The notes beneath the pieces were generated by a model. That model had not been told where the DNA came from and made no database searches. It worked only from the letters and a program-made list of their open reading frames with translations. A DNA stretch of 64,000 bases, taken from positions 1-64,000 of the forward strand of contig JAJDXM010000078.1 of assembly GCA_022823225.1 (NCBI GenBank), given 5' to 3'. A program made the translations under genes and the position numbers. The DNA is from Gemmatimonadota bacterium (lineage in GTDB: Bacteria; Gemmatimonadota; Gemmatimonadetes; Longimicrobiales; Gaopeijiaceae). Positions within the stretch are counted from its first letter, which is position 1; each line of letters opens with the position of its first letter. Shown here one piece after another: positions 1-64,000 of this stretch.

Positions 1-240
1 TCTCCGCGTAGCACCGAGGGCGGCGAGGCGCCGGGCTGGCAAGGCGCGACGACGGGCGCATAGCGGCGCTATTCGCCCGAGGAGCAACGCAGAGCAGGGC
101 CTCAGGAACGTGCATAGTGAAGTAAACATGACAAAGTGTAAGGTGATCTTGACATCGCGAGTGCGAGAGCACTGCGGTTCAGCCCGGATGCATCGCTGCC
201 CGAATGCAGCGGGGACTTATTCCACGGACTGCTAGCCGCG
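1..240. other. Intergenic segment with dispersed-repeat copy
   Basis: No gene is recognised in this stretch. Positions 11-35 carry a 25-base sequence found again, identically, at 24735-24759. A shorter related stretch (CCGCGTAGCnCCGAGGGC) occurs at 38742-38759. The short reading frames here have no start signal or recognisable composition, and no tRNA or promoter could be defended. Confidence 0.5.
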
Positions 241-780
241 CTAACCCGCTCGGGCCCCGTGCACGTGGGCCCGGAAGTCCTCGCGCCGGACCAGCAAGGC
301 CGCATTTACACCCCTGAGCTCGCTGCGCATCTCGCCCCGGAACTCCGCCAGTTCCTGACTCAAGGCGACCAGCCCCTTCTCGTTCGTTGCAATCCTGGCC
401 GAGAGCATCGCGATCTCACCGCCGAGATCGGTGCGCACACTTGCAAACTCGCTCCGCATCTCGTCGCGGAGGCCAGCGATCTCACCGCCGAGATCGGTGC
501 GCACACTTGCAATCTCGCTCCGCATCTCGTCGCGTAGGCCAGCGATCTCGCCGCCGAGATCGGTGCGTACACTCGCAATCTCGCTCCGCATCTCGTCGCG
601 TAGGCCAGCGATCTCGCCGCGCATTTCGTCGCGGAGGCCCGTGATCTCCCTGCGCATTTCGTCGCGGAGGCCCGTGATCTCCCTGCGCACGCTGGTGTGC
701 ATTCGCCACATCAGCCCGAGCATGGCTCCCCATGCTGCGAGCGTCGTGCCCAGTGTGGCAAGCAATTCCCAGGAATCCAT
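241..780 (-). CDS. Membrane-anchored coiled-coil protein
   Basis: 179 residues when started at the ATG at 780, which has GGAGG about 7 bases upstream. The longer open frame to 1065 lacks such support. An N-terminal hydrophobic segment (about residues 6-26, LATLGTTLAAWGAMLGLMW) should anchor it in the membrane. The rest is highly charged heptad-like sequence with repeated EIAGLRDEMR and EIASVRTDLGG units, predicted to form a long coiled coil. The repeats are near-identical at DNA level (see the repeat entry). It resembles the many small bacterial membrane coiled-coil proteins of unknown role. It faces glyQS divergently. No function is proposed. Confidence 0.7.
   Translation of the reverse strand: MDSWELLATLGTTLAAWGAMLGLMWRMHTSVRREITGLRDEMRREITGLRDEMRGEIAGLRDEMRSEIASVRTDLGGEIAGLRDEMRSEIASVRTDLGGEIAGLRDEMRSEFASVRTDLGGEIAMLSARIATNEKGLVALSQELAEFRGEMRSELRGVNAALLVRREDFRAHVHGARAG
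410..607 (-). repeat. Three tandem 66-bp coding repeats
   Basis: Units at 410-475, 476-541 and 542-607 are nearly identical and each encodes 22 residues of coiled coil (EIASVRTDLGG plus EIAGLRDEMRS). Degenerate half-units continue to about 690. The unit length keeps the reading frame and six helical turns, so copy number could change without breaking the protein. Confidence 0.85.
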
Positions 781-1027
781 CGCATCCTCCGCACCCGCGG
801 CCACCCGTGGCCGCCCAACAGAACCTATTGCAGTTCGCCGCCTCCTGCCAGACACGTTGCAAGAGGCCTCCGGGCGGGAAAATGGCAGGATCGGCCACGT
901 TCTGCCCGGGGGGTGGCGACTCACTGCGTCTTCGGTAACTTTCGGGCGCGAATCGGCCAGAGGTGCGGGCGGCTCGAACACGCCCGGATCGGCCACCACC
1001 CACCACTCGACAACCGGGGACACCACC

Positions 1028-2350
1028 GTGGCGGACCTCATGGAGAAGATCGTGTCGCTGGCCAAGCGGCGGGGCTTCGTCTTTCAGTCGTCGGAGATCT
1101 ACGGCGGGGCCGCCTCGGTCTGGGATTACGGTCCCCTCGGCGTGGAACTGCGCAAGAACGTGGCGGATGCCTGGTGGTCGGCCATGGTGCACGCCCGCGA
1201 CGACATCGAGGGGCTGGACGCGGGAATCCTCATGCACCCCCGCGTCTGGGAGGCGTCCGGCCACGTCTCCGGCTTCACCGACCCGCTCCTGGAGTGCAAG
1301 ACCTGCAAGAAGCGGTGGCGCGCGGACCACCTGGAAGAGGCCGGTTGTCCGCGCAAGCCGTCCGTCGCGCCCGGCGGGCACGTCGATTGCGAACTGGGCG
1401 AGCCCCGCCTCTTCAACCTCATGTTCAAGACCTTCATGGGTCCGGTGGAGGAGGACGCGTCGGTGGTCTACCTGCGGCCCGAGACGGCGCAGGGGTCCTA
1501 CGTCAACTTCCTGAACGTGCAGCAGACGTCGCGCCAGCGCGTCCCTTTCGGGATCGCCCAGCTGGGCAAAGCGTTCCGCAACGAAATCACACCGGGGAAT
1601 TTCATCTTCCGCACCCGCGAGTTCGAGCAGGCCGAGATGCAGTTCTTCGTCAAGCCCGGAAGCGACGATGAATGGTTCGACTACTGGCTCGACCAGCGGC
1701 TGGCCTGGCACCACGAGATCGGCATCCGGCCGGAGAAGCTGCGGCAGCACGCCCACGGCCCGAACGAACTCGCCCACTACGCCAAGACCGCAGTCGACAT
1801 CGAATACGAGTTCCCCTTCGGCTGGCAGGAGCTGGAGGGCGTCCACAATCGCACCGACTTCGATCTGGGACGGCACCAGGAGTACTCGGGCAAGCGTCTC
1901 ATCTACATCGATCCGGGCTCGGGCGAACGCTTCCTGCCCTATGTGGTCGAGACCGCCATGGGGGTCGGCCGCTCGGCGCTGGTGGCGCTGGTCGACGCCT
2001 ACCGCGAGGAGGAGGTGGCCGGGCAGAAGCGTGTCGTGCTGGGACTGCACCCCGCGCTCGCCCCGATCAAGGCCGCCGTCTTCCCGCTCATGAAGAAGTT
2101 CGGCCAGCCCGAGATCGCCACCGAGCTGCTGGCAGCGCTCCGCCGCGCGCGCATCCCCGCCGCCTACGACCAGGCCGGCTCGATCGGCCGCCGCTACCGG
2201 CGCCAGGACGAGGCCGGGACACCGTGGTGCGTCACCGTCGATGGCGATACCGCGGAAGACCGGAGCGTCACCATCCGCGACCGTGACACGTTGCAGCAGG
2301 AGCGGGTGGGGCTCGACCACGTGGCAGGGTGGATTCAGGACCGGTTGTAG
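1028..2350 (+). CDS. glyQS: Glycyl-tRNA synthetase, single-chain (alpha2) type
   Basis: Class II aminoacyl-tRNA synthetase charging tRNA-Gly, 440 residues, close to the Thermus/eukaryote-type enzyme. The N-terminus reads DLMEKIVSLAKRRGF then SSEIYGG. Motif 2 lies near residues 181-204 (FRNEITPGNFIFRTREFEQ) and motif 3 near 306-327 (GVGRSALVALVDAYREE). The C-terminal anticodon-binding domain begins around LHPALAPIKAAVFPL and ends with TVRDRDT-like RDRDTLQQERV. A CKTC pair with later cysteines near residues 92-120 marks a shortened insertion. The GTG at 1028 is preferred because GGGGA sits 7 bases upstream; an in-frame ATG at 1040 is possible. The open frame extending back to 431 is the shadow of the divergent coiled-coil gene. 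Confidence 0.95.
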   Translation: MADLMEKIVSLAKRRGFVFQSSEIYGGAASVWDYGPLGVELRKNVADAWWSAMVHARDDIEGLDAGILMHPRVWEASGHVSGFTDPLLECKTCKKRWRADHLEEAGCPRKPSVAPGGHVDCELGEPRLFNLMFKTFMGPVEEDASVVYLRPETAQGSYVNFLNVQQTSRQRVPFGIAQLGKAFRNEITPGNFIFRTREFEQAEMQFFVKPGSDDEWFDYWLDQRLAWHHEIGIRPEKLRQHAHGPNELAHYAKTAVDIEYEFPFGWQELEGVHNRTDFDLGRHQEYSGKRLIYIDPGSGERFLPYVVETAMGVGRSALVALVDAYREEEVAGQKRVVLGLHPALAPIKAAVFPLMKKFGQPEIATELLAALRRARIPAAYDQAGSIGRRYRRQDEAGTPWCVTVDGDTAEDRSVTIRDRDTLQQERVGLDHVAGWIQDRL

Positions 2351-2461
2351 GGAGTCCGGCCGGCCGGGTTCGCGAGGACAGTCGAAAACCCGTGCGCCCG
2401 GACCCGCGACGCGGTAGTATTGTCGGCACTTCCACGCACCCCAACCCAGGAGCCACGCACC

Positions 2462-3949
2462 TTGTCCACCCGATCCGAGGTCTTCACTTCACGCTGGGGA
2501 ATGCTCCTGGCCATGCTCGGCATGGCGATCGGCACCGGGAACATCTGGCGGTTCCCGCGCATCGCGGCCTCGAACGGCGGAGGCACGTTCCTTGTGGCGT
2601 GGGTGGTTTTCCTGCTCCTCTGGTCGGTCCCGCTGCTGATTCTCGAGTTCGGAATGGGGAAGGCGACGCGGCGCGGCACGATCGGGTCGTTCGTCAAGAC
2701 GATCGGGCCGAAGTTCGCCTGGATGGGTGCCTGGGTGGCCTGGGTCGCAACCGCGATCCTGTTCTACTACACGGTGGTGATGGGGTGGACGATCCGCTTC
2801 TTCGTCGCGACGGTCTCGGGCGAGATCCCGACCGCCGTCCCGGGCGAGTTCTGGGGAGCCTTCAACTCCACGCCCCAGGCGGTTCTCTTCCACGCGATCG
2901 CCGTCGGGCTTGGCATCTTCGTCGTCTCGAAGGGCGTTCGCGGCATCGAAACCGCCGCCCGCTTCCTGATCCCGTCGCTCATCATCCTGGTGCTCGTGCT
3001 GGCCGTCAAGGCCGTCACAATGCCGGGTGCGTCGGAGGGTCTGGCATTCCTCTTCACTCCGAACTTCAGCGAACTCGGCAACGTCAGGATCTGGCTCGAG
3101 GCGCTGACCCAGAACGCGTGGGACACCGGCGCCGGGTGGGGACTGGTCCTCTCGTACGCCGTCTACATGAGGGCCCGCGAGGACACCGCGCTCAACGCCT
3201 TCGTGATCGGCTTCGGCAACAACTCGATGTCGCTCCTGGCGGGCATCATGGTGATGTGCACGATCTTCTCCGTCATGCCCGATGCGGCCGGCGAGATCGT
3301 GGGCGCGGGCAACGAAGGGCTCACCTTCATCTGGGTCCCGCAGCTCTTCGCACAGATCCCCGGCGGGCAGTTCTTCATGGCCCTCTTCTTCCTCGCCCTG
3401 GTGTTCGCCGCGTGGTCGAGCCTGGTGGCCATGATCGAACTCGCCGCCCGGATCCTGATCGACCTCGGCCTCACCCGGGGCAAGGCCATCGCGATCGTCG
3501 GGGGCGCGGGTTTCCTGCTCGGCGTGCCCTCGGCGCTGAGGATCGGCATCTTCCAGAACCAGGACTGGGTGTGGGGCGTCGGGCTGATGCTGTCGGGCTT
3601 CTTCTTCGCCTTTGCCGTGCTCAGGTACGGTGTGACGAAGTGGCGCGAGACCTTCATCAACACCCCGGATTCCGACGTGAGGATCGGGCGCTGGTGGGAC
3701 TGGGCCATCCGGCTCGTGGTGGTCGAGGCCATCGTGCTGATGGGGTGGTGGCTCTGGCAGTCGCGCGGTGACTCCGCGGCCGAGACCTGGGCGCTCCTGT
3801 CGCCGTACAACGTCGGCACGGTGCTGTACCAGTTCGCCTTCGTGATGCTGGTCCTGCTCTTCGCGAACCGCTGGCTTGCGAAGAAGGTCACCGCGGTGGA
3901 GCGCGGCGGCGGCGGCGCGGAAGCGGCGGCAACCCCCGGAAGCGGGTAG
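2462..3949 (+). CDS. Sodium-dependent transporter, NSS (SLC6/LeuT) family
   Basis: About 495 residues with roughly 12 hydrophobic segments, the usual size for bacterial neurotransmitter:sodium symporters. TM1 has the hallmark MAIGTGNIWRFPR, the unwound substrate- and sodium-binding segment (GxGNxWRFP). Later segments are typical of the family, including the GFGNNSMSLLAGIMV stretch. These proteins import amino acids with sodium. The TTG at 2462 is chosen because AGGAG lies 9 bases upstream; another TTG at 2420 would add 14 residues. Substrate cannot be read from sequence. An NSS small-subunit-like peptide lies 15 kb away (18558), not adjacent, which is unusual. Confidence 0.9.
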   Translation: MSTRSEVFTSRWGMLLAMLGMAIGTGNIWRFPRIAASNGGGTFLVAWVVFLLLWSVPLLILEFGMGKATRRGTIGSFVKTIGPKFAWMGAWVAWVATAILFYYTVVMGWTIRFFVATVSGEIPTAVPGEFWGAFNSTPQAVLFHAIAVGLGIFVVSKGVRGIETAARFLIPSLIILVLVLAVKAVTMPGASEGLAFLFTPNFSELGNVRIWLEALTQNAWDTGAGWGLVLSYAVYMRAREDTALNAFVIGFGNNSMSLLAGIMVMCTIFSVMPDAAGEIVGAGNEGLTFIWVPQLFAQIPGGQFFMALFFLALVFAAWSSLVAMIELAARILIDLGLTRGKAIAIVGGAGFLLGVPSALRIGIFQNQDWVWGVGLMLSGFFFAFAVLRYGVTKWRETFINTPDSDVRIGRWWDWAIRLVVVEAIVLMGWWLWQSRGDSAAETWALLSPYNVGTVLYQFAFVMLVLLFANRWLAKKVTAVERGGGGAEAAATPGSG

Positions 3950-3990
3950 CAACCCGCAATCGGGTTGCAAGGTCCGACAAGCCCAGCCGC

Positions 3991-4794
3991 GTGGCCCCCC
4001 GCGACGACCGCCCCCGGCTCTCGCCCTACGAGATGCTCTTCCCGGAGGCGTCGTTCCCGGACGACCGCTTCCCCGCGATCGACGAGGAGGCGCGCGAACG
4101 CGGCGTCGACACCGGCAACCCCGCCGCCTTCGTCATGCTCGGATCGGTGCAGGGGATCCTGGCCGACCTTCGCGCCGACGATGCCGCTGCCGAGACGGCT
4201 CATGACCATGGCGGCGTCCTCTACTTCGCGTACCGGATGTGGCGCGCCGGCCCCTCGGTCGCCTCGGTGCATGCCGGCACCCTGCGCGAGCTGCTGGCGG
4301 CCCGTCCTGCCCGGCCGCCGCAGTCGGATGACTGGACCGCGGCGCTGTCCGAACAGGCGGGGTACATCCGGTTGCCCCGGCATCTGCTGTGGTTGGAGGA
4401 GGGCGAAGCGGGCGAGCCCGGCGACCGGAACGCGCCCGACCCGCCAGCCTCCCACGCCGCCGAGCCTGCGGGATACGAGGGCACGCCGGGCGCTACGAAC
4501 CCGCCGCCCGAGTCCGTGGACGGCCTCTTCTGGGCAGCCGACGGCGCCGGCGCGATCAACCTCGCACTGGTGACGGGGGTGCGCCCGGACCGCCCTGGAT
4601 ACGGCATCGTCCCCGTGCCTCCGCAGCCGCTCTCCGCGCTGCCGGAGTGGGCCGCCGGCCCCGCCCGGGAAGGCGGCGGCGACTTTACGACCTCGCTTCC
4701 CGGTGCGGAACTGGACGGCCTGTTCGGGATTCGGACTCCGGCCGAGGTCTTCAAGCTGGCGGCTGTCCTTCTCAGGCACCTCGCGCTCCCATGA
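3991..4794 (+). CDS. Conserved-looking protein of unknown function, coupled to nth
   Basis: 267 residues from a GTG start. There is no signal peptide or membrane segment and no motif I recognise. It is acidic and proline-rich in the middle (about residues 135-175). The N-terminal half is better ordered, with SVQGILADLRA and GGVLYFAYRMWRAGPSVASV. The C-terminal part reads like a folded domain (GLFWAADGAGAINLALVTGVRPDRPGYG and so on). Its stop overlaps the nth ATG (ATGA at 4791-4794), so the two are probably co-translated and this could be a DNA-repair accessory. That link is only context. Confidence 0.6.
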   Translation: MAPRDDRPRLSPYEMLFPEASFPDDRFPAIDEEARERGVDTGNPAAFVMLGSVQGILADLRADDAAAETAHDHGGVLYFAYRMWRAGPSVASVHAGTLRELLAARPARPPQSDDWTAALSEQAGYIRLPRHLLWLEEGEAGEPGDRNAPDPPASHAAEPAGYEGTPGATNPPPESVDGLFWAADGAGAINLALVTGVRPDRPGYGIVPVPPQPLSALPEWAAGPAREGGGDFTTSLPGAELDGLFGIRTPAEVFKLAAVLLRHLALP

Positions 4795-5444
4795 CCCCAC
4801 GCGAATCGAAGCGGGCGCGCACCGAGCGTGCCGCCGCCATCTACGAGATCCTCCTCGCCGAGTACCCGGACGCGAAGTGCGCGCTGGAGCACGTGTCGCC
4901 CTACGAGCTGGCGGTCGCGACCATCCTCTCGGCCCAGTGCACCGACGCCCGCGTGAACATGGTCACGCCCGAACTCTTCCGCCGCTACCCCGACCCCGAG
5001 TCACTCGCGGCGGCCGCCCCTGCCGAGCTGGAGGACGTCATCCGCTCGACCGGGTTCTTCCGCAACAAGACGAAGAATCTGATTGGGATGGCTACCGCCC
5101 TGCTGGAGGAGCACGGGGGCGATCTCCCCCGCAACATGAAGGAGCTCTCGGCGCTGCCGGGAATCGGCCGCAAGACCGCCAACGTGATCCTCGGCAACGC
5201 CTTCGGGATCGACGAGGGCGTGGTCGTCGACACGCACGTGAAGCGGCTCGCCGGGCGGATGCGCTTCACCACGCAGGCCACGCCGGAGAGGATCGAGAAC
5301 GACCTGATGTCACTTTTTCCGCAGCGGGTCTGGACGATGCTCGCCCATCTGCTCATCTACCACGGCCGGCAGGTCTGCGTCGCGCGCAAGCCGCGCTGCA
5401 ACCAGTGCGCGATCTCGCACCTGTGCCCGTCGAGCGCCGTGTAG
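4791..5444 (+). CDS. nth: Endonuclease III (base-excision repair glycosylase)
   Basis: DNA glycosylase/AP lyase removing oxidised pyrimidines, 217 residues, near the E. coli length (211). The helix-hairpin-helix LPGIGRKTANVILG contains the catalytic lysine. The catalytic aspartate is in VVVDTHVKRL. The C-terminus carries the 4Fe-4S ligand pattern C-x6-C-x2-C-x5-C (CVARKPRCNQCAISHLC). The start is the ATG at 4791 overlapping the previous stop (ATGA). Frame and family both exclude the much longer upstream extension. Confidence 0.96.
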   Translation: MTPRESKRARTERAAAIYEILLAEYPDAKCALEHVSPYELAVATILSAQCTDARVNMVTPELFRRYPDPESLAAAAPAELEDVIRSTGFFRNKTKNLIGMATALLEEHGGDLPRNMKELSALPGIGRKTANVILGNAFGIDEGVVVDTHVKRLAGRMRFTTQATPERIENDLMSLFPQRVWTMLAHLLIYHGRQVCVARKPRCNQCAISHLCPSSAV

Positions 5445-5486
5445 ATGTAAAGTCTACATTACATTATGACAATCACACATTACATT
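5440..5486 (+). promoter_or_regulatory. AT-rich repeat cluster upstream of HD-domain gene
   Basis: An inverted repeat TGTAGA (5440-5445) / TCTACA (5453-5458) overlaps the nth stop. It is followed by two exact copies of ACATTACATT at 5456-5465 and 5477-5486, 21 bases apart (two helical turns). The same ACATTACAT core occurs in the palindrome before the propeller gene at 14308. Such spaced direct repeats in a GC-rich genome look like an operator. The link to the BlaI-type repressor at 17389 is inference. Confidence 0.45.
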
Positions 5487-5547
5487 CTCTCTGATCAGGC
5501 GCTGACCCCGCGAACCCCCGGCGCCATCGTCACCGAAAGGACCTGAA

Positions 5548-6153
5548 ATGCCTGCGCCCACCCGATCCGACGCCGTAGCCCTTCTGGAGGAGTGGGTCGA
5601 GAGCGAGGCCCTCAGGAGGCACATGTACGCCGTCGAGGCCGCCGTCCGGCACTACGCCCGCATGATGGGCGAGGACGAGGAGCTGTGGGGACTCGCCGGC
5701 CTTCTGCACGACCTGGATTGGGAGCGCCACCCGGACGAGCACCCGCAGATCGGCGTCGCCCGCCTCCGCGAACTCGGCTACCCGGACGAGGTCGTCCACG
5801 CCGTCGAAGCCCACGGCTACCCGGACCGCAGCGACGTGGTCCCCGATACGCCCCTCGACCGCGTCCTCTACGCCTGCGACGAACTGAGCGGCCTCATCTA
5901 CGCCTGCTGCCTGGTGCGCCCCAACGGGATCGACGACCTGAAGCCGAAATCGGTCGTCAAGAAGATGAAGGACAAGGCGTTCGCGGCCGGTGTCCACCGC
6001 GACGCCGTGCACCGCGGCATCGAGCTGATCGGGCTGCCGCGCGCCGAGCACATCCAGAACGTGATCGACGGGCTGCGCACCGTGGCGGACGTGCTGGAGG
6101 TGCGGGCGGAGGACCAGGCCGCGCGGCGGGCCCGGAGGGCGGCGGCGGGATAG
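5548..6153 (+). CDS. HD-domain phosphohydrolase-like protein
   Basis: 201 residues. The first half is an HD domain: H near residue 25 (RRHMYAVEAAVRHYARMMG), the HD pair in LLHDLDWERHPDEHP, and later HAVEAHGYPDRSD. This is the layout of small HDIG hydrolases, which bind metal and cleave phosphate esters or nucleotides; the substrate is unknown. An AAAGGA element precedes the ATG by 8 bases. It follows nth by 103 bases that contain repeats suggesting separate regulation. The tail is arginine/alanine-rich. Confidence 0.8.
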   Translation: MPAPTRSDAVALLEEWVESEALRRHMYAVEAAVRHYARMMGEDEELWGLAGLLHDLDWERHPDEHPQIGVARLRELGYPDEVVHAVEAHGYPDRSDVVPDTPLDRVLYACDELSGLIYACCLVRPNGIDDLKPKSVVKKMKDKAFAAGVHRDAVHRGIELIGLPRAEHIQNVIDGLRTVADVLEVRAEDQAARRARRAAAG

Positions 6154-6168
6154 GCCCGGCCAGCGCGA

Positions 6169-9100
6169 CTACCTCGCCGCCCTCAAACGCACCCCGAACT
6201 GCGCCCGCCACTGCGACGTGGGCACCTCCGGAGCGTGCGGCAGCGCCGCGCGGACCCTCCCCGTCTCGCGGTCCCTCCGGGCAGCACCGACGTAGTGGGC
6301 GATCAACGGGTTCCCGGGTTCGGGGGGCAGAGTGAGCGGGATCGCCGTTCGCCGCACCTCGAAGACCTGGACCACCGGATTCACCGCGTAGACGATCCCC
6401 TGCGAGGAGTCCAGCAGGTTGAGGACATTCAGCAGATCCAGCGTCAGCTCCGCAGACATTCCACGGACCTTTACGGTTTGGGCAACCCGAAGGTCCACCT
6501 GATTCGACCATGGGGTTGAGCAGGTGTTGCGCGCGAGGATCCGGTTCTTCTGCTCCTGGAGGCAGTCCTCGAGCTCGTAGAGCGTGCTCCACATTGCCAG
6601 GGTGCCGAAGCCGGCGAAAGGAAACCGGCCGGGCACGTCGGGCACGTAGAGCAGGTCGTTCGAGAGGCTCGACGCCCGTGGACCGGGGAATCCGTCCCCG
6701 TTCACGTCGCCCCTGTACACATACGAGTAGGGCACCCCCGACTGGCCCACGTAGAGCACGCTGATCTCGGTTCCGCCAAGGTGGGGAAGGATCCTGGCGT
6801 GCGCGCTGGCGACGACCTTGTGCGGACGGTCGAAGCGGGAGCGCTGACGCACCGGAGTGTTGGGATGCAGGTTGATGGGCGTTGAAGCGTAGTTCGACGT
6901 AACGTCGATCGACGTGAGATTCTGGAGGTCCGCCGAACGGGTCAGCGAGTAGCCGGCCCTCAGTCCCAGCGTCTCGCCGAAGTCCTTGCGCACTTCGAAG
7001 GTGGCGGCGTAGGTGAAGTTCTCGCCGCGGTTTGTGACGCGCAGCACCGGCCCGAACTGCTCGTAGCGCCTCCCCCCTTCCCACAATTCCTCCGTGCCGA
7101 GTCCCCTCCTGGACCCCGGTGTAGCTGTGCCGAAGACCTGGCGGACGTTGAAGCCGAAGCCGTCCGTGAAGCCCTCGAGCGGCCCGCCCGCGGCGGGTTC
7201 CCCCAGGACGTTGTCGTTTTCGATGAAGATCTGGTTGAGCGCGAAGTTGTACAGCAGGCTGCCGGACAGGACCATCCCTCCCGGGAGCCGCTGATCGAGG
7301 GCCACCATGGTGCGCAGGTCCTGCGGAAAGGTGAACAGAGGGTCAAAGTAGGTGATGACCGGGGTATGGTCGTCGGGGCTCGGGTCGCTGGCGCACTCGG
7401 TGGGGGCGGGAGTCCCGGGGTCGAAGCCCGGCGCGCGATCCCCCCTGCATACCAGGGTCTGCACGGCCGTCCCGTTGTTCTGGAAGGCGTTCGCGAGCCA
7501 GGCGAAGGTCGGGCGCCCCGTGAAGACGCCTGCGCCGGCGCGGAGCTGGGTGCCCTCGAACGGGCGCCAGTTGAATCCGCCACGCAAAGAGGCGGCGATG
7601 ACTTGCCCGGGGAGCGTCGAGGTGTCGATCCCCATGACCGAATGCAGTGCCTCGTTGCGCTCGGGGCGCCCGACGAAGAGCGGCAGGTCCAGACGCAGGC
7701 CGCCGCGCAGTGTGAACCGCTCGCTGCCGGCCCATTCGTTCTGCCCGTAGACCGAGAGCTCGGCCACCCCGAAACGGGGGTTCGTCCCGTCCTCGGTCAG
7801 CGGGAGCGTGATTTCGTAGCGGTCCGGCCGGTTCTGCTCGAAGTCCTCCATACTCTCGAACTGGTAGCTGCCGATTCCGCCGGGAACGTACCTGCGGTCG
7901 AATCCGAACCACGTGCCGGATGTCCCCATGAGAAGCGAGTGGCGTCCCGCGTCATAGCTCAGGTTGTTCGACATCTGGACAACGAGCTGCTCGAGTCCGT
8001 TGTCCTGGGCGAAGTAGCCGGCGCCCGACCTCACGTCCCTTCTGACCCGGAAGTCGTCGACCTTGCCGTCGAGCCTGACCTCGACCTGGGGTGTGGTGGA
8101 CCTCGCCGTCTCCGAGTCGTCGAGGTGCTGAGCATTGAACGCGAACTCGTTCGACAGCCGTCCGGAAAGCGTCGAGAAGAGCTGGAAGACGGCCGAGTGG
8201 CTGCGCGAGCGGACCCTGCTGCCGCTCGACGAGAACTCGTAGAGATCGCCGGGGAGCCGGTTCGGATCCGGATCGTCGTCCGCCGACGCGAAGCTGTACC
8301 GCAGCATTGCGTCGTGTCGCTCGCCCATCTCCCAGTCGAAGCGCGCGAACAGATTGAAGATCGTGTTCTCCAGCGTCAGCGAAGAAGCCGTGCCCGGGCT
8401 CGTCCCGTAGCCCTCGAGCAGCGAGGTCAGGCGCGCGACGGAATCCGGAACCAGCGACAGCCGGAACGGGTCGGACTCGCCGACGTGGAAGCCGTTCGGG
8501 GGCTCCTGGATCCGCTCCCACTCGCCGGCGACGAAGAAGTGGGCGCGGTCGCGGCGGATCGGTCCGCCGACCGTGAAGCCGCCGTGGACGGTGGAGAGTT
8601 CGGGCACCGTCGCGACATCGTCAACCACCAGCTCGCCGACAAACGCCGCGTTCCGGTAGAATCCGAACGCGGAGGTCTCGAACTCGTTGGTGCCCGACCT
8701 GGTCACCGCGTTCATCGCGCCGCCTGTGAACCCTGACTGCCGGACGTCGAAGGGGGCGACGAGCACCTGGAACTGCTCGACGGCGTCGAGGGGGATGGCC
8801 CGCCCGCCCGCGCGGCCCCCCGCGACGTTCTGAGTCGAAAGTCCGAAGACGTCCTGGTTGAGCGCGCCGTCGACGTTGAGGGTGTTGAAGCGGAAGTTGG
8901 TGCCTGCGACCGAGACTCCCTCCTCCGACACGCGCGAGAGCGGGGAGAGCGCGGCGAAGTCGACGAAGTTGCGCGACAGCGTGGGCAGTTCCTCGATGAT
9001 CTCGGCGGTGACGAGGGTGGAGATCCCGATCCGGCCCGGATCGAACTCGATGTCCCGCCGGGCCTCGACTTCGATGCCCTCGATCTGGACAGCCTCCGGG

Positions 9101-9480
9101 AGGAGCGTGACATCGAGGTTGACGAAGCGGCCGAGGAGCAGTTCGAGCTCCTCGCGCGTCTGGTCCCCGAAGCCGATGCGCGTGACGGTCAGGGTGTAGG
9201 GGCCGCCGGGACGCAGGCTCCGCAGCGTGTAGCGCCCGTCGGCCGTGGTGAGGGCGGTGTTGGTCGCCCCGGTCCCGGTGTGCTCCAGGGTGACGAGTGC
9301 GGCCTCGACCGGCGCGCCGTCCTGGTCGAGGATGCGCCCCCGCAGCCCCGCGGTGGAGATGCCCTGGGCGGCGAGGGGGGCGGCGGTGGCGAGGGTCGCG
9401 GCAAGGGTGACGAGGAGGGGGGCGCGCCATCCGGGCCGCGCGGCGGGCGATGGGCTTTTCAGACGGAGGAATCGAGCCAT
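6169..9480 (-). CDS. TonB-dependent receptor with carboxypeptidase-regulatory domain (paralogue A)
   Basis: 1103 residues. Signal peptide about 1-39 ending PLAAQ; a carboxypeptidase-regulatory/Ig-like domain about 43-125 (GLRGRILDQDGAPVEAALV, then GRYTLRSLRPGGPYTLTVTR). A plug domain about 135-290 includes NVDGALNQDVFGLST and GGAMNAVTRSGTNEF. The remainder is alternating strands of an outer-membrane barrel. This is the SusC/OmpA-like receptor architecture that imports large ligands using TonB energy. AAGGAG lies 7 bases before the ATG. It follows paralogue B by 48 bases and is probably co-transcribed with it. The C-terminus ends in arginine rather than the usual aromatic residue. The ligand is unknown. 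Confidence 0.9.
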   Translation of the reverse strand: MARFLRLKSPSPAARPGWRAPLLVTLAATLATAAPLAAQGISTAGLRGRILDQDGAPVEAALVTLEHTGTGATNTALTTADGRYTLRSLRPGGPYTLTVTRIGFGDQTREELELLLGRFVNLDVTLLPEAVQIEGIEVEARRDIEFDPGRIGISTLVTAEIIEELPTLSRNFVDFAALSPLSRVSEEGVSVAGTNFRFNTLNVDGALNQDVFGLSTQNVAGGRAGGRAIPLDAVEQFQVLVAPFDVRQSGFTGGAMNAVTRSGTNEFETSAFGFYRNAAFVGELVVDDVATVPELSTVHGGFTVGGPIRRDRAHFFVAGEWERIQEPPNGFHVGESDPFRLSLVPDSVARLTSLLEGYGTSPGTASSLTLENTIFNLFARFDWEMGERHDAMLRYSFASADDDPDPNRLPGDLYEFSSSGSRVRSRSHSAVFQLFSTLSGRLSNEFAFNAQHLDDSETARSTTPQVEVRLDGKVDDFRVRRDVRSGAGYFAQDNGLEQLVVQMSNNLSYDAGRHSLLMGTSGTWFGFDRRYVPGGIGSYQFESMEDFEQNRPDRYEITLPLTEDGTNPRFGVAELSVYGQNEWAGSERFTLRGGLRLDLPLFVGRPERNEALHSVMGIDTSTLPGQVIAASLRGGFNWRPFEGTQLRAGAGVFTGRPTFAWLANAFQNNGTAVQTLVCRGDRAPGFDPGTPAPTECASDPSPDDHTPVITYFDPLFTFPQDLRTMVALDQRLPGGMVLSGSLLYNFALNQIFIENDNVLGEPAAGGPLEGFTDGFGFNVRQVFGTATPGSRRGLGTEELWEGGRRYEQFGPVLRVTNRGENFTYAATFEVRKDFGETLGLRAGYSLTRSADLQNLTSIDVTSNYASTPINLHPNTPVRQRSRFDRPHKVVASAHARILPHLGGTEISVLYVGQSGVPYSYVYRGDVNGDGFPGPRASSLSNDLLYVPDVPGRFPFAGFGTLAMWSTLYELEDCLQEQKNRILARNTCSTPWSNQVDLRVAQTVKVRGMSAELTLDLLNVLNLLDSSQGIVYAVNPVVQVFEVRRTAIPLTLPPEPGNPLIAHYVGAARRDRETGRVRAALPHAPEVPTSQWRAQFGVRLRAAR

Positions 9481-9528
9481 GCGCGCTCCTTCGTTGGGTG
9501 TGGGTGGTCGTCTCGGTCTACATTCCGG

Positions 9529-12500
9529 CTACCTCGCCAGCCTCAACCGGATCCCGAGCTGCGCCCGCCACTGCGACGTCGGCACCTCGGGCACATACGG
9601 CAGCGCCGCCTCGAGCGCACCGGTGAAGCGATCGCGCTGCAGTGCCCCGATGTAGCGGGCTTTCAGCACGGGTATCGACCTCAGGTTCGAGCTGGGCTCC
9701 GGGAACCGCCTGACCTCGAAGATCTGCACCACCGGATTGACCACGTGCACGATCCCCCACCCCGAGTGCAGCAGATTGAGGAGGTTGAGCAGATCCAGGG
9801 AGAGTTCCGCCGACAACCCGCCGGCCTCGACCGTCTGCGCAACCCGGAGGTCGATCCGGTTCGACCAGGGCGTGCGGCAGGTATTCCGTGCGAGGATCCG
9901 GATCACCTGCCTCTGAAGACACTCTTCGAGGTCGTAGAGGCTGTCCCACAGATCCCTGCTCACGGGGTCTCCGGGGAAACCGGTGACCCTGTCGGTGATG
10001 TAGATCAGGTCGTTGGGAAGGCTCGCGCTCCTCGCGCCCGGGAAGTCGTCCCCGTTCACGTCGCCCCTGTACACGTACGAGTAGGGCACACCCGACTGCC
10101 CCACGTAGAGGAGGCTGATCTCCGTCCCCCCGAACCGGGGCAGGATGCGGGCGTGCGCACTGGCCACCCACTTCTGCGGCCGGTCGAAGCGCGACGACTG
10201 CCGCACCGGGACGTTTGGATGCACGTTGACGGGAGTGGAGGCGAAGTTCGACGTGATGTCGATCGAAGTGAGGTTCTGCAGATCGGCCGACCGGGTCAGC
10301 GAGTATCCGACCCGCACCCCCAGCGTCTCGCCGAAGTCCTTCCTCAGTTCGAAGGTGGCGGCGTAGGTGAAGTTCTCGCCCTTGTTGGTGACCTTGAGCA
10401 CCGGACCGAAGCGGTCGGTTCGCCGGCCGCCCTCCCAGAGCACCTCGTTGCCCCTGAAGTGCCCCGGACTGGGTGTCCCGAACACCTGGCGGCGCGCGAA
10501 GCCGAAGCCGAGCGAATACCCGTCCTGCGCTTCGCCCACGATCCGGTTCCCCCTGAGGTTGACGTTCTCGATGAAGACCTGCTGGAGGGCGTAGTTGTAG
10601 ATGAGGCTCCCCGAGAGGACCAGCCCCCCGGGCAGCCGCTGATCCAGCGCGACCATCGTGCGCAAGTCCTGCGGGAACAGGAAATCGGGATCGAAGTAGT
10701 TGATGACCGTCGCCGACTGCGGGGGTCGAACTCGGCCAGCGCATACCGTGGGGGCCGGGCCGGTGGGATCGTAGGCCGGCGCCGAGCCGCCTCGGCACAC
10801 CAGGGTCCGTGCGGCGATTCCGTTGTTCTGGAAGGCGTTCGCGAGCCAGGCGAAGGCCGGACGGCCCGTAAACACCCCGGAGCCCGCCCGGATCTGCGTG
10901 CCGTCGAAGGGGCGCCAGTTGAGTCCGGCCCTGAGCGACAGCGTCGGGTTCCCGCCGGGGAGCCGGGAGGTGTCGATCTGCAGCGCGGAATCGAGCGCCG
11001 GGTTGGCGGCCGGACGCCCGAGGAATACCGGGAGGTCCACCCGGGCCCCCGCCCGCAGGGTCAGGCGCTCGCGGGCGGCGAACTCGTCCTGGACGTAGAT
11101 GGAGAATTCCTGCACCCCGAAGGCGGGATTCGAACCGTCGTCGGTCAGCGGGATCGTGATCTCGTAGCGGTCCGGCTCGTTCTGCGCCAGTTCCTCGAGG
11201 TTCTCGAACTGGTAGCTTCCGAACGCGCCCGGAACGTACCGGCGGTCGAACTCGAACCGGGTGCCCGATACTCCCAGCAGGAGCGAATGGCGCCCCGCGT
11301 CGTGGCTCAGGTTGTTGGCCACCTGGATCACCCGCTGCCGAAGTCCGTTGTCCTGGGCGAAATAGCCGGCGCCCGAGCGCACGTCGCGCCGAACGGCCAC
11401 GTCGTCGACCGTGCCGTCAAGGGTGACCTCGACCTGGGGCAGCGTACTGCTCGCCGTCTCGGAGTCGTCGAGGTGCTGGAGATTCAGCGCCAACTCGTTG
11501 GAAAACCCGGCCGGCAACGACGAAAACAGCTGAAAGACCGCCGAGTGGCTGCGCGCGTGGATCCTGCTGGCGCTCGAAGACAGTTCGTAGAGGTCGCCGG
11601 GCAGACGGTTGGGATCGGCGTCGTCGTCCGCCGAGGCGAGGCTGTAGCGCAGCATGGCGTCGTGCCGGTCTCCCATTTCCCAGTCTAAGCGCGCGAAAAG
11701 GTTGAAGATCGTGTTTTCCAGAGTGAAGGACTGGGCAGTGCCGGGGTCGGCGCCGAACCCCTGAAGGAGCGACTGCATGCGGGCCACCGAATCGGGGACC
11801 AGCGACAGCCGAAACGCCTCGGACTCTCCCACATGAAACCCGTTCGGCGGCTCGCGAACCCGCTCCCACTCGCCGGCCACGAAGAAGTGCGCGCGGTCGC
11901 GGAGGATGGGGCCGCCCGCCGTGAACCCGCCGTGCGCGGTGGAGAGCGTGGGTTCGGTGGCGACGTCGCCGATGACCAGGGGGCCTACCATGGCGTCGTT
12001 GCGGTAGAACCCGAAGGCGGAGGCCTCGAACCGGTTCGTCCCCGACTTCGTGACCGCGTTCATGGCACCGCCCGTGAATCCGGACTGGCGCACGTCGAAG
12101 GGGGCGACGAGCACCTGGAACTGCTCTACCGCCTCGAGCGGGATCACCCGTCCGCCCGCCCTGCCTCCCGCGATGTTGTCGGTCGAGAGCCCGAAGACAT
12201 CCTGGTTGAGCGCGCCGTCCACGTTGAGCGTATTGAAGCGGAAATTGGTGCCCGCGATCGAGACGCCCTCCTCCGACGTCCGCGAGAGCGGGGAGAGCGC
12301 GGCGAAGTCGACGAAATTGCGGGTCACCGTCGGCAGCTGCTCGATGAGGTCGGCGGTGACCAGGGTGGAGATCCCGATCCGGCCCGGGTCGAACTCGATG
12401 TCCTGCCGGGCCTCCACCTCGATGCCCTCGATCACGACGGCCTCGGGTAAGAGTGTGACGTCCAGGTTGACGAATCGGCCGAGGAGCAGCTCGATGTCCT

Positions 12501-12810
12501 CGCGGGTGTGGTCCCCGAGGCCGATGCGCGTGACGGTCATGGTGTAGGGGCCGCCGGGGCGCAGGCCGCGCAGCGAGTAGCGGCCGTCGGGCGTGGTGAC
12601 CGCCGTGTTGGTGGCGCCGGTTTCGGTGTGTTCCAGGGTGACGAGCGCGGCCTCGACCGGGTCCCCCGCCTGATCGACCACGCGGCCGCGCAGCCCGGCG
12701 GTGGAGATGCCCTGGGCGGCGAGCGGGGCGGGCGCAGCGATGGCGGCCAGACCGGCGAAGCTGATGGCCAGAGTGGCCAGACGTGCCAGGGGTGGAGCGA
12801 ACGGATTCAA
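9529..12810 (-). CDS. TonB-dependent receptor with carboxypeptidase-regulatory domain (paralogue B)
   Basis: 1093 residues from a TTG at 12810 that has AAGGAG 6 bases upstream; a frame to 12891 exists but lacks a better site. The signal peptide ends APLAAQ. The architecture matches the downstream gene and the two align with few gaps throughout, including the same QGISTAGLRGR start of the mature protein, LNQDVFGLST plug motif and PEVPTSQWRAQ C-terminal strand. They are therefore tandem duplicates. First gene of the pair, with a candidate promoter at 12879-12907. The duplication suggests related but distinct ligands, possibly linked to the propeller lipoproteins just upstream. Confidence 0.9.
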   Translation of the reverse strand: MNPFAPPLARLATLAISFAGLAAIAAPAPLAAQGISTAGLRGRVVDQAGDPVEAALVTLEHTETGATNTAVTTPDGRYSLRGLRPGGPYTMTVTRIGLGDHTREDIELLLGRFVNLDVTLLPEAVVIEGIEVEARQDIEFDPGRIGISTLVTADLIEQLPTVTRNFVDFAALSPLSRTSEEGVSIAGTNFRFNTLNVDGALNQDVFGLSTDNIAGGRAGGRVIPLEAVEQFQVLVAPFDVRQSGFTGGAMNAVTKSGTNRFEASAFGFYRNDAMVGPLVIGDVATEPTLSTAHGGFTAGGPILRDRAHFFVAGEWERVREPPNGFHVGESEAFRLSLVPDSVARMQSLLQGFGADPGTAQSFTLENTIFNLFARLDWEMGDRHDAMLRYSLASADDDADPNRLPGDLYELSSSASRIHARSHSAVFQLFSSLPAGFSNELALNLQHLDDSETASSTLPQVEVTLDGTVDDVAVRRDVRSGAGYFAQDNGLRQRVIQVANNLSHDAGRHSLLLGVSGTRFEFDRRYVPGAFGSYQFENLEELAQNEPDRYEITIPLTDDGSNPAFGVQEFSIYVQDEFAARERLTLRAGARVDLPVFLGRPAANPALDSALQIDTSRLPGGNPTLSLRAGLNWRPFDGTQIRAGSGVFTGRPAFAWLANAFQNNGIAARTLVCRGGSAPAYDPTGPAPTVCAGRVRPPQSATVINYFDPDFLFPQDLRTMVALDQRLPGGLVLSGSLIYNYALQQVFIENVNLRGNRIVGEAQDGYSLGFGFARRQVFGTPSPGHFRGNEVLWEGGRRTDRFGPVLKVTNKGENFTYAATFELRKDFGETLGVRVGYSLTRSADLQNLTSIDITSNFASTPVNVHPNVPVRQSSRFDRPQKWVASAHARILPRFGGTEISLLYVGQSGVPYSYVYRGDVNGDDFPGARSASLPNDLIYITDRVTGFPGDPVSRDLWDSLYDLEECLQRQVIRILARNTCRTPWSNRIDLRVAQTVEAGGLSAELSLDLLNLLNLLHSGWGIVHVVNPVVQIFEVRRFPEPSSNLRSIPVLKARYIGALQRDRFTGALEAALPYVPEVPTSQWRAQLGIRLRLAR

Positions 12811-12878
12811 ATCGCACTCCTTCACCCGCCTCGATGATCGCAATGGGCATCCAGGCTGTTGCCCTTGCCAGCGCCGGG

Positions 12879-12907
12879 ATGATCCGGGCATGGCCTACCC
12901 TTGTCAA
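12879..12907 (-). promoter_or_regulatory. Candidate sigma-70-type promoter for the TonB receptor pair
   Basis: Reading the minus strand, TTGACA (12907-12902) is followed after 17 bases by GATCAT (12884-12879), about 69 bases before the TTG start. The -35 hexamer is perfect; the -10 matches four of six positions. Confidence 0.45.
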
Positions 12908-12928
12908 TACGCCAGCGACAACGCGCGC

Positions 12929-14308
12929 TTACGGCACGCCCCTGCGAATCCGGTACCCCTCCACCCGCTCGACGCCCATTTCGTCACGCCGGACCGCCAG
13001 CAGGAATTCCCGGTCGATCCAGCAGGGACCCAGGAACCGGTGACAGAGCATCAGGTCCGGCAGCGCCGGGATCACACCCAGCCAGCGCCCTTGCGGATCG
13101 AAGATGCTCCACTGGTCCGGCGCTCCCGCTTCCGACGCCGACCACTCCCGGACCCACAGATGGCCCTGGGCATCCACGACCAGGCCGGCCACCGGCGGAA
13201 ACGCGTCCCTCAGCGGCATTCCGGCAAAGAACCGCTCCGCGGACATGCCGAGTTCGTCTTCCAGATCCCCCCACGGGCTCCAGAACGCGACGAAGGCCGA
13301 CTTCCACGCCTCCTGCGCCGCTTCGGTGACCCGCAGCGGATCGCCCGTGCGGCGGATGATCCGGATCAGGTTCCCGTCCAGGGAGAACTGGTGGATCTCG
13401 TCCCTGTCACCGTTGCTGATGTAGACCGAGGGCGGATCGCCTCCGGCCGCCAGGTAGGAGTCGAGCATGAGGGTGGGCAGGCCGGGCATGCCGCCGGGGT
13501 CCTGCGGTACCCAGACCTCGAGCCCCTCCCACGACCCGAGAGAACGCGCGGGGTAGTTGTCGTCGATCCTGACGAACTCGCCCGGTGGCCCGCGCACAAA
13601 GCTCTCCGCCGGAGTCTCCGACGGGAATGGATTTCCCGCCACGACGACCAGAGAGCCGTCGGGCAGCGGGAACATCGTCGATTCGGCATTCGAACCGGGG
13701 ATCTCGTCCATCATTCGCGCAAGGTCGATCGATCGTTCGGCCAGCAACACTCCATCCGTGTCGAAGTAGCTGGCCGGGGCGAACCAGTAGTCCCACACGA
13801 CCAGGGTATCCGGGGCCAGGTACTGCAGGAGTTGAGGGCGGTCGAACTCGCCGGGTCCTTCGCCGGGACCGCCGATGACCCTGGACAGCTCGCCCGACGG
13901 CTCGAACAGGTAGAGCTGGTGGTTCCCCTGGGAGAGAACGGCCACCCTTCCGTCCTCCAGGCGGGCGATCCCCACGACCCGCCAGATCAGTTCCGCCGAG
14001 TCGCGGGCCGCCGCCGTGCCCGCGCCACCCGGGGCCGCTTCGCCGCCGCCGGCACCGCCGCCCCCGTCCCGGCCTCCGCCCAGCACGATCTCGGGCTCCT
14101 CATCGATCGTCCAGAACTGCCCGGGCGGATACTCCGGCGCGTGGTTCTCCACGATCTCGATCCCGGCGGAATCCCACACGGTGACCGGGCTTTTGCCCGT
14201 GCTCGAACGCGCGTCCGGCGGTGCCCCGTCGCATCCCGCCGTTGCCGCCAGGGCCAATGCGGCGCAGGACAACACGGATCCGACGCGCACACACGAGCGA
14301 AATGTCAT
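12929..14308 (-). CDS. 6-bladed beta-propeller lipoprotein (paralogue 1)
   Basis: 459 residues from the ATG at 14308. An N-terminal lipoprotein signal ends at AATAGC. Propeller blades carry the family signature GPGEGPGEFDRPQ, plus GRVAVLSQGNHQLYLFEPSG and HLWVREWSASEAG. Such PF17170-type proteins bind ligands or partners at the cell surface; none is assigned an enzyme activity here. A perfect palindrome ACATTATGTAATGT sits 4 bases before the start and overlaps a candidate -10, with no Shine-Dalgarno, which suggests a leaderless and repressible transcript. The first half is nearly identical to paralogue 2 (see repeats) while the centre diverges. Confidence 0.85.
   Translation of the reverse strand: MTFRSCVRVGSVLSCAALALAATAGCDGAPPDARSSTGKSPVTVWDSAGIEIVENHAPEYPPGQFWTIDEEPEIVLGGGRDGGGGAGGGEAAPGGAGTAAARDSAELIWRVVGIARLEDGRVAVLSQGNHQLYLFEPSGELSRVIGGPGEGPGEFDRPQLLQYLAPDTLVVWDYWFAPASYFDTDGVLLAERSIDLARMMDEIPGSNAESTMFPLPDGSLVVVAGNPFPSETPAESFVRGPPGEFVRIDDNYPARSLGSWEGLEVWVPQDPGGMPGLPTLMLDSYLAAGGDPPSVYISNGDRDEIHQFSLDGNLIRIIRRTGDPLRVTEAAQEAWKSAFVAFWSPWGDLEDELGMSAERFFAGMPLRDAFPPVAGLVVDAQGHLWVREWSASEAGAPDQWSIFDPQGRWLGVIPALPDLMLCHRFLGPCWIDREFLLAVRRDEMGVERVEGYRIRRGVP
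13758..14190. repeat. Long direct repeat, copy 1 of 2
   Basis: This 433-base stretch aligns without gaps to 15214-15646 (constant offset of 1456) with scattered single-base changes. It encodes the N-terminal halves of the two propeller lipoproteins. Confidence 0.85.
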
Positions 14309-14340
14309 GATAACATTACATAATGTCGTGTCCACTTTAC
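14309..14340 (-). promoter_or_regulatory. Palindromic operator over propeller-1 promoter
   Basis: ACATTA-CA-TAATGT at 14313-14326 is a perfect 6+2+6 palindrome, extended to TAATGTCGT (14321-14329). The same nine bases occur at 17812-17820 in front of the BlaI-type repressor gene. A TATGTA -10 candidate (14322-14317) lies inside the palindrome. BlaI/MecI/CopY repressors bind ACA/TGT-type palindromes, so this is a plausible target. Confidence 0.55.
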
Positions 14341-14384
14341 AATCCTCCGATTCGCATGGCATCGCACCCGGTTCCGCCAACCCC

Positions 14385-15758
14385 TCACGGCCCCCCGTCA
14401 CCCCTGCGAATCCGGTACCCCTCTACCCGCTCGATGCCGAGTCCGTCGTTTCCGACGGCAAGCAGGAAATCACGGTCCACCCAGCAGGGGCTTACGCGCT
14501 GGTGGCAAAGCAACAGATCCGGAACGCCGTGAACGACTCCCAGCCACCGCCCATCCGGGCTGAAGACGCTCCACTGGTCGGGCATCCCCGGTTCGGCAGC
14601 CGACCATTCGCGGACCCACAGGTTCCCATCCGTGTCGACCACCAGGCCCGCCACCGGCGGATAGGCTTCCCGGCGTGGCATCCCGCGGCTGAAATCCTCC
14701 CAGCTCATTCCGAATACGCCCTGCATGTCTTCGTGGAACGTCTCCAGCGTCTCCAGCCATACGTCATGGCCCCTGTCCGAGACCGGCACCGGCCCCGCCG
14801 TGCGGCGGATGATCCTCACCAGGCTGCCGTCGTGCGAGAACTGCTGGATGTCGTTCCGTTCCCCGTCGCCGATGTAGACCGAAGGCGGATCGCCCCCCGT
14901 TGCGATGTGCAGGTCGACGAGGGTGTTGATGAGAAACGCGTCGTTCCTGCCGGCGGTGGTCTGGGGGATCCACAATTGCCAAACCGCCCAGGGCCCGAGG
15001 GGGTGCGCCGTGTACGTGCCGTCGACCAGTGCGAGATCCACCGGGGGTCTGTAGAAGGCGCCCGGCGGCGGGGGAGACGCCGACTGCTCCCCTCCCCAGA
15101 CCACGAACGACCCGTTCGCAAGCGGAATCACCTGCGATTCGGCGGTCGCCCCCGGGACGCGCGCCATCACGGTCAGGAGATCGATCGTCCGTTCCCTCAG
15201 GAGCGTGCCGCCGGTGTCGAAGTAGCTGGCCGGGGCGAACCAGTAGTCCCACACCACGAGGGTATCGGGGGCCAGGTACTGCAGGTGTTGGGGACGGTCG
15301 AACTCGCCGGGTCCTTCGCCGCGACCGCCGATGACCCTGGACAGCTCGCCCGACGGCTCGAACAGGTAGAGCTGGTGGTTCCCCTGGGAGAGAACCGCCA
15401 CCCTTCCGTCCTGCAGGCGAGCGATCCCCACGACCCGCCAGATCAGTTCCGCCGAGTCGCGGGCCGCCACCGCGCCCGCGCCACCCGGAGCCGCTTCGCC
15501 ACCGCCCGCACCCCCGCCCCCGTCCTGGCCCCCGCCCAGCACGAACTCGGGCTCCGGATCCAGGGTCCAGAACTGCCCGGGCGGATACTCCGGCGCGTGG
15601 TTCTCCACGATCTCGATCCCGGCGGAATCCCACACGGTGACCGGGCCGCCGGCGACCTCCGAGTCTATGCGCGGCGAGCGGTCGCACGCGGCGGTGCAAG
15701 CCACGACCAGCGCCGCGGCGCCGGCCACGAAACAGGCGGGGCTACTCCGCCGCCGCAT
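14385..15758 (-). CDS. 6-bladed beta-propeller lipoprotein (paralogue 2)
   Basis: 457 residues. Lipoprotein-type signal (AALVVACTAAC), then the same blade motifs as paralogue 1, including GRGEGPGEFDRPQHLQYLAP and NLWVREWSAAEPG. The ATG at 15758 lies 17 bases inside the end of the M56 protease gene, so it is translationally coupled to that gene and belongs to the blaI-blaR1-like operon. After about residue 185 it departs from paralogue 1, with different blade loops (GEQSASPPPPGAFYRPP), and becomes similar again in the last 90 residues. This suggests the two proteins share a scaffold but recognise different partners. Confidence 0.85.
   Translation of the reverse strand: MRRRSSPACFVAGAAALVVACTAACDRSPRIDSEVAGGPVTVWDSAGIEIVENHAPEYPPGQFWTLDPEPEFVLGGGQDGGGGAGGGEAAPGGAGAVAARDSAELIWRVVGIARLQDGRVAVLSQGNHQLYLFEPSGELSRVIGGRGEGPGEFDRPQHLQYLAPDTLVVWDYWFAPASYFDTGGTLLRERTIDLLTVMARVPGATAESQVIPLANGSFVVWGGEQSASPPPPGAFYRPPVDLALVDGTYTAHPLGPWAVWQLWIPQTTAGRNDAFLINTLVDLHIATGGDPPSVYIGDGERNDIQQFSHDGSLVRIIRRTAGPVPVSDRGHDVWLETLETFHEDMQGVFGMSWEDFSRGMPRREAYPPVAGLVVDTDGNLWVREWSAAEPGMPDQWSVFSPDGRWLGVVHGVPDLLLCHQRVSPCWVDRDFLLAVGNDGLGIERVEGYRIRRGDGGP
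15214..15646. repeat. Long direct repeat, copy 2 of 2
   Basis: Partner of 13758-14190, ungapped. Identity stops sharply at the 5' side of this interval (13757/15213), inside the coding sequences, as expected of gene conversion or a recent partial duplication. Confidence 0.85.
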
Positions 15759-17304
15759 GGGGCCGGATGTCCTTCGGCGGCGATGCGGACGGATATTCCC
15801 GAATCACAGAGTCGCGCGGCAGAAGATTCCTGCCGGCCGCATCGAGCAACATCCGTAGTTCCCTGGCTCCGATGAGGGCAGCATACTCCCGATTCCCATT
15901 CTCCCTCTCCCGGAGTTCCCGACGCAGCGCCTCGGTGCGTCTGCCGGCCTCCTCGTCGGAGATCCGTTCATTCTCCAGCTCCACGTTGACCGAAAGCACT
16001 CTCACGAAACCGTAAACGAACTGGTTGAGCGCCTCTTCCTCGCTGAGCGTGCGGGATTCCACCCGGGAGATCAGGTGGTCGACCAAGTCCTCCGTGACTG
16101 CGGCGAACTGCGCGGCGGTTCCCTCGTTCAGGGCGCCCGCTTCGACCGCCGCACCCAGTTCCCCCCTCATCTCCGCGAAGCTCTCCTGGAAATAGGCGCC
16201 CAGCGACCCGTGTTCGGCCCTGATCGCATCCAGATCGATCTCCGCCAGCATCTGATCCGCCAACTCCGCCATTTCGGCGTTCAGAAAGTCCTCGTCGGAC
16301 CAGGCCAGGGGCGTGGGCGGTGCCTCGTCGGCATCGGCGGCGGGGACGGCGCGTTCCGGCCCGTCCGCCGACCCGCAGTAGAGCGTGCCGAAGGGCAGCA
16401 CGCAGACGACGGCAATCCAGGTCGCGACGCGCAGCCAGCGCGGGGCGGGGGCGGCCGTCTTCGGTGTCATGATCATTTCAAGCCTCCTTCTCAGTGTTCG
16501 GGGATCGCTGCCGCGGTCGGCGGCGCTGGCGAAGGCGGGGGCGCGGACGGTCCTGGCCTGCGACATCAGCTCGATGGCGCGCAGCAGCGACCTGGCGTAG
16601 ATCCGGGGACCGGACTTCAGCGCGGCCACTCCCAGCGCGTCGCAGCACCATTCCTCGGCGGCGCGGAGCTGGCGGCGGGCCCACCAGGCGACCGGATTCC
16701 ACCAGAAGACCGAGCAGGCCAGCCATTCCAGCCACCGCACCAGGTAGTCCCGGCGGCGCGCGTGGGCGAGTTCGTGGGCGAGGACGGCGCGCAGTTCGTC
16801 ACAGTCGAGCGCGTCGATAAGGAACCGGGGGACCAGAATCCGCACCTTCCCGCCCGTCCACCACACCATGGGAGAGACGCGCGCGCTCGTGGTGTGGACT
16901 TCGGGTATGCGGGTCATGCCGAGGTTGTGGCCGATCTCGGCCGCCTGCCGCTGGAGGTCCGGTGGCGCCACCCACGCCGCCTGCCTGAGCGAGCGCTGGA
17001 AGCGCAGGGCGCGCAGCAGCGTCCAGCCCAGGAGCGCCGCCGTGCCGCCCATCCACAGGAGCACGAGCAGGGCGCCGACCCCGCCGGGCGACATCCCCGA
17101 CGCGCCGGCGACCCCGCTTCCCACCGCCGGGAAGACCGGAAGGGCAACGACCGCCGGGGCCAGCAGCGCGATCAGCACCAGCAGCCAGAGCGGGTAGGAG
17201 ACCGCGCACCGTCCGACGCGCCGGTGTACAACCCAGACGCCGCAGGCGAGGACGATCGAGAAGATCAGCTTGGTGCCGCCGATCTGCAGAAGAAGGCTGG
17301 TCAT
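15742..17304 (-). CDS. BlaR1/MecR1-like M56 membrane zinc protease with lipoprotein-like C-terminal module
   Basis: 520 residues. About four N-terminal membrane segments, then the M56 metallopeptidase site HELAHARRRDYLVRWLEW (HExxH near residue 178) with WWNPVAWWARRQLRAAEEWCCD downstream, as in BlaR1. Instead of a penicillin-binding sensor domain the protein has another hydrophobic segment (PRWLRVATWIAVVCVLPFG) followed by a charged helical region of about 190 residues. That segment closely resembles the start of the small lipoprotein at 17952-18314. The expected role is to sense a signal and cleave the BlaI-type repressor encoded 84 bases upstream. It overlaps the propeller-2 gene. Confidence 0.85.
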   Translation of the reverse strand: MTSLLLQIGGTKLIFSIVLACGVWVVHRRVGRCAVSYPLWLLVLIALLAPAVVALPVFPAVGSGVAGASGMSPGGVGALLVLLWMGGTAALLGWTLLRALRFQRSLRQAAWVAPPDLQRQAAEIGHNLGMTRIPEVHTTSARVSPMVWWTGGKVRILVPRFLIDALDCDELRAVLAHELAHARRRDYLVRWLEWLACSVFWWNPVAWWARRQLRAAEEWCCDALGVAALKSGPRIYARSLLRAIELMSQARTVRAPAFASAADRGSDPRTLRRRLEMIMTPKTAAPAPRWLRVATWIAVVCVLPFGTLYCGSADGPERAVPAADADEAPPTPLAWSDEDFLNAEMAELADQMLAEIDLDAIRAEHGSLGAYFQESFAEMRGELGAAVEAGALNEGTAAQFAAVTEDLVDHLISRVESRTLSEEEALNQFVYGFVRVLSVNVELENERISDEEAGRRTEALRRELRERENGNREYAALIGARELRMLLDAAGRNLLPRDSVIREYPSASPPKDIRPHAAAE

Positions 17305-17388
17305 GCTCGACCTCCGGGAAGGGTGTTGAGCCGGGAAAGGGTGATGTGGCCGCGGGCCTGGACCATCCGGTTGGTCAGCCAGGTCATG

Positions 17389-17754
17389 CTATTCGTCCAG
17401 AAAGGCGCGGAGTCTCGCGATTTCGGCGCCGGACAGCCGGTCGTCCTCCACGAGCCGGGTGATGATCGGCACCAGCGACCCCTCGGTGAGCCGGTTCGCC
17501 AGCGCCTCGAGCTGATTCCCCGCGTACGTCTCCTTCGACAGGGTGGGGGAGAAGAGGTTCACCCCCAGGTCGCGGTCGCGGACCACGTATCCCTTGTCCT
17601 CGAGCCGCTTCAGCAGCCGCTGCACCGTGCCGTGCTGCGGCCGGGAATCATCCGGGTAGAGTGCCTCCTGGATCAGGCGTGCCGGCAACCGGCCCCTCCG
17701 CCACAGCAACTCCATCACCGCCAGCTCCGAATTGGGCAGGGCAGGCATCGTCAC
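17389..17754 (-). CDS. BlaI/MecI/CopY-family transcriptional repressor
   Basis: 121 residues. A winged helix: ELAVMELLWRRGRLPARLIQEAL, then GTVQRLLKRLEDKGYVVRDR, the recognition helix and wing typical of BlaI. The C-terminal part should dimerise. The GTG at 17754 is preferred because AAGGAG is 8 bases upstream; an ATG two codons later is also in frame. It is expected to repress its own operon until the M56 protease inactivates it. The intergenic region just upstream contains matching palindromic sites. Confidence 0.9.
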   Translation of the reverse strand: MTMPALPNSELAVMELLWRRGRLPARLIQEALYPDDSRPQHGTVQRLLKRLEDKGYVVRDRDLGVNLFSPTLSKETYAGNQLEALANRLTEGSLVPIITRLVEDDRLSGAEIARLRAFLDE

Positions 17755-17782
17755 GGATCACGCTCCTTCGTTCCCGCGGGTG

Positions 17783-17821
17783 TTACGACATCATATCGTA
17801 ATATTAAGACCTAATGTCGTA
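17783..17821. promoter_or_regulatory. Candidate BlaI-type operators upstream of the repressor gene
   Basis: TTACGA/TCGTAA arms at 17783-17788 and 17796-17801 form one inverted repeat. TACGACAT (17784-17791) also pairs with ATGTCGTA (17814-17821). The TAATGTCGT at 17812-17820 repeats exactly at 14321-14329. The site lies 30-70 bases before the repressor start, as expected of autoregulation. Confidence 0.55.
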
Positions 17822-17951
17822 TAAAGTCAAGCGGACAAACGCCCGAGGCGTCGAAACGCCCCGAACGCCCGGTTGTCGCAACGGTGATTTGCGCTGCGTT
17901 GCCTGTCCCGCGGGGTGCTGCCGGCTCGTCGCCGAAGTACTTCCCCGGCTC

Positions 17952-18314
17952 CTACCTGTTGCCGCTCCCGCCCCGTGCCGCTTCCAGGCGCTGCTGGGCG
18001 CGTGAAACCCGCTGACGCATCTGCTCCTCGGTGATTTCACCAGCCGCGACCTGAGCGCGGAGTTCCCGGCGGAGCTGGTTGATCCGTTCCGTTCCGTCCC
18101 CCTCGGACGGCTGATCCGAGGACGCCCGGTCGCCGGCCTGTGCAGCGTCGCTCGGTGCCGGTTCAGTTGCTTCCATGGCCTCATCGCCGGGTGCGGCGGC
18201 CGTGTCCGGCTGGTCGCAGGACCCGAAGCCGAGCGGCAGCGCGCACATCACCGCGACGCAGGACGCCGTGCGCAACCATCTCGGAACGGTGCAGGTGTTG
18301 CTTTCATCGATCAT
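17952..18314 (-). CDS. Small lipoprotein related to the M56 protease C-terminal module
   Basis: 120 residues from the ATG at 18314, with GGAGA 6 bases upstream; the longer frame to 18524 is unsupported. A hydrophobic segment ALPLGFGSCDQP has a lipoprotein-type cysteine. An acidic linker and a helical tail follow (INQLRRELRAQVAAGEITEEQM, then VSRAQQRLEAARG). The first 50 residues (PRWLRTASCVAVMCALPLG) mirror the internal segment of the M56 protein (PRWLRVATWIAVVCVLPFG). It lies 197 bases upstream of the repressor gene on the same strand and is probably a component or regulator of the same system. Confidence 0.65.
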   Translation of the reverse strand: MIDESNTCTVPRWLRTASCVAVMCALPLGFGSCDQPDTAAAPGDEAMEATEPAPSDAAQAGDRASSDQPSEGDGTERINQLRRELRAQVAAGEITEEQMRQRVSRAQQRLEAARGGSGNR

Positions 18315-18557
18315 TCTGCGTCTCCATTGTTGGGAGGTCGGGAGGCATCTGTTCCACACTCCAACGATGTGGGCATTACCCGGAACTCGCAAACGGAGCC
18401 AACCGCTCACACCCCTTCCCGCCTTGCCCCGCCGCCCCCGTTCGCGCACCTTAGTCCGGCCCCGGAAAGGGCGCTTCCCGCCCGGCGCGCAAATCCCGGC
18501 TCCTCTTCCGCGGCCACCGTCCACAGACCCACCGCGACGTCGAAGGGGACAGCTCCG
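18315..18557. other. Intergenic region before small peptide gene
   Basis: No gene seen. CATTGTTGG (18325-18333) and CCAACGATG (18361-18369) are near-perfect inverted arms just upstream of the minus-strand lipoprotein start. The remainder is pyrimidine-rich on the plus strand. Confidence 0.4.
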
Positions 18558-18671
18558 ATGACCACCGCAACCTGGATCACCATGATCGTGATCATGGCGT
18601 TCGTGTGGGGAGGCCTCGCCACGGCCCTCCGCACCGCGCTGCGGAAGGAATCCGCGAAGAGCGCCGACTAG
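18558..18671 (+). CDS. NSS transporter small subunit (MetS-like peptide)
   Basis: Only 37 residues. A single membrane helix, MIVIMAFVWGGLATALRTAL, is followed by a short basic-to-charged tail. This matches MetS-type small subunits (methionine/alanine importer small subunit family), whose hallmark is a WGG in the only helix. MetS partners an NSS-family transporter in actinobacteria. AAGGGG lies about 10 bases before the ATG. The only NSS gene in the window is at 2462. This peptide instead precedes carB by 18 bases and may be read with it. It is easily missed because of its size. Confidence 0.65.
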   Translation: MTTATWITMIVIMAFVWGGLATALRTALRKESAKSAD

Positions 18672-18689
18672 CAGCCGTGAACGAAGTCA

Positions 18690-21600
18690 TTGCCTAGACG
18701 CACCGACATCGACTCGATCCTGATCCTGGGATCGGGTCCCATCGTCATCGGGCAGGCCTGCGAATTCGACTATTCCGGCACGCAGGCCGTGCGCGCGCTC
18801 AAGGAGGAGGGATACCGGGTCGTCCTGGTCAACTCGAATCCGGCCACGATCATGACCGACCCGGATCTGGCGGAACGCACCTACATCGAGCCGCTGACGC
18901 CCGAGTGGGTGGAGCGTGTAATCGAGCGCGAGAAGCCGGACGCCCTGCTCCCGACGATGGGCGGGCAGACCGCACTCAACATCGCGATGGACCTGCACCG
19001 CCAGGGGGTGCTGGCGGCGCACGGGGTCGAACTCATCGGCGCCGACGAGCGCTCGATCAGGATGGCCGAGGACCGCGAGGAGTTCACCGCCGCGATGAAC
19101 CGGATCGGCCTCGCCGTCCCCCATGGCGGCTTCGCACGCAGCGTCGACGAGGCGCTGAACATCATCGAGGACACGGGCTACCCGGCGATCATCCGGCCGT
19201 CCTTCACCCTGGGCGGCACCGGCGGCGGCACCGCATACAACCTCACCGAGTTCGAGGCCCAGGTGCGCAGGGGACTCGACGCCAGCCCGATCGGGGAGGT
19301 GCTGATCGACCGCTCGGTGATCGGGTGGAAGGAGTACGAACTGGAGGTGGTCCGGGACGGGCTCGACAACGTGATCATCGTCTGCTCGATCGAGAACTTC
19401 GACGCGATGGGGGTGCACACCGGCGATTCGATCACGGTGGCGCCGGCGCAGACGCTCACCGACGTGGAGTACCAGCGCATGCGCGACGCCGCCATCGCGA
19501 TCATCCGCGAGATCGGGGTCGAGGCGGGGGGGTGCAACATCCAGTTCGCCGTGAACCCGGCCGACGGCGAAATGCTGGTGGTCGAGATGAACCCCCGCGT
19601 GTCGCGCTCCTCGGCGCTGGCCTCCAAGGCGACCGGTTTCCCGATCGCGCGCGTGGGCGCGAAGCTTGCCGTCGGCTACCACCTCTACGAGCTCCCCAAC
19701 GACATCACGAAGACGACGCCGGCATCGTTCGAGCCCGCGCTCGACTACGTGGTGGTGAAGTTCCCCCGCTTCGCCTTCGAGAAGTTCCCGGACGTGGACG
19801 ACACGCTGGGCGTGCAGATGAAGGCGGTGGGCGAGACGATGGCGATCGGGCGCACCTTCCGCTCGGCGTGGCAGAAGGGGCTCAGGGGGATGGAGGTGGG
19901 GCGCACCGGGTGGGTGACGGGGCGGACGCCCGCGGACGATGGACTCAAGTCGGATGCCCCGGAAGCGGTGCTCGCCGCCGTGCGAAGGCCCACCACCTTC
20001 CGCAAGTACCAGCTCAAGCGCGCGATCGAGGCGGGCATCTCCATCGAACGGCTCCACCGCGCCACGGGGATCGACCCGTGGTTCCTGGACCAGCTTGTGC
20101 AGATCCTCGAACTCGAGCGCTGGTTTGCGGACCTGCCGTCACTCGATGCGGCCTCCGTGCGCCGCATGAAGCGCGAGGGGTTCGCCGACGCGCAGCTCGC
20201 CGCCCTGCGCGGGGTCGACGAGGCCGCCATCCGGTCGCGGCGCTGGAAATGGGGGATCCGGCCCACGTACAACGTCGTCGACACCTGCGCGGGGGAGTTC
20301 CCCGCAGCGACCCCCTACTACTACTCCTCCTACGAATCCGAGGACGAGTCGAATCCCTCGGGTGCGCGCAAGATCGTCATCCTGGGCAGCGGGCCGAACC
20401 GGATCGGGCAGGGGATCGAGTTCGACTACTGCTGCGTGCAGGCGGTGCTGGCGCTGAAGGAGGCCGGCTTCGAGACGATCATGGTGAACTCGAACCCGGA
20501 GACGGTGTCGACCGACTTCGACGTGAGCGACAAGCTCTACTTCGAGCCGCTGACGCTGGAGGACGTGGTCGAGATCGTCGAGCGGGAGCGGCCGGTGGGG
20601 GTGATCGTGCAGCTGGGCGGGCAGACGCCGCTCAACCTGGCGTCCCCGCTCGCTGAGCTGGGGGTGCCGATTCTGGGGACTTCGGTGGACGCGATCGACC
20701 GGGCCGAGGACCGGCGCCGCTTCGAGGAGGTGTGCCGCCGGATCGGGGCGAGGGTGCCCGCGAACGGGACGGCGATGAGCGTGGACGAGGCCGTGCGGAT
20801 CGCCCGCGAGATCGGCTTCCCGGTGCTGGTGCGTCCCTCATACGTGCTGGGCGGGCGCGCCATGGAGATCGTCTACGACGAGGAGTCGCTCAAGGGGTAC
20901 TTCGCGCGGGCGGTCAAGGCGTCGCCCGACCACCCGGTGCTGATCGACCGCTTCCTGGAGGACGCCTTCGAGGCGGATGTGGACGCGCTCGGCGACGGAA
21001 CCGACGTTGTGATCGGCGGGATCATGCAGCACATCGAGGACGCCGGAGTCCACTCGGGGGACTCGGCGTGCGTGCTGCCGCCCTATCTGCTGGGCCGTAC
21101 GGAGCTTGACGAGATGCGGCGGCTCACGCGGCGCTTCGCGCTGGAGCTGGGGGTCGTCGGGCTGCTGAACGTGCAGTATGCGGTGAAGGACGGGCAGGTG
21201 TTCGTGCTGGAGGTGAACCCGCGCGCGTCGCGGACGGTGCCGTTCGTCGGGAAGGCGACGGGGGTGCCGCTGGCGCGTCTGGCCGCGCGGGTCATGGCCG
21301 GGGAGAGGCTGGCGGATCTGGACGTGCCTTCGGAGCCGGAGGTGAACGGGGTTGCCGTGAAGGAGGCGGTGTTCCCCTTCAACCGGTTCGATGTGGACAC
21401 CCTCCTGGGGCCCGAGATGCGCTCGACCGGCGAGGCCATGGGGGTGGACGACTCCTTCGGGATGGCGTTTGCGAAGGCGCAGGTGTCGGCGGGGAACCGG
21501 CTTCCGGAGGGGGAGGACGAACTGTCCGTGATCGTGACGGTCAACGACTCGGACAAGCCCACGGTGACGCCGCTGGTGCGCCGCCTGGCGGACCTGGGAT

Positions 21601-21941
21601 TCCGGATCGTGGCGACCGGCGGGACCTGCAACCATCTCCGTCAGCTCGGGATCGCCTGTGAACGGATTCACAAGGTTGGCGAGGGACGTCCCCACATCGT
21701 CGACAGGATCGTGAGCGGCCAGGTCGCCCTGCTGATCAACACGCCGCTGGGGAAGAAGTCGCAGTACGACGACTACGCCATGCGGCGCGCGGCGATCGCG
21801 TACGGGGTGCCGTACCTGACGACGATGTCGGCCACCAGCGCCGCGGTCGATGCCGTAACGGCGATGCGCACCCGCCGCCCCGAGATCCTGAGCATCCAGG
21901 AGCGGATCGCCCGCACCCGCGAGCCCGTGGGCGCGGCGTAA
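18690..21941 (+). CDS. carB: Carbamoyl-phosphate synthase, large subunit
   Basis: 1083 residues, the normal size (E. coli 1073). It makes carbamoyl phosphate for arginine and pyrimidine synthesis with CarA. The N-terminal ATP-grasp half opens [21 protein letters not shown]; the second half repeats the fold from [19 protein letters not shown] (about residue 560). Each half has the ATP-binding [12 protein letters not shown] / [17 protein letters not shown] loops and metal-binding EMNPR / EVNPR sequences. The C-terminal MGS-like allosteric domain starts near residue 945 ([18 protein letters not shown]). The TTG start fits the conserved N-terminus. No carA is adjacent. Confidence 0.97.
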
Positions 21942-21944
21942 CGG

Positions 21945-22952
21945 ATGGCAACCGCATTCCTCATGCATCCCTCGGCGGTGCTCCACGACACCGGCTGGGG
22001 GCACCCCGAGCACCAGGGGCGGCTGCGGGCTCTGGCTTCGGCAGTGAAGAACGACATGGTCGCGTTGCACGGGCGCGTGGAGCAGGTGGCGCCGGAGGCG
22101 GCCACGGTGGAGGATGTGGCGCTGGTGCACACCGCGGAGCTGATCGACACGGTGAGGGGCGCCGTGGACGCGGCGAGATCGCGCGGCCGCCCGGCTTCGC
22201 TCGATGCGGACACACGCGCCTCGGCGGCGTCCTGGGACGCGGCGCTCGGGACGGTTGGCGCGGGGCTCGAGGCCGTGCGCGGCGTGGCCGAGGGGCGGTT
22301 CCGCAACGCCTTCGTGGCCGCGCGCCCGCCGGGACATCATGCCACCCCGGACCGCGCGATGGGGTTCTGCCTCTTCAACAACATCGCCGTCGCGGCGGCG
22401 CGTCTCCGGGAAACGGGCCACGCCGGGCGCGTGTTGATCATCGACTGGGACGTTCATCACGGGAACGGCACGCAGGACATCTTCCAGGAGGACCCCGACG
22501 TGTTCTTCCTGTCGCTGCACCAATACCCGCACTACCCGGGGACCGGAGCGGCAAACGAGACGGGGCGGGGCGCGGGGGAGGGGTTCACGATGAACGTGCC
22601 GCTGCGGCCGGGAACGCCGCGGGACCACTATCTGGAGGCCTTCCGGAGGGCGCTTGGCGAGGCCGTCGCGCGCTCGGTCCCCGACTTCATTCTGGTCTCG
22701 TCCGGCTTCGATGTGCTCGCCGGGGACCCGCTGGGCGGGCAGCTGCTGGAGCCGGAGGACCTGCACCGAACCACCCGCATGGTGATGGACGCCGCGAAGC
22801 GCTGTTGCGGGGGCCGGGTTGTGGTATTCTTGGAGGGAGGATACGACCCCGAGCGGACCGGCGCGGGAAGCGTCGCCGTGTTGAGGGCGCTTGCCGGGGT
22901 CGGGATGGACGGCGTGCCGATCGACGGAGGCGAAGGAGGCGACGAAGGATGA
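21945..22952 (+). CDS. Histone-deacetylase/AcuC-superfamily amidohydrolase
   Basis: 335 residues. Zinc-dependent deacetylase fold. The catalytic dyad is in RPPGHHATPDRAMGFCLFNN (about residue 126). Zinc ligands lie in IIDWDVHHGNGTQDIF and in SSGFDVLAGDPLGG, and LEGGYD is near the C-terminus. Bacterial members deacetylate small molecules such as acetylpolyamines, or acetylated acetyl-CoA synthetase; which applies here cannot be read. It starts 3 bases after carB and overlaps the next gene by 4 (ATGA), so it lies in a tight operon. Confidence 0.9.
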   Translation: MATAFLMHPSAVLHDTGWGHPEHQGRLRALASAVKNDMVALHGRVEQVAPEAATVEDVALVHTAELIDTVRGAVDAARSRGRPASLDADTRASAASWDAALGTVGAGLEAVRGVAEGRFRNAFVAARPPGHHATPDRAMGFCLFNNIAVAAARLRETGHAGRVLIIDWDVHHGNGTQDIFQEDPDVFFLSLHQYPHYPGTGAANETGRGAGEGFTMNVPLRPGTPRDHYLEAFRRALGEAVARSVPDFILVSSGFDVLAGDPLGGQLLEPEDLHRTTRMVMDAAKRCCGGRVVVFLEGGYDPERTGAGSVAVLRALAGVGMDGVPIDGGEGGDEG

Positions 22953-23482
22953 GAGTGCGACCGAATCCGCTGCTCCCATCGGTCGTCCCGCTCGCGCTTG
23001 CCGTGCTTCTGCTGCCGGCCGGGCTTCCGGTTGCCGCGCGCGCCGCTCCGCAGGACCCCCCCCCGCCGGGCGCCGGACCGCAGATGCTGCACGCGGAAGC
23101 GGACGATGCCATCTCGAAAATCCTCTCGCCCTTCTGCCCGGGCCAGATGCTCGAGACCTGCCCGTCGGGGACCGCCGCGGCGCTCAGGGACAGCATCAAC
23201 GCCATGGCCCATGGTGGCATGGCCGCCGACAGCATCATCGAACTGGTGCTGGCGGCGCACGGCGAGGAGTATCGGGCCTTCCCGAAGCGCACCGGGACCG
23301 GGCTTCTCGCCTGGGCGATTCCGCCGGCCGTTCTCGTGGCCGGATTGGCGGTCGTCGTGCTGGCGCTGCGCCGGCTTGTGGGACCGGCCCCGGCCCGCGC
23401 CGGGGCGGACCTTACCGATGAACAGAGGGAGCGTCTCGACGCGGCCCTCGCCGAGCTGGAGGAAATGGAGGAGCTGGAATGA
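22949..23482 (+). CDS. CcmH/CycL-like cytochrome c biogenesis protein, variant
   Basis: 177 residues from an ATG overlapping the previous stop. Signal peptide about 1-32. A periplasmic helical domain follows with FCPGQMLETCPSG, RDSINAMAHGGMAADSIIEL and HGEEYRAFP, then a membrane helix (LLAWAIPPAVLVAGLAVVVLAL) and an acidic tail. The order matches CcmH (cysteine motif, eGxsdeeI-like helix, YG-like segment, LLW-P before the helix), which reduces apocytochrome haem-binding cysteines. The cysteines here are CX7C instead of LRCxxC. No other ccm genes are nearby. It overlaps the following M24 gene by 4 bases. Confidence 0.65.
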   Translation: MRVRPNPLLPSVVPLALAVLLLPAGLPVAARAAPQDPPPPGAGPQMLHAEADDAISKILSPFCPGQMLETCPSGTAAALRDSINAMAHGGMAADSIIELVLAAHGEEYRAFPKRTGTGLLAWAIPPAVLVAGLAVVVLALRRLVGPAPARAGADLTDEQRERLDAALAELEEMEELE

Positions 23483-24699
23483 CGAGAGTGCCGGAGGACG
23501 CGTCGGCAGCGCTGCTCGCGAGCGCGGACGGCGTGGCGCGGGTGCAGGCGGCGCTGCGCGAGCGCGGGCTGGACGGCTGGCTGCTCTACGACTTCAAGGA
23601 CCGCAACCCGATCGGGCGCTCGCTGCTCGGGCTGGAGTGGACCACCCGGCGCGGATTCGCGCTCGTGCCGGCGACCGGCCGGCCCCGCCTCCTCATCCAC
23701 GCCATCGAGCACTCCTCGTGGCGCCACCTGGACTGGCCCCGCGCCAGCTACTCCAGCCGCCAGCGCATGGAGGAGGGGCTCGTCGCCCTCCTGGCGGGAT
23801 GCACCCGGATCGCCACCGAGACCTCCGCGCGGTGCGATGTCCCGTACCTCGACCTGCTGCCCGCGGGCATCCGCGACGTGATCGCCGCGACGGGGGTGGA
23901 ACTCCACAGCTCCGGCGACCTGGTGTCGACCTTCTACGCGGTCTGGACCCCCGCGCAGCGCGAGGAACACGGCCGCGCTTCGGCGCTGGTCAAGGACCTT
24001 GCCCGGAACGCCTTCGCGCGGGCGGCGGACCATCTGGCCCGGGGCGAAACCGTCACGGAGGGCGCGCTGGCAGCCTGGATCCGCACCGAATTGGCGTGGC
24101 GCGGCGCCCCGGTGCACGCCGACTGCATCGTGGCGATCGGTCCCAAGGCGGCCGACCCCCACTACGATCCCGGCGAGGTGGGCCGCCCGATCCGCCCCGG
24201 CGACCTCCTCCTCATCGACCTCTGGGGCGCGCTTCACGAGGACTCGGTCCCCGCCGACCAGACCTGGATGGGCTTCATGGGGGACGCCCTGCCGCCCCGC
24301 CTCGCCGAAATGTGGGAGGTGCTCAAGGCGGCGCGCGACGGGGTGGTCGACTCGCTGCAGGCGCGCTTCGCCCGCGGCGAAGTGCTGCGCGGCTTCGAAG
24401 GAGACGACGTCGCGCGGGGCATCATCACCGAGGCGGGCTACGGCGAGTGGTTCATCCACCGTACGGGTCATTCGATCGACCGGGACCTGCACGGCCGGGG
24501 GCCCAACCTGGACAACCTGGAGACGCGCGACGACCGGGTGCTGGTGCCGGGGGTCGGCTTCTCCGTGGAGCCGGGGATCTATATCCCGGACGACGTGGGG
24601 ATGCGCACGGAGATCAACGTGTTCATGGGACCGGACGGCCCCGAGGTCACCGTCGACGAGCCCCAGCAGGACATCTTCCTCCTGCTCGGCAGGCCCTGA
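23479..24699 (+). CDS. M24-family (Xaa-Pro type) metallopeptidase
   Basis: 406 residues, cytoplasmic. An N-terminal creatinase-like domain (GLDGWLLYDFKDRNPIGRS) is followed by a pita-bread catalytic domain. The five metal ligands are visible: D in LLIDLWG and D in PADQTW, H in RTGHSIDRDLHG, E in FSVEPGIY and E in RTEINVF. It probably cleaves the bond before proline in small peptides, though the subfamily is not certain. The start overlaps the CcmH-like gene (ATGA). A second, different M24 enzyme lies at 46984. Confidence 0.85.
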   Translation: MTRVPEDASAALLASADGVARVQAALRERGLDGWLLYDFKDRNPIGRSLLGLEWTTRRGFALVPATGRPRLLIHAIEHSSWRHLDWPRASYSSRQRMEEGLVALLAGCTRIATETSARCDVPYLDLLPAGIRDVIAATGVELHSSGDLVSTFYAVWTPAQREEHGRASALVKDLARNAFARAADHLARGETVTEGALAAWIRTELAWRGAPVHADCIVAIGPKAADPHYDPGEVGRPIRPGDLLLIDLWGALHEDSVPADQTWMGFMGDALPPRLAEMWEVLKAARDGVVDSLQARFARGEVLRGFEGDDVARGIITEAGYGEWFIHRTGHSIDRDLHGRGPNLDNLETRDDRVLVPGVGFSVEPGIYIPDDVGMRTEINVFMGPDGPEVTVDEPQQDIFLLLGRP

Positions 24700-24734
24700 C
24701 GGGCTTCGGGCGGTCCGTGGACAATCCCCGCGCC

Positions 24735-24759
24735 GCACCGAGGGCGGCGAGGCGCCGGG
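24735..24759. repeat. 25-bp dispersed repeat, second copy
   Basis: Identical to 11-35. It lies just before the chosen priA start, in the short gap after the M24 gene. Confidence 0.7.
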
Positions 24760-24773
24760 ACAGGACGCCGGAG

Positions 24774-27080
24774 GTGCCCGGCCCTCGTTCTTCGCTCGTT
24801 GAGGTGGCGCTGCCGGTCCCGGTTCGGCGGCTCTTCACCTATCGGGTCGCGGGTGCGCCGCCTCCGGCCGGGACGGCGGTGCGGGTTCCCTTCCAGAGCC
24901 GGACTCTCACCGGGTGGGTCGTCGGCCGCGGCACGGAGGTGGCCCGGGTGCGCGACGTGCTCGGCGTCCTGGATTCCAGGCTCGCCCTCGGCTCCGAACT
25001 CCTTGGGCTGGCCCGCTGGATCGCGGACTACTACGTGGCGCCCCTCGGGGTGGTGCTGCGAGCCATGCTGCCCCCGCCGGGCCGGGCCGCGCCCCGAAGG
25101 CGGCTGGTGGCGCGGGTGGCACGTCCGATCGGCACCCTGGTGGAACTCGAAGGCGTCTTCGGGCGGGCGAGGCGGCAGCGGGAAGCCTTCGAGGCGCTCG
25201 TGCAGGCGGGCGGGTGGCAGACGGTCGCTGCGCTTGCCGAGAAGGGGTTCAGCCGCAGCGTGGTCGCGGGGCTGGAGAAGAAGGGTCTGGTCCGCGTCGC
25301 CAGCGAGGCGGTGGTGCGGGATCCGTTTCGTGACGCGGCGGCGGGCGGCGAGGCCGCGCCGACCCCGACGGCGGGACAGCGTGCGGTGCTGGAGCGCCTG
25401 GGGACGGCCGAGGAGGGGCGGGGCGGGACCTTCCTGCTGCACGGGGTCACGAGTTCCGGCAAGACGCTGGTGTATATCGAGCTGATCCGGAAGGTGCTGG
25501 AAGGCGGACGGGACGCGCTCATGCTGGTGCCCGAGATCGCGCTCACGCCCCAGACGGTGTCGCGGTTCCGCCAGGCCTTCGGCGACCAGGTGGCGGTTCT
25601 GCATTCGGGGCTCTCCGACGGCGAGCGGTTCGATGCGTGGGTGCAGCTGCAGGCGGGCGAAAAGCGGATCGCCATCGGGGCCCGCTCGGCGGTGTTCGCA
25701 CCGGTGCGCCGGCTCGGCGTGATCGTCGTCGACGAGGAGCACGACGGCAGCTACAAGCAGTCCGAGTCGCCGCGCTACCACGCGCGCGACGTGGCGGTGG
25801 TCCGCGCCGCGCGGGCAGGGGCGGTGTGTCTCCTGGGTTCGGCCACGCCTTCGCTGGAGAGTTGGGCCAACGCGGATTCGGGGAAATACGCCCTGCTCGA
25901 GCTGCCGGACCGGGTGGGCGGGGGCGTGTTCCCGGAAGTGCGCGTGGTGGATCTGCGGACGCGGCCGGAGGGCGACGGCGCGCAGCGTATTGCACATTTT
26001 ACGCATTTTACGCAATCCGGCCGGTCGCCGGAGTCCGCGAAGACTTCGGGGCCCCGAGGCGCGGAGACCGCCGAACCGCCCGTTCCCCCCCGCCAGGTCA
26101 TCTCGCCCGAACTCTTCGCGGCGCTCGGCCGGCGCCTCGCCCGCAACGAGCAGACGATCCTGCTGCTCAACCGGCGCGGGTACGCCAGCTTCGCGCTCTG
26201 CCAGAGCTGCGGCGAAGTCATGGAATGCCTCCGCTGTTCGGTCGCAATGACGCTGCACCGGGCGCGCCGCCGGATGATCTGCCACCATTGCGGCCACACC
26301 GCTCCCCCGCCGCCCCGGTGCGCGCGCTGCGACTCCGCCGCGATTTCGTACCGGGGACTCGGCACCGAACAGGTCGAGCGCATCCTGATGGACAGCCTGC
26401 CGCGGGCGCGGATCGCGCGCATGGACGTGGATACGACCGGGGGGAAGTGGTCGCACCGGGACATCCTCGACCGGGTGGGGGCGGGGCAGGTGGACATCCT
26501 CGTCGGCACCCAGATGATTGCGAAGGGACTGGATTTCCACCGCGTGACCCTGGTGGGGGTGATCAACGCGGACATCGGTCTGCACTTCCCCGACTTCCGC
26601 AGTTGCGAGCGCACCTTCCAGCTGCTCTCGCAGGTCGCGGGCAGGGCGGGGCGGGGGCCGCTGGGCGGCGAGGTGATCGTCCAGACGTACGTGCCGGACC
26701 ACTATGTGGTGCGGGCGGCGGTCGCGCACGACTACCGCGGCTTCGTGGAGCGGGAGCTGAACGCGCGCGGCGACCCCCGCTATCCGCCCCGCGTGCGGAT
26801 GGCGCGGATCGTGGTGAGCTCGCCGGTTCAGGAGAAGGCGCTGCAGGGCGCCGAAGCGCTTGCGGGCTGGCTGCGTCGCCGGGTGGGGGGGCGGCCCGAG
26901 GTGCTGGGGCCGGCGCCCGCCCCGATCGAGAAGCTCCACGGCCGCTTCAGGTGGCACCTTCTGCTGCGGGGTGGAGCGGCGGATGTGGGGCGGGCCCTGA
27001 AATCGGTCGCAGATGAGTGGAGGCCCGCGGGTGCCGGGACGCGCATTTCGCTGGACCGCGATCCCTTGCATCTGATGTAG
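24774..27080 (+). CDS. priA: Primosomal replication-restart helicase PriA
   Basis: 768 residues with the chosen GTG; the N-terminal strand VEVALPVPVRRLFTYRV fixes the start to within about 15 codons. The 3'-DNA-binding domain is followed by helicase lobe 1 with Walker A HGVTSSGKT (about residue 221) and DEEH (about 318). Four cysteine pairs follow (CQSC, CLRC, CHHC, CARC, about 475-521) that bind two zincs, then lobe 2 with GTQMIAKGLDF and QVAGRAGRG. PriA reloads the replisome at stalled forks. A low-complexity insert of about 35 residues (around 404-440), partly AT-rich in DNA, separates lobe 1 from the cysteine region. The open frame running back to 22998 overlaps other genes and is not coding. 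Confidence 0.93.
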   Translation: MPGPRSSLVEVALPVPVRRLFTYRVAGAPPPAGTAVRVPFQSRTLTGWVVGRGTEVARVRDVLGVLDSRLALGSELLGLARWIADYYVAPLGVVLRAMLPPPGRAAPRRRLVARVARPIGTLVELEGVFGRARRQREAFEALVQAGGWQTVAALAEKGFSRSVVAGLEKKGLVRVASEAVVRDPFRDAAAGGEAAPTPTAGQRAVLERLGTAEEGRGGTFLLHGVTSSGKTLVYIELIRKVLEGGRDALMLVPEIALTPQTVSRFRQAFGDQVAVLHSGLSDGERFDAWVQLQAGEKRIAIGARSAVFAPVRRLGVIVVDEEHDGSYKQSESPRYHARDVAVVRAARAGAVCLLGSATPSLESWANADSGKYALLELPDRVGGGVFPEVRVVDLRTRPEGDGAQRIAHFTHFTQSGRSPESAKTSGPRGAETAEPPVPPRQVISPELFAALGRRLARNEQTILLLNRRGYASFALCQSCGEVMECLRCSVAMTLHRARRRMICHHCGHTAPPPPRCARCDSAAISYRGLGTEQVERILMDSLPRARIARMDVDTTGGKWSHRDILDRVGAGQVDILVGTQMIAKGLDFHRVTLVGVINADIGLHFPDFRSCERTFQLLSQVAGRAGRGPLGGEVIVQTYVPDHYVVRAAVAHDYRGFVERELNARGDPRYPPRVRMARIVVSSPVQEKALQGAEALAGWLRRRVGGRPEVLGPAPAPIEKLHGRFRWHLLLRGGAADVGRALKSVADEWRPAGAGTRISLDRDPLHLM

Positions 27081-27159
27081 CCGTGGCGGATTCGTTATCG
27101 TGTCTGGAGTGCGGTCCTTTCGCGCCGCTTTCCTGGAGTCCACACACGGGAGTCGGCAG

Positions 27160-27753
27160 GTGAGTTGCCTGGCCCTCAACGCATCGTATGAGCCGCTGAT
27201 GATCGTCCCGTCCAGGCGGGCGATCCGTCTGGTCCTGGACCGGAAGGCCGAGGTTCTGGAGGAGGACTCGGTGCGGGCCTACCGGTCCGTGCGTGCCAGG
27301 TATCCCTTCCCCCTGGTCATCCGCCTGGTCCGGTACGTGCATGTCCCCAGGCGTTTTCGCAGACAGGTCACCAACACCTTCCTGTTCGCGCGCGACGGCT
27401 ATGCCTGCCAGTACTGCCACCGCCACAAGCGCGATCTGCGGCGCCGCGAATTCCTGACCCGCGACCACATCCTTCCCATCTCCCGCGGTGGTGGGAATTC
27501 ATGGGAGAATGTCGTGACCGCCTGCTCCACCTGCAATCACCGCAAGGGCAATCATCTGCCCCGGGAGGCGGGCCTCCGTCTGGATGTGCGCCCCGTCGAG
27601 CCGAACCACGTGCAGCTGGTCTGGGCGGTCCGCAAGGTCACGCCGATCCAGGCCAAGTACATCCGCATGTTCTTCGGCGAGGATGCGGTGCCGTTCGTGC
27701 AGGGCGAGACCGGTCTGGCGGCCGGCCGGCTCGCTGCGGTCGGTACCGGGTAG
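27160..27753 (+). CDS. HNH endonuclease family protein
   Basis: 197 residues. The start is taken at the GTG at 27160 because GGGAG lies 7 bases upstream and LALNASYEPLMIV is the usual N-terminus of this family; a GTG at 27100 would add 20 residues. The HNH core is CQYCHRH, then LTRDHILPISRGGGNSWENVVTAC and CSTCNHRKGN, with two zinc-binding cysteine pairs. This widespread single-copy family follows the N-x-S-Y-E-P-L domain with HNH; its role is not settled and it is probably not part of a restriction system here. It follows priA by 79 bases. Confidence 0.85.
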   Translation: MSCLALNASYEPLMIVPSRRAIRLVLDRKAEVLEEDSVRAYRSVRARYPFPLVIRLVRYVHVPRRFRRQVTNTFLFARDGYACQYCHRHKRDLRRREFLTRDHILPISRGGGNSWENVVTACSTCNHRKGNHLPREAGLRLDVRPVEPNHVQLVWAVRKVTPIQAKYIRMFFGEDAVPFVQGETGLAAGRLAAVGTG

Positions 27754-27887
27754 CGATTCGACCTGGTCGATGTCCAACCGGGACTGTCCGATGTCCCGCC
27801 GCGACGGTGCCCCGCCTGAGTGGGCCTTTCAGTAACCGCGCGAGTCTGTTTAGCTTTCTGTCCGTCCACCGCTCGTGGGGTTCCAGA

Positions 27888-28340
27888 ATGTCAGATTCAG
27901 ACACGCGTCGGCCCGAAGCACTCCCATCGGCAAGGGATGCCATGCCGGTCCCGCGACCCGGGATGGGGGCGGACGGCGCTCCCCGGCCGGAGCGCGAGGG
28001 CGCTCCTCCATCGGCGCGGGATGGTGGCCCTCCGCCGGCGCGTGAGCGTGCCCCTCCGCCGGCGCGCGATCTGGCGCGTGCGCGGGCGCCAATGGAACCC
28101 ACCCGCGATGTGGAGGTCGGCGAGGAGATCTGGACCCTGAGGGTCAAGGGCTCGGCCAGCGTCGGCACGGGCGGTGCCGGCGCGCGGATCCTCAGCGTGG
28201 CGTTCGAAGCCCCGGGCGACCGCAAGGACCCGGAGGCGACGCGGTATCTTCTGGCGCGGGATCTCCGTGATGTGGGCGAGGACGAGCTGGTCTCCCTGGT
28301 CAGGGAGGTGGCCCGGTTGCCGGCCGCTCCGGGAGGCTAA
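27888..28340 (+). CDS. Proline/arginine-rich N-terminus plus small conserved-looking domain
   Basis: 150 residues, function not recognised. Residues 1-70 are disordered, with imperfect repeats of PPxARDxxPPPARERxPP arising from repeated DNA at about 27985-28075. The C-terminal 80 residues look folded: GEEIWTLRVKGSASVGTGG, ILSVAFEAPGD, RYLLARDLRDVGEDELVSLVREV. There is no signal peptide. The ATG at 27888 has GGGG 7-10 bases upstream. It sits alone between the HNH gene and the ECF sigma operon. Confidence 0.6.
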   Translation: MSDSDTRRPEALPSARDAMPVPRPGMGADGAPRPEREGAPPSARDGGPPPARERAPPPARDLARARAPMEPTRDVEVGEEIWTLRVKGSASVGTGGAGARILSVAFEAPGDRKDPEATRYLLARDLRDVGEDELVSLVREVARLPAAPGG

Positions 28341-28415
28341 CGAAACTCCGCGCGCGCGGGTCAGAAGGCAGGGGCGAACGCGGGCGGCTTCAACGAGGAA
28401 GCTGTGACAAGTGTC

Positions 28416-28428
28416 TAATCTCCAGGAA
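28416..28428 (+). promoter_or_regulatory. Possible leaderless -10 element of ECF-1
   Basis: TAATCT at 28416-28421 lies six bases before the ATG at 28428, placing a transcription start at or next to the start codon. No convincing -35 is seen. Confidence 0.35.
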
Positions 28429-28976
28429 TGAGGCAACGGTCTGACGCGGAACTCGTGGCCCAGGCCCGTTGCGGCGACAGGGAGTCATTCGGAGAGCTGG
28501 TTCGGCGGTACCAGCGGCCGGCCTACTCCGTGGCTCTGTCGGTGACCGGAAAACACCAGGACGCGGAAGACGCGGTTCAGGAGGCTTTCATGGTCGCGCT
28601 GCAACGGCTTGACGACTGCCGCAATCCGGACCGGTTCGCGGGGTGGCTCCTGGCGATTGTCAGAAACCGCTCGCGAAACCTCATCCGGCGCGAAAACCTG
28701 CGAAGCGGGGACGAGATTCCGGCGAGCGCGAGCACGCGGTTGCCGGGTCCGGACAGGATGGCGGACATATCGGCCCTGCGGGGCCGGCTGAAGGAGGCGT
28801 TGAATACATTGCCGGAGTTGCAGCGGGAGATCGTTCTGCTTCATGACCTTGAAGGGTGGAAGCACGATGAGATTTCCGAGCGGATCGGAATCCCCTCGGG
28901 CACGGTCCGGTCGCACCTGCACTTTGCGAGGAAGGCACTTCGGGCCCGGTTGGCCGAGTGGAAGGACCACGCATAG
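28428..28976 (+). CDS. ECF RNA polymerase sigma factor (ECF-1)
   Basis: 182 residues. Region 2: SFGELVRRYQRPAYSVALS, then DAEDAVQEAFMVALQRL and DRFAGWLLAIVRNRSRNLIRR. Region 4: LPELQREIVLLHDLEGWKHDEI, then GIPSGTVRSHLHFARKALR. It heads a run of plus-strand genes with short gaps: a membrane protein, a Spy-like protein, then an outer-membrane channel, ABC ATPase, adaptor and permease. It probably controls the export operon in response to envelope stress. A -10-like TAATCT sits six bases before the ATG, so the mRNA may be leaderless. Confidence 0.93.
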   Translation: MRQRSDAELVAQARCGDRESFGELVRRYQRPAYSVALSVTGKHQDAEDAVQEAFMVALQRLDDCRNPDRFAGWLLAIVRNRSRNLIRRENLRSGDEIPASASTRLPGPDRMADISALRGRLKEALNTLPELQREIVLLHDLEGWKHDEISERIGIPSGTVRSHLHFARKALRARLAEWKDHA

Positions 28977-28991
28977 GCCTGCGAGGTAGAC

Positions 28992-29375
28992 ATGGGAAAC
29001 GATGACAGAATCAGAGCACTGGAAGCCCTGGATCCCGGCCAGGGGCGTCCCGGGTACTGGGAGCGCCTCCGCGGACAGATCCTGGAGCGTGCGGCATTCG
29101 AGCTCGCGCGGCGCCGCGAAGCGGCCCGCCAGTCCGTGACGGCCGTGCTGTCCGGGTGGTCGCGGAGTCTCATCCCGGTGGCGGCGGCGGCGGCGGTGGT
29201 CGCCGCAATCATGATCGCAACCGAGGCGGGGCAGGATCGCAGTCCCGCGCCGGGCCTCGTCTTCGAGGACGTTCTGGGCGGCGGGCTTGACGAAAGCGCC
29301 TTCCAGGCAGCGCTCCAATCCGATGCGAACGCCAATGCCGCGGCCTTTCTGGCCTTCGTGGAAGGGACGCCGTAA
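28992..29375 (+). CDS. Single-pass membrane protein, probable anti-sigma factor
   Basis: 127 residues. A charged cytoplasmic N-terminal region of about 55 residues (PGYWERLRGQILERAAFELARRREAAR) precedes one membrane helix (SLIPVAAAAAVVAAIMIATEA) and a short outer tail. No zinc anti-sigma H-x3-C-x2-C motif is present. Position directly after the sigma gene and topology argue for an anti-sigma role. Its stop overlaps the next start (TAATG). Confidence 0.6.
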   Translation: MGNDDRIRALEALDPGQGRPGYWERLRGQILERAAFELARRREAARQSVTAVLSGWSRSLIPVAAAAAVVAAIMIATEAGQDRSPAPGLVFEDVLGGGLDESAFQAALQSDANANAAAFLAFVEGTP

Positions 29376-29872
29376 TGGAAGGGTTCAAGCAGGCGCGGGC
29401 CGCCTCGGTATTGCTGCTGGTCCTGACGCTGGCCGCCGGGGTTCTGATCGGGATGGCGTGGAGTGAGCGCCGAACCGAGGCGAGCGGTGATCCCGTCGGG
29501 ATCGTCGCACAGCCCGGCCCGGCCGCTCGTCCCGAAACGGCCGAACAGCCGCCGGATGACGACGAGCGCGAGCCCCGTCCGCCAACGATCTATGAACTTG
29601 ACCTCGATCCGGCCCAGCGCGGCCACGTGGACGAGATCATCCAGCACTTCAGGCAGGGACTGGAGGATCTGGACAACGAAATGGAGCGGGAACTCTGGCG
29701 CCGTCGCGGACGGCTGGCGTCGGCGGTGCGGGATTCCCTCAAGTCTGTCCTGCGCCCGGAACAGGTAATGGTCTACGACTCCCTGCTGGCGGAGCGCTAC
29801 GGCTCGGGCCGGCGAAACCGGGGCGAAGGCCGCTCACGCAACCAGGAATCGAGGAACCCCAGCCAAAGGTGA
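29375..29872 (+). CDS. Membrane-anchored periplasmic Spy/CpxP-like helical protein
   Basis: 165 residues. An N-terminal anchor helix (ASVLLLVLTLAAGVLIGMAW), a Pro/Glu-rich linker, then an amphipathic helical domain: LDLDPAQRGHVDEIIQHFRQGLEDLD and LKSVLRPEQVMVYDSLLAERYG. L-x-P-x-Q plus R-P-E-Q-x-x-x-Y is the pattern of periplasmic stress or metal sensors of the Spy/CpxP/ZraP kind. It probably tunes the neighbouring sigma/anti-sigma pair or chaperones envelope proteins. It is translationally coupled to the gene before and 10 bases from the channel gene. Confidence 0.6.
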   Translation: MEGFKQARAASVLLLVLTLAAGVLIGMAWSERRTEASGDPVGIVAQPGPAARPETAEQPPDDDEREPRPPTIYELDLDPAQRGHVDEIIQHFRQGLEDLDNEMERELWRRRGRLASAVRDSLKSVLRPEQVMVYDSLLAERYGSGRRNRGEGRSRNQESRNPSQR

Positions 29873-29882
29873 GGCCGGCGAT

Positions 29883-31199
29883 ATGAAAAGGACTATCTTG
29901 AGCACGGTGTCCGCGGCGGCACTCGTGGCCGCGGTGTTGACGCTCGGGGGCGGCCACGCGGTCGCGGCCCAGGAAGCGGCACAGACCATCACGCTGGAAC
30001 GTGCGCTTGAGATGGCGCTCGTCTCCAACCCGCAGCTGGCCCAGAGCAGCGCCAGCCTGGTCAACGCCGGAGGCAGCCGCCAGCGCGCCTGGGGTTCGTT
30101 CCTTCCCAGCCTGAGCATGAGTTCCGGCACCTCGGTGTCGAGTTCCCAGCGCTTCGACTCGAACACGAACCGCATCGTCACCGGGAGCAGCAACAACTAC
30201 AACGCCGGCATGAGGGCCAGCTACCAGCTCTTCCAGGGAGGACGGAAATTCCACGAGCTGGACCGGTCGGCCTTTGCCTACAGCGAAGCCGAGGCGCGCC
30301 TGCAGACGCAGCGGTTCAATGTGCTCCTGCAGACGCGGACACTCTTCCTCAATGCGCTGCGGCAGGCGGATCTGGTAAGGGTGGCCGAGGCCACCAGGGA
30401 CCGCGCGGAGGAAAGCCTGGCGGCTGCGCGCAGCAGGTTCCAGGTCGGCAGCGCCGTCCGCTCCGACACCCTGCGGACCCGGCTCGAACTGGTGAACGCC
30501 CGCCAGAGCGTCATTCAGGCGCAGAACCAGCTGCGGGCGACCCGGTTCTCCCTGGGACGGCAGGTCGGGATCAGCGGGCCGGTCGCGCCCGCGGCGCCCC
30601 CGGAGGGGATGGACCCGGCGCCTCTGCGCCTCAGCGAAGCGGAGATCATCGCGCTGGCGGAGGCGGCTTCACCGGCGGTGCGGGCCGCCGAAGCGGCCTC
30701 GGCGGTGGCCCGATCGAGTGTCAACAACGCCCGGGCCGCGTATCTGCCGAATCTGTCGGTGTCTTCGAGCTACAACTGGTCGAACCGGGAGCGCAGCTTC
30801 ACCGGTGGCAACACCAGCTGGAGCGTGAGCTTTTCGGGCAGCTACACGCTCTTCGACGGCTTTGGGCGAGAGATGAGCGTCAGCCAGGCCAGCCAAGGCA
30901 GACGGGTGTCGCGCCTGTCGGAGGAGGACGCGCGCAGGGGTGTGAGGCAGGACGTGGATGCGGCGCTCAGGACCCTCGAAACGCAGGAGGAAGCGATCAC
31001 CATCGCCATCGAGGCCGTGCGGATCGCCGAAGAGGACCTGCGCATCATCCGGCTGCGGTATCCGGAAGAGGCCACCATCCTCGATGTGATCGCGAGCCAG
31101 GACGCGCTCGCCCAGGCCGAGGTCAACCTGATCGCGGCGAGGTACGACTACTCGATCGCAAAAGCGGAGCTGGAATCAATCATCGGAGTGGAGCTTTGA
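29883..31199 (+). CDS. TolC-family outer-membrane efflux channel
   Basis: 438 residues. The signal peptide ends AVAAQ. Two TolC repeats follow (about 38-225 and 250-438) with the usual signatures: [51 protein letters not shown], and the strand [14 protein letters not shown]. It forms the trimeric exit duct for the ABC pump encoded downstream. The stop overlaps the ATPase start (TGATG). Confidence 0.92.
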
Positions 31200-31951
31200 T
31201 GGCCAGAAACAATAGAAGGAGGCGGGGATCGTTCGACGACGACGTGGCCGCGAACGGTTTCGTTATCAGGACGGAGGGCCTTCGCAAGTACTATGTGCTC
31301 GGCGCCGAGACCGTCCGCGCCGTGCGCGGGGTCGACCTCGATGTCACGCCGGGCGAGTTCCTCGCCATCATGGGGCCTTCGGGGAGCGGCAAGTCCACCT
31401 TCATGAACCTGATCGGGTGCCTGGACACGCCGACTGCGGGCAACTACTGGCTGAACGGACGCAAGGTGTCGGAGCTGTCGGACGATCAGTTGGCGCGGGT
31501 GCGCAACCGGGACATCGGCTTCGTCTTCCAGACCTTCAACCTGCTGCCGCGCGCGTCGGCGCTGCACAACGTCGAGCTTCCGCTGATCTACGCGGGAATG
31601 CCCGCGAAGCGGCGGCGCCAGCAGGCGGCGGACAAGCTGGAGCGGGTGGGATTGGGCGATCGCATGAGCCACAAGCCCCCGGAGCTGTCGGGCGGCCAGC
31701 GGCAGCGCGTGGCGATCGCGCGCGCACTGGTCAACGACCCGGCGCTCCTGCTCGCCGACGAGCCGACCGGGAACCTCGACTCCACGACCTCGAGCGAGAT
31801 CATGGAGGTTTTCGAGGAATTGAACGGTGCGGGCCAGACCATTGTGCTGGTGACGCACGAAGCCGATATCGCGGCAAAATCCTCGCGCCAGATCCATCTG
31901 AACGATGGGCTGGTCGAGCGTGACTTTCTGATCGAAAGGATAGGAATCTGA
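31199..31951 (+). CDS. MacB/LolD-type ABC transporter ATP-binding protein
   Basis: 250 residues. Walker [10 protein letters not shown] (about residue 59), Q-loop [11 protein letters not shown], signature [15 protein letters not shown], Walker [14 protein letters not shown] and switch histidine VLVTHEAD. Here the ATPase is a separate chain from the FtsX-type permease (33751), unlike E. coli MacB. ATG at 31199 overlaps the previous stop, with GGAG upstream. Confidence 0.93.
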
Positions 31952-33720
31952 TGCGACATTATCCTCATGGCCGGGGCCGCCTTGCGCGGGCGGTGGCAGG
32001 CGGATTCGCGTCCCTGGCGCTTGTCACCGGCTGCGAAGTCGTGCAGGACGACGAGAGCGAGTTCTATATCGACGTGGCGCCCGTGGAGGTTCGCGACATG
32101 CGGATCACGGCCGAGGCGACCGGCGAGCTCGAACCCGTGCTGAAGGTGGAGGTCAAGTCCAAGGCGTCGGGCGAGATCCTGGACCTCTTCGCCGACTCCG
32201 GCGACGAGGTCGAGCAGGGCGCGATCCTGGCCGAGATCGACCCCCGCGACGTCAACAACGCGTATGATGGGGCGAAGGCCGAACTGGACGTGTCGCTGGC
32301 GCGCATGCAGATCGCCGACGCCCAGCTGGAGCGGTCCAGGCGCCTGCTGGCCGAGCAGGTCATTTCGCAGCAGGAATTCGAGCAGCGCGATCTGGAGACC
32401 GCCAACGCTCGGGCCTCGCTGGTTCGTGCGCAGACAAACCTGGATTTGGCAGAGCTTCGACGGAAAGACGTTCAGATCACCGCCCCGATGGACGGGACCA
32501 TCCTGGAGAAGCTCGTCGAGTTCGGCCAGGTCATCCAGTCGGCCACGCAGAACGTCTCGGGCGGCACGACGCTCTTCATGATGGCCAACCTGGACGACAT
32601 GCGCGTGCGCACCCTGGTCGACGAAACCGACGTCGGCCAGCTGGCCGCGGGGCTGGCCGCGACGGTAACCGTCGAGGCGTTTTCGGATCGGACCTTCGAG
32701 GGCGTGATCGAGAAGATCGAGCCGCAGGCGGTGGTGCAGCAGAACGTCACGATGTTCCCGGTGATCGTGCTGCTGGACAATCGCTCGGGTCTGCTGAAGC
32801 CCGGCATGAACGCCGAGGTCGAGGTGCTGATCGACGAGCGCCACGGTACGCTGGCCGTGCCGAACAACGCCGTTGTGGAGCCCATGGAGCTGGCGCCCGC
32901 GGCGGAGGTGCTGGGCATGGACCCGCAGTCCGCGTCACTCGACCCCTCGGTGTGGGGTCCGCTGATGGCCGAGGCCGCGCAAAAGCAGGCGGCACTCCAG
33001 TCGGCCCCCACGGCGATGGCGGCCGCCCCGGGGCCGGGAGCCGGATTTGGCGCGATGGGCGGCCAGGGTGCCGGTGCACCCGGAGCGTCTGGTGACGGGT
33101 CCCCCGGAGCAGCCGATGACGCCGGGAGCCTGACCGTGGAGGAAATCCGGGCGCTGATCCAGTCCGGCGAAATCAGCCGCGACTCCGCGACATCGCTCTT
33201 CAGCGCGATGCCGGGGTCGGGTGGCGGCCAGCAGATGGCCGGCGGCCGGCAGGGCGATGGCCGAGCGATGAACGGCGGCCGGCAGGCGGACGGTGAGCAG
33301 GCCGGTGGCCAGGAAACGGGCGGCGCACAGCCGGGCGCCGGGCGGGCAGGCGGCGCGCGGGCAGGTGGAGGTCAGGGTCCGGGTGGAGGCGGGCAGTTCG
33401 GCGGAGGCCAGGGCGGTTTCGGAGGCCGGGGCGGCTTCGGTGGTGGCATGGGCGGCTTCGGAATGATGGCGGCGATGGGCGGCTCCTCCGGCGACGCGGC
33501 CTTCAAGCCGGCCGTGGCGTTCGTGGTGAATGCGGAGGGCGGCCTCGAGCCCCGCGCCGTGATCCTCGGGATCAGCGACTGGGACTACGCCGAGGTGCTC
33601 GCCGGTCTGAGAGAGGGAGAGGAACTCGCACTGATCGGGCCGGCGCAGCTGCAGGCGCGGCAGCAGGCTCGCGTCGAGCGGATGACCCGGCGCATGCAAC
33701 CGTTCGGCGGCGGTCGGTAG
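31951..33720 (+). CDS. MacA/HlyD-type periplasmic adaptor lipoprotein with Gly/Gln-rich insertion
   Basis: 589 residues, much longer than usual (about 370-400). Lipoprotein signal LALVTGC (Cys 28). A lipoyl half-domain (VEVKSKASGEILDLFADSGD) is followed by a coiled-coil hairpin (about 95-165, AQLERSRRLLAEQVISQQEF), the second lipoyl half (ITAPMDGTILEKLVEFGQV) and the beta-barrel (about 200-300). From about residue 305 to 515 there is an insertion: a helix-like acidic piece (LTVEEIRALIQSGEISRDS), then repeats of GGRQ and GGFGGR. The membrane-proximal domain resumes at FKPAVAFVVNAEGGLEP. It links the permease to the TolC-like channel. Confidence 0.9.
   Translation: MRHYPHGRGRLARAVAGGFASLALVTGCEVVQDDESEFYIDVAPVEVRDMRITAEATGELEPVLKVEVKSKASGEILDLFADSGDEVEQGAILAEIDPRDVNNAYDGAKAELDVSLARMQIADAQLERSRRLLAEQVISQQEFEQRDLETANARASLVRAQTNLDLAELRRKDVQITAPMDGTILEKLVEFGQVIQSATQNVSGGTTLFMMANLDDMRVRTLVDETDVGQLAAGLAATVTVEAFSDRTFEGVIEKIEPQAVVQQNVTMFPVIVLLDNRSGLLKPGMNAEVEVLIDERHGTLAVPNNAVVEPMELAPAAEVLGMDPQSASLDPSVWGPLMAEAAQKQAALQSAPTAMAAAPGPGAGFGAMGGQGAGAPGASGDGSPGAADDAGSLTVEEIRALIQSGEISRDSATSLFSAMPGSGGGQQMAGGRQGDGRAMNGGRQADGEQAGGQETGGAQPGAGRAGGARAGGGQGPGGGGQFGGGQGGFGGRGGFGGGMGGFGMMAAMGGSSGDAAFKPAVAFVVNAEGGLEPRAVILGISDWDYAEVLAGLREGEELALIGPAQLQARQQARVERMTRRMQPFGGGR
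33010..33490 (+). repeat. Low-complexity Gly/Gln/Ala coding tract
   Basis: Degenerate GGCGGC/CAG-rich repeats encode the insertion in the adaptor protein. The sequence is irregular rather than an exact tandem repeat. Confidence 0.6.
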
Positions 33721-33750
33721 CAGCCCGTGGACAGAATCTGAGGTGCACAC

Positions 33751-34961
<1,211 letters not shown>

Positions 34962-34965
<4 letters not shown>

Positions 34966-34975
34966 CCGCGGCTAC
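34962..34975. terminator. Perfect palindrome holding both convergent stop codons
   Basis: GTAGCCGCGGCTAC has no loop. TAG of the permease is at 34963-34965 and the complementary CTA of the PDZ gene at 34972-34974. It may act in transcript ends from both sides, but there is no T-run, so a terminator role is uncertain. Confidence 0.4.
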
Positions 34976-36174
34976 CGTACCGGGTAGGTGAGCTCCATGC
35001 GCTCGCCCTTGCGGACGACGGTTACCTGCACCGGGAGTCGGGCCAGGGACAGGTAGGTACGGAGTTGCGGCAGCGTGGCCACTTCGTTGTCCGCGACCGC
35101 GAGGATGACGTCGCCGGGCCGGAATCCTGCCCGTCGGGCGGGGCTCATGGTGACCACGTCCAGGATCAGGACACCCTGCTCGACCCCGAACACACGTCCC
35201 AACTCCGGCGAAAGCGTCCGTACCTCCGCGCCCCCAAAGACCACGGATGCCATGGCGCCGAAGGGGTCCAGAGTGGCGGATACGGGGAGCGCCCCGGCTC
35301 GGGCAACTCTGGTGAGCGGGCCGAACTGCCCGGCCGGGGTGTCGGCCCGCAGCAGCGAATCGCCCTGGAATCGGACGGCCAGCGAGTCTGGGCCTGCGTC
35401 TGCGGAGTCCCGCCGAAGGGTGTCGTTCGGAGCGATCCTCGCAACGCCGCCAACGCTGAATCCCTGGACCAGGCTGGAGCGCGTTCTCGACCCGGGCGAC
35501 ACTTCGAACCTCTCGTAGCCGACGGTCGCTGACGAATCGTCCATCGTGATCGTGAGCGACGTGGAATCCCACCCGGCGACTCCCCGGCCAGGCGTTCGAG
35601 AAACGATCTCGAGGGTCCCCTGCCGACTCGAGAGCAGATCCTCGATGGCGTGGAAGACTGCAGGGAGACTGTCAAAGCCCGTCATATCCAGTCGGAACTC
35701 CAACTCTTCGGCCGGCGCATCGCTGGCAACCACGGTGACGTCCTGTTGCGCTCCGTCGCGCATCAGCCTGAGGACGATCTGCTGGCCGGGATCCAGATCC
35801 GCCACCGTGCGGAGCCACGCCGGGTAGCTGTAGCTGTCCAGGGCGCGGCCGTTCCAGGCCAGAAGGATGTCTCCGGGGAGTACGCCGCTTGCTTCGGCCG
35901 GGCCGCGTATCTGGACGCCGGCCACCCGGACCGCGAGCGTGGGCGCTTCGGACTGCCCGACCCGCAACCTTGCCGTATCGGTCACCAATCCGATCCATCC
36001 CCCCGGCGGACCGGCAACGATGGTGTCCTGGGCCGATGCCGCCGGACCGGCGACAACGATGGCTGCCATCAAGACCGCTGTCCCCGGCAGTCCGCGGATA
36101 AAGCCGCCCGAGCACCGAGAGCGGCGGTGTTGTCCACCGGTTGCCGGGACGAACGCGTAATCGAGTCTCTTCAC
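34972..36174 (-). CDS. Exported protein with two PDZ domains
   Basis: 400 residues from a GTG. The signal segment LMAAIVVAGPAASAQ ends near residue 49. PDZ 1 about 85-150 (GVLPGDILLAWNGRALDSY); a middle region of about 150 residues without catalytic motif; PDZ 2 about 310-398 (GVLILDVVTMSPARRAGFRPGDVILAV). No HtrA-type protease triad is present, so it is probably a periplasmic peptide-binding adaptor, perhaps for regulated proteolysis of the anti-sigma factor encoded seven bases upstream. The first gene of the operon is the ECF sigma at 37398. Confidence 0.8.
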   Translation of the reverse strand: MKRLDYAFVPATGGQHRRSRCSGGFIRGLPGTAVLMAAIVVAGPAASAQDTIVAGPPGGWIGLVTDTARLRVGQSEAPTLAVRVAGVQIRGPAEASGVLPGDILLAWNGRALDSYSYPAWLRTVADLDPGQQIVLRLMRDGAQQDVTVVASDAPAEELEFRLDMTGFDSLPAVFHAIEDLLSSRQGTLEIVSRTPGRGVAGWDSTSLTITMDDSSATVGYERFEVSPGSRTRSSLVQGFSVGGVARIAPNDTLRRDSADAGPDSLAVRFQGDSLLRADTPAGQFGPLTRVARAGALPVSATLDPFGAMASVVFGGAEVRTLSPELGRVFGVEQGVLILDVVTMSPARRAGFRPGDVILAVADNEVATLPQLRTYLSLARLPVQVTVVRKGERMELTYPVR

Positions 36175-36181
36175 GATCGAA

Positions 36182-36808
36182 TCAGTGCAGGTTCAGACCT
36201 CGGATTTCCTGCTCCCGCTCCGTGGCGACTTCCAGGAACAGTCTATTGAGGAACGGATCCGCGGGGGCGACGGCCACGCCGTAGTCGAGGGCGTCAGCCA
36301 TCGCGTCGAGAACCAGAAGTCGCGTCGCCCGGTTCTGGCTGAACCCCGGACCCTCCGCGGCGTGGCGGAACTGCTGGAAGGTCTGCAACGCCTGCACGTA
36401 CTCACGCTCGCCGTTTTCGACGGCCAGCCGCGCCTCGTCGAGCGATGCGGGAGCCGTCGCCGGGAAGCTCCCTCCCGCCCCCGGCACCCGCTCGCTCGCC
36501 GTGACCCAGCCGACGGTCGTGCCTCCGATGAACACGACCAGAATGGCAGCGGCCTGCAGCCACCTGCGCCACACAAACGGTCCGGAAGGGCTGCCGATCA
36601 GGCCGACTGAGACGAGCTTTCGCTCGAGCTGGTGCCAGCCTCCGGCCGGCGGGAGCATGTCCGGAAGGTTCTGGAGGGACTGGGTCTGCGACTTCAGCGC
36701 CTCCAGTTCGCGCCGCAGCCGAGGATCCCCATCCAGGATCGCCTGCTCCTCCGGTGTCGGCTTTTCGTCGACCAGCCGCGCCAATCGTTCGAGATCTAAA
36801 CGCTCCAT
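36182..36808 (-). CDS. Anti-sigma factor, single-pass membrane protein
   Basis: 208 residues. Cytoplasmic N-terminal domain (LERLARLVDEKPTPEEQAILD, an anti-sigma-like four-helix segment), one membrane helix about 84-105 (LQAAAILVVFIGGTTVGWVTA) and a periplasmic part ending EVATEREQEIRGLNLH. No zinc motif. The ATG overlaps the end of the sigma gene by 13 bases, the usual coupling of a sigma/anti-sigma pair. Confidence 0.8.
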   Translation of the reverse strand: MERLDLERLARLVDEKPTPEEQAILDGDPRLRRELEALKSQTQSLQNLPDMLPPAGGWHQLERKLVSVGLIGSPSGPFVWRRWLQAAAILVVFIGGTTVGWVTASERVPGAGGSFPATAPASLDEARLAVENGEREYVQALQTFQQFRHAAEGPGFSQNRATRLLVLDAMADALDYGVAVAPADPFLNRLFLEVATEREQEIRGLNLH

Positions 36809-37398
36809 GCTTCTATTTCCTTACCGCTGGGTTCATATCCGCGCAACATTCTTCTCATTTTCGCACGCGCCTTGAAGAGCTGGGATTTCGAGGTGCCCGC
36901 CGTGACCCCGAGGGCGGCCCCGATCTCCTCGTGCGTGTAGCCCTCCACGTCGTGCAGAATCAGAACCTTCCGCATTCCGTCAGGCAACTGTTCCAGTGCC
37001 TGCTCGAGCTTCCGCTCCATCAGGACATCGCCGACATTGGGAGCCACGGGAATCACGTCCGGTACGGGTACCTCCCTTGTTCTCCTCGTCTTCTCCTTCC
37101 TCACCGCCTGCAGGGCCGCATTCACCGCGATCCGGTGCAGCCATGTCGAGAACCGCGCCTCGCCGCGGAAGGTGGGAAGTGCCCGGATGGCCCGGATCCA
37201 CGCTTCCTGTGCGTAGTCCTGCGCCGTATCGTCGTCGCCGGCGATACGTCTGACCACCGCGTATACCCTGGGGGAATAGCGATCATAGAGGGCCCGGACT
37301 GCCCGCCCGTCCCCCTCACACGCTCGACGAATCAGCTGCGCTTCGATTTCTCCAGGTCCTTTGGTGCCGGACGGGTGGCTCACCGCGCGGTGCTCCAT
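36796..37398 (-). CDS. ECF RNA polymerase sigma factor (ECF-2, RpoE-like)
   Basis: 200 residues from the ATG at 37398; the frame to 37557 overlaps the divergent thrC start and is not used. Region 2: AVRALYDRYSPRVYAVVRRIAGDDDTA, FSTWLHRIAVNAALQAVRKEK. Region 4: LEQLPDGMRKVLILHDVEGY, THEEIGAALGVTAGTSKSQLFKAR. It should respond to envelope stress with the adjacent anti-sigma and PDZ proteins. Divergent from the threonine synthase gene. Confidence 0.93.
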   Translation of the reverse strand: MEHRAVSHPSGTKGPGEIEAQLIRRACEGDGRAVRALYDRYSPRVYAVVRRIAGDDDTAQDYAQEAWIRAIRALPTFRGEARFSTWLHRIAVNAALQAVRKEKTRRTREVPVPDVIPVAPNVGDVLMERKLEQALEQLPDGMRKVLILHDVEGYTHEEIGAALGVTAGTSKSQLFKARAKMRRMLRGYEPSGKEIEAWSV

Positions 37399-37538
37399 GC
37401 TTGTTCCACGAGTGATTCCACTCCGCTCCGGACGCGAATCGGGGCGATTGCAATACCTTTGTCGTACCATCTGATGCGCACCATGCAAGATAGGGTTGCC
37501 TGCTCCCTTTCGCCGCCCCCCTCCCGAGCCGAGAAGAC

Positions 37539-38738
37539 ATGAATCGCGTAGACACACGGATGCCCGGCGCCATGTTCCTGGAATGCACCGCGACCGGAGA
37601 GGAATTCGAGCCCGAGCAGCTGATGGGACTCTCGCCGGCGGGCAAGCCCCTCTTCGCCCGGTACGATCTCGGTGCCATCCGCGACGGCTTCACTCCCGCG
37701 GCGCTGGCCGGCCGCCCACCCACGCTGTGGCGCTACCGGGAGGTGCTGCCGGTGCGGGATCCGGGGCGCTGCGTGTCACTCGGCGAGGGGTTCACGCCGC
37801 TGGTGGAGTCGCCGCGCCTCGCCCGCGGCATGGGAGTGGGCCGGCTCTGGATCAAGGACGAGGGGCAGAACCCGACCGGTTCCTTCAAGGACAGAGGGCT
37901 GTGCATGGCGGTATCGCGCGCCTGGGAGCTGGGCGCCGCCGACCTGGCCATCCCGTCCGCGGGAAACGCCGCGGGTTCGGCGGCCGCATACGGGGCGGCG
38001 GCGGGGCTTCCCGTTCACGTCGTGGTCCCCCACGACACTCCCGTCCCGATCCTGGCGGAGATCCGCGCCCTGGGCGCCGACCTGCAGCTGCTCGACGGGT
38101 TGATCAGCGATTGCGGGGCGGTTGTCCGGGAGCGCTGTGATCGCGACGGGTGGTGGGATCTCTCGACTCTCAAGGAACCGTACCGCGTTGAGGGGAAGAA
38201 GACGATGGGGTACGAACTGTATGAACAGCTGGACGGACGGCTGCCGGACGCAATCGTCTATCCGACCGGTGGCGGCACCGGGCTCATCGGCATGTGGAAG
38301 GCGTTCGCGGAGATGGAGGTGCTCGGCTGGATCGGATCCGCACGGCCACGAATGTTCGCGGTGCAGTCCACGGGGTGCGCCCCCATGGTCCGGGCGTGGG
38401 AGGAGGGGCGCGAAGAGGCGGTCCCATGGGAGGATGCCGTGACCTACGCGGCGGGGCTGCGGGTCCCCGGTGCGGTGGGTGACTTCCTCATCCTGCGGGC
38501 GTTGCGCGAATCGGGGGGTGGGGCGGTGGCGGTGCCCGACGCCGGGATGCGGCGGTGGGTCGACACGGTGGGGGCGGCAACGGGGATCTTCGCGGCGCCG
38601 GAAGGCGGGGCGACGGCTGCAGCGGTTCCCAGGCTCAGGGAGATGGGGCTGATCGGGGCAGGGGACGAGGTCGTTCTCTTCAACACCGGGAGCGGCCTCA
38701 AGTACGTGGGCATGGAGCCCGAGGGCGGACGGGGATAG
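37539..38738 (+). CDS. thrC: Threonine synthase (PLP-dependent)
   Basis: 399 residues. Fold-type II PLP enzyme converting O-phosphohomoserine to threonine. The PLP lysine is in NPTGSFKDRG (about residue 118); the phosphate-binding glycine-rich loop is IVYPTGGGTGLIGMWKA; the early SLGEGFTPL motif is typical. The N-terminal zinc-ribbon-like segment MFLECTATGEEFE keeps only one cysteine. The closely related cysteate/diaminopropionate enzymes are less likely. Convergent with the next gene through a hairpin. Confidence 0.85.
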   Translation: MNRVDTRMPGAMFLECTATGEEFEPEQLMGLSPAGKPLFARYDLGAIRDGFTPAALAGRPPTLWRYREVLPVRDPGRCVSLGEGFTPLVESPRLARGMGVGRLWIKDEGQNPTGSFKDRGLCMAVSRAWELGAADLAIPSAGNAAGSAAAYGAAAGLPVHVVVPHDTPVPILAEIRALGADLQLLDGLISDCGAVVRERCDRDGWWDLSTLKEPYRVEGKKTMGYELYEQLDGRLPDAIVYPTGGGTGLIGMWKAFAEMEVLGWIGSARPRMFAVQSTGCAPMVRAWEEGREEAVPWEDAVTYAAGLRVPGAVGDFLILRALRESGGGAVAVPDAGMRRWVDTVGAATGIFAAPEGGATAAAVPRLREMGLIGAGDEVVLFNTGSGLKYVGMEPEGGRG

Positions 38739-38740
38739 TT

Positions 38741-38780
38741 GCCGCGTAGCCCCGAGGGCTCGGGGGCGCGCGCGCGGCTA
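38741..38780. terminator. Bidirectional hairpin between thrC and the barrel gene
   Basis: CCCCGAG (38750-38756), GG, CTCGGGG (38759-38765) form the inner stem. GCCGCG (38741-38746) and CGCGGC (38773-38778) form the outer arms. On the minus strand it overlaps the stop of the neighbouring gene. The left part matches the dispersed repeat at 1-35. Confidence 0.6.
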
Positions 38781-39353
38781 CTTCTCCTTCTCCTTCTCGC
38801 GTGGGAACCAACGGTAGCTGAACAATTCCGGCAACGGTATCACCGAGGTGGTGGACGGGCGCATGTCGAGCGGGTCCGGACGCTTGACGCGCAGGATCCG
38901 GTTGAAGTAGAGCGCACCTCCGATGGCCTGCTGCGATGAGAGGTTCCAGTCCAACCCGACCGGCACTCTGGCGACCAGGGCGTGCCCGATCCCCTCCTCC
39001 GCCATGGCGACGAGCCACCAAACGCCAGCACCGACATACGGTTCGAGCCTGTTGGCCTTCATGTACTGCTTGGCGGTGACGGATACGCTGAGGTTGCGGC
39101 CCCCGACGGGGAGGGTTCCGATCTGCAGCTCCAGGCCCTGATGCTCCCAGCGGTACTCGACGAGTCCCCCGATGAGGCTCGCGCCACCGACGACCACCCC
39201 GAGACGGTACTGTGCGGTCGCGGGGTCCGCCGTGGTCAGCAGCGACACAAAGGCCAGGGAGAGCGCCGGGACGATCCGCTGTGCAGTGCGGCGGCCACCC
39301 CGCGGTCGCTTGCGGAGTGTGGGCCCGGTCACGGAATCTGGTAACTTGTTCAC
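38778..39353 (-). CDS. Exported outer-membrane-beta-barrel-like protein
   Basis: 191 residues from the GTG at 39353 (GAGG 6 bases upstream); the frame back to 39449 lacks a site. A signal segment RIVPALSLAFVSLLTTADPATAQ is followed by short alternating strands (YRLGVVVGGASLIGGLVEYRW, NLSVSVTAKQYMKANRLEPYVGAGVWWL) resembling small eight-strand barrels. It ends with a lysine/glutamate run. No specific family recognised. Divergent from the phosphodiester glycosidase gene. Confidence 0.6.
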   Translation of the reverse strand: MNKLPDSVTGPTLRKRPRGGRRTAQRIVPALSLAFVSLLTTADPATAQYRLGVVVGGASLIGGLVEYRWEHQGLELQIGTLPVGGRNLSVSVTAKQYMKANRLEPYVGAGVWWLVAMAEEGIGHALVARVPVGLDWNLSSQQAIGGALYFNRILRVKRPDPLDMRPSTTSVIPLPELFSYRWFPREKEKEK

Positions 39354-39447
39354 CGCTAGCCTCGATCGGTTGACGTGACATGAACGCACCCGGTGGCGCC
39401 GTTTTCCCACAGACCATGCACAACAAGTATATGACCGGGGTGCCCGC

Positions 39448-40467
39448 ATGACAGAGAGGGAAGGTGGACGAAGGGGCCTCCAACGGGCAGGCCCGGTCGT
39501 GCGTGGTCGCGGGGAAGCTGGGCTCGTCCGGCGGACTTGCGTCTGGTTGGCGCGCGGGGTTGCGGCGGCGATGCTGGCCCTCCCGGCTTGCGCGGTGCCG
39601 GACCGGCCGGAGGGGCTGGTGCCGCCACTGCCAGAAGGGGCCCGGGCATTCCTGATGCCGGATTCCGTGCGGGGGTTGCGGCTGAGTGAAGGGGTGTTCT
39701 ACCACTTCGCGTGGTCAGGCGCCGGCCCTTGGGCCGTCCACCTGGTTTCGGCAGATGTGGCCCGATGCGAACTCGACCTTGTCGTCGTGCCGGCGTTGGA
39801 GGAGGACGGCGCCACCCGAACGCGGAGGTCGGTTACGCAGATGGTGCCCCTGGTGCCGCGGTGGCCCCTCGCGGGTGTCAACGGGGATTTTTTCGCTCTC
39901 GATAGCGGCGCTCCGGTCGGGCCGGAGGTTTCCGCGGCCACTACGCGCTTCGCGCTGCGGCCGGCGATCTCATGGGGCCCGTCCCGGGTGCCGTGGATCG
40001 GCGACCCCGTGCGTGACGGGGACCGAATGGGCTTCGGGCCCGACACGATCGGTCCGGACGAGGTGGCCGGAGGCGTCCAGGTCATTGGTGGCTACCCCGA
40101 ACTGCTCGACCACGGTTCCCCTGCGGGAGACCTCGGAGTTGCGGACCGGCCTTCCTTTGCCGCCGCGCGCCACCCGCGCACCGCGATCGGCTTCGACAGA
40201 GGCAGGGGGCTGCTGTGGCTCGCGGTCGTGGATGGGAGGCAGGCCCCGCATTCGGCAGGCATGTCGCTGCCCGAGCTGGCCGGTCTGATGCAGGCGCTTG
40301 GAGCCGACGACGCCCTGAATCTGGATGGCGGCGGCTCTACGGCGATGTCCCTCAGGGGCCGGATCGTGAACCGGCCCTCCGACGCCACCGGGGAGCGAAC
40401 CGTGGCGAACAGCCTGTGGCTGATTCGGAGCGGGAGCGGTTGCCGGCGGGGATCCGCGCCCCAGTGA
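39448..40467 (+). CDS. Phosphodiester glycosidase (NAGPA/DUF2233 family) lipoprotein
   Basis: 339 residues. The export signal ends at a lipoprotein-type LALPAC. The domain carries the family signatures: LAGVNGDFFALDSGAPVG, HPRTAIGFDRGRGLLWLAVVDGRQ, SLPELAGLMQALGADDALNLD with the following GGGSTAM, and RTVANSL near the end. Mammalian relatives remove N-acetylglucosamine from phosphodiesters; bacterial members act on exopolysaccharide or cell-wall phosphodiesters. The exact substrate is unknown. Confidence 0.85.
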   Translation: MTEREGGRRGLQRAGPVVRGRGEAGLVRRTCVWLARGVAAAMLALPACAVPDRPEGLVPPLPEGARAFLMPDSVRGLRLSEGVFYHFAWSGAGPWAVHLVSADVARCELDLVVVPALEEDGATRTRRSVTQMVPLVPRWPLAGVNGDFFALDSGAPVGPEVSAATTRFALRPAISWGPSRVPWIGDPVRDGDRMGFGPDTIGPDEVAGGVQVIGGYPELLDHGSPAGDLGVADRPSFAAARHPRTAIGFDRGRGLLWLAVVDGRQAPHSAGMSLPELAGLMQALGADDALNLDGGGSTAMSLRGRIVNRPSDATGERTVANSLWLIRSGSGCRRGSAPQ

Positions 40468-40470
40468 GCG

Positions 40471-40500
40471 CCGGGCGGGATTCGTCCACGGGCTGCCCGG
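40471..40500. terminator. Weak hairpin between convergent genes
   Basis: CCGGGC (40471-40476) and GCCCGG (40495-40500) enclose an 18-base loop between the glycosidase and TonB receptor stops. There is no T-run. Confidence 0.3.
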
Positions 40501-40518
40501 AGGCGGGATCGGGCCCGG

Positions 40519-42642
40519 CTACCGCGTCCGGTCCCAGGTGACCGACAGCCCCAGGTAGCCCCCGCGGTCCGGGCCCGGCTCGAAGTAGCGTCCGCCGAAG
40601 GCGTTCACGACGACCGACGAAGCGTAACGCGCGTCGGTGAGGTTCGTGATCGCGGCAAAGGGCGACAATCTCATTCCGCCTGCGCGAATGCCCGACCCGC
40701 CCACGCGCAGTTCGACGAGTGTGTAGCCATCGGCCCTGGCGTCGTTGGCGTCATTGGCGGGAACTTCGCCCCGAGCCTCCACCCGCAGCTCGCCGTACCA
40801 GAGGCCGAGCGCGGCCCGGAGGGCTCCCTCCAAGCGGTGCGGCGCGATCCCCGGAACCGAATTGTCGGCGTAGTCGTTGCCACCGACCGAGAATTCGGTG
40901 AAACGCGCGTCGACGTAGCCGTAGGCGAGACGCGCGCTCAGCAACGAAGACAGTTCCGCCCGCGCCGCGGCTTCGAATCCCTGGATCCGCGACTTCCCGG
41001 CGTTGCGATAGAAGCGGCGTCCCGGGGCTGAGGGGACCTCGAAGGGAACCAGCTGGTTCGCCAGGGTGGACGAATACGCGGCAAGATCGTACGAAGCGCG
41101 GCCGCCCAGGTCGCCGCGGAGGCCACCTTCCAGCGTCCACCCCCGCTGCGGCTCCAGGCCGGGGTTGAACCCGCCGGCGCGATCGGGCTGGTTGGCGAGC
41201 TCGGTGGTGGTCGGCGTCTCGAAGGATCGCGCCACCGAAGCGAAGACACCGTGATCGCCCAGGTCGAGGTGGAGGCCGAGGGAGGGATTCAGTCCGGTCA
41301 TCGTACGGGTGCCGGAATCGTCCGGGTTGTCCGCGGCCTGGAAGCGATCGTCGGCGTTGAAGCTGAAATGGTCGAAGCGCAGCGCGCCAACGACGCCGAT
41401 ACGGGTGTTCAGGGGCAGTTGCAGCTGGCCGAAGAGAGCGGTCGCCCTCACGCGCTCCTGTTGATCCAGGGTAAGGGCGGCCGCCTCGCCGCCGTCGTTC
41501 GCGAAGTTGCGCCGATCGTCGCTCTGGAACTCCCCCTCCACCCCGAAATCCGCGCGCGCGGATCCGGCGGCCACATCCCAGCCCCTCCCGAGCGCCACCC
41601 GGACCCCGCCGCCGCTGCGGTCCAGGTCGATCACGCTCGTGGGGATGGGGTTGTCCAGCTCGCGTCTTACGCCGTAGGCGGAAAACGTCCCTTCCAACCC
41701 GCCCACGCCTCCTTGCCAGCTGATCCCGGCCTGGCCCTGCCGAACGTCCTTGCGGGTGCGTCGGCCGACGTTGAAGCCCCAGGCCTGGTTGCTGCCGTCA
41801 TCGAAGAGCTCGCCCGGCAGCGATCCCGGATTCAGCGCGTCCAGTTGAAGCCCGTTGAGCTGCAGCGAAAGGCGTCCCCCGGCGGCGTTGGTCGCGAATC
41901 CGGCGTTCAGCGTCGTGCGGGTGGACTGGCTGTAGGGATCCTCGCCGGAACCCGTTTCGTTGTTGCGGAAGCCGTCGAATCGGCTTTGGGCGGCACTGGC
42001 CCGGAAAGTAACGCCTCCGGCGGTTCCCGAGCCTGTGGTCTGTACGCGCAGGAGCCCGTCCGAGCCGGCCACCACGGCTGCGTCGTGCCGATAGGCGCCG
42101 CTGTGCGGAGGTACGCTCTCGAAGAGGATCACGCCGCCGGCGCCGTTTCCGTACAGGGCCGCGGCCGGTCCCCGCAATGCCTGTACGCGGCCCAGCGAGC
42201 CGATGTCCAGATGGTCGAGTGTGCTTTGCCCATCGGGCAGGGTCGCCGGAATGCCGTCGACGAGGATCTTGATGCCCCGGACGCCGAACTGCGAACGCGC
42301 CCCGAACCCGCGGATCGAGATGCGCTCGCCGACCGACGCGTTGTAGCGGTTCTGGACCCTCACGCCCGGAAGGCCGTGCAGGGCCTCCTCGATGAACAGC
42401 CCCGTGTTGCCCTCGGTGAATTCGGGCCCGGCGAGGACGGAGGTGGAGAAGGGGACGCGGTCCAGCCGCAATGGAGACCTCAGCACTGTCACGACGACCG
42501 GGGCCAGCGTGATGGTGTCTTCCGGCTGGGTCTGCCCGTGGAGCGGCACTGCGAGGAGGGGTGCGGCGGAGACCAGGGCCATCGTCCGAAAGGCACGAAT
42601 GCCCGCTCCGCGGCGGCCCGTCTCATGAGATCTTGTGCTCAC
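40519..42642 (-). CDS. TonB-dependent receptor, siderophore/cobalamin-like
   Basis: 707 residues from the GTG at 42642 with AGGA 6 bases upstream. The signal segment ends LHGQ. There is no carboxypeptidase-regulatory domain, unlike the pair at 6169-12810. A TonB-box-like APVVVTVLRSPLRL is followed by the plug (FIEEALHGLPGVRVQNRYN, ISIRGFGARSQFGVRGIKIL, LDIGSLGRVQALRGPAAALYGNGAGG) and a 22-strand-type barrel ending LGLSVTWDRTR. The class usually imports iron complexes, cobalamin or copper. It is 60 bases from the next minus-strand gene and may be co-transcribed with it. Confidence 0.9.
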   Translation of the reverse strand: MSTRSHETGRRGAGIRAFRTMALVSAAPLLAVPLHGQTQPEDTITLAPVVVTVLRSPLRLDRVPFSTSVLAGPEFTEGNTGLFIEEALHGLPGVRVQNRYNASVGERISIRGFGARSQFGVRGIKILVDGIPATLPDGQSTLDHLDIGSLGRVQALRGPAAALYGNGAGGVILFESVPPHSGAYRHDAAVVAGSDGLLRVQTTGSGTAGGVTFRASAAQSRFDGFRNNETGSGEDPYSQSTRTTLNAGFATNAAGGRLSLQLNGLQLDALNPGSLPGELFDDGSNQAWGFNVGRRTRKDVRQGQAGISWQGGVGGLEGTFSAYGVRRELDNPIPTSVIDLDRSGGGVRVALGRGWDVAAGSARADFGVEGEFQSDDRRNFANDGGEAAALTLDQQERVRATALFGQLQLPLNTRIGVVGALRFDHFSFNADDRFQAADNPDDSGTRTMTGLNPSLGLHLDLGDHGVFASVARSFETPTTTELANQPDRAGGFNPGLEPQRGWTLEGGLRGDLGGRASYDLAAYSSTLANQLVPFEVPSAPGRRFYRNAGKSRIQGFEAAARAELSSLLSARLAYGYVDARFTEFSVGGNDYADNSVPGIAPHRLEGALRAALGLWYGELRVEARGEVPANDANDARADGYTLVELRVGGSGIRAGGMRLSPFAAITNLTDARYASSVVVNAFGGRYFEPGPDRGGYLGLSVTWDRTR

Positions 42643-42702
42643 GGATGTTCCTGTTCTGTGAAGTGCGGCTGGCCGGCCCATGGCGGGTCGAATCCCGGCA
42701 AG

Positions 42703-44544
42703 CTACCGGGACCCGGGGCGCGGCTCAACCCGGAAGTCCAGCACCGCGAGGGGGCGGCCGGACGGCACCCGCACGATCCCGTCCCTCCAGACTGCCCGGT
42801 CCGAGACCAGATCGCCCTCCGGCCGGCCCGACTCGAGGTCCCAGCCGGGCTTCAGCACCGCCACCGCGAGATCCGCGTCGACCGGGACTCCGCAGGCGCG
42901 GTAGACGCCCTGTTCGTTCGTCGTCACGATCAGGCCGTTCTGCAATACCTGCACCGCCGGCACCCCGCGCCAGATGGCGTAGTCCCGCGAGAGGATCCGC
43001 ACCGCCACCCCATGTTGCGGGTTGCCACGCTCATCCAGCACCTCTCCCGTGAGGATGCCGGGCCGGTCCGCGGTACGCCCCGGCGCCGGATCGGCGGCTT
43101 CCTCCGCGCGCTCCTCTTCCCGGCAGAGCCTGTCGACGATTCGCCAGACCGTGGGCGCCGCGAAGTTGACCTGGGCCGGTGTGCGGGCTTCCTCCGGCAC
43201 ATCGATGTCGAAGGGCCGGGGCCGAAACCCGTAGCGCTCCAGGTATGGGTGGGAGAAGTTGACCGCGTAGGTGCCGGGCCGCAGCCCGGAGATCTCGAAG
43301 CGGCCGTCCTGGCCGGCGAACGCCACGACATCCGTCCCTTCGAGGAAGACGCGGGCGCCGGCGAGTCCCTGTTGCAGGCTGTCGAATACGACGCCGAGGA
43401 TCTGTCGGCCCGGATCTCCGGTGAACACGGCCTCCTCGTTGCCGTGAGCGCGGAGCACATCGCCGCCCTGTTCGGCCACGCCCACGAGGCGCACGCCCCT
43501 GGTCCCGTTCAAGGGGTTCACGAACGCTTCCACGCGTGGCATCCGGATACGCCACGAATCGACAATCCAGGTGCCGTTGGGCATTGCCCGGAACTCCACC
43601 CTCCCTCCCGCCGCCGCCGAACCGGCCGCATCGGGCAGCCCCAGGTTCAGGTACCGGAAGTCAAGCCACTTCAGCTGGGAGTCCGCCGGGTCCAGCCAGA
43701 GCGTACCCTCGATTTCCGGCAGTCTGCGGCCGGGCACCGGTTCGAAGGCGAGTCCGATCAGGCCGGGAGCCCGCCGGTCGTCCGAGCGAAGCCGGAAGCA
43801 GTGCGTGTCCAGGAAGGGATCGGACAGGAGCACGGCCGCGTCCGGGGCCCAGTAGGTCGACCCCCTGGTGCTCAGCCGCGCAAAGCCCTCCTCGACAAGG
43901 AGTTCCGCGGCACGCGAGACGTAGGGCGACCTGGAGTACCCCCGCTGAAAGGTGCGATCCTCGGAAATCACGCGGCGACCGTCCTCATCGAGTTCGCGGC
44001 TCACGCCCATCATCTCGTACTGGTAGAGTCCGCGCTCCTGGGTCCAGAGCGCCGCGTCGAGCGCCTTGCGGGCCTCGTCCCACACACGCGTGACCGCGAG
44101 GCCCTCTTCGGGCCGCACGCGGCACCGCCCGTCTCCCTCCACCTCGATTGCGGCCAGCGAAATCGCTTCGATTTGTGCGGCCAGGTTGACGGTCAGGGTG
44201 TCGCCCGCGGCGATCTCGAAGTGGTCGGACCAGGTCGCTGCGTAGCCGATCCTCTCCGCCTTCAGCCGATAGCGGCCCGCCGAGGGCGCGGTGATCTCGA
44301 AGAGGCCAGAGCCGCGGGTCAGGGAGCTGGCCAGCCGCCGGTCGTCGTCCAGAACGATGCTCACCATCGCGCCGCCGATTCCCACCCGTTCCCGGGGATC
44401 GACGAGCCGCCCCTGGACGACCTGCGCGGTCGCGCCATCGGAGACGGAAACTGCCGCGAGCACGGCCAGGAGCATCGGCCCGGCCGCGGTCGGGCCACGC
44501 TTCCCCGGCCCGGTGGCGGCCCGGGAGAACGGAATCCGCACCAT
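42703..44544 (-). CDS. Exported protein with repeated carboxypeptidase-regulatory (Ig-like) domains
   Basis: 613 residues. The signal peptide ends GATAQ. Domain 1 about 42-120 (VVQGRLVDPRERVGIGGAMV, then GRYRLKAERIGYAA), a central unrecognised region about 130-345, domain 2 about 365-440 (GRFEISGLRPGTYAVNFSHPYLERYG) and domain 3 about 485-570 (GILTGEVLDERGNPQHGVAV). Such proteins occur beside TonB receptors in this kind of genome and may present substrates at the surface; this role is inferred from position. The start ATG has GGAGG only 3 bases upstream; the GTG next to it is equally possible. Confidence 0.75.
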   Translation of the reverse strand: MVRIPFSRAATGPGKRGPTAAGPMLLAVLAAVSVSDGATAQVVQGRLVDPRERVGIGGAMVSIVLDDDRRLASSLTRGSGLFEITAPSAGRYRLKAERIGYAATWSDHFEIAAGDTLTVNLAAQIEAISLAAIEVEGDGRCRVRPEEGLAVTRVWDEARKALDAALWTQERGLYQYEMMGVSRELDEDGRRVISEDRTFQRGYSRSPYVSRAAELLVEEGFARLSTRGSTYWAPDAAVLLSDPFLDTHCFRLRSDDRRAPGLIGLAFEPVPGRRLPEIEGTLWLDPADSQLKWLDFRYLNLGLPDAAGSAAAGGRVEFRAMPNGTWIVDSWRIRMPRVEAFVNPLNGTRGVRLVGVAEQGGDVLRAHGNEEAVFTGDPGRQILGVVFDSLQQGLAGARVFLEGTDVVAFAGQDGRFEISGLRPGTYAVNFSHPYLERYGFRPRPFDIDVPEEARTPAQVNFAAPTVWRIVDRLCREEERAEEAADPAPGRTADRPGILTGEVLDERGNPQHGVAVRILSRDYAIWRGVPAVQVLQNGLIVTTNEQGVYRACGVPVDADLAVAVLKPGWDLESGRPEGDLVSDRAVWRDGIVRVPSGRPLAVLDFRVEPRPGSR

Positions 44545-44837
44545 GCACCTCCGGTTGCGGCGAGTGCGAGGCCGGCGTCCGGGCGATCACGTCGCCGGCC
44601 ATGCCAGTGTGGAAGGTAACAGGGTCGGTCTGCCGGGCGACAACGAACGGCATCGGCACGCCCCGCATCGGCGCGATCGCGACTTGAGCGCACTTGCCAT
44701 TCCGCCTACCTTGCCCTGTTCGTGGGTCTCCGCCCGGTCCGGTGCCGGGAGCCGTGCCCCGCCCGTGGATGGGTGCTTTCCGGCCGAACCCGTCCCGGAC
44801 CTCACGAGTGTGGCTGCGGCCGGAGGGGGGTGAGAGA
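44545..44837. other. Divergent promoter region
   Basis: No gene seen. It separates the carboxypeptidase-regulatory protein (minus) and the S9 peptidase (plus); a candidate promoter for the latter is listed separately. Confidence 0.5.
44684..44712 (+). promoter_or_regulatory. Candidate promoter of the S9 peptidase
   Basis: TTGAGC (44684-44689), 17 bases, TACCTT (44707-44712). The spacing is ideal and both hexamers are fair matches. Confidence 0.45.
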
Positions 44838-46961
44838 ATGACTCGGGAGCGCTCTCGTCTGCTGCGCGCCGCCGCCGTCGGGGCCGTACTCGCCACCGCA
44901 GGGGCGGGGGGAGAGCTCGGGGCCCAGAGCGGCGGATACACACCCGCGCACTACTATCGGCTCGTGGGCGTCGGCGACGTGGCGGTCGCACCGAACGGCG
45001 CCTACGTGGCCTTCACCGTCACGACGGTCGTCGAGCTCGAGAACCGCCGCCACCGGGAAGTGTGGCTTCAGCCGCTGGCTGGCGGGCGTCCGTCGGGCGA
45101 CCCCTTCCGGGTCACCGCCGTGAACCAGGAGTCGAGCGGTCCGCGCTGGTCCCCCGACGGCTCGCTGCTCGCGTTCTCCTCCTCCCGCGGCGACGACCCC
45201 AACCCGATCTGGTTCATCCGCATGGACCGGCCCGCGGGCGAGGCGTTCCACATCGAGGGCGTCGACGCGCCGCCGGTCTGGTCGCCGGACGGGTCGCAGA
45301 TTGCGTTCGTGAAGGCGCCGGATGACGACGGGGAGGAGGAGGCCTCTGCCGGACGGGAGGGATGGATCGCGCCGGACGCCGTCAGCCGCACCATGGACGC
45401 GGAGCGCTTCGACGGCCGGGTCATCACCTCGATCCGGTACAAGCGCGACGGCCGGCTTTCCTTCCAGCCGCACTACCTGACGCAGGACAAGCGCCAGATC
45501 CTGGTCGTGGACGCCGCGGGCGGCACGCCCCGGCAGATCACGCGGCTCGCCTTCAACGCCGGCGAGCCCGTCTGGTCCGAAGACGGCCGCCTGATCCTCT
45601 TCACGGGCGACGAACGCGAGGACGACGAACTCGACACGGAGAACACGGGCGACATCTGGGCGGTCGACCCCCGTGGCGGGGCGGTCCGGCGGCTCACCTC
45701 GAATCCCGGCAGCGAGAGTGCGCCGACGGTATCGCCCGATGGCCGGTCCCTCGCATTCCTCTCCACCCCGGCCCGCGGAGAGCAGACCGATCTGCTGGTG
45801 GCGGAACTGGGCCCCGACGGCAACTTCCGGGGCGAGCCCCGAAATCTGACGTCCGCCTGGGATCTCCGTCCGGGAGCGCCTCACTGGACCGCCGACGGGT
45901 CCTTCGTCCTCTTTTCCGCCGGCATCGAGGGGGATAGCCACCTCTTCCGCGCGGCGGACGGGCAGCCGGTCGAGCAGGTGACGCGGGGCGAGCGCCGCCT
46001 TTCGTCATTCTCGTTTTCGGCGAACGGCGACGTCATGGCCTTCACCGCCACCGACGCGGTGACGCCGGCAGAACTGTATCTCGGGTCCCCGGACGGCTCG
46101 ACGGAGCAGAAGGTGACCGGGTTCAACGACGACTGGCTTTCGCAGGTGACCCTGATGCCCGCCGAGGAACTCGTCTGGTCCTCGAACGACGGAACGGAGG
46201 TCCAGGGATGGGTGGTCAAGCCCGTCGGATTCACCGAGGGCGGCTCCTACCCGATGATCCTCAAGATCCACGGCGGGCCGCATTCGGCGTACGGCAACAC
46301 CTTCTTTCCCACCTTCCACGTCCTGTCCGCGGCCGGATTCTTCGTCCTCTACACCAATCCGCGCGGCTCCTCCGGCTACGGACACGACTTCCAGTACGCG
46401 ACGCGGGGCGAGTGGGGGATCGTCGACCGCGAGGACTACCTCTCCGGCGTCGACGCGGCCCTGTCGGCGTATCCGCAGATCGACCCCGGCAGGCTCGGCG
46501 TGTCGGGGGGCAGCTACGGCGGCTTCATGACGAACTGGCTGACGGCCACGGAGCCCGAACGCTTCCATGCGGCGGTGACCTCGCGCTCGATCGCCAACTG
46601 GGAGAGCTGGTGGGGGACCTCGGACGCGCAGGGACTGACCGAGTACGAGTTCTTCGGGACGCCCTGGGAGGAGCGCGACCTCTACCGCCGCCTCTCGCCG
46701 ATTTCGTATGTGGAGAACGTGGTCGCGCCCACGCTTATCATTCACAGCGAGAACGACTACCGGACGCCGATCGGTGACGGGGAGCAGTGGTTCGTGTCGC
46801 TCCGGAAGCTGGGTGTGCCGGTCGAGCTGGTCCGGTATCCCAGGTCATCGCACGGCCTGTCGCGGACGGGAGAGCCGTGGCTGCTCGTGGACCGGCTGGA
46901 GCGCATCCGCAGCTGGTTCGTGCACTATCTGATCGACCAGCGGCCGCGGAGTACTCCGTAG
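44838..46961 (+). CDS. Exported S9-family prolyl oligopeptidase-type peptidase
   Basis: 707 residues from the ATG at 44838 (GGAGG upstream). The signal segment ends ELGAQ. A TolB-like propeller of WSPDGS-type blades spans about 40-430, then an alpha/beta-hydrolase. The triad is visible: serine in GVSGGSYGGFMTN (about 557), aspartate in HSENDYRTP (about 637), histidine in RSSHGLSR (about 671). It probably trims dipeptides or small peptides in the periplasm. It precedes an M24 peptidase by 22 bases, so the pair may degrade proline-containing peptides together. Confidence 0.9.
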   Translation: MTRERSRLLRAAAVGAVLATAGAGGELGAQSGGYTPAHYYRLVGVGDVAVAPNGAYVAFTVTTVVELENRRHREVWLQPLAGGRPSGDPFRVTAVNQESSGPRWSPDGSLLAFSSSRGDDPNPIWFIRMDRPAGEAFHIEGVDAPPVWSPDGSQIAFVKAPDDDGEEEASAGREGWIAPDAVSRTMDAERFDGRVITSIRYKRDGRLSFQPHYLTQDKRQILVVDAAGGTPRQITRLAFNAGEPVWSEDGRLILFTGDEREDDELDTENTGDIWAVDPRGGAVRRLTSNPGSESAPTVSPDGRSLAFLSTPARGEQTDLLVAELGPDGNFRGEPRNLTSAWDLRPGAPHWTADGSFVLFSAGIEGDSHLFRAADGQPVEQVTRGERRLSSFSFSANGDVMAFTATDAVTPAELYLGSPDGSTEQKVTGFNDDWLSQVTLMPAEELVWSSNDGTEVQGWVVKPVGFTEGGSYPMILKIHGGPHSAYGNTFFPTFHVLSAAGFFVLYTNPRGSSGYGHDFQYATRGEWGIVDREDYLSGVDAALSAYPQIDPGRLGVSGGSYGGFMTNWLTATEPERFHAAVTSRSIANWESWWGTSDAQGLTEYEFFGTPWEERDLYRRLSPISYVENVVAPTLIIHSENDYRTPIGDGEQWFVSLRKLGVPVELVRYPRSSHGLSRTGEPWLLVDRLERIRSWFVHYLIDQRPRSTP

Positions 46962-46983
46962 TGGGCGGGGGGGGCTCGGGCAG

Positions 46984-48282
46984 ATGACCGAGCTGCCGCC
47001 GCTGCCCTTTCAGGCGCGGCGCGACATCATCCTGTTCCGGCTGGCGGGCGGGTCCATGGTCCTGCCGGCCGCCCCGGTGCAGTTCATGGGCGGCGATTCG
47101 GAGTACCGCTACCGCCCCGACTCGGAGCTACTGTACGCGACCGGCTGGGCGGCGCCCAGCTGCGTGGCCGTTCTGCGGGGCTTTGCGGACGAGGACCGGT
47201 TCGTGCTGTTCGTCCCGGAGCGCGACGCGAAGGCGGAGCTGTGGACCGGGCCTCGCGCGGACCCGGAGGAGGTGAAGGAGCGATTCGGCGCCGACGCGGC
47301 GCATCCGTTGCGGGAACTGGCCGAAAAGGGGCCGGGCCTGCTCGCCGGCGGCGACACGATCCACTACCGGCTGGGGGCGTCGGCCGGGTGCGACGGGGTG
47401 GTGCGGGAGGCGCTGCGCCGGGGACGCCTGCGGCGCGCGCGAAAGGGCGCGGGGGCGCATGTGCTGGCGGATCCGGGGGCCGTGCTGGACGAGATGCGGG
47501 TGCGCAAGGACGACGCCGAGATCGCGCGCATGAGGGAGGCCGCCCGGATCACTGTGGATGCGTTCCGCGACGCGCTGCCGGAGGTGCGGCCGGGGGTGGG
47601 GGAGTGGGAGGTGGAGGCGGCCCTGGAGAGCGGGTTTCGGCGAAGGGGGGCGGGCGGTCCCGCCTTTGCGACGATCGTGGCCGCGGGCGCGAACGCGTGC
47701 ACGCTGCACTACTCGGCGAACGGATCGCGGATCGGGCCGGACGACCTGGTGCTGATCGACGCGGGGGCCGAATTCGGGTGGTACGCGGCAGACGTCACGC
47801 GGACCGTCCCGGCGCGCGGCCGGCTGGACGGGGCCCGCCGCGAGGCGCATGACACGGTGCGACGGGCGCGCCGGGCGGCGCTCGCGGCGTGCAGACCGGG
47901 CGGGACGGTGGAAGAGGTGCACGGAGCGGCGTGCCGCGCGATCGCGGAGGGGCTGGTGGGGATGGGGGTGGTGGAGGGGCCGGCCGGGGAGGTCCTGGCG
48001 GAGAAGCGCCACCAGGCCTTCTATCCCCATCAGACATCCCACTGGCTGGGACTGGATACGCACGATTCGGGACTCTACCGGGACGGGGACGGGCCGGTGC
48101 GGCTGGAGCCGGGGATGGTCCTTACGGTGGAGCCCGGGCTGTACTTCGCGCCGGGGAGCTGCCCGCGGGTACCGGAACTCGAAGGGACCGGGATCCGGAT
48201 CGAGGACGACGTGCTGATCACCGATGAGGGCGCGGAGGTGATGACGGAGGGGTTGCCGGCGGGGTGGGGGACGGAGGGATGA
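46984..48282 (+). CDS. Xaa-Pro aminopeptidase (M24B, PepP-like)
   Basis: 432 residues, cytoplasmic. The N-terminal AMP domain has GGDSEYRYRPDSELLYATGW, a PepP hallmark. The catalytic domain metal ligands are D in LIDAGAEF and D in YAADVTRTVPA, H in HQTSHWLGLDTHD, E in LTVEPGLYF and E in IRIEDDVLITDEG. It removes an N-terminal residue preceding proline. Its stop overlaps the next gene's ATG (ATGA at 48279-48282). Confidence 0.9.
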   Translation: MTELPPLPFQARRDIILFRLAGGSMVLPAAPVQFMGGDSEYRYRPDSELLYATGWAAPSCVAVLRGFADEDRFVLFVPERDAKAELWTGPRADPEEVKERFGADAAHPLRELAEKGPGLLAGGDTIHYRLGASAGCDGVVREALRRGRLRRARKGAGAHVLADPGAVLDEMRVRKDDAEIARMREAARITVDAFRDALPEVRPGVGEWEVEAALESGFRRRGAGGPAFATIVAAGANACTLHYSANGSRIGPDDLVLIDAGAEFGWYAADVTRTVPARGRLDGARREAHDTVRRARRAALAACRPGGTVEEVHGAACRAIAEGLVGMGVVEGPAGEVLAEKRHQAFYPHQTSHWLGLDTHDSGLYRDGDGPVRLEPGMVLTVEPGLYFAPGSCPRVPELEGTGIRIEDDVLITDEGAEVMTEGLPAGWGTEG

Positions 48283-49118
48283 CGGGCCTCGCCGCCCGGC
48301 TCGCCCGGGCCGGCCCGATGGGAGCCGTCGAGCTCAGGCCGCCCCGCCGCGGCCTGGACACCGCGCGCAGCATGGATTTCTGGATCGACATGCACCACGC
48401 GGTCCAGCGCTTCGCCAGGCAGGGCACCTTCGTGCTGCTCACCGACGATGCGGCCGGAGACGCCGAGGAGGAGAGCCTCGCCCACCTGGCGGCCAACCTC
48501 GGCGACGGCTCCGATTTCGGCACCGTGATCCCCTTTCTGACATGCAAGCACCCGCTCGAGTACTGCAGGATGTTCGCGCGCCGGGCGGCCGCGCTCGGAA
48601 CGGCCGGGGTCGCCGTCGTGGGGGGCGACCACTCGGTGGGACCCGAACGCTGCGTCCCGCACAGCAAGGACCTCCGCGCGCGTCTGCGCGAGGACCAGCC
48701 CGCCTTCCCGCTCGGCGGGTGGGCGAACCCGCACCGTGATCCGGTCGAGCAGGCCCGCTTCGTGGCCGCGGACGACTTCGGCGCCGACTTCGTCCTCACG
48801 CAGATCGTCTCGCACCATTCGCTCGGCCGCGTGGAGCGCTTCCGCGCCGAGCTGGACCGCCTGGGCGTCGATCTTCCCGTCGTGTACGGGGTGTTCCGGT
48901 ACCGGAGCGCGAATCCGCGCACGCTCCGGTACCTCGACCGCTATTTCCCGGTGCCGGCCCGCGAGGTCACGGCGGAGTTCGCGGCGGGGATGAGCGCGGA
49001 CGAGATCTGCGCGCGGTCGGTGCGCCGCCTGAGGGAAGCCGGGGCCGAAAAGGTGTACGTGAGCAACCTGCACAGCCGCGACGCGGTGCGGCGGTTGGGA
49101 AGGGTGGTGGAGGGCTAG
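48279..49118 (+). CDS. Divergent methylenetetrahydrofolate reductase-like TIM-barrel protein
   Basis: 279 residues. The segments follow the MetF barrel: MGAVELRPPRRG at strand 1, GVAVVGGDHSVG, FPLGGWANPHRDPVEQARF where MetF has the AGYPEGH loop, GADFVLTQIVS, and VYGVFRYRSANPRTLRYLDR where MetF has PGIMPI. The conserved EGHP is changed, so substrate or cofactor may differ; a folate/flavin-dependent activity is only inferred. It is coupled to the aminopeptidase gene (ATGA). The window also encodes an MTHFR domain fused to a homocysteine methyltransferase. Confidence 0.65.
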   Translation: MTGLAARLARAGPMGAVELRPPRRGLDTARSMDFWIDMHHAVQRFARQGTFVLLTDDAAGDAEEESLAHLAANLGDGSDFGTVIPFLTCKHPLEYCRMFARRAAALGTAGVAVVGGDHSVGPERCVPHSKDLRARLREDQPAFPLGGWANPHRDPVEQARFVAADDFGADFVLTQIVSHHSLGRVERFRAELDRLGVDLPVVYGVFRYRSANPRTLRYLDRYFPVPAREVTAEFAAGMSADEICARSVRRLREAGAEKVYVSNLHSRDAVRRLGRVVEG

Positions 49119-49121
49119 TCA

Positions 49122-49166
49122 TATACTAATCGACATATTCGTCTTGCGAATATGTTCTTTAGTATA
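49122..49166. terminator. Long AT-rich hairpin between convergent genes
   Basis: Arms TATACTAA (49122-49129) / TTAGTATA (49159-49166) and ACATATTCG (49133-49141) / CGAATATGT (49147-49155) form two stacked stems. A 3-base internal mismatch separates them and the loop is TCTTG. It stands out in GC-rich surroundings and is symmetric, fitting a bidirectional terminator between the MTHFR-like and propeller-3 genes. Confidence 0.6.
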
Positions 49167-49203
49167 GTACCTGGATTTTCCGGGGCCCGCCGGCCGGAGT
49201 TTC

Positions 49204-50583
49204 TCAGCTGGCGTCCGCGCTTCCCGGCCAGCCGACCCGGTAGATAGCCACCTGGGGTCCGTTGTCCTCGGTGTATTCAACGATGCTGACCGCGGGTTCG
49301 CCGCCGAGGTCGATCAGCCTCACGTATGGAGAGTCCCACAGATAGGTGCCGATGTGCCGCTGCTCCTCAAGGTCGAAGATGTCGAGGCGGGTGTCCATGT
49401 AGCCGATTCGGCGCTCCGGAGACACGCGCCAGCCTCCCGGGGTGCGCTTGAGTTCGACTTCGCGCCACTCCGGATCGGCGGTGCGGGTCGTCATCCAGAG
49501 GTGTTCCCGATTGTCCAGCGCCAGGGACCTCAGCAGAGTCGAGGGAGGCTCGCGGGTCGGATCGATGGTTTCCGTGACCTCAAGGAACCACGGAAGCTCG
49601 CCTTCGATGACCCGAAGCAGATCGTCGTCGACCGACCATTCCTGGACCCGGGGGCTGCCGGCGCGGCCCCACCACACCGTCCCCGGGCGGCTGGTCACGC
49701 TGCCCCGCACGCTGTTGGCATACGGCCCGGACCCCCGGGCGTCGCCCCGGGACCCGAAGTGATGCAAAGGCACTCCGCTGTCGATGTCCGCGAGGTGCAG
49801 CGGGAAACCCGTCGCCTCGGGCGACTGATCGATGGCCAACACGACCACCCGGTCTCCACCGACCGGCAAGAACGGACCGGGCGAGTACCCGTACGGAAGC
49901 CGTTCGATGAACTCGCCCGCCAGGTTGAAGATCGACCAGGCCCGCTTCGCACCATCCAGCGCGACGAGACGATTGTCGACGACATGCGCATCCATGATGC
50001 GGCTGAATTCGCCTGGGCCGTCCCCCTCCCGACCGACCCTGCGCACGAACCGGCCATCGTCGTCGAAGATCTGCAGGAAGGTGGAACCGACGACGACAGA
50101 GCCCAACTGCTCGCTCCAGGTCACTCGGGCGGCGGCGCCCTCGATGGCTCCGGGGCCTGCGGAGTCGCCCAAACGAACGACTTCGGTCAGCTCCAGCTCG
50201 CAGTCGGCGCAGAGTTCGAAGTCGGCCCAGGTGAGGGTCTCGTGGATGGGCCGAAGCGGGGCCTCAGTCCACACGTCCGGGTCCCAGGGAATGCTGTCCC
50301 GGCCGTGGAAGTCGGTGCCGGTGACGTCCAGCCTGTAGCGTGAACCGTCCCGGAATCTGTAGAGTGTCATGGTCCCGTCTGGATTGATTTCGACGTATTC
50401 GACGACTTCGAAGGTTTGGAGCGCGTATTCCACCGGCTGGTCCGCAGCCGCCTGCTGCACCTCCGCCGCGGTCTCCCCGGGCGGCTCCCCGGGCGCGGTC
50501 GTGGCGTACTCGTCGCACGCGGCCAGGGGCGCCATCGAGGCCATCAGCGCGGCCGCAACGGGTCTGGCCGTCCCGTCCTTCAT
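49204..50583 (-). CDS. 6-bladed beta-propeller lipoprotein (propeller 3)
   Basis: 459 residues from the ATG at 50583. Lipoprotein signal [11 protein letters not shown] region of about 100 residues before the blades is unlike the other propellers ([22 protein letters not shown]). Blades then follow with [20 protein letters not shown] and [24 protein letters not shown] cysteine pair lies near residue 134. It starts 105 bases from a divergent propeller gene, so the two probably share control. Ligand unknown. Confidence 0.8.
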
Positions 50584-50688
50584 GCTTCGACCGCCTTCCC
50601 GCACGTGATTGCCCGATGTGACATTTTCTCCGATCTTCGACGGGTTGGCCGCAATCGAGCCGGATACCCCTTTATCCTACCCGCGAGA

Positions 50689-51957
50689 ATGACACCCCGT
50701 TCCAGCCGCCAAACGGACCCACGGCACAGCGCGCCGGCCCGCCGATGGCTCCTTTGCTGTCTGCCTGCGGCCTTCGCCGCCTGCGATCCGGCCCCCGACC
50801 CCACGCTCTCCACCCGTTCCGATTCGGCCGGCATCCCCATCATCACGGCGGAGGTGCCGGCGCGGGTCCCGGGCCAAGGCTGGCGGGTCAGCGAGGAGCC
50901 GCTGGTCCGGATCGGTGCGGTGGAGGGGCCCCGCGAACAGCTGCTCGACGGCGTGGTCGGGGCCGTGCGCCTGAGCGATGGCGACATCGTGCTGGCCGAG
51001 TGGAGCACCGGGGAACTTCGCCGCTACGACTCGGACGGCGCCTTCCTGTGGCGGGCGGCCGGACAGGGAGAGGGCCCCGGCGAACATCGCCTGATGAGGT
51101 TCATGGGGTCGCTTCCGGGCGATACACTGGTGACCTGGGACAGCGGGCTGGACCGGGTCCAGCTCTTCGGGCCCGATGGCGGCCTGGCGCACATTTTTCC
51201 GGTGGAGACGCCCTGGCCCCGGTTTCCGCCGGTGCATGCGATCGGGGTGTCCGGGCGGAATCTGCTCATCGTGTTCCACGACGCTCGCGGGGAGGTCCCG
51301 AACGGAGTCGTGCGGTGGCCGCCGGTCCGGATCGGCGCCCTGTCGCTTGAAGACGGCAGCATCCGGGAACTGATCGATGTCCCCGGCGCCGAGGCCCACA
51401 TCACGCCGATGGGGGAGGGGCAGGGTGCGGTCGGTGAATACCTCTTCGGCAAGGGGCCCCGGTTCGCGGTGTCCGCCGGCGGTCTGGCCGTTGTCGACAC
51501 GGAACGCTTATCCGTTCGATGGATCTCGGTGGGCGACGGGACCACCACCCGAATCCTCAGGCGCGACTCTCCGGTGCAAGAGGTCACGATCGAGGACGTG
51601 GACGCCTGGGTCGAGTGGATGACCGCGCTCAGCGTCGAGCAGGGCCTGCATCTGCCGCCCGGCCTGCGCGAACAGCCGATGGCACCGACGCTGCCGGCGG
51701 TGAAGTCGATCCATCTGGACGCGGCCGGGAACCTCTGGGTGGAGCCGCACTCCCGCCACGGCGCCGAGATGCCGCCGTTCGAGGTCTACGCGCCCGACGG
51801 CACCTGGCTGGGGACCGTCGCGGTGCCGCCCGGGCTTCAGCTGGAGAACCGGGTGGGTCTGCCGACCGGCTTCGAGGTAGGAGACGACTATGTCCTGGGC
51901 GTCTGGCGCGACGAGCTCGGCGTGGAATACGTGCGGGTGTACGGGCTGACGAAGTAG
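50689..51957 (+). CDS. 6-bladed beta-propeller lipoprotein (propeller 4)
   Basis: 422 residues from the ATG at 50689. Lipoprotein signal CLPAAFAACDP. It opens with the same SDSAGIPIITAEVP start (compare WDSAGIEIVENHAP in propellers 1 and 2), then blades with AAGQGEGPGEHRLMRFMGS and NLWVEPHSRHGAEMP. There is no clear Shine-Dalgarno, while TATCCT lies about 10 bases before the ATG, compatible with a very short leader. Divergent from propeller 3; its 3' end converges on the methionine operon. Confidence 0.8.
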   Translation: MTPRSSRQTDPRHSAPARRWLLCCLPAAFAACDPAPDPTLSTRSDSAGIPIITAEVPARVPGQGWRVSEEPLVRIGAVEGPREQLLDGVVGAVRLSDGDIVLAEWSTGELRRYDSDGAFLWRAAGQGEGPGEHRLMRFMGSLPGDTLVTWDSGLDRVQLFGPDGGLAHIFPVETPWPRFPPVHAIGVSGRNLLIVFHDARGEVPNGVVRWPPVRIGALSLEDGSIRELIDVPGAEAHITPMGEGQGAVGEYLFGKGPRFAVSAGGLAVVDTERLSVRWISVGDGTTTRILRRDSPVQEVTIEDVDAWVEWMTALSVEQGLHLPPGLREQPMAPTLPAVKSIHLDAAGNLWVEPHSRHGAEMPPFEVYAPDGTWLGTVAVPPGLQLENRVGLPTGFEVGDDYVLGVWRDELGVEYVRVYGLTK

Positions 51958-51978
51958 GGGGCGGATCGGACGGGGCTG

Positions 51979-53803
51979 CTATATGCCCAGCACACCCAGC
52001 AAGGCTTCCGCCGCCTCCCGTTCCGCCGCGACCTGAATCCCGGCGACCTCGCCCTGCAGCGCGCCCACGATTCTCCGCGCAATCTCCACGCCCTCGGCGG
52101 CGGCACGCTTCGCTCCCCGCGCCTGCGCCCGGCGCATCCTCTCCACCACCGCCTCCGGCACATGCACGCCCGGCACCTCATGCTGCAGGAACTCCGCCTG
52201 GCGGGCGGTCTCCAACGGCACGACGCCTGCGATCACGGGGAGCCCCTGCTCGGCCTCGGCCAGGAATCCGCGCAGCTGAGCGGGGTCGAAGACCGGCCGG
52301 GTCACGGCGAAGTCCGCGCCAGCATCCACCTTCCAGTGCAACCGCCGGAGTTCACCCTCGCGATCCCGGGCCGTGTGGTTCAGCGCCACGCCCGCCACGA
52401 ACGCCGCCGGGCCGCCGATCCTGTTGCCCGACGGATCGACGCCGGTGTTGAGTCCGGCAACGACATTGGCGAGGCCGATCGAATCGAGATCGACGACAGA
52501 CCGGTAGTCCGGGTACGGGCCCGCACCCGGCGGATCGCCGGTGAGGAGGAGGACATTGTGCAGGCCCGTGGCGGCCGCGCCGAGGAGATCGCTCATCATG
52601 CGGGGCAGCTTGCGGTCCCGGCAGGTGTAGTGGACGAGGGGCTCGGGGCCGGGACAGGACCGCGCGATGATCGCGGCCGTGGCGAGCACGTCCAGCCGGG
52701 CGCCGCCGCGGTCTTCGTGGACGGCGATCAGGTTGGCTCCGGCCGCCGCGAGCGCGCGGCAGTCCCGGACGAGCGCGGCGGTGTCCCAGCCGCGGGGGGG
52801 CATGACACGTACCGACGTCACGAATTCGCCCGTGTCGAGGCGGCGGCCCAGCTCGGACCGCTCCGCGAGGGGTGGTGCGGGGCTGGCGGCCGCGGCGGCG
52901 GTCGGCGCGTGCGCGACCCGCACCGATGTCCGGCGGGGCTGGACCTGTGCGACCCGCTCGCTGATCAGACGGATGTGCTCCGGGGTGGTCCCGCAGCAGC
53001 CGCCCAGAAGCCGGGCGCCCGCGTCGATCAGGGGGCGGGCGTAGCGTGCCGTGTAGTCGGGCCGCGTCAGATACATCTTGCGGTCGCCGACCGCGCGGGG
53101 GAGCCCTGCGTTGGGCTGGGCCGACAGGGGCAGCGTGGTGACTTCGGCCATCCGCTCGAGGCCCTCGAGGACTACCGCCGGCCCGACCGAGCAGTTCAGG
53201 CCCAGCGCGTCCGCGCCCCACGCCTCGACTGCCCGCGCCGCCTGCCGGGCCGAGGCGCCCGTCGCGGTCTTGCAGTCTTCGCCCACCGTGACGTGGACGA
53301 CCACCGGCAGGTCGCACCGGTCGCGCACCGCGCGGAACGCCTGCTCCAATTCGGCCAGATCGGCAAAGGTCTCGAGGATGAACCCGTCGACGCCGCCTTC
53401 CAGAAGCCCGTCCACCTGTCGCCCGAAGTAGTCCCGGGCCTCTTCCCGCGATGTCGGCCCCAGCGGCTCGATCCGGATCCCCAGCGGGCCTATCGCGCCC
53501 GCGACCGCCGCGCGTCCGTTGGCGGCGCGAGCGGCGATCTCCGCGGCGAGCCGGTTCAGCTCCTCCGTCCGCTCCTCCAGCCGGAACGACGACAGTTTCA
53601 CCGGATTCGCCCCGAAGGTGTTCGTCTCGATGATCTCCGCACCCGCCCGCACGTATTCGGCGTGGACCTCCTCCACCAGGGCGGGGTGGGTCGCATTGAG
53701 TTCGTCGTAGCAGACGTTCACGAAGACGCCGCGGTCGTAGAGCATCGTGCCCATCGCGCCGTCCAGGACGTGGACGCGGCCGTCGGAGAGGAGGGATTTC
53801 AGG

Positions 53804-53811
<8 letters not shown>
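51979..53811 (-). CDS. Bifunctional homocysteine S-methyltransferase / 5,10-methylenetetrahydrofolate reductase
   Basis: 610 residues. The N-terminal half (about 1-295) is a homocysteine methyltransferase barrel: [31 protein letters not shown], and the zinc cysteines in LGLNCSVGP and [10 protein letters not shown]. The C-terminal half (about 325-600) is an MTHFR barrel: [50 protein letters not shown]. The fusion supplies methyl-THF and can methylate homocysteine. The ATG overlaps the metH stop by 8 bases, so the two are co-translated in one methionine operon. Confidence 0.93.
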
Positions 53812-57631
<3,820 letters not shown>

Positions 57632-57659
57632 TCTGATCTTCCGCGCTTCCCGCCGATCC

Positions 57660-57716
57660 GTCCGCCGGTTGGCCTGGCCCCCGGGGATTCCCGAGGGCCG
57701 AACGCGCCGGGCGGAC
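57660..57716 (-). promoter_or_regulatory. Structured leader hairpin upstream of metH
   Basis: The outer stem pairs GTCCGCC (57660-57666) with GGCGGAC (57710-57716). The inner stem pairs 57676-57685 with 57690-57699 around a 4-base loop. The one irregular inner pair is G-U in the metH-sense RNA but A-C in the opposite RNA, favouring function in the metH leader. On the plus strand a TTTTT follows at 57722-57726, so an antisense terminator is the alternative. Confidence 0.5.
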
Positions 57717-57860
57717 GTGGCTTTTTAGCTGTTTCCGGGGCCGCAATATGCCACAAATCGCCTTGGTGCCGGCCCGCATGCGCCAGATGGCCGCGAGCCG
57801 GACAAACCAACCATAGCGGAAACGGGACCGCGATTCCAGCGGCCTTAGTCCACGGGCTCC

Positions 57861-58888
57861 CTAGTCGCGATCCCTGCTGTACCGACTCGCCTTGTATTCC
57901 TCCAACCAGACCCGGGAGCTGCGCCACCGTCCGCTGGCGTTGCGGACCGCCCGGAGCCGAGCTCGTCCGGCCGCCGCGCGAAGGGCCGAGGCTTTCAGCT
58001 CCGAAGTCGCCAGGGCACTGAGGGGAACCAGGCGGGCCGGGCCGGCGACCGCGAGGATGACGAATCGGTAGAGGTTGTCGAGAATCGCGCGGGCGAGCAT
58101 CTCGCCCAGCAGTCCCGGCTCGCCCCGGTCCGCTTTCCGGAGGGCATCGAGATATCGGGAGCGCTCGCGCTTGTAGATGATCGCGGGAGGGTAGCCGAAC
58201 CGGACGAGGATCAGGTTCAAGAGCAGGCGTCCCGCCCGCCCGTTGCCGTCGAGGAACGGGTGTGTCTGCTCGAACCGGCAGTGGACTTCGGCAAGGCGCT
58301 CGGGAAAGCCTGGCAACGAAGGATCGAGTCTGTTGACCTCCTGGATCCAGTATCCATCTCCGCCGGCACGAGTGGCCACGAGACGGGAGTCATCCCCCCG
58401 GGAAACGGACGGATGTCGTGTTGACGGAAGTTGCCCGGGGCCTCCCGGTCCAGGGCGTCGGGATGGGGAGCCACCTCCCAAACCGGCGACAGGGCCGTGT
58501 GGTGAAGCTGCCGGACCTCGGCCAGGCTCAGCACCGCTCCGGGGTGGCAAAGGCCGTCCCGGTGGACAGCCTGCCGGTACACCCACTCGGCCGCGGTAGC
58601 GTAGCCCCGGACCTCCAGATACTGTCGAAGTTCGCCATCGCCAACGGCTCGTCCCTCCGCCAGAAGCTGCTCGACCTGCTTCATGGCCAGAGTATTGCCC
58701 TCGATTGCCGTGGAATGATGGGCCTCCTGATACCGGATTCCGCGCCAGATCCCGGTGGCCTCCCGTGGACTCGGCAAGCCGCCCAGGCGCTCCCACAGCT
58801 CGGCGACATCGGCTCGTAGCCGACGGTAGACTTCTCGGCGGGGCGGGCGGCCTCGCCGCTGCGGTCGCTCGGAAATGTGCTCGGCCAT
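57861..58888 (-). pseudogene. Fic-domain protein, class II, frameshifted
   Basis: Two overlapping frames together make one Fic protein. The N-terminal part, from the ATG at 58888, has the inhibitory helix HHSTAIEGNTLAMKQVEQLL and runs to IRPFPGGMTPVSWPLVPAEMD. The reading must then shift at about 58350-58354 to WIQEVNRLDPSLPGFP and the catalytic HPFLDGNGRAGRLLLNLI. The C-terminal part includes a winged-helix-like region (ATSELKASALRAAAGRARL). Fic enzymes transfer AMP to proteins. A one-base deletion would explain the break; a sequence error or programmed shift are alternatives. Upstream DNA is AT-rich, consistent with transfer. Confidence 0.8.
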
Positions 58889-59047
58889 GGTGCATTTTGT
58901 TCGATTATTGGAATTGGAATGCAACAGAATACTTTAGGACGAGGGCGAGAGCCATCGTTGTTCACCTCCTCTTGGTCACCGGTCGCATTCGTCCCACATT
59001 GCCCTGCATTGACAGACAGACCGCCTGCGACGAGAGAGGTGAGTGCA
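58889..59047. other. AT-rich divergent promoter region
   Basis: The first 55 bases are markedly AT-rich, with TTGGAATTGGAA at 58911-58922 and AATACT shortly after. It separates the Fic gene (minus) from the TolB-type gene (plus). No clear single promoter could be fixed. Confidence 0.4.
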
Positions 59048-60628
59048 ATGAGCAGTCCGCCAGGAGCCAGGATCAGGCAAGGTGTGAAGAGGAGCAGCGG
59101 CGCGGCGCTCGCAGCCGTGTGCGTGGCCCTCGCGGCGGCAGTGCCGGTGGCCGGCCCGGGTTCGATGGCGACGCCGCTCGCCGCCCAGACCGTCGAGCAG
59201 AACGACAGCTCGGCGCGGGCAGCGCGGCGTGCCAATTCGCTCCCGCTGATCCCCGCGCGCACACTCGACTTCACGACCGACGAGGGGACATGGCTGTCGC
59301 TGGACCTCTCGCCCGACGGCGGGACAATCCTCTTCGAGCTGCTGGGCGACCTGTACACGCTGCCGGTTGGCGGTGGCGGGGCCACGCGCATTACCAGCGG
59401 CCAGGGCTACGACATGCAGGGGCGCTATTCTCCCGACGGCTCGATGATTGCTTTCGTGAGCGACCGCGACGGGTCGGAGAACCTGTGGGTCGCCAACGCC
59501 GACGGCACCGGGGCGCGGCAGCTCACCGACACCGAGCGGCAGAGCTACATGTCGCCGGTCTGGACGCCCGATGGCGACTATGTCGTGGCCAACCGGGGGT
59601 CTCAGCTGTGGCTCTTCCACCGCGACGGGGGCGGGGGGCTTCAGATGACCGGCCAGCGAGAGGACGGGGCGCCGGCCCCGCCCGCGTTGATCGGCGCTGC
59701 CTTCGGGGTGGATCCGCGCTACCTGTGGGTGAATGTGTCGGGCAACCTGGGTGGCGGGTTTCCGGTAGGGGCAGGTGGCGGCGGCTTCGGCCCGGGCGAC
59801 CGGTTCGGTCCCGGCCATGCCTTCGGTCCCGACGACCCTCTTGCCCCGCCTCACGCCCCGCAAAGCTCCGCGCGCGAAGTCGGGCGTTTCCAGATCGGCA
59901 CCCTCGACCGTGAGACGGGGCAGGTCCTGGTCCGCACCCACGAGCACGAGGGCGCCTTCCGCCCGGCGCCGAGCCCAGACGGCCGCTGGCTGGTCTACGC
60001 GACCCGCTACGATGCCCGTGAGGCGCTGAAGCTGCTCGACCTGGAGACCGGCGAGGAGAGCTGGCTCGTGATGGACGTGCAGCGCGACGACTCGCGGGGC
60101 GGGGGGTCGCGGGACCGCGACGTCTATCCGGCGTCCGTTTGGACCCCCGACTCGCGGGCGCTGATCACCGGCTACGGCGGGAAGGTCATGCGGGTGGAAG
60201 TGCCTTCGGGCGAAGCGGCCGTGATTCCGTTCGCGGCGCACATCCAGCAGGAACTCGGCCCCCTGGTCAAGTTCGACTACCCGATCAACGACTCGGAGCT
60301 CACGGTCTCCCAGATCCGGGGCGCGCGCCAATCGCCCGATGGCAGCCGGCTCGTCTTCACCGCGCTGGACCGCCTCTGGATCGCGGCGCTGCCGGAGCCC
60401 TCGGGCACGCAGGACGAAGACTACCCGGTCATCCGTGACGCGCGGCGGCTAACCACATCCACCGACATCGAGCACGGTCCGGCGTGGTCGCCGGACGGGC
60501 GGATGGCTTGCGGCCTGAATCGCGGCAGGAAATCGTCTAACTGTATACAGGACTGCACGATCTGCGCTTCCTGCCGTTGGACTGGATCCCGCTGGACCGT
60601 GCCGCGAGAGCGGAAAAACCGGGTTTGA
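59048..60628 (+). pseudogene. TolB-like propeller of an amidohydrolase-type protein, truncated
   Basis: 526 residues. The ATG at 59048 has GAGAGAGG upstream and the signal segment ends PLAAQ. WD40/TolB blades follow: YSPDGSMIAFVSDRDGSENLWV, WTPDGDYVV, PSPDGRWLVYATRYDAR, SPDGSRLVFTALDRLWIAAL and, last, HGPAWSPDGR. Homologues of this type normally continue with more blades and a C-terminal amidohydrolase domain (about 1000-1100 residues in all). Here the propeller sequence stops at about 60505 and the last 40 residues (cysteine/arginine-rich) look like chance coding. The break coincides with a nested inverted repeat. A Gly/Phe-rich loop occurs near residues 238-255. Confidence 0.75.
60523..60576. 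repeat. Nested inverted repeat at the gene break (possible recombination site)
   Basis: Outer arms CGGCAGGAA (60523-60531) / TTCCTGCCG (60568-60576); inner arms ATCGT (60532-60536) / ACGAT (60557-60561); central palindrome CTGTATACAG (60541-60550). The coding similarity of the TolB-type gene ends just before it. It resembles an attachment or resolution site in structure only. Confidence 0.5.
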
Positions 60629-61059
60629 ATGGCGGGAATCTCAGACTAGCGTCGCATCCCGTCTTTGCCGACTCGCTCCGAGGGTCATCCTCGCTGTTCT
60701 TCCCCGGATGGGCGCCCCGCAGCCCCCAGGCGAAACGCAATTCCAGAACGCCCGGGGCTGTGGCGATACGCGGTTACCTAGCGGGATCTCCAGACCAATC
60801 CCGAACAAACGGTGGCCGGGAAAGGTGACGCCGCCGGTGCGACAATGGTAATCGGGCACGAGGCTGTACACCACGCCATCAATCCCCTTTTCCGAGGGAA
60901 GGGGTGGGGTGGCACGCGGTCTCTGCGGGAAAAGAATGCCGCCGTCGTCGCCGAGGGTGAGGGTGGTCGCCTTCCGCCTCGCCGGGGTCTTTGAGCCTGG
61001 CGACCAATGGGCGGAGGAGCTTGCCCGCGACGGCCCGCCATCGCCGGGTTTGGTTGGGG
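60629..61059. other. Gene-free region, probable remnants
   Basis: No intact gene is seen. A minus-strand frame at 60641-60874 contains HRLFGIGLEIPLGN, which could be a fragment of a barrel-forming protein, but it lacks a start and neighbours. Other frames are arginine-rich and unconvincing. This is consistent with decayed sequence next to an insertion point. Confidence 0.4.
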
Positions 61060-61728
61060 CTAATGCCGACTGGAGGTGCCAACTTGAGCGAGAATAGACC
61101 CAAGGCCGTCTACCCCAGTCTCAATGCCCTCTTTCGTCACGAAAGTTGGAGTTCCGCGTATCCCGAGACGGTTGGCTAGAGTGATGCTTGCGGTCACGCG
61201 GCTTGATGCTTGCTCGCTCTCCAAGCAGGCGACCAGAGCTTGCACATCAGGCGCGCCGACCTGGTGGAAGAAGTTCTCCCACATCCCCTCATCCATCCAC
61301 TCGTCGGTGCTCATCAACCCATGATGGACGTGTTGGAACACCCCATGCTCTTCAGCACACACGGCGGCACTGGCCGCCTCGCGGGCACGAGGATGGAGCC
61401 GATCCAGTGGAAGGTGCAGGAGCGCGATGGCCAAGCCTCCGGCCACTGCCTGCTCCAGTGCTGGCTCCACCGAACGGCAGAAGGGACACTGGTAGTCCGT
61501 GAACATCGCGACAGTATCCGATGGCGGTGGTTCGTTCGTGATGATGCTCGCTTGCGAAATCAGGTCGCCCCACGACGACTCGACCAGCGCACGATGTTCA
61601 CTCATTGCCCGAAAGCCGATATACCACCGGCCCAACGGACCCATCGGGCCGAAAAGAAGCATCAGGATGGTCGCCAATATTGCCACGTTGACGACAGTGT
61701 TCAAGCGGTTCGGCGCGGGAGCAGACAC
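61060..61728 (-). CDS. Membrane-anchored DsbA-like thioredoxin-fold protein
   Basis: 222 residues from a GTG with GAGG 7 bases upstream. An N-terminal membrane helix (TVVNVAILATILMLLFGPMG) is followed by a periplasmic DsbA/thioredoxin_4 domain: active site CPFC at 81-84 in FTDYQCPFCRSVEPALEQA, and cis-proline in RGTPTFVTKEG near 194. Two extra cysteines lie at 124 and 168. It is expected to oxidise or isomerise disulfides outside the membrane. It lies downstream of a six-cysteine secreted peptide, its likely client, separated by a strong hairpin. Confidence 0.85.
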   Translation of the reverse strand: MSAPAPNRLNTVVNVAILATILMLLFGPMGPLGRWYIGFRAMSEHRALVESSWGDLISQASIITNEPPPSDTVAMFTDYQCPFCRSVEPALEQAVAGGLAIALLHLPLDRLHPRAREAASAAVCAEEHGVFQHVHHGLMSTDEWMDEGMWENFFHQVGAPDVQALVACLESEQASSRVTASITLANRLGIRGTPTFVTKEGIETGVDGLGSILAQVGTSSRH

Positions 61729-61761
61729 GGACTGACCTCACCTCGGTATCCGAAAGAAGGA

Positions 61762-61793
61762 GGCAGCCCGACAACTACTCGTGGCGGGCTGCC
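61762..61793 (-). terminator. Intercistronic hairpin followed by pyrimidine run
   Basis: On the minus strand GGCAGCCCG / CGGGCTGCC (61793-61785 and 61770-61762) with a 14-base loop is followed by TCCTTCTTT. It lies after the peptide gene and 34 bases before the thioredoxin start, so it may be a partial terminator that keeps peptide mRNA above thioredoxin mRNA. Confidence 0.6.
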
Positions 61794-61822
61794 CCATCAG
61801 GAGTTACGCCGGTGGCGAGGGG

Positions 61823-62047
61823 CTACAACCAGCACCACCAGTTGACTCCGCCGTCACAGAAGAAGACGAGGCAGTAGTTGCCCTCCTCGTCCTCCGCAGT
61901 GCACATCCTGCACTCCGGCTTCCCCCTACAGTCCGGGTCCTCCGAGGTCGTAGCGTTGACGGCACTCGGCTGCTGCATGGTTGAGAGGACCAAGATCGCC
62001 AACATCCCGGCCAGTCTGCCGAAGATCCCGCGCTTCGCAGTCCACAT
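61823..62047 (-). CDS. Small secreted six-cysteine, Trp-rich peptide
   Basis: 74 residues. A basic start and hydrophobic core (KRGIFGRLAGMLAILVLSTM) form a signal peptide, possibly cleaved after a VNA-like site near residue 32. The remaining 42 residues hold six cysteines (40, 46, 49, 59, 64, 72) and end VNWWCWL. AGGAG and AGGA precede the ATG. The pattern suggests a disulfide-locked extracellular peptide. No known family is recognised. In Bacteroidetes, small exported NVEALA-type peptides are encoded beside 6-bladed propeller proteins, as here, which suggests a convergent or related arrangement. Confidence 0.65.
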   Translation of the reverse strand: MWTAKRGIFGRLAGMLAILVLSTMQQPSAVNATTSEDPDCRGKPECRMCTAEDEEGNYCLVFFCDGGVNWWCWL

Positions 62048-62138
62048 TCCTCGTTTCTCCTATTCTGAGTGTCCCCGAAGCCTCGCGCATCGGGCGTACT
62101 CTCCAGTGTAAAGCGATTTGATAGGTCCCCGCAATCCT

Positions 62139-63383
62139 CTAGCGGACATTTTGCGGCAATCGCCTGACGGTGATGACCGGGACTCCGAGCTCGTCCGTCC
62201 CGAGGAAGGCAACCAGACCATCGGGACCAAAAGCGTCCGGCATTGCGAGCCGTCCGGCGGGGAAAGTCCCGATGTAGCGACCGTCCGGTGCGAGGACGTC
62301 GATAGCACCGGGCTCACTTGCGCCCGGCTCCATGCTCCGCTCGACCCACAGGTTACCCTCCCAAGTGGCGCGGAGAGCCGCGACCACGGGTACAGAGGAG
62401 TAGAATTGCATGTTCTCCACCGCCGCCCGGTGAGCCTCCATGTAACGGTTGATCATCGACAAGACCTGTGGGGGTGGATCGCCCTCAATTGCCGTGGCCT
62501 GCCGGTTTTTCTCCTCTTCGAGGCGGCGTTCGCGCTCCTCGCGCTTCATCCGCTCGGTCACGGGCAACGGCCTAATGGGTCGGCCAAGGATGCGCGAGAT
62601 CGATCCAGACGCATCCGTCAGCTTGACGGCGTAGGCCGATGAGTCCGAGAACACGACTCCGCCCGTCGGCAGCGCGTCGAACAGAACCTCCGGTTCGAAC
62701 CCCCACTCGGTACCGACCTCGTCAAGCATCTCCTCGAAGTCTACCGCGAAAGGGCCGTCTACCGACGCTCGTGGAGCCCACGCCTCCACGAGCACCTGTC
62801 TCTGAACCTCATCCAAGGACATGTTTACGCGAAGGACGGCGCGATCATCCCGTACCAAGACCGTCTGAGACCCCGTCCGCTCTGGTCGAAGATCCGCGCG
62901 GGTCACGACTCCGAATCCACCCGTCTCCCGAACCATGCGTTCGTACTCGCCGCCGGGGCCAAAGACGTGGTATCCCGTTAGGTCCCCAACCAAGGTGCGT
63001 CCGTCCTCCCACACGACGAGTTGCATCGCCCTCTGGAACTCGCCCGGACCCTGACCCGGGCGCCCAAAGGTTCGTACATGGTGTCCGGAAGCATCCACGA
63101 CAACGACCCGTCTGCCGCCCCCGTTACCTGCCCCGTCCAGCAGATAAAGGCTCCCTGCATTGTCGAAACCGACGCCTTGGATGGTGAAAAACTCCTCCCA
63201 CCGGGCCGCCGCGTCCGCAGAGCCGATGCGATACACCAACTCGAAGTCCGCTGGGAGCCGAAGATCCTCGGCAGGTAAACTGACAACCTCTTGGGCACCG
63301 ACATCGGTGGCTCCCAAGAACCCAGCGAACGTGGTAGCGACCCGGAGCCCAACAATGGCCCGTATTCGCGCATTCGGATGCAT
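62139..63383 (-). CDS. 6-bladed beta-propeller protein (propeller 5)
   Basis: 414 residues from the ATG at 63383. The signal segment ends ATDVGAQ; there is no lipoprotein cysteine. Blades: [38 protein letters not shown], and a late [13 protein letters not shown] charged helical insertion ([20 protein letters not shown], about 275-295) sits between blades. The last residues ([21 protein letters not shown]) are typical of the family. Base composition is less GC-biased than the other four propellers in the window. It is first in the order propeller, Cys-rich peptide, DsbA-like protein. Confidence 0.8.
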
Positions 63384-63388
63384 CGCAG

Positions 63389-63676
63389 TCACACCTCCGG
63401 TTGGCTCAGGTCCCGTGAAGACGGAATCCACCTATCATCGCAGAGAAAGATGAGCGTACGCAAGGCGCTGACGACGCGCTCCGGGCGTTCGACCTCGGGC
63501 GTGTGCCGGGGCCACCTCACGCGGCTCGTCGTTTCCAACGGTCGGCACCTTTCGCCGGGTTCAATCTCGGGCTTCGATTGCTTTGCGGCGATACCGGGGA
63601 CGGATCGGCCATGGGTGCCGGGGCCGGAACCCAGGATGGCCAAGATGGCCCAGAAGTGGATTGTGTCAACGGTCAT
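63389..63676 (-). CDS. Small hypothetical protein
   Basis: 95 residues. The ATG overlaps the preceding stop (ATGA at 63676-63673) and the frame ends 5 bases before the propeller-5 start. The N-terminus has a short hydrophobic stretch ([15 protein letters not shown]); the rest is basic and proline-rich with no motif. The tight spacing is the main support; it may be a chance frame. Confidence 0.3.
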
Positions 63677-64000
63677 CGCTCGAACCCACCCCCGCCACGC
63701 TCGGGACCTCTGGGCCGGGGCGGCCGGGGAACCGGGATGATGATGCTCGGGCCGCGCTCCCGCTCCCGTGTCTGTTCGCGCTCCCTCATCGTCTCCCGCA
63801 CCGCCCACGCCCGACGCTCCGCGAACACCAGTATCCATTCGATAGATCTTGCGCACACCGCGCTCGATCTCACGGGCGCGCTCGCCGTGCGCCTTGCCCA
63901 ACTCGGCCCGCTCGTCCCTGTGATGCCGGTCGAGATCCTCGCGCCAGCCCTCGACCAGATCCGCCCGGCCCCGGACCGCACCGACCAGTTCCCGCAGCGA
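63673..64000 (-). pseudogene. C-terminal part of a charged helical (mobilisation-like) protein, frame broken, runs off the window
   Basis: From the window edge one frame reads VGAVRGRADLVEGWREDLD, ELGKAHGERAREIERGVRK; near 63830-63840 the sensible frame changes to VFAERRAWAVRETMREREQT and GPSIIIPVPRPPRPRG before the stop at 63673. The highly charged helix with a proline-rich tail recalls the C-termini of relaxase/mobilisation proteins, but no catalytic domain is visible, so the identity is a guess. The break lies at the same 11-base word as the Fic frameshift. Confidence 0.35.

Follow-up and report, generated by a model that had tools for sequence, protein, structure and literature searches.

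A predicted BlaI/BlaR1-like switch with propeller lipoproteins in place of a beta-lactam sensor in uncultured Gemmatimonadota

A group of uncultured Gemmatimonadota appears to have kept the repressor, the protease and a recognizable DNA target of the penicillin-resistance switch, with a propeller protein at the place where the penicillin sensor would be. In the window, that is, the whole stretch of 64,000 nucleotides analyzed here (contig C48 of a 4.19-Mb genome in 97 contigs), a run of minus-strand genes encodes, in the direction of transcription, a 120-aa protein, a BlaI-type repressor, a protease of the M56 family, a pair of propeller lipoproteins and a pair of outer-membrane receptors. On balance, we lean towards a switch that resembles BlaI/BlaR1, has a six-bladed propeller protein instead of the beta-lactam sensor and drives propeller genes. 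The strongest new result is a predicted tandem operator of 17-bp dyads upstream of blaI, whose conservation extends to most of the clade's BlaI loci within the genus.

Organization of the locus

A preliminary description of this region, made from the letters alone, had proposed a same-strand run of repressor, M56 protease, two propeller lipoproteins and two receptors. The run is present as proposed; family searches confirmed the labels given to BlaI, M56 and the propellers, whereas the labels "SusC-like" and "small lipoprotein" had to be given up (see below). The run is flanked by genes that we take, from their sequences, to be carB on one side and an HD-domain gene and an nth-like gene on the other. 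The gene order recurs in relatives, where genes were called by a purpose-written script rather than a standard gene finder, and together with the frequent M56-propeller adjacency described below this places the neighbourhood beyond chance.

The repressor (121 aa; positions 17389..17754, minus strand) matches the winged-helix family PF03965 (Penicillinase_R) with 78.1 bits against a cut-off of 22.6 (E 8.7e-22), and MecI structures in the PDB match its residues 7-120 (E 4.8e-5). The M56 membrane protease (520 aa; 15742..17304, minus) matches PF05569 with 90.6 bits (E 1.3e-25). Its HELAH motif aligns with the BlaR1 active site, and a profile match to BlaR1 (8exs, 3e-7) spans the HEXXH motif. In agreement with the claim that this protease has no beta-lactam sensor domain, Pfam lists no transpeptidase or penicillin-binding (PBP) sensor domain in the protein, and the NCBIfam model blaR1_generic gives 71.6 bits, far under its cut-off of 400. 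Both BlaI and M56 look intact.

The first propeller gene, PROP1 (14385..15758, minus), shares 17 nt with the M56 gene, an overlap that had been noticed before, and is followed by PROP2 (12929..14308, minus), whose product shares 65% identity with that of PROP1. Their description as two propeller lipoproteins holds: PROP1 exceeds the cut-off of PF17170 (DUF5128; 24.3 bits against 22.9), PROP2 falls slightly under it (21.4 bits), and the predicted model of PROP1 has a propeller fold of the six-bladed type (pLDDT 79.8, pTM 0.81), with a best Z of 19.1 to the NHL propeller 1q7f over 262 residues (rmsd 3.6). An outer-membrane location of PROP1, apart from M56, is possible and counts against the proposed switch. 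Another propeller-type protein with about 30% identity to PROP1 is encoded elsewhere in the window (50935-51951, plus strand; L029).

A tandem operator upstream of blaI

Upstream of blaI, two 17-bp dyads of the form TACGACA-N3-TGTCGTA with starts 21 bp apart (17784..17821, minus) overlap a promoter-like sequence, TTGACT-18-TAATAT (17801..17830, minus). The operator was searched by pattern. In 20 of 100 shuffles of the window two matches to the single dyad were reached; a single dyad is therefore within chance, and the weight of the predicted operator at BlaI's own promoter comes from its conservation. The more distant BlaI paralogues of the same genome lack the operator, which counts against the proposed switch. 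A candidate single BlaI-like site in front of PROP2 (14314..14330, minus) is weak, with four mismatches, and is conserved in G012.

When the genome itself was scanned for the tandem pattern at no more than two mismatches, three BlaI/M56 loci, one chance-looking match and one site on contig C42 were recovered. At one of these three loci (C52:68760), the tandem operator at C52:68751-68794 (L143) is accompanied by M56 and propeller genes with no room for blaI before M56, so that this locus may respond to BlaI encoded at a different place. A similar arrangement occurs at L140, where M56 directly follows the tandem operator, no blaI was called between them and the BlaI of another locus may be in control.

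Association of M56 proteases with propellers

A scan of named genomes yielded 45 loci, nearly all from records titled Gemmatimonadetes or Gemmatimonadota. A propeller gene comes next on the same strand after 30 of the 46 M56 genes that have a next gene, compared with 75 of the 530 other genes of the same loci (14%), an excess of about 4.6-fold in counts that ignore kinship. The order BlaI-M56-propeller, whose conservation had been suggested as a check, thus recurs in related genomes. Moreover, eight M56 proteins carry a C-terminal propeller fused immediately after the protease portion (L283, L285, L288, two in L290, L295, and L049 and L057 in the genome of the window). The L285 fusion resides in a single contig of 4.47 Mb and is hardly an assembly chimera. 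The C-terminal part of a fused protein aligns to propellers (Z 12) in a predicted model that is weak overall and in which the protease domain is not judgeable; the structural matches listed for this model are filled by the propeller, and BlaR1 is not among them. In BlaR1, the beta-lactam sensor is C-terminal, the same position as that of the propeller in these fusions.

Some BlaI-M56 loci have no propeller, which counts against the proposed switch. In a different family of this class, the operator again accompanies M56 and BlaI, with no propellers. The core can therefore work without a propeller, which was probably added to an older repressor-protease core.

Two further observations concern individual loci. 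A protein of the FGE-sulfatase type (PF03781), not found in the window, is encoded between M56 and the propeller in three relatives, at L266 (11685-12644), L263 (11688-12665) and L264 (10362-11162). One BlaI-M56-propeller locus, L301, belongs to a record titled Gammaproteobacteria, by misbinning or transfer.

A second locus next to NamZ

Operator sites of the BlaI type seem to extend to another locus, adjacent to the gene of a cell-wall recycling enzyme. The site on contig C42 lies about 40 bp upstream of a propeller gene (P0008), which is followed by P0009, encoding the exo-beta-N-acetylmuramidase NamZ (PF07075, 1.4e-83; PF20732, 2.2e-40). Opposite this unit are two GH3 genes, one of them with a beta-lactamase-family domain, and genes for a sodium:solute symporter and a BadF-type ATPase. 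Of the 23 genus genomes searched, every one encodes a NamZ, either of this type or of a second one, and a propeller with an operator stands before it only in G000, G005, G012 and G021. These four all have the propeller-receptor operon as well (split over two contigs in G021), so that the site before the NamZ-side propeller is found in four of the five genomes with this operon. The fifth, G008, has the operon and lacks the distant site, which counts against the proposed switch.

The half-site ACGATA is a derived form peculiar to the lineage: three of its four distant sites and all four of its cis operators have it, and none of the 18 other cis operators compared does. No operator-type site was found directly before namZ itself, and the gap between propeller and namZ ranges from 76 to about 490 bp; hence co-control of NamZ is only possible. 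With the conserved order, the M56 fusions and a BlaI-type operator before a distant propeller gene, the link between BlaI-M56 and propeller lipoproteins drawn in the preliminary description is supported.

Oar-type receptors and alternative explanations

Both receptors are of the Oar type, each with a PF25183 barrel and a PF13620 carboxypeptidase-regulatory domain; no plug family is listed for either by Pfam up to E 0.1. Receptor 1 (9529..12810, minus; TTG start assumed) matches these families with 5.8e-43 and 2.8e-20, and receptor 2 (6169..9480, minus), 74% identical to it, with 3e-46 and 4.3e-21. The tandem is expanded in some relatives, with four Oar copies in G008 (L231) and three in G012 (L233).

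At the carB-HD-nth locus, several genomes have Oar and lack BlaI-M56, and others have BlaI-M56 and lack Oar; the two are thus separable. Of the conserved order that had been expected to run from BlaI to the TonB receptor, the BlaI-M56-propeller part stands, whereas Oar is a separable resident, often without propellers. It may also keep its own promoter: the TTGACA of a promoter-like sequence before the first Oar gene (TTGACA-17-GATCAT; 12879..12907, minus) is kept in four genomes, so that Oar may be expressed independently. No terminator-like site turned up immediately upstream of this gene, and read-through from the BlaI promoter is therefore also possible. In genomes without Oar at this place, a beta-lactamase-family serine hydrolase is often encoded upstream of the operator and BlaI-M56 (L110, L112, L113 and L114; in L112 at 11315-12769, minus, PF00144).

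Three other explanations of the gene run were considered. The best of them, which we nevertheless regard as unlikely, is that the propellers are surface lids for Oar and that BlaI-M56 only controls an operon for uptake or secretion, the signal being sensed by M56 or by some other factor. Tandem propellers adjoin tandem Oar genes in five genomes, and BtuG, a propeller lipoprotein that caps the TonB transporter BtuB (PMC10404256) and is likewise encoded beside it, has structures among the Foldseek matches of PROP1. However, BtuG is seven-bladed and binds B12, whereas the receptors here are of the Oar type and the propellers occur mainly with M56: they follow M56 at many Oar-free loci and are fused to it, and the Oar orthologues of L234, L235, L238, L240, L241 and L242 have no adjoining propeller. 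That the genes are chance neighbours, with propellers and Oar independent of BlaI-M56, is improbable. The genome is indeed rich in propellers (115 matches), and the occurrence of Oar without BlaI-M56 and its promoter-like sequence fit such independence; the M56-propeller adjacency well over the local background, the fusions and the operator before a distant propeller gene do not. Finally, the earlier suggestion of SusC-like receptors with a propeller replacing SusD and reporting ligand state to the protease draws on gene order only and is most improbable, since the two receptors score 15.7 and 12.3 bits with the SusC model TIGR04056, whose cut-off is 368.25, SusD-family proteins are encoded elsewhere in the genome, several Oar orthologues of the genus lack a propeller gene beside them, and BtuG/BtuB is already an example of a TonB receptor with a propeller lipoprotein.

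Relation to known systems and proposed mechanism

BlaR1-type signalling is known mainly for beta-lactams. As in the BlaI-BlaR1 and MecI-MecR1 systems of Staphylococcus aureus and Bacillus licheniformis, the repressor adjoins an M56 membrane protease with a HEXXH motif, and dyads are located at the promoter. Unlike in those systems, there is no penicillin-binding sensor, a propeller adjoins the protease or is fused to its C-terminus, and the predicted targets are propeller genes rather than a beta-lactamase gene.

From the gene content, gene order, fusions and operators read in the DNA, we infer the following course for the propeller-linked switch, for which BlaR1 is the precedent (PMC9834060). 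The propeller would sense a ligand or the state of the envelope outside the cytoplasm and its signal would switch on M56; activated M56 would cut BlaI, and the loss of BlaI would free the operator. Derepression would then raise BlaI, M56 and the propellers, together with the distant propeller and perhaps NamZ; the two Oar receptors might be raised by read-through, and may also be transcribed from a separate promoter.

A pair of this kind that answers a signal other than beta-lactams is already known: PetR-PetP of cyanobacteria combines a BlaI-family factor with a BlaR1-family protease (PMC7896320). PetP is proposed to be copper-dependent and its regulon differs from that of the system described here; the parts of that report available to us mention no propeller. 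In B. licheniformis, a peptidoglycan fragment is a BlaI coactivator (PMC3305447); a similar link to peptidoglycan turnover is hinted at here, by gene position only, in the BlaI-type site near the exo-muramidase gene namZ. A broader version of the switch is doubtful: a family of BlaR1-like proteases that sense via propellers and in this case respond to fragments of the cell wall or to a different signal from the envelope, with one BlaI controlling several propeller units genome-wide, including the one beside namZ. The Oar protein of Myxococcus xanthus is a TonB-dependent receptor needed for protease secretion (PMC6434023); two tandem copies are present here, and their placement in the family follows from Pfam domains rather than from comparison with M. 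xanthus Oar.

Our literature searches on BlaI/M56 in Gemmatimonadota found nothing relevant, and no paper pairing BlaR1-type proteases with propellers was found in the literature available to us. With a repressor-protease core that is paired with or fused to a propeller and has a readable operator, the signal of a non-penicillin BlaR1 becomes testable. Such modules are numerous in the genus and would together make a large sensory system, so far unread.

The 120-aa protein upstream of blaI

The 120-aa membrane-anchored protein (17952..18314, minus), initially labelled a small lipoprotein, matches the fourth membrane helix (TM4) and tail of M56 proteins (phmmer, 4e-6 to 5e-10), and that label is misleading. 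Owing to this similarity to the M56 tail, the idea that it is an independent sensor was dropped. In G005, this position is occupied by a full second BlaI-M56 pair, so that the BlaI-M56 pairs of G005 stand in tandem (L098, 13487-15482, minus), each with its own operator-like dyads. This suggests that the 120-aa protein may be what is left of another such pair. G008 and G012 retain its reading frame, and proteins similar to it are encoded near Oar in L304 and L242, the L242 copy without BlaI-M56; it may therefore still be functional.

Also in the window, an open frame on the minus strand (241-1065) encodes many near-identical coiled-coil repeats (GEIAGLRDEMRSEIASVRTDL...), and a similar repeat protein is present in L110.
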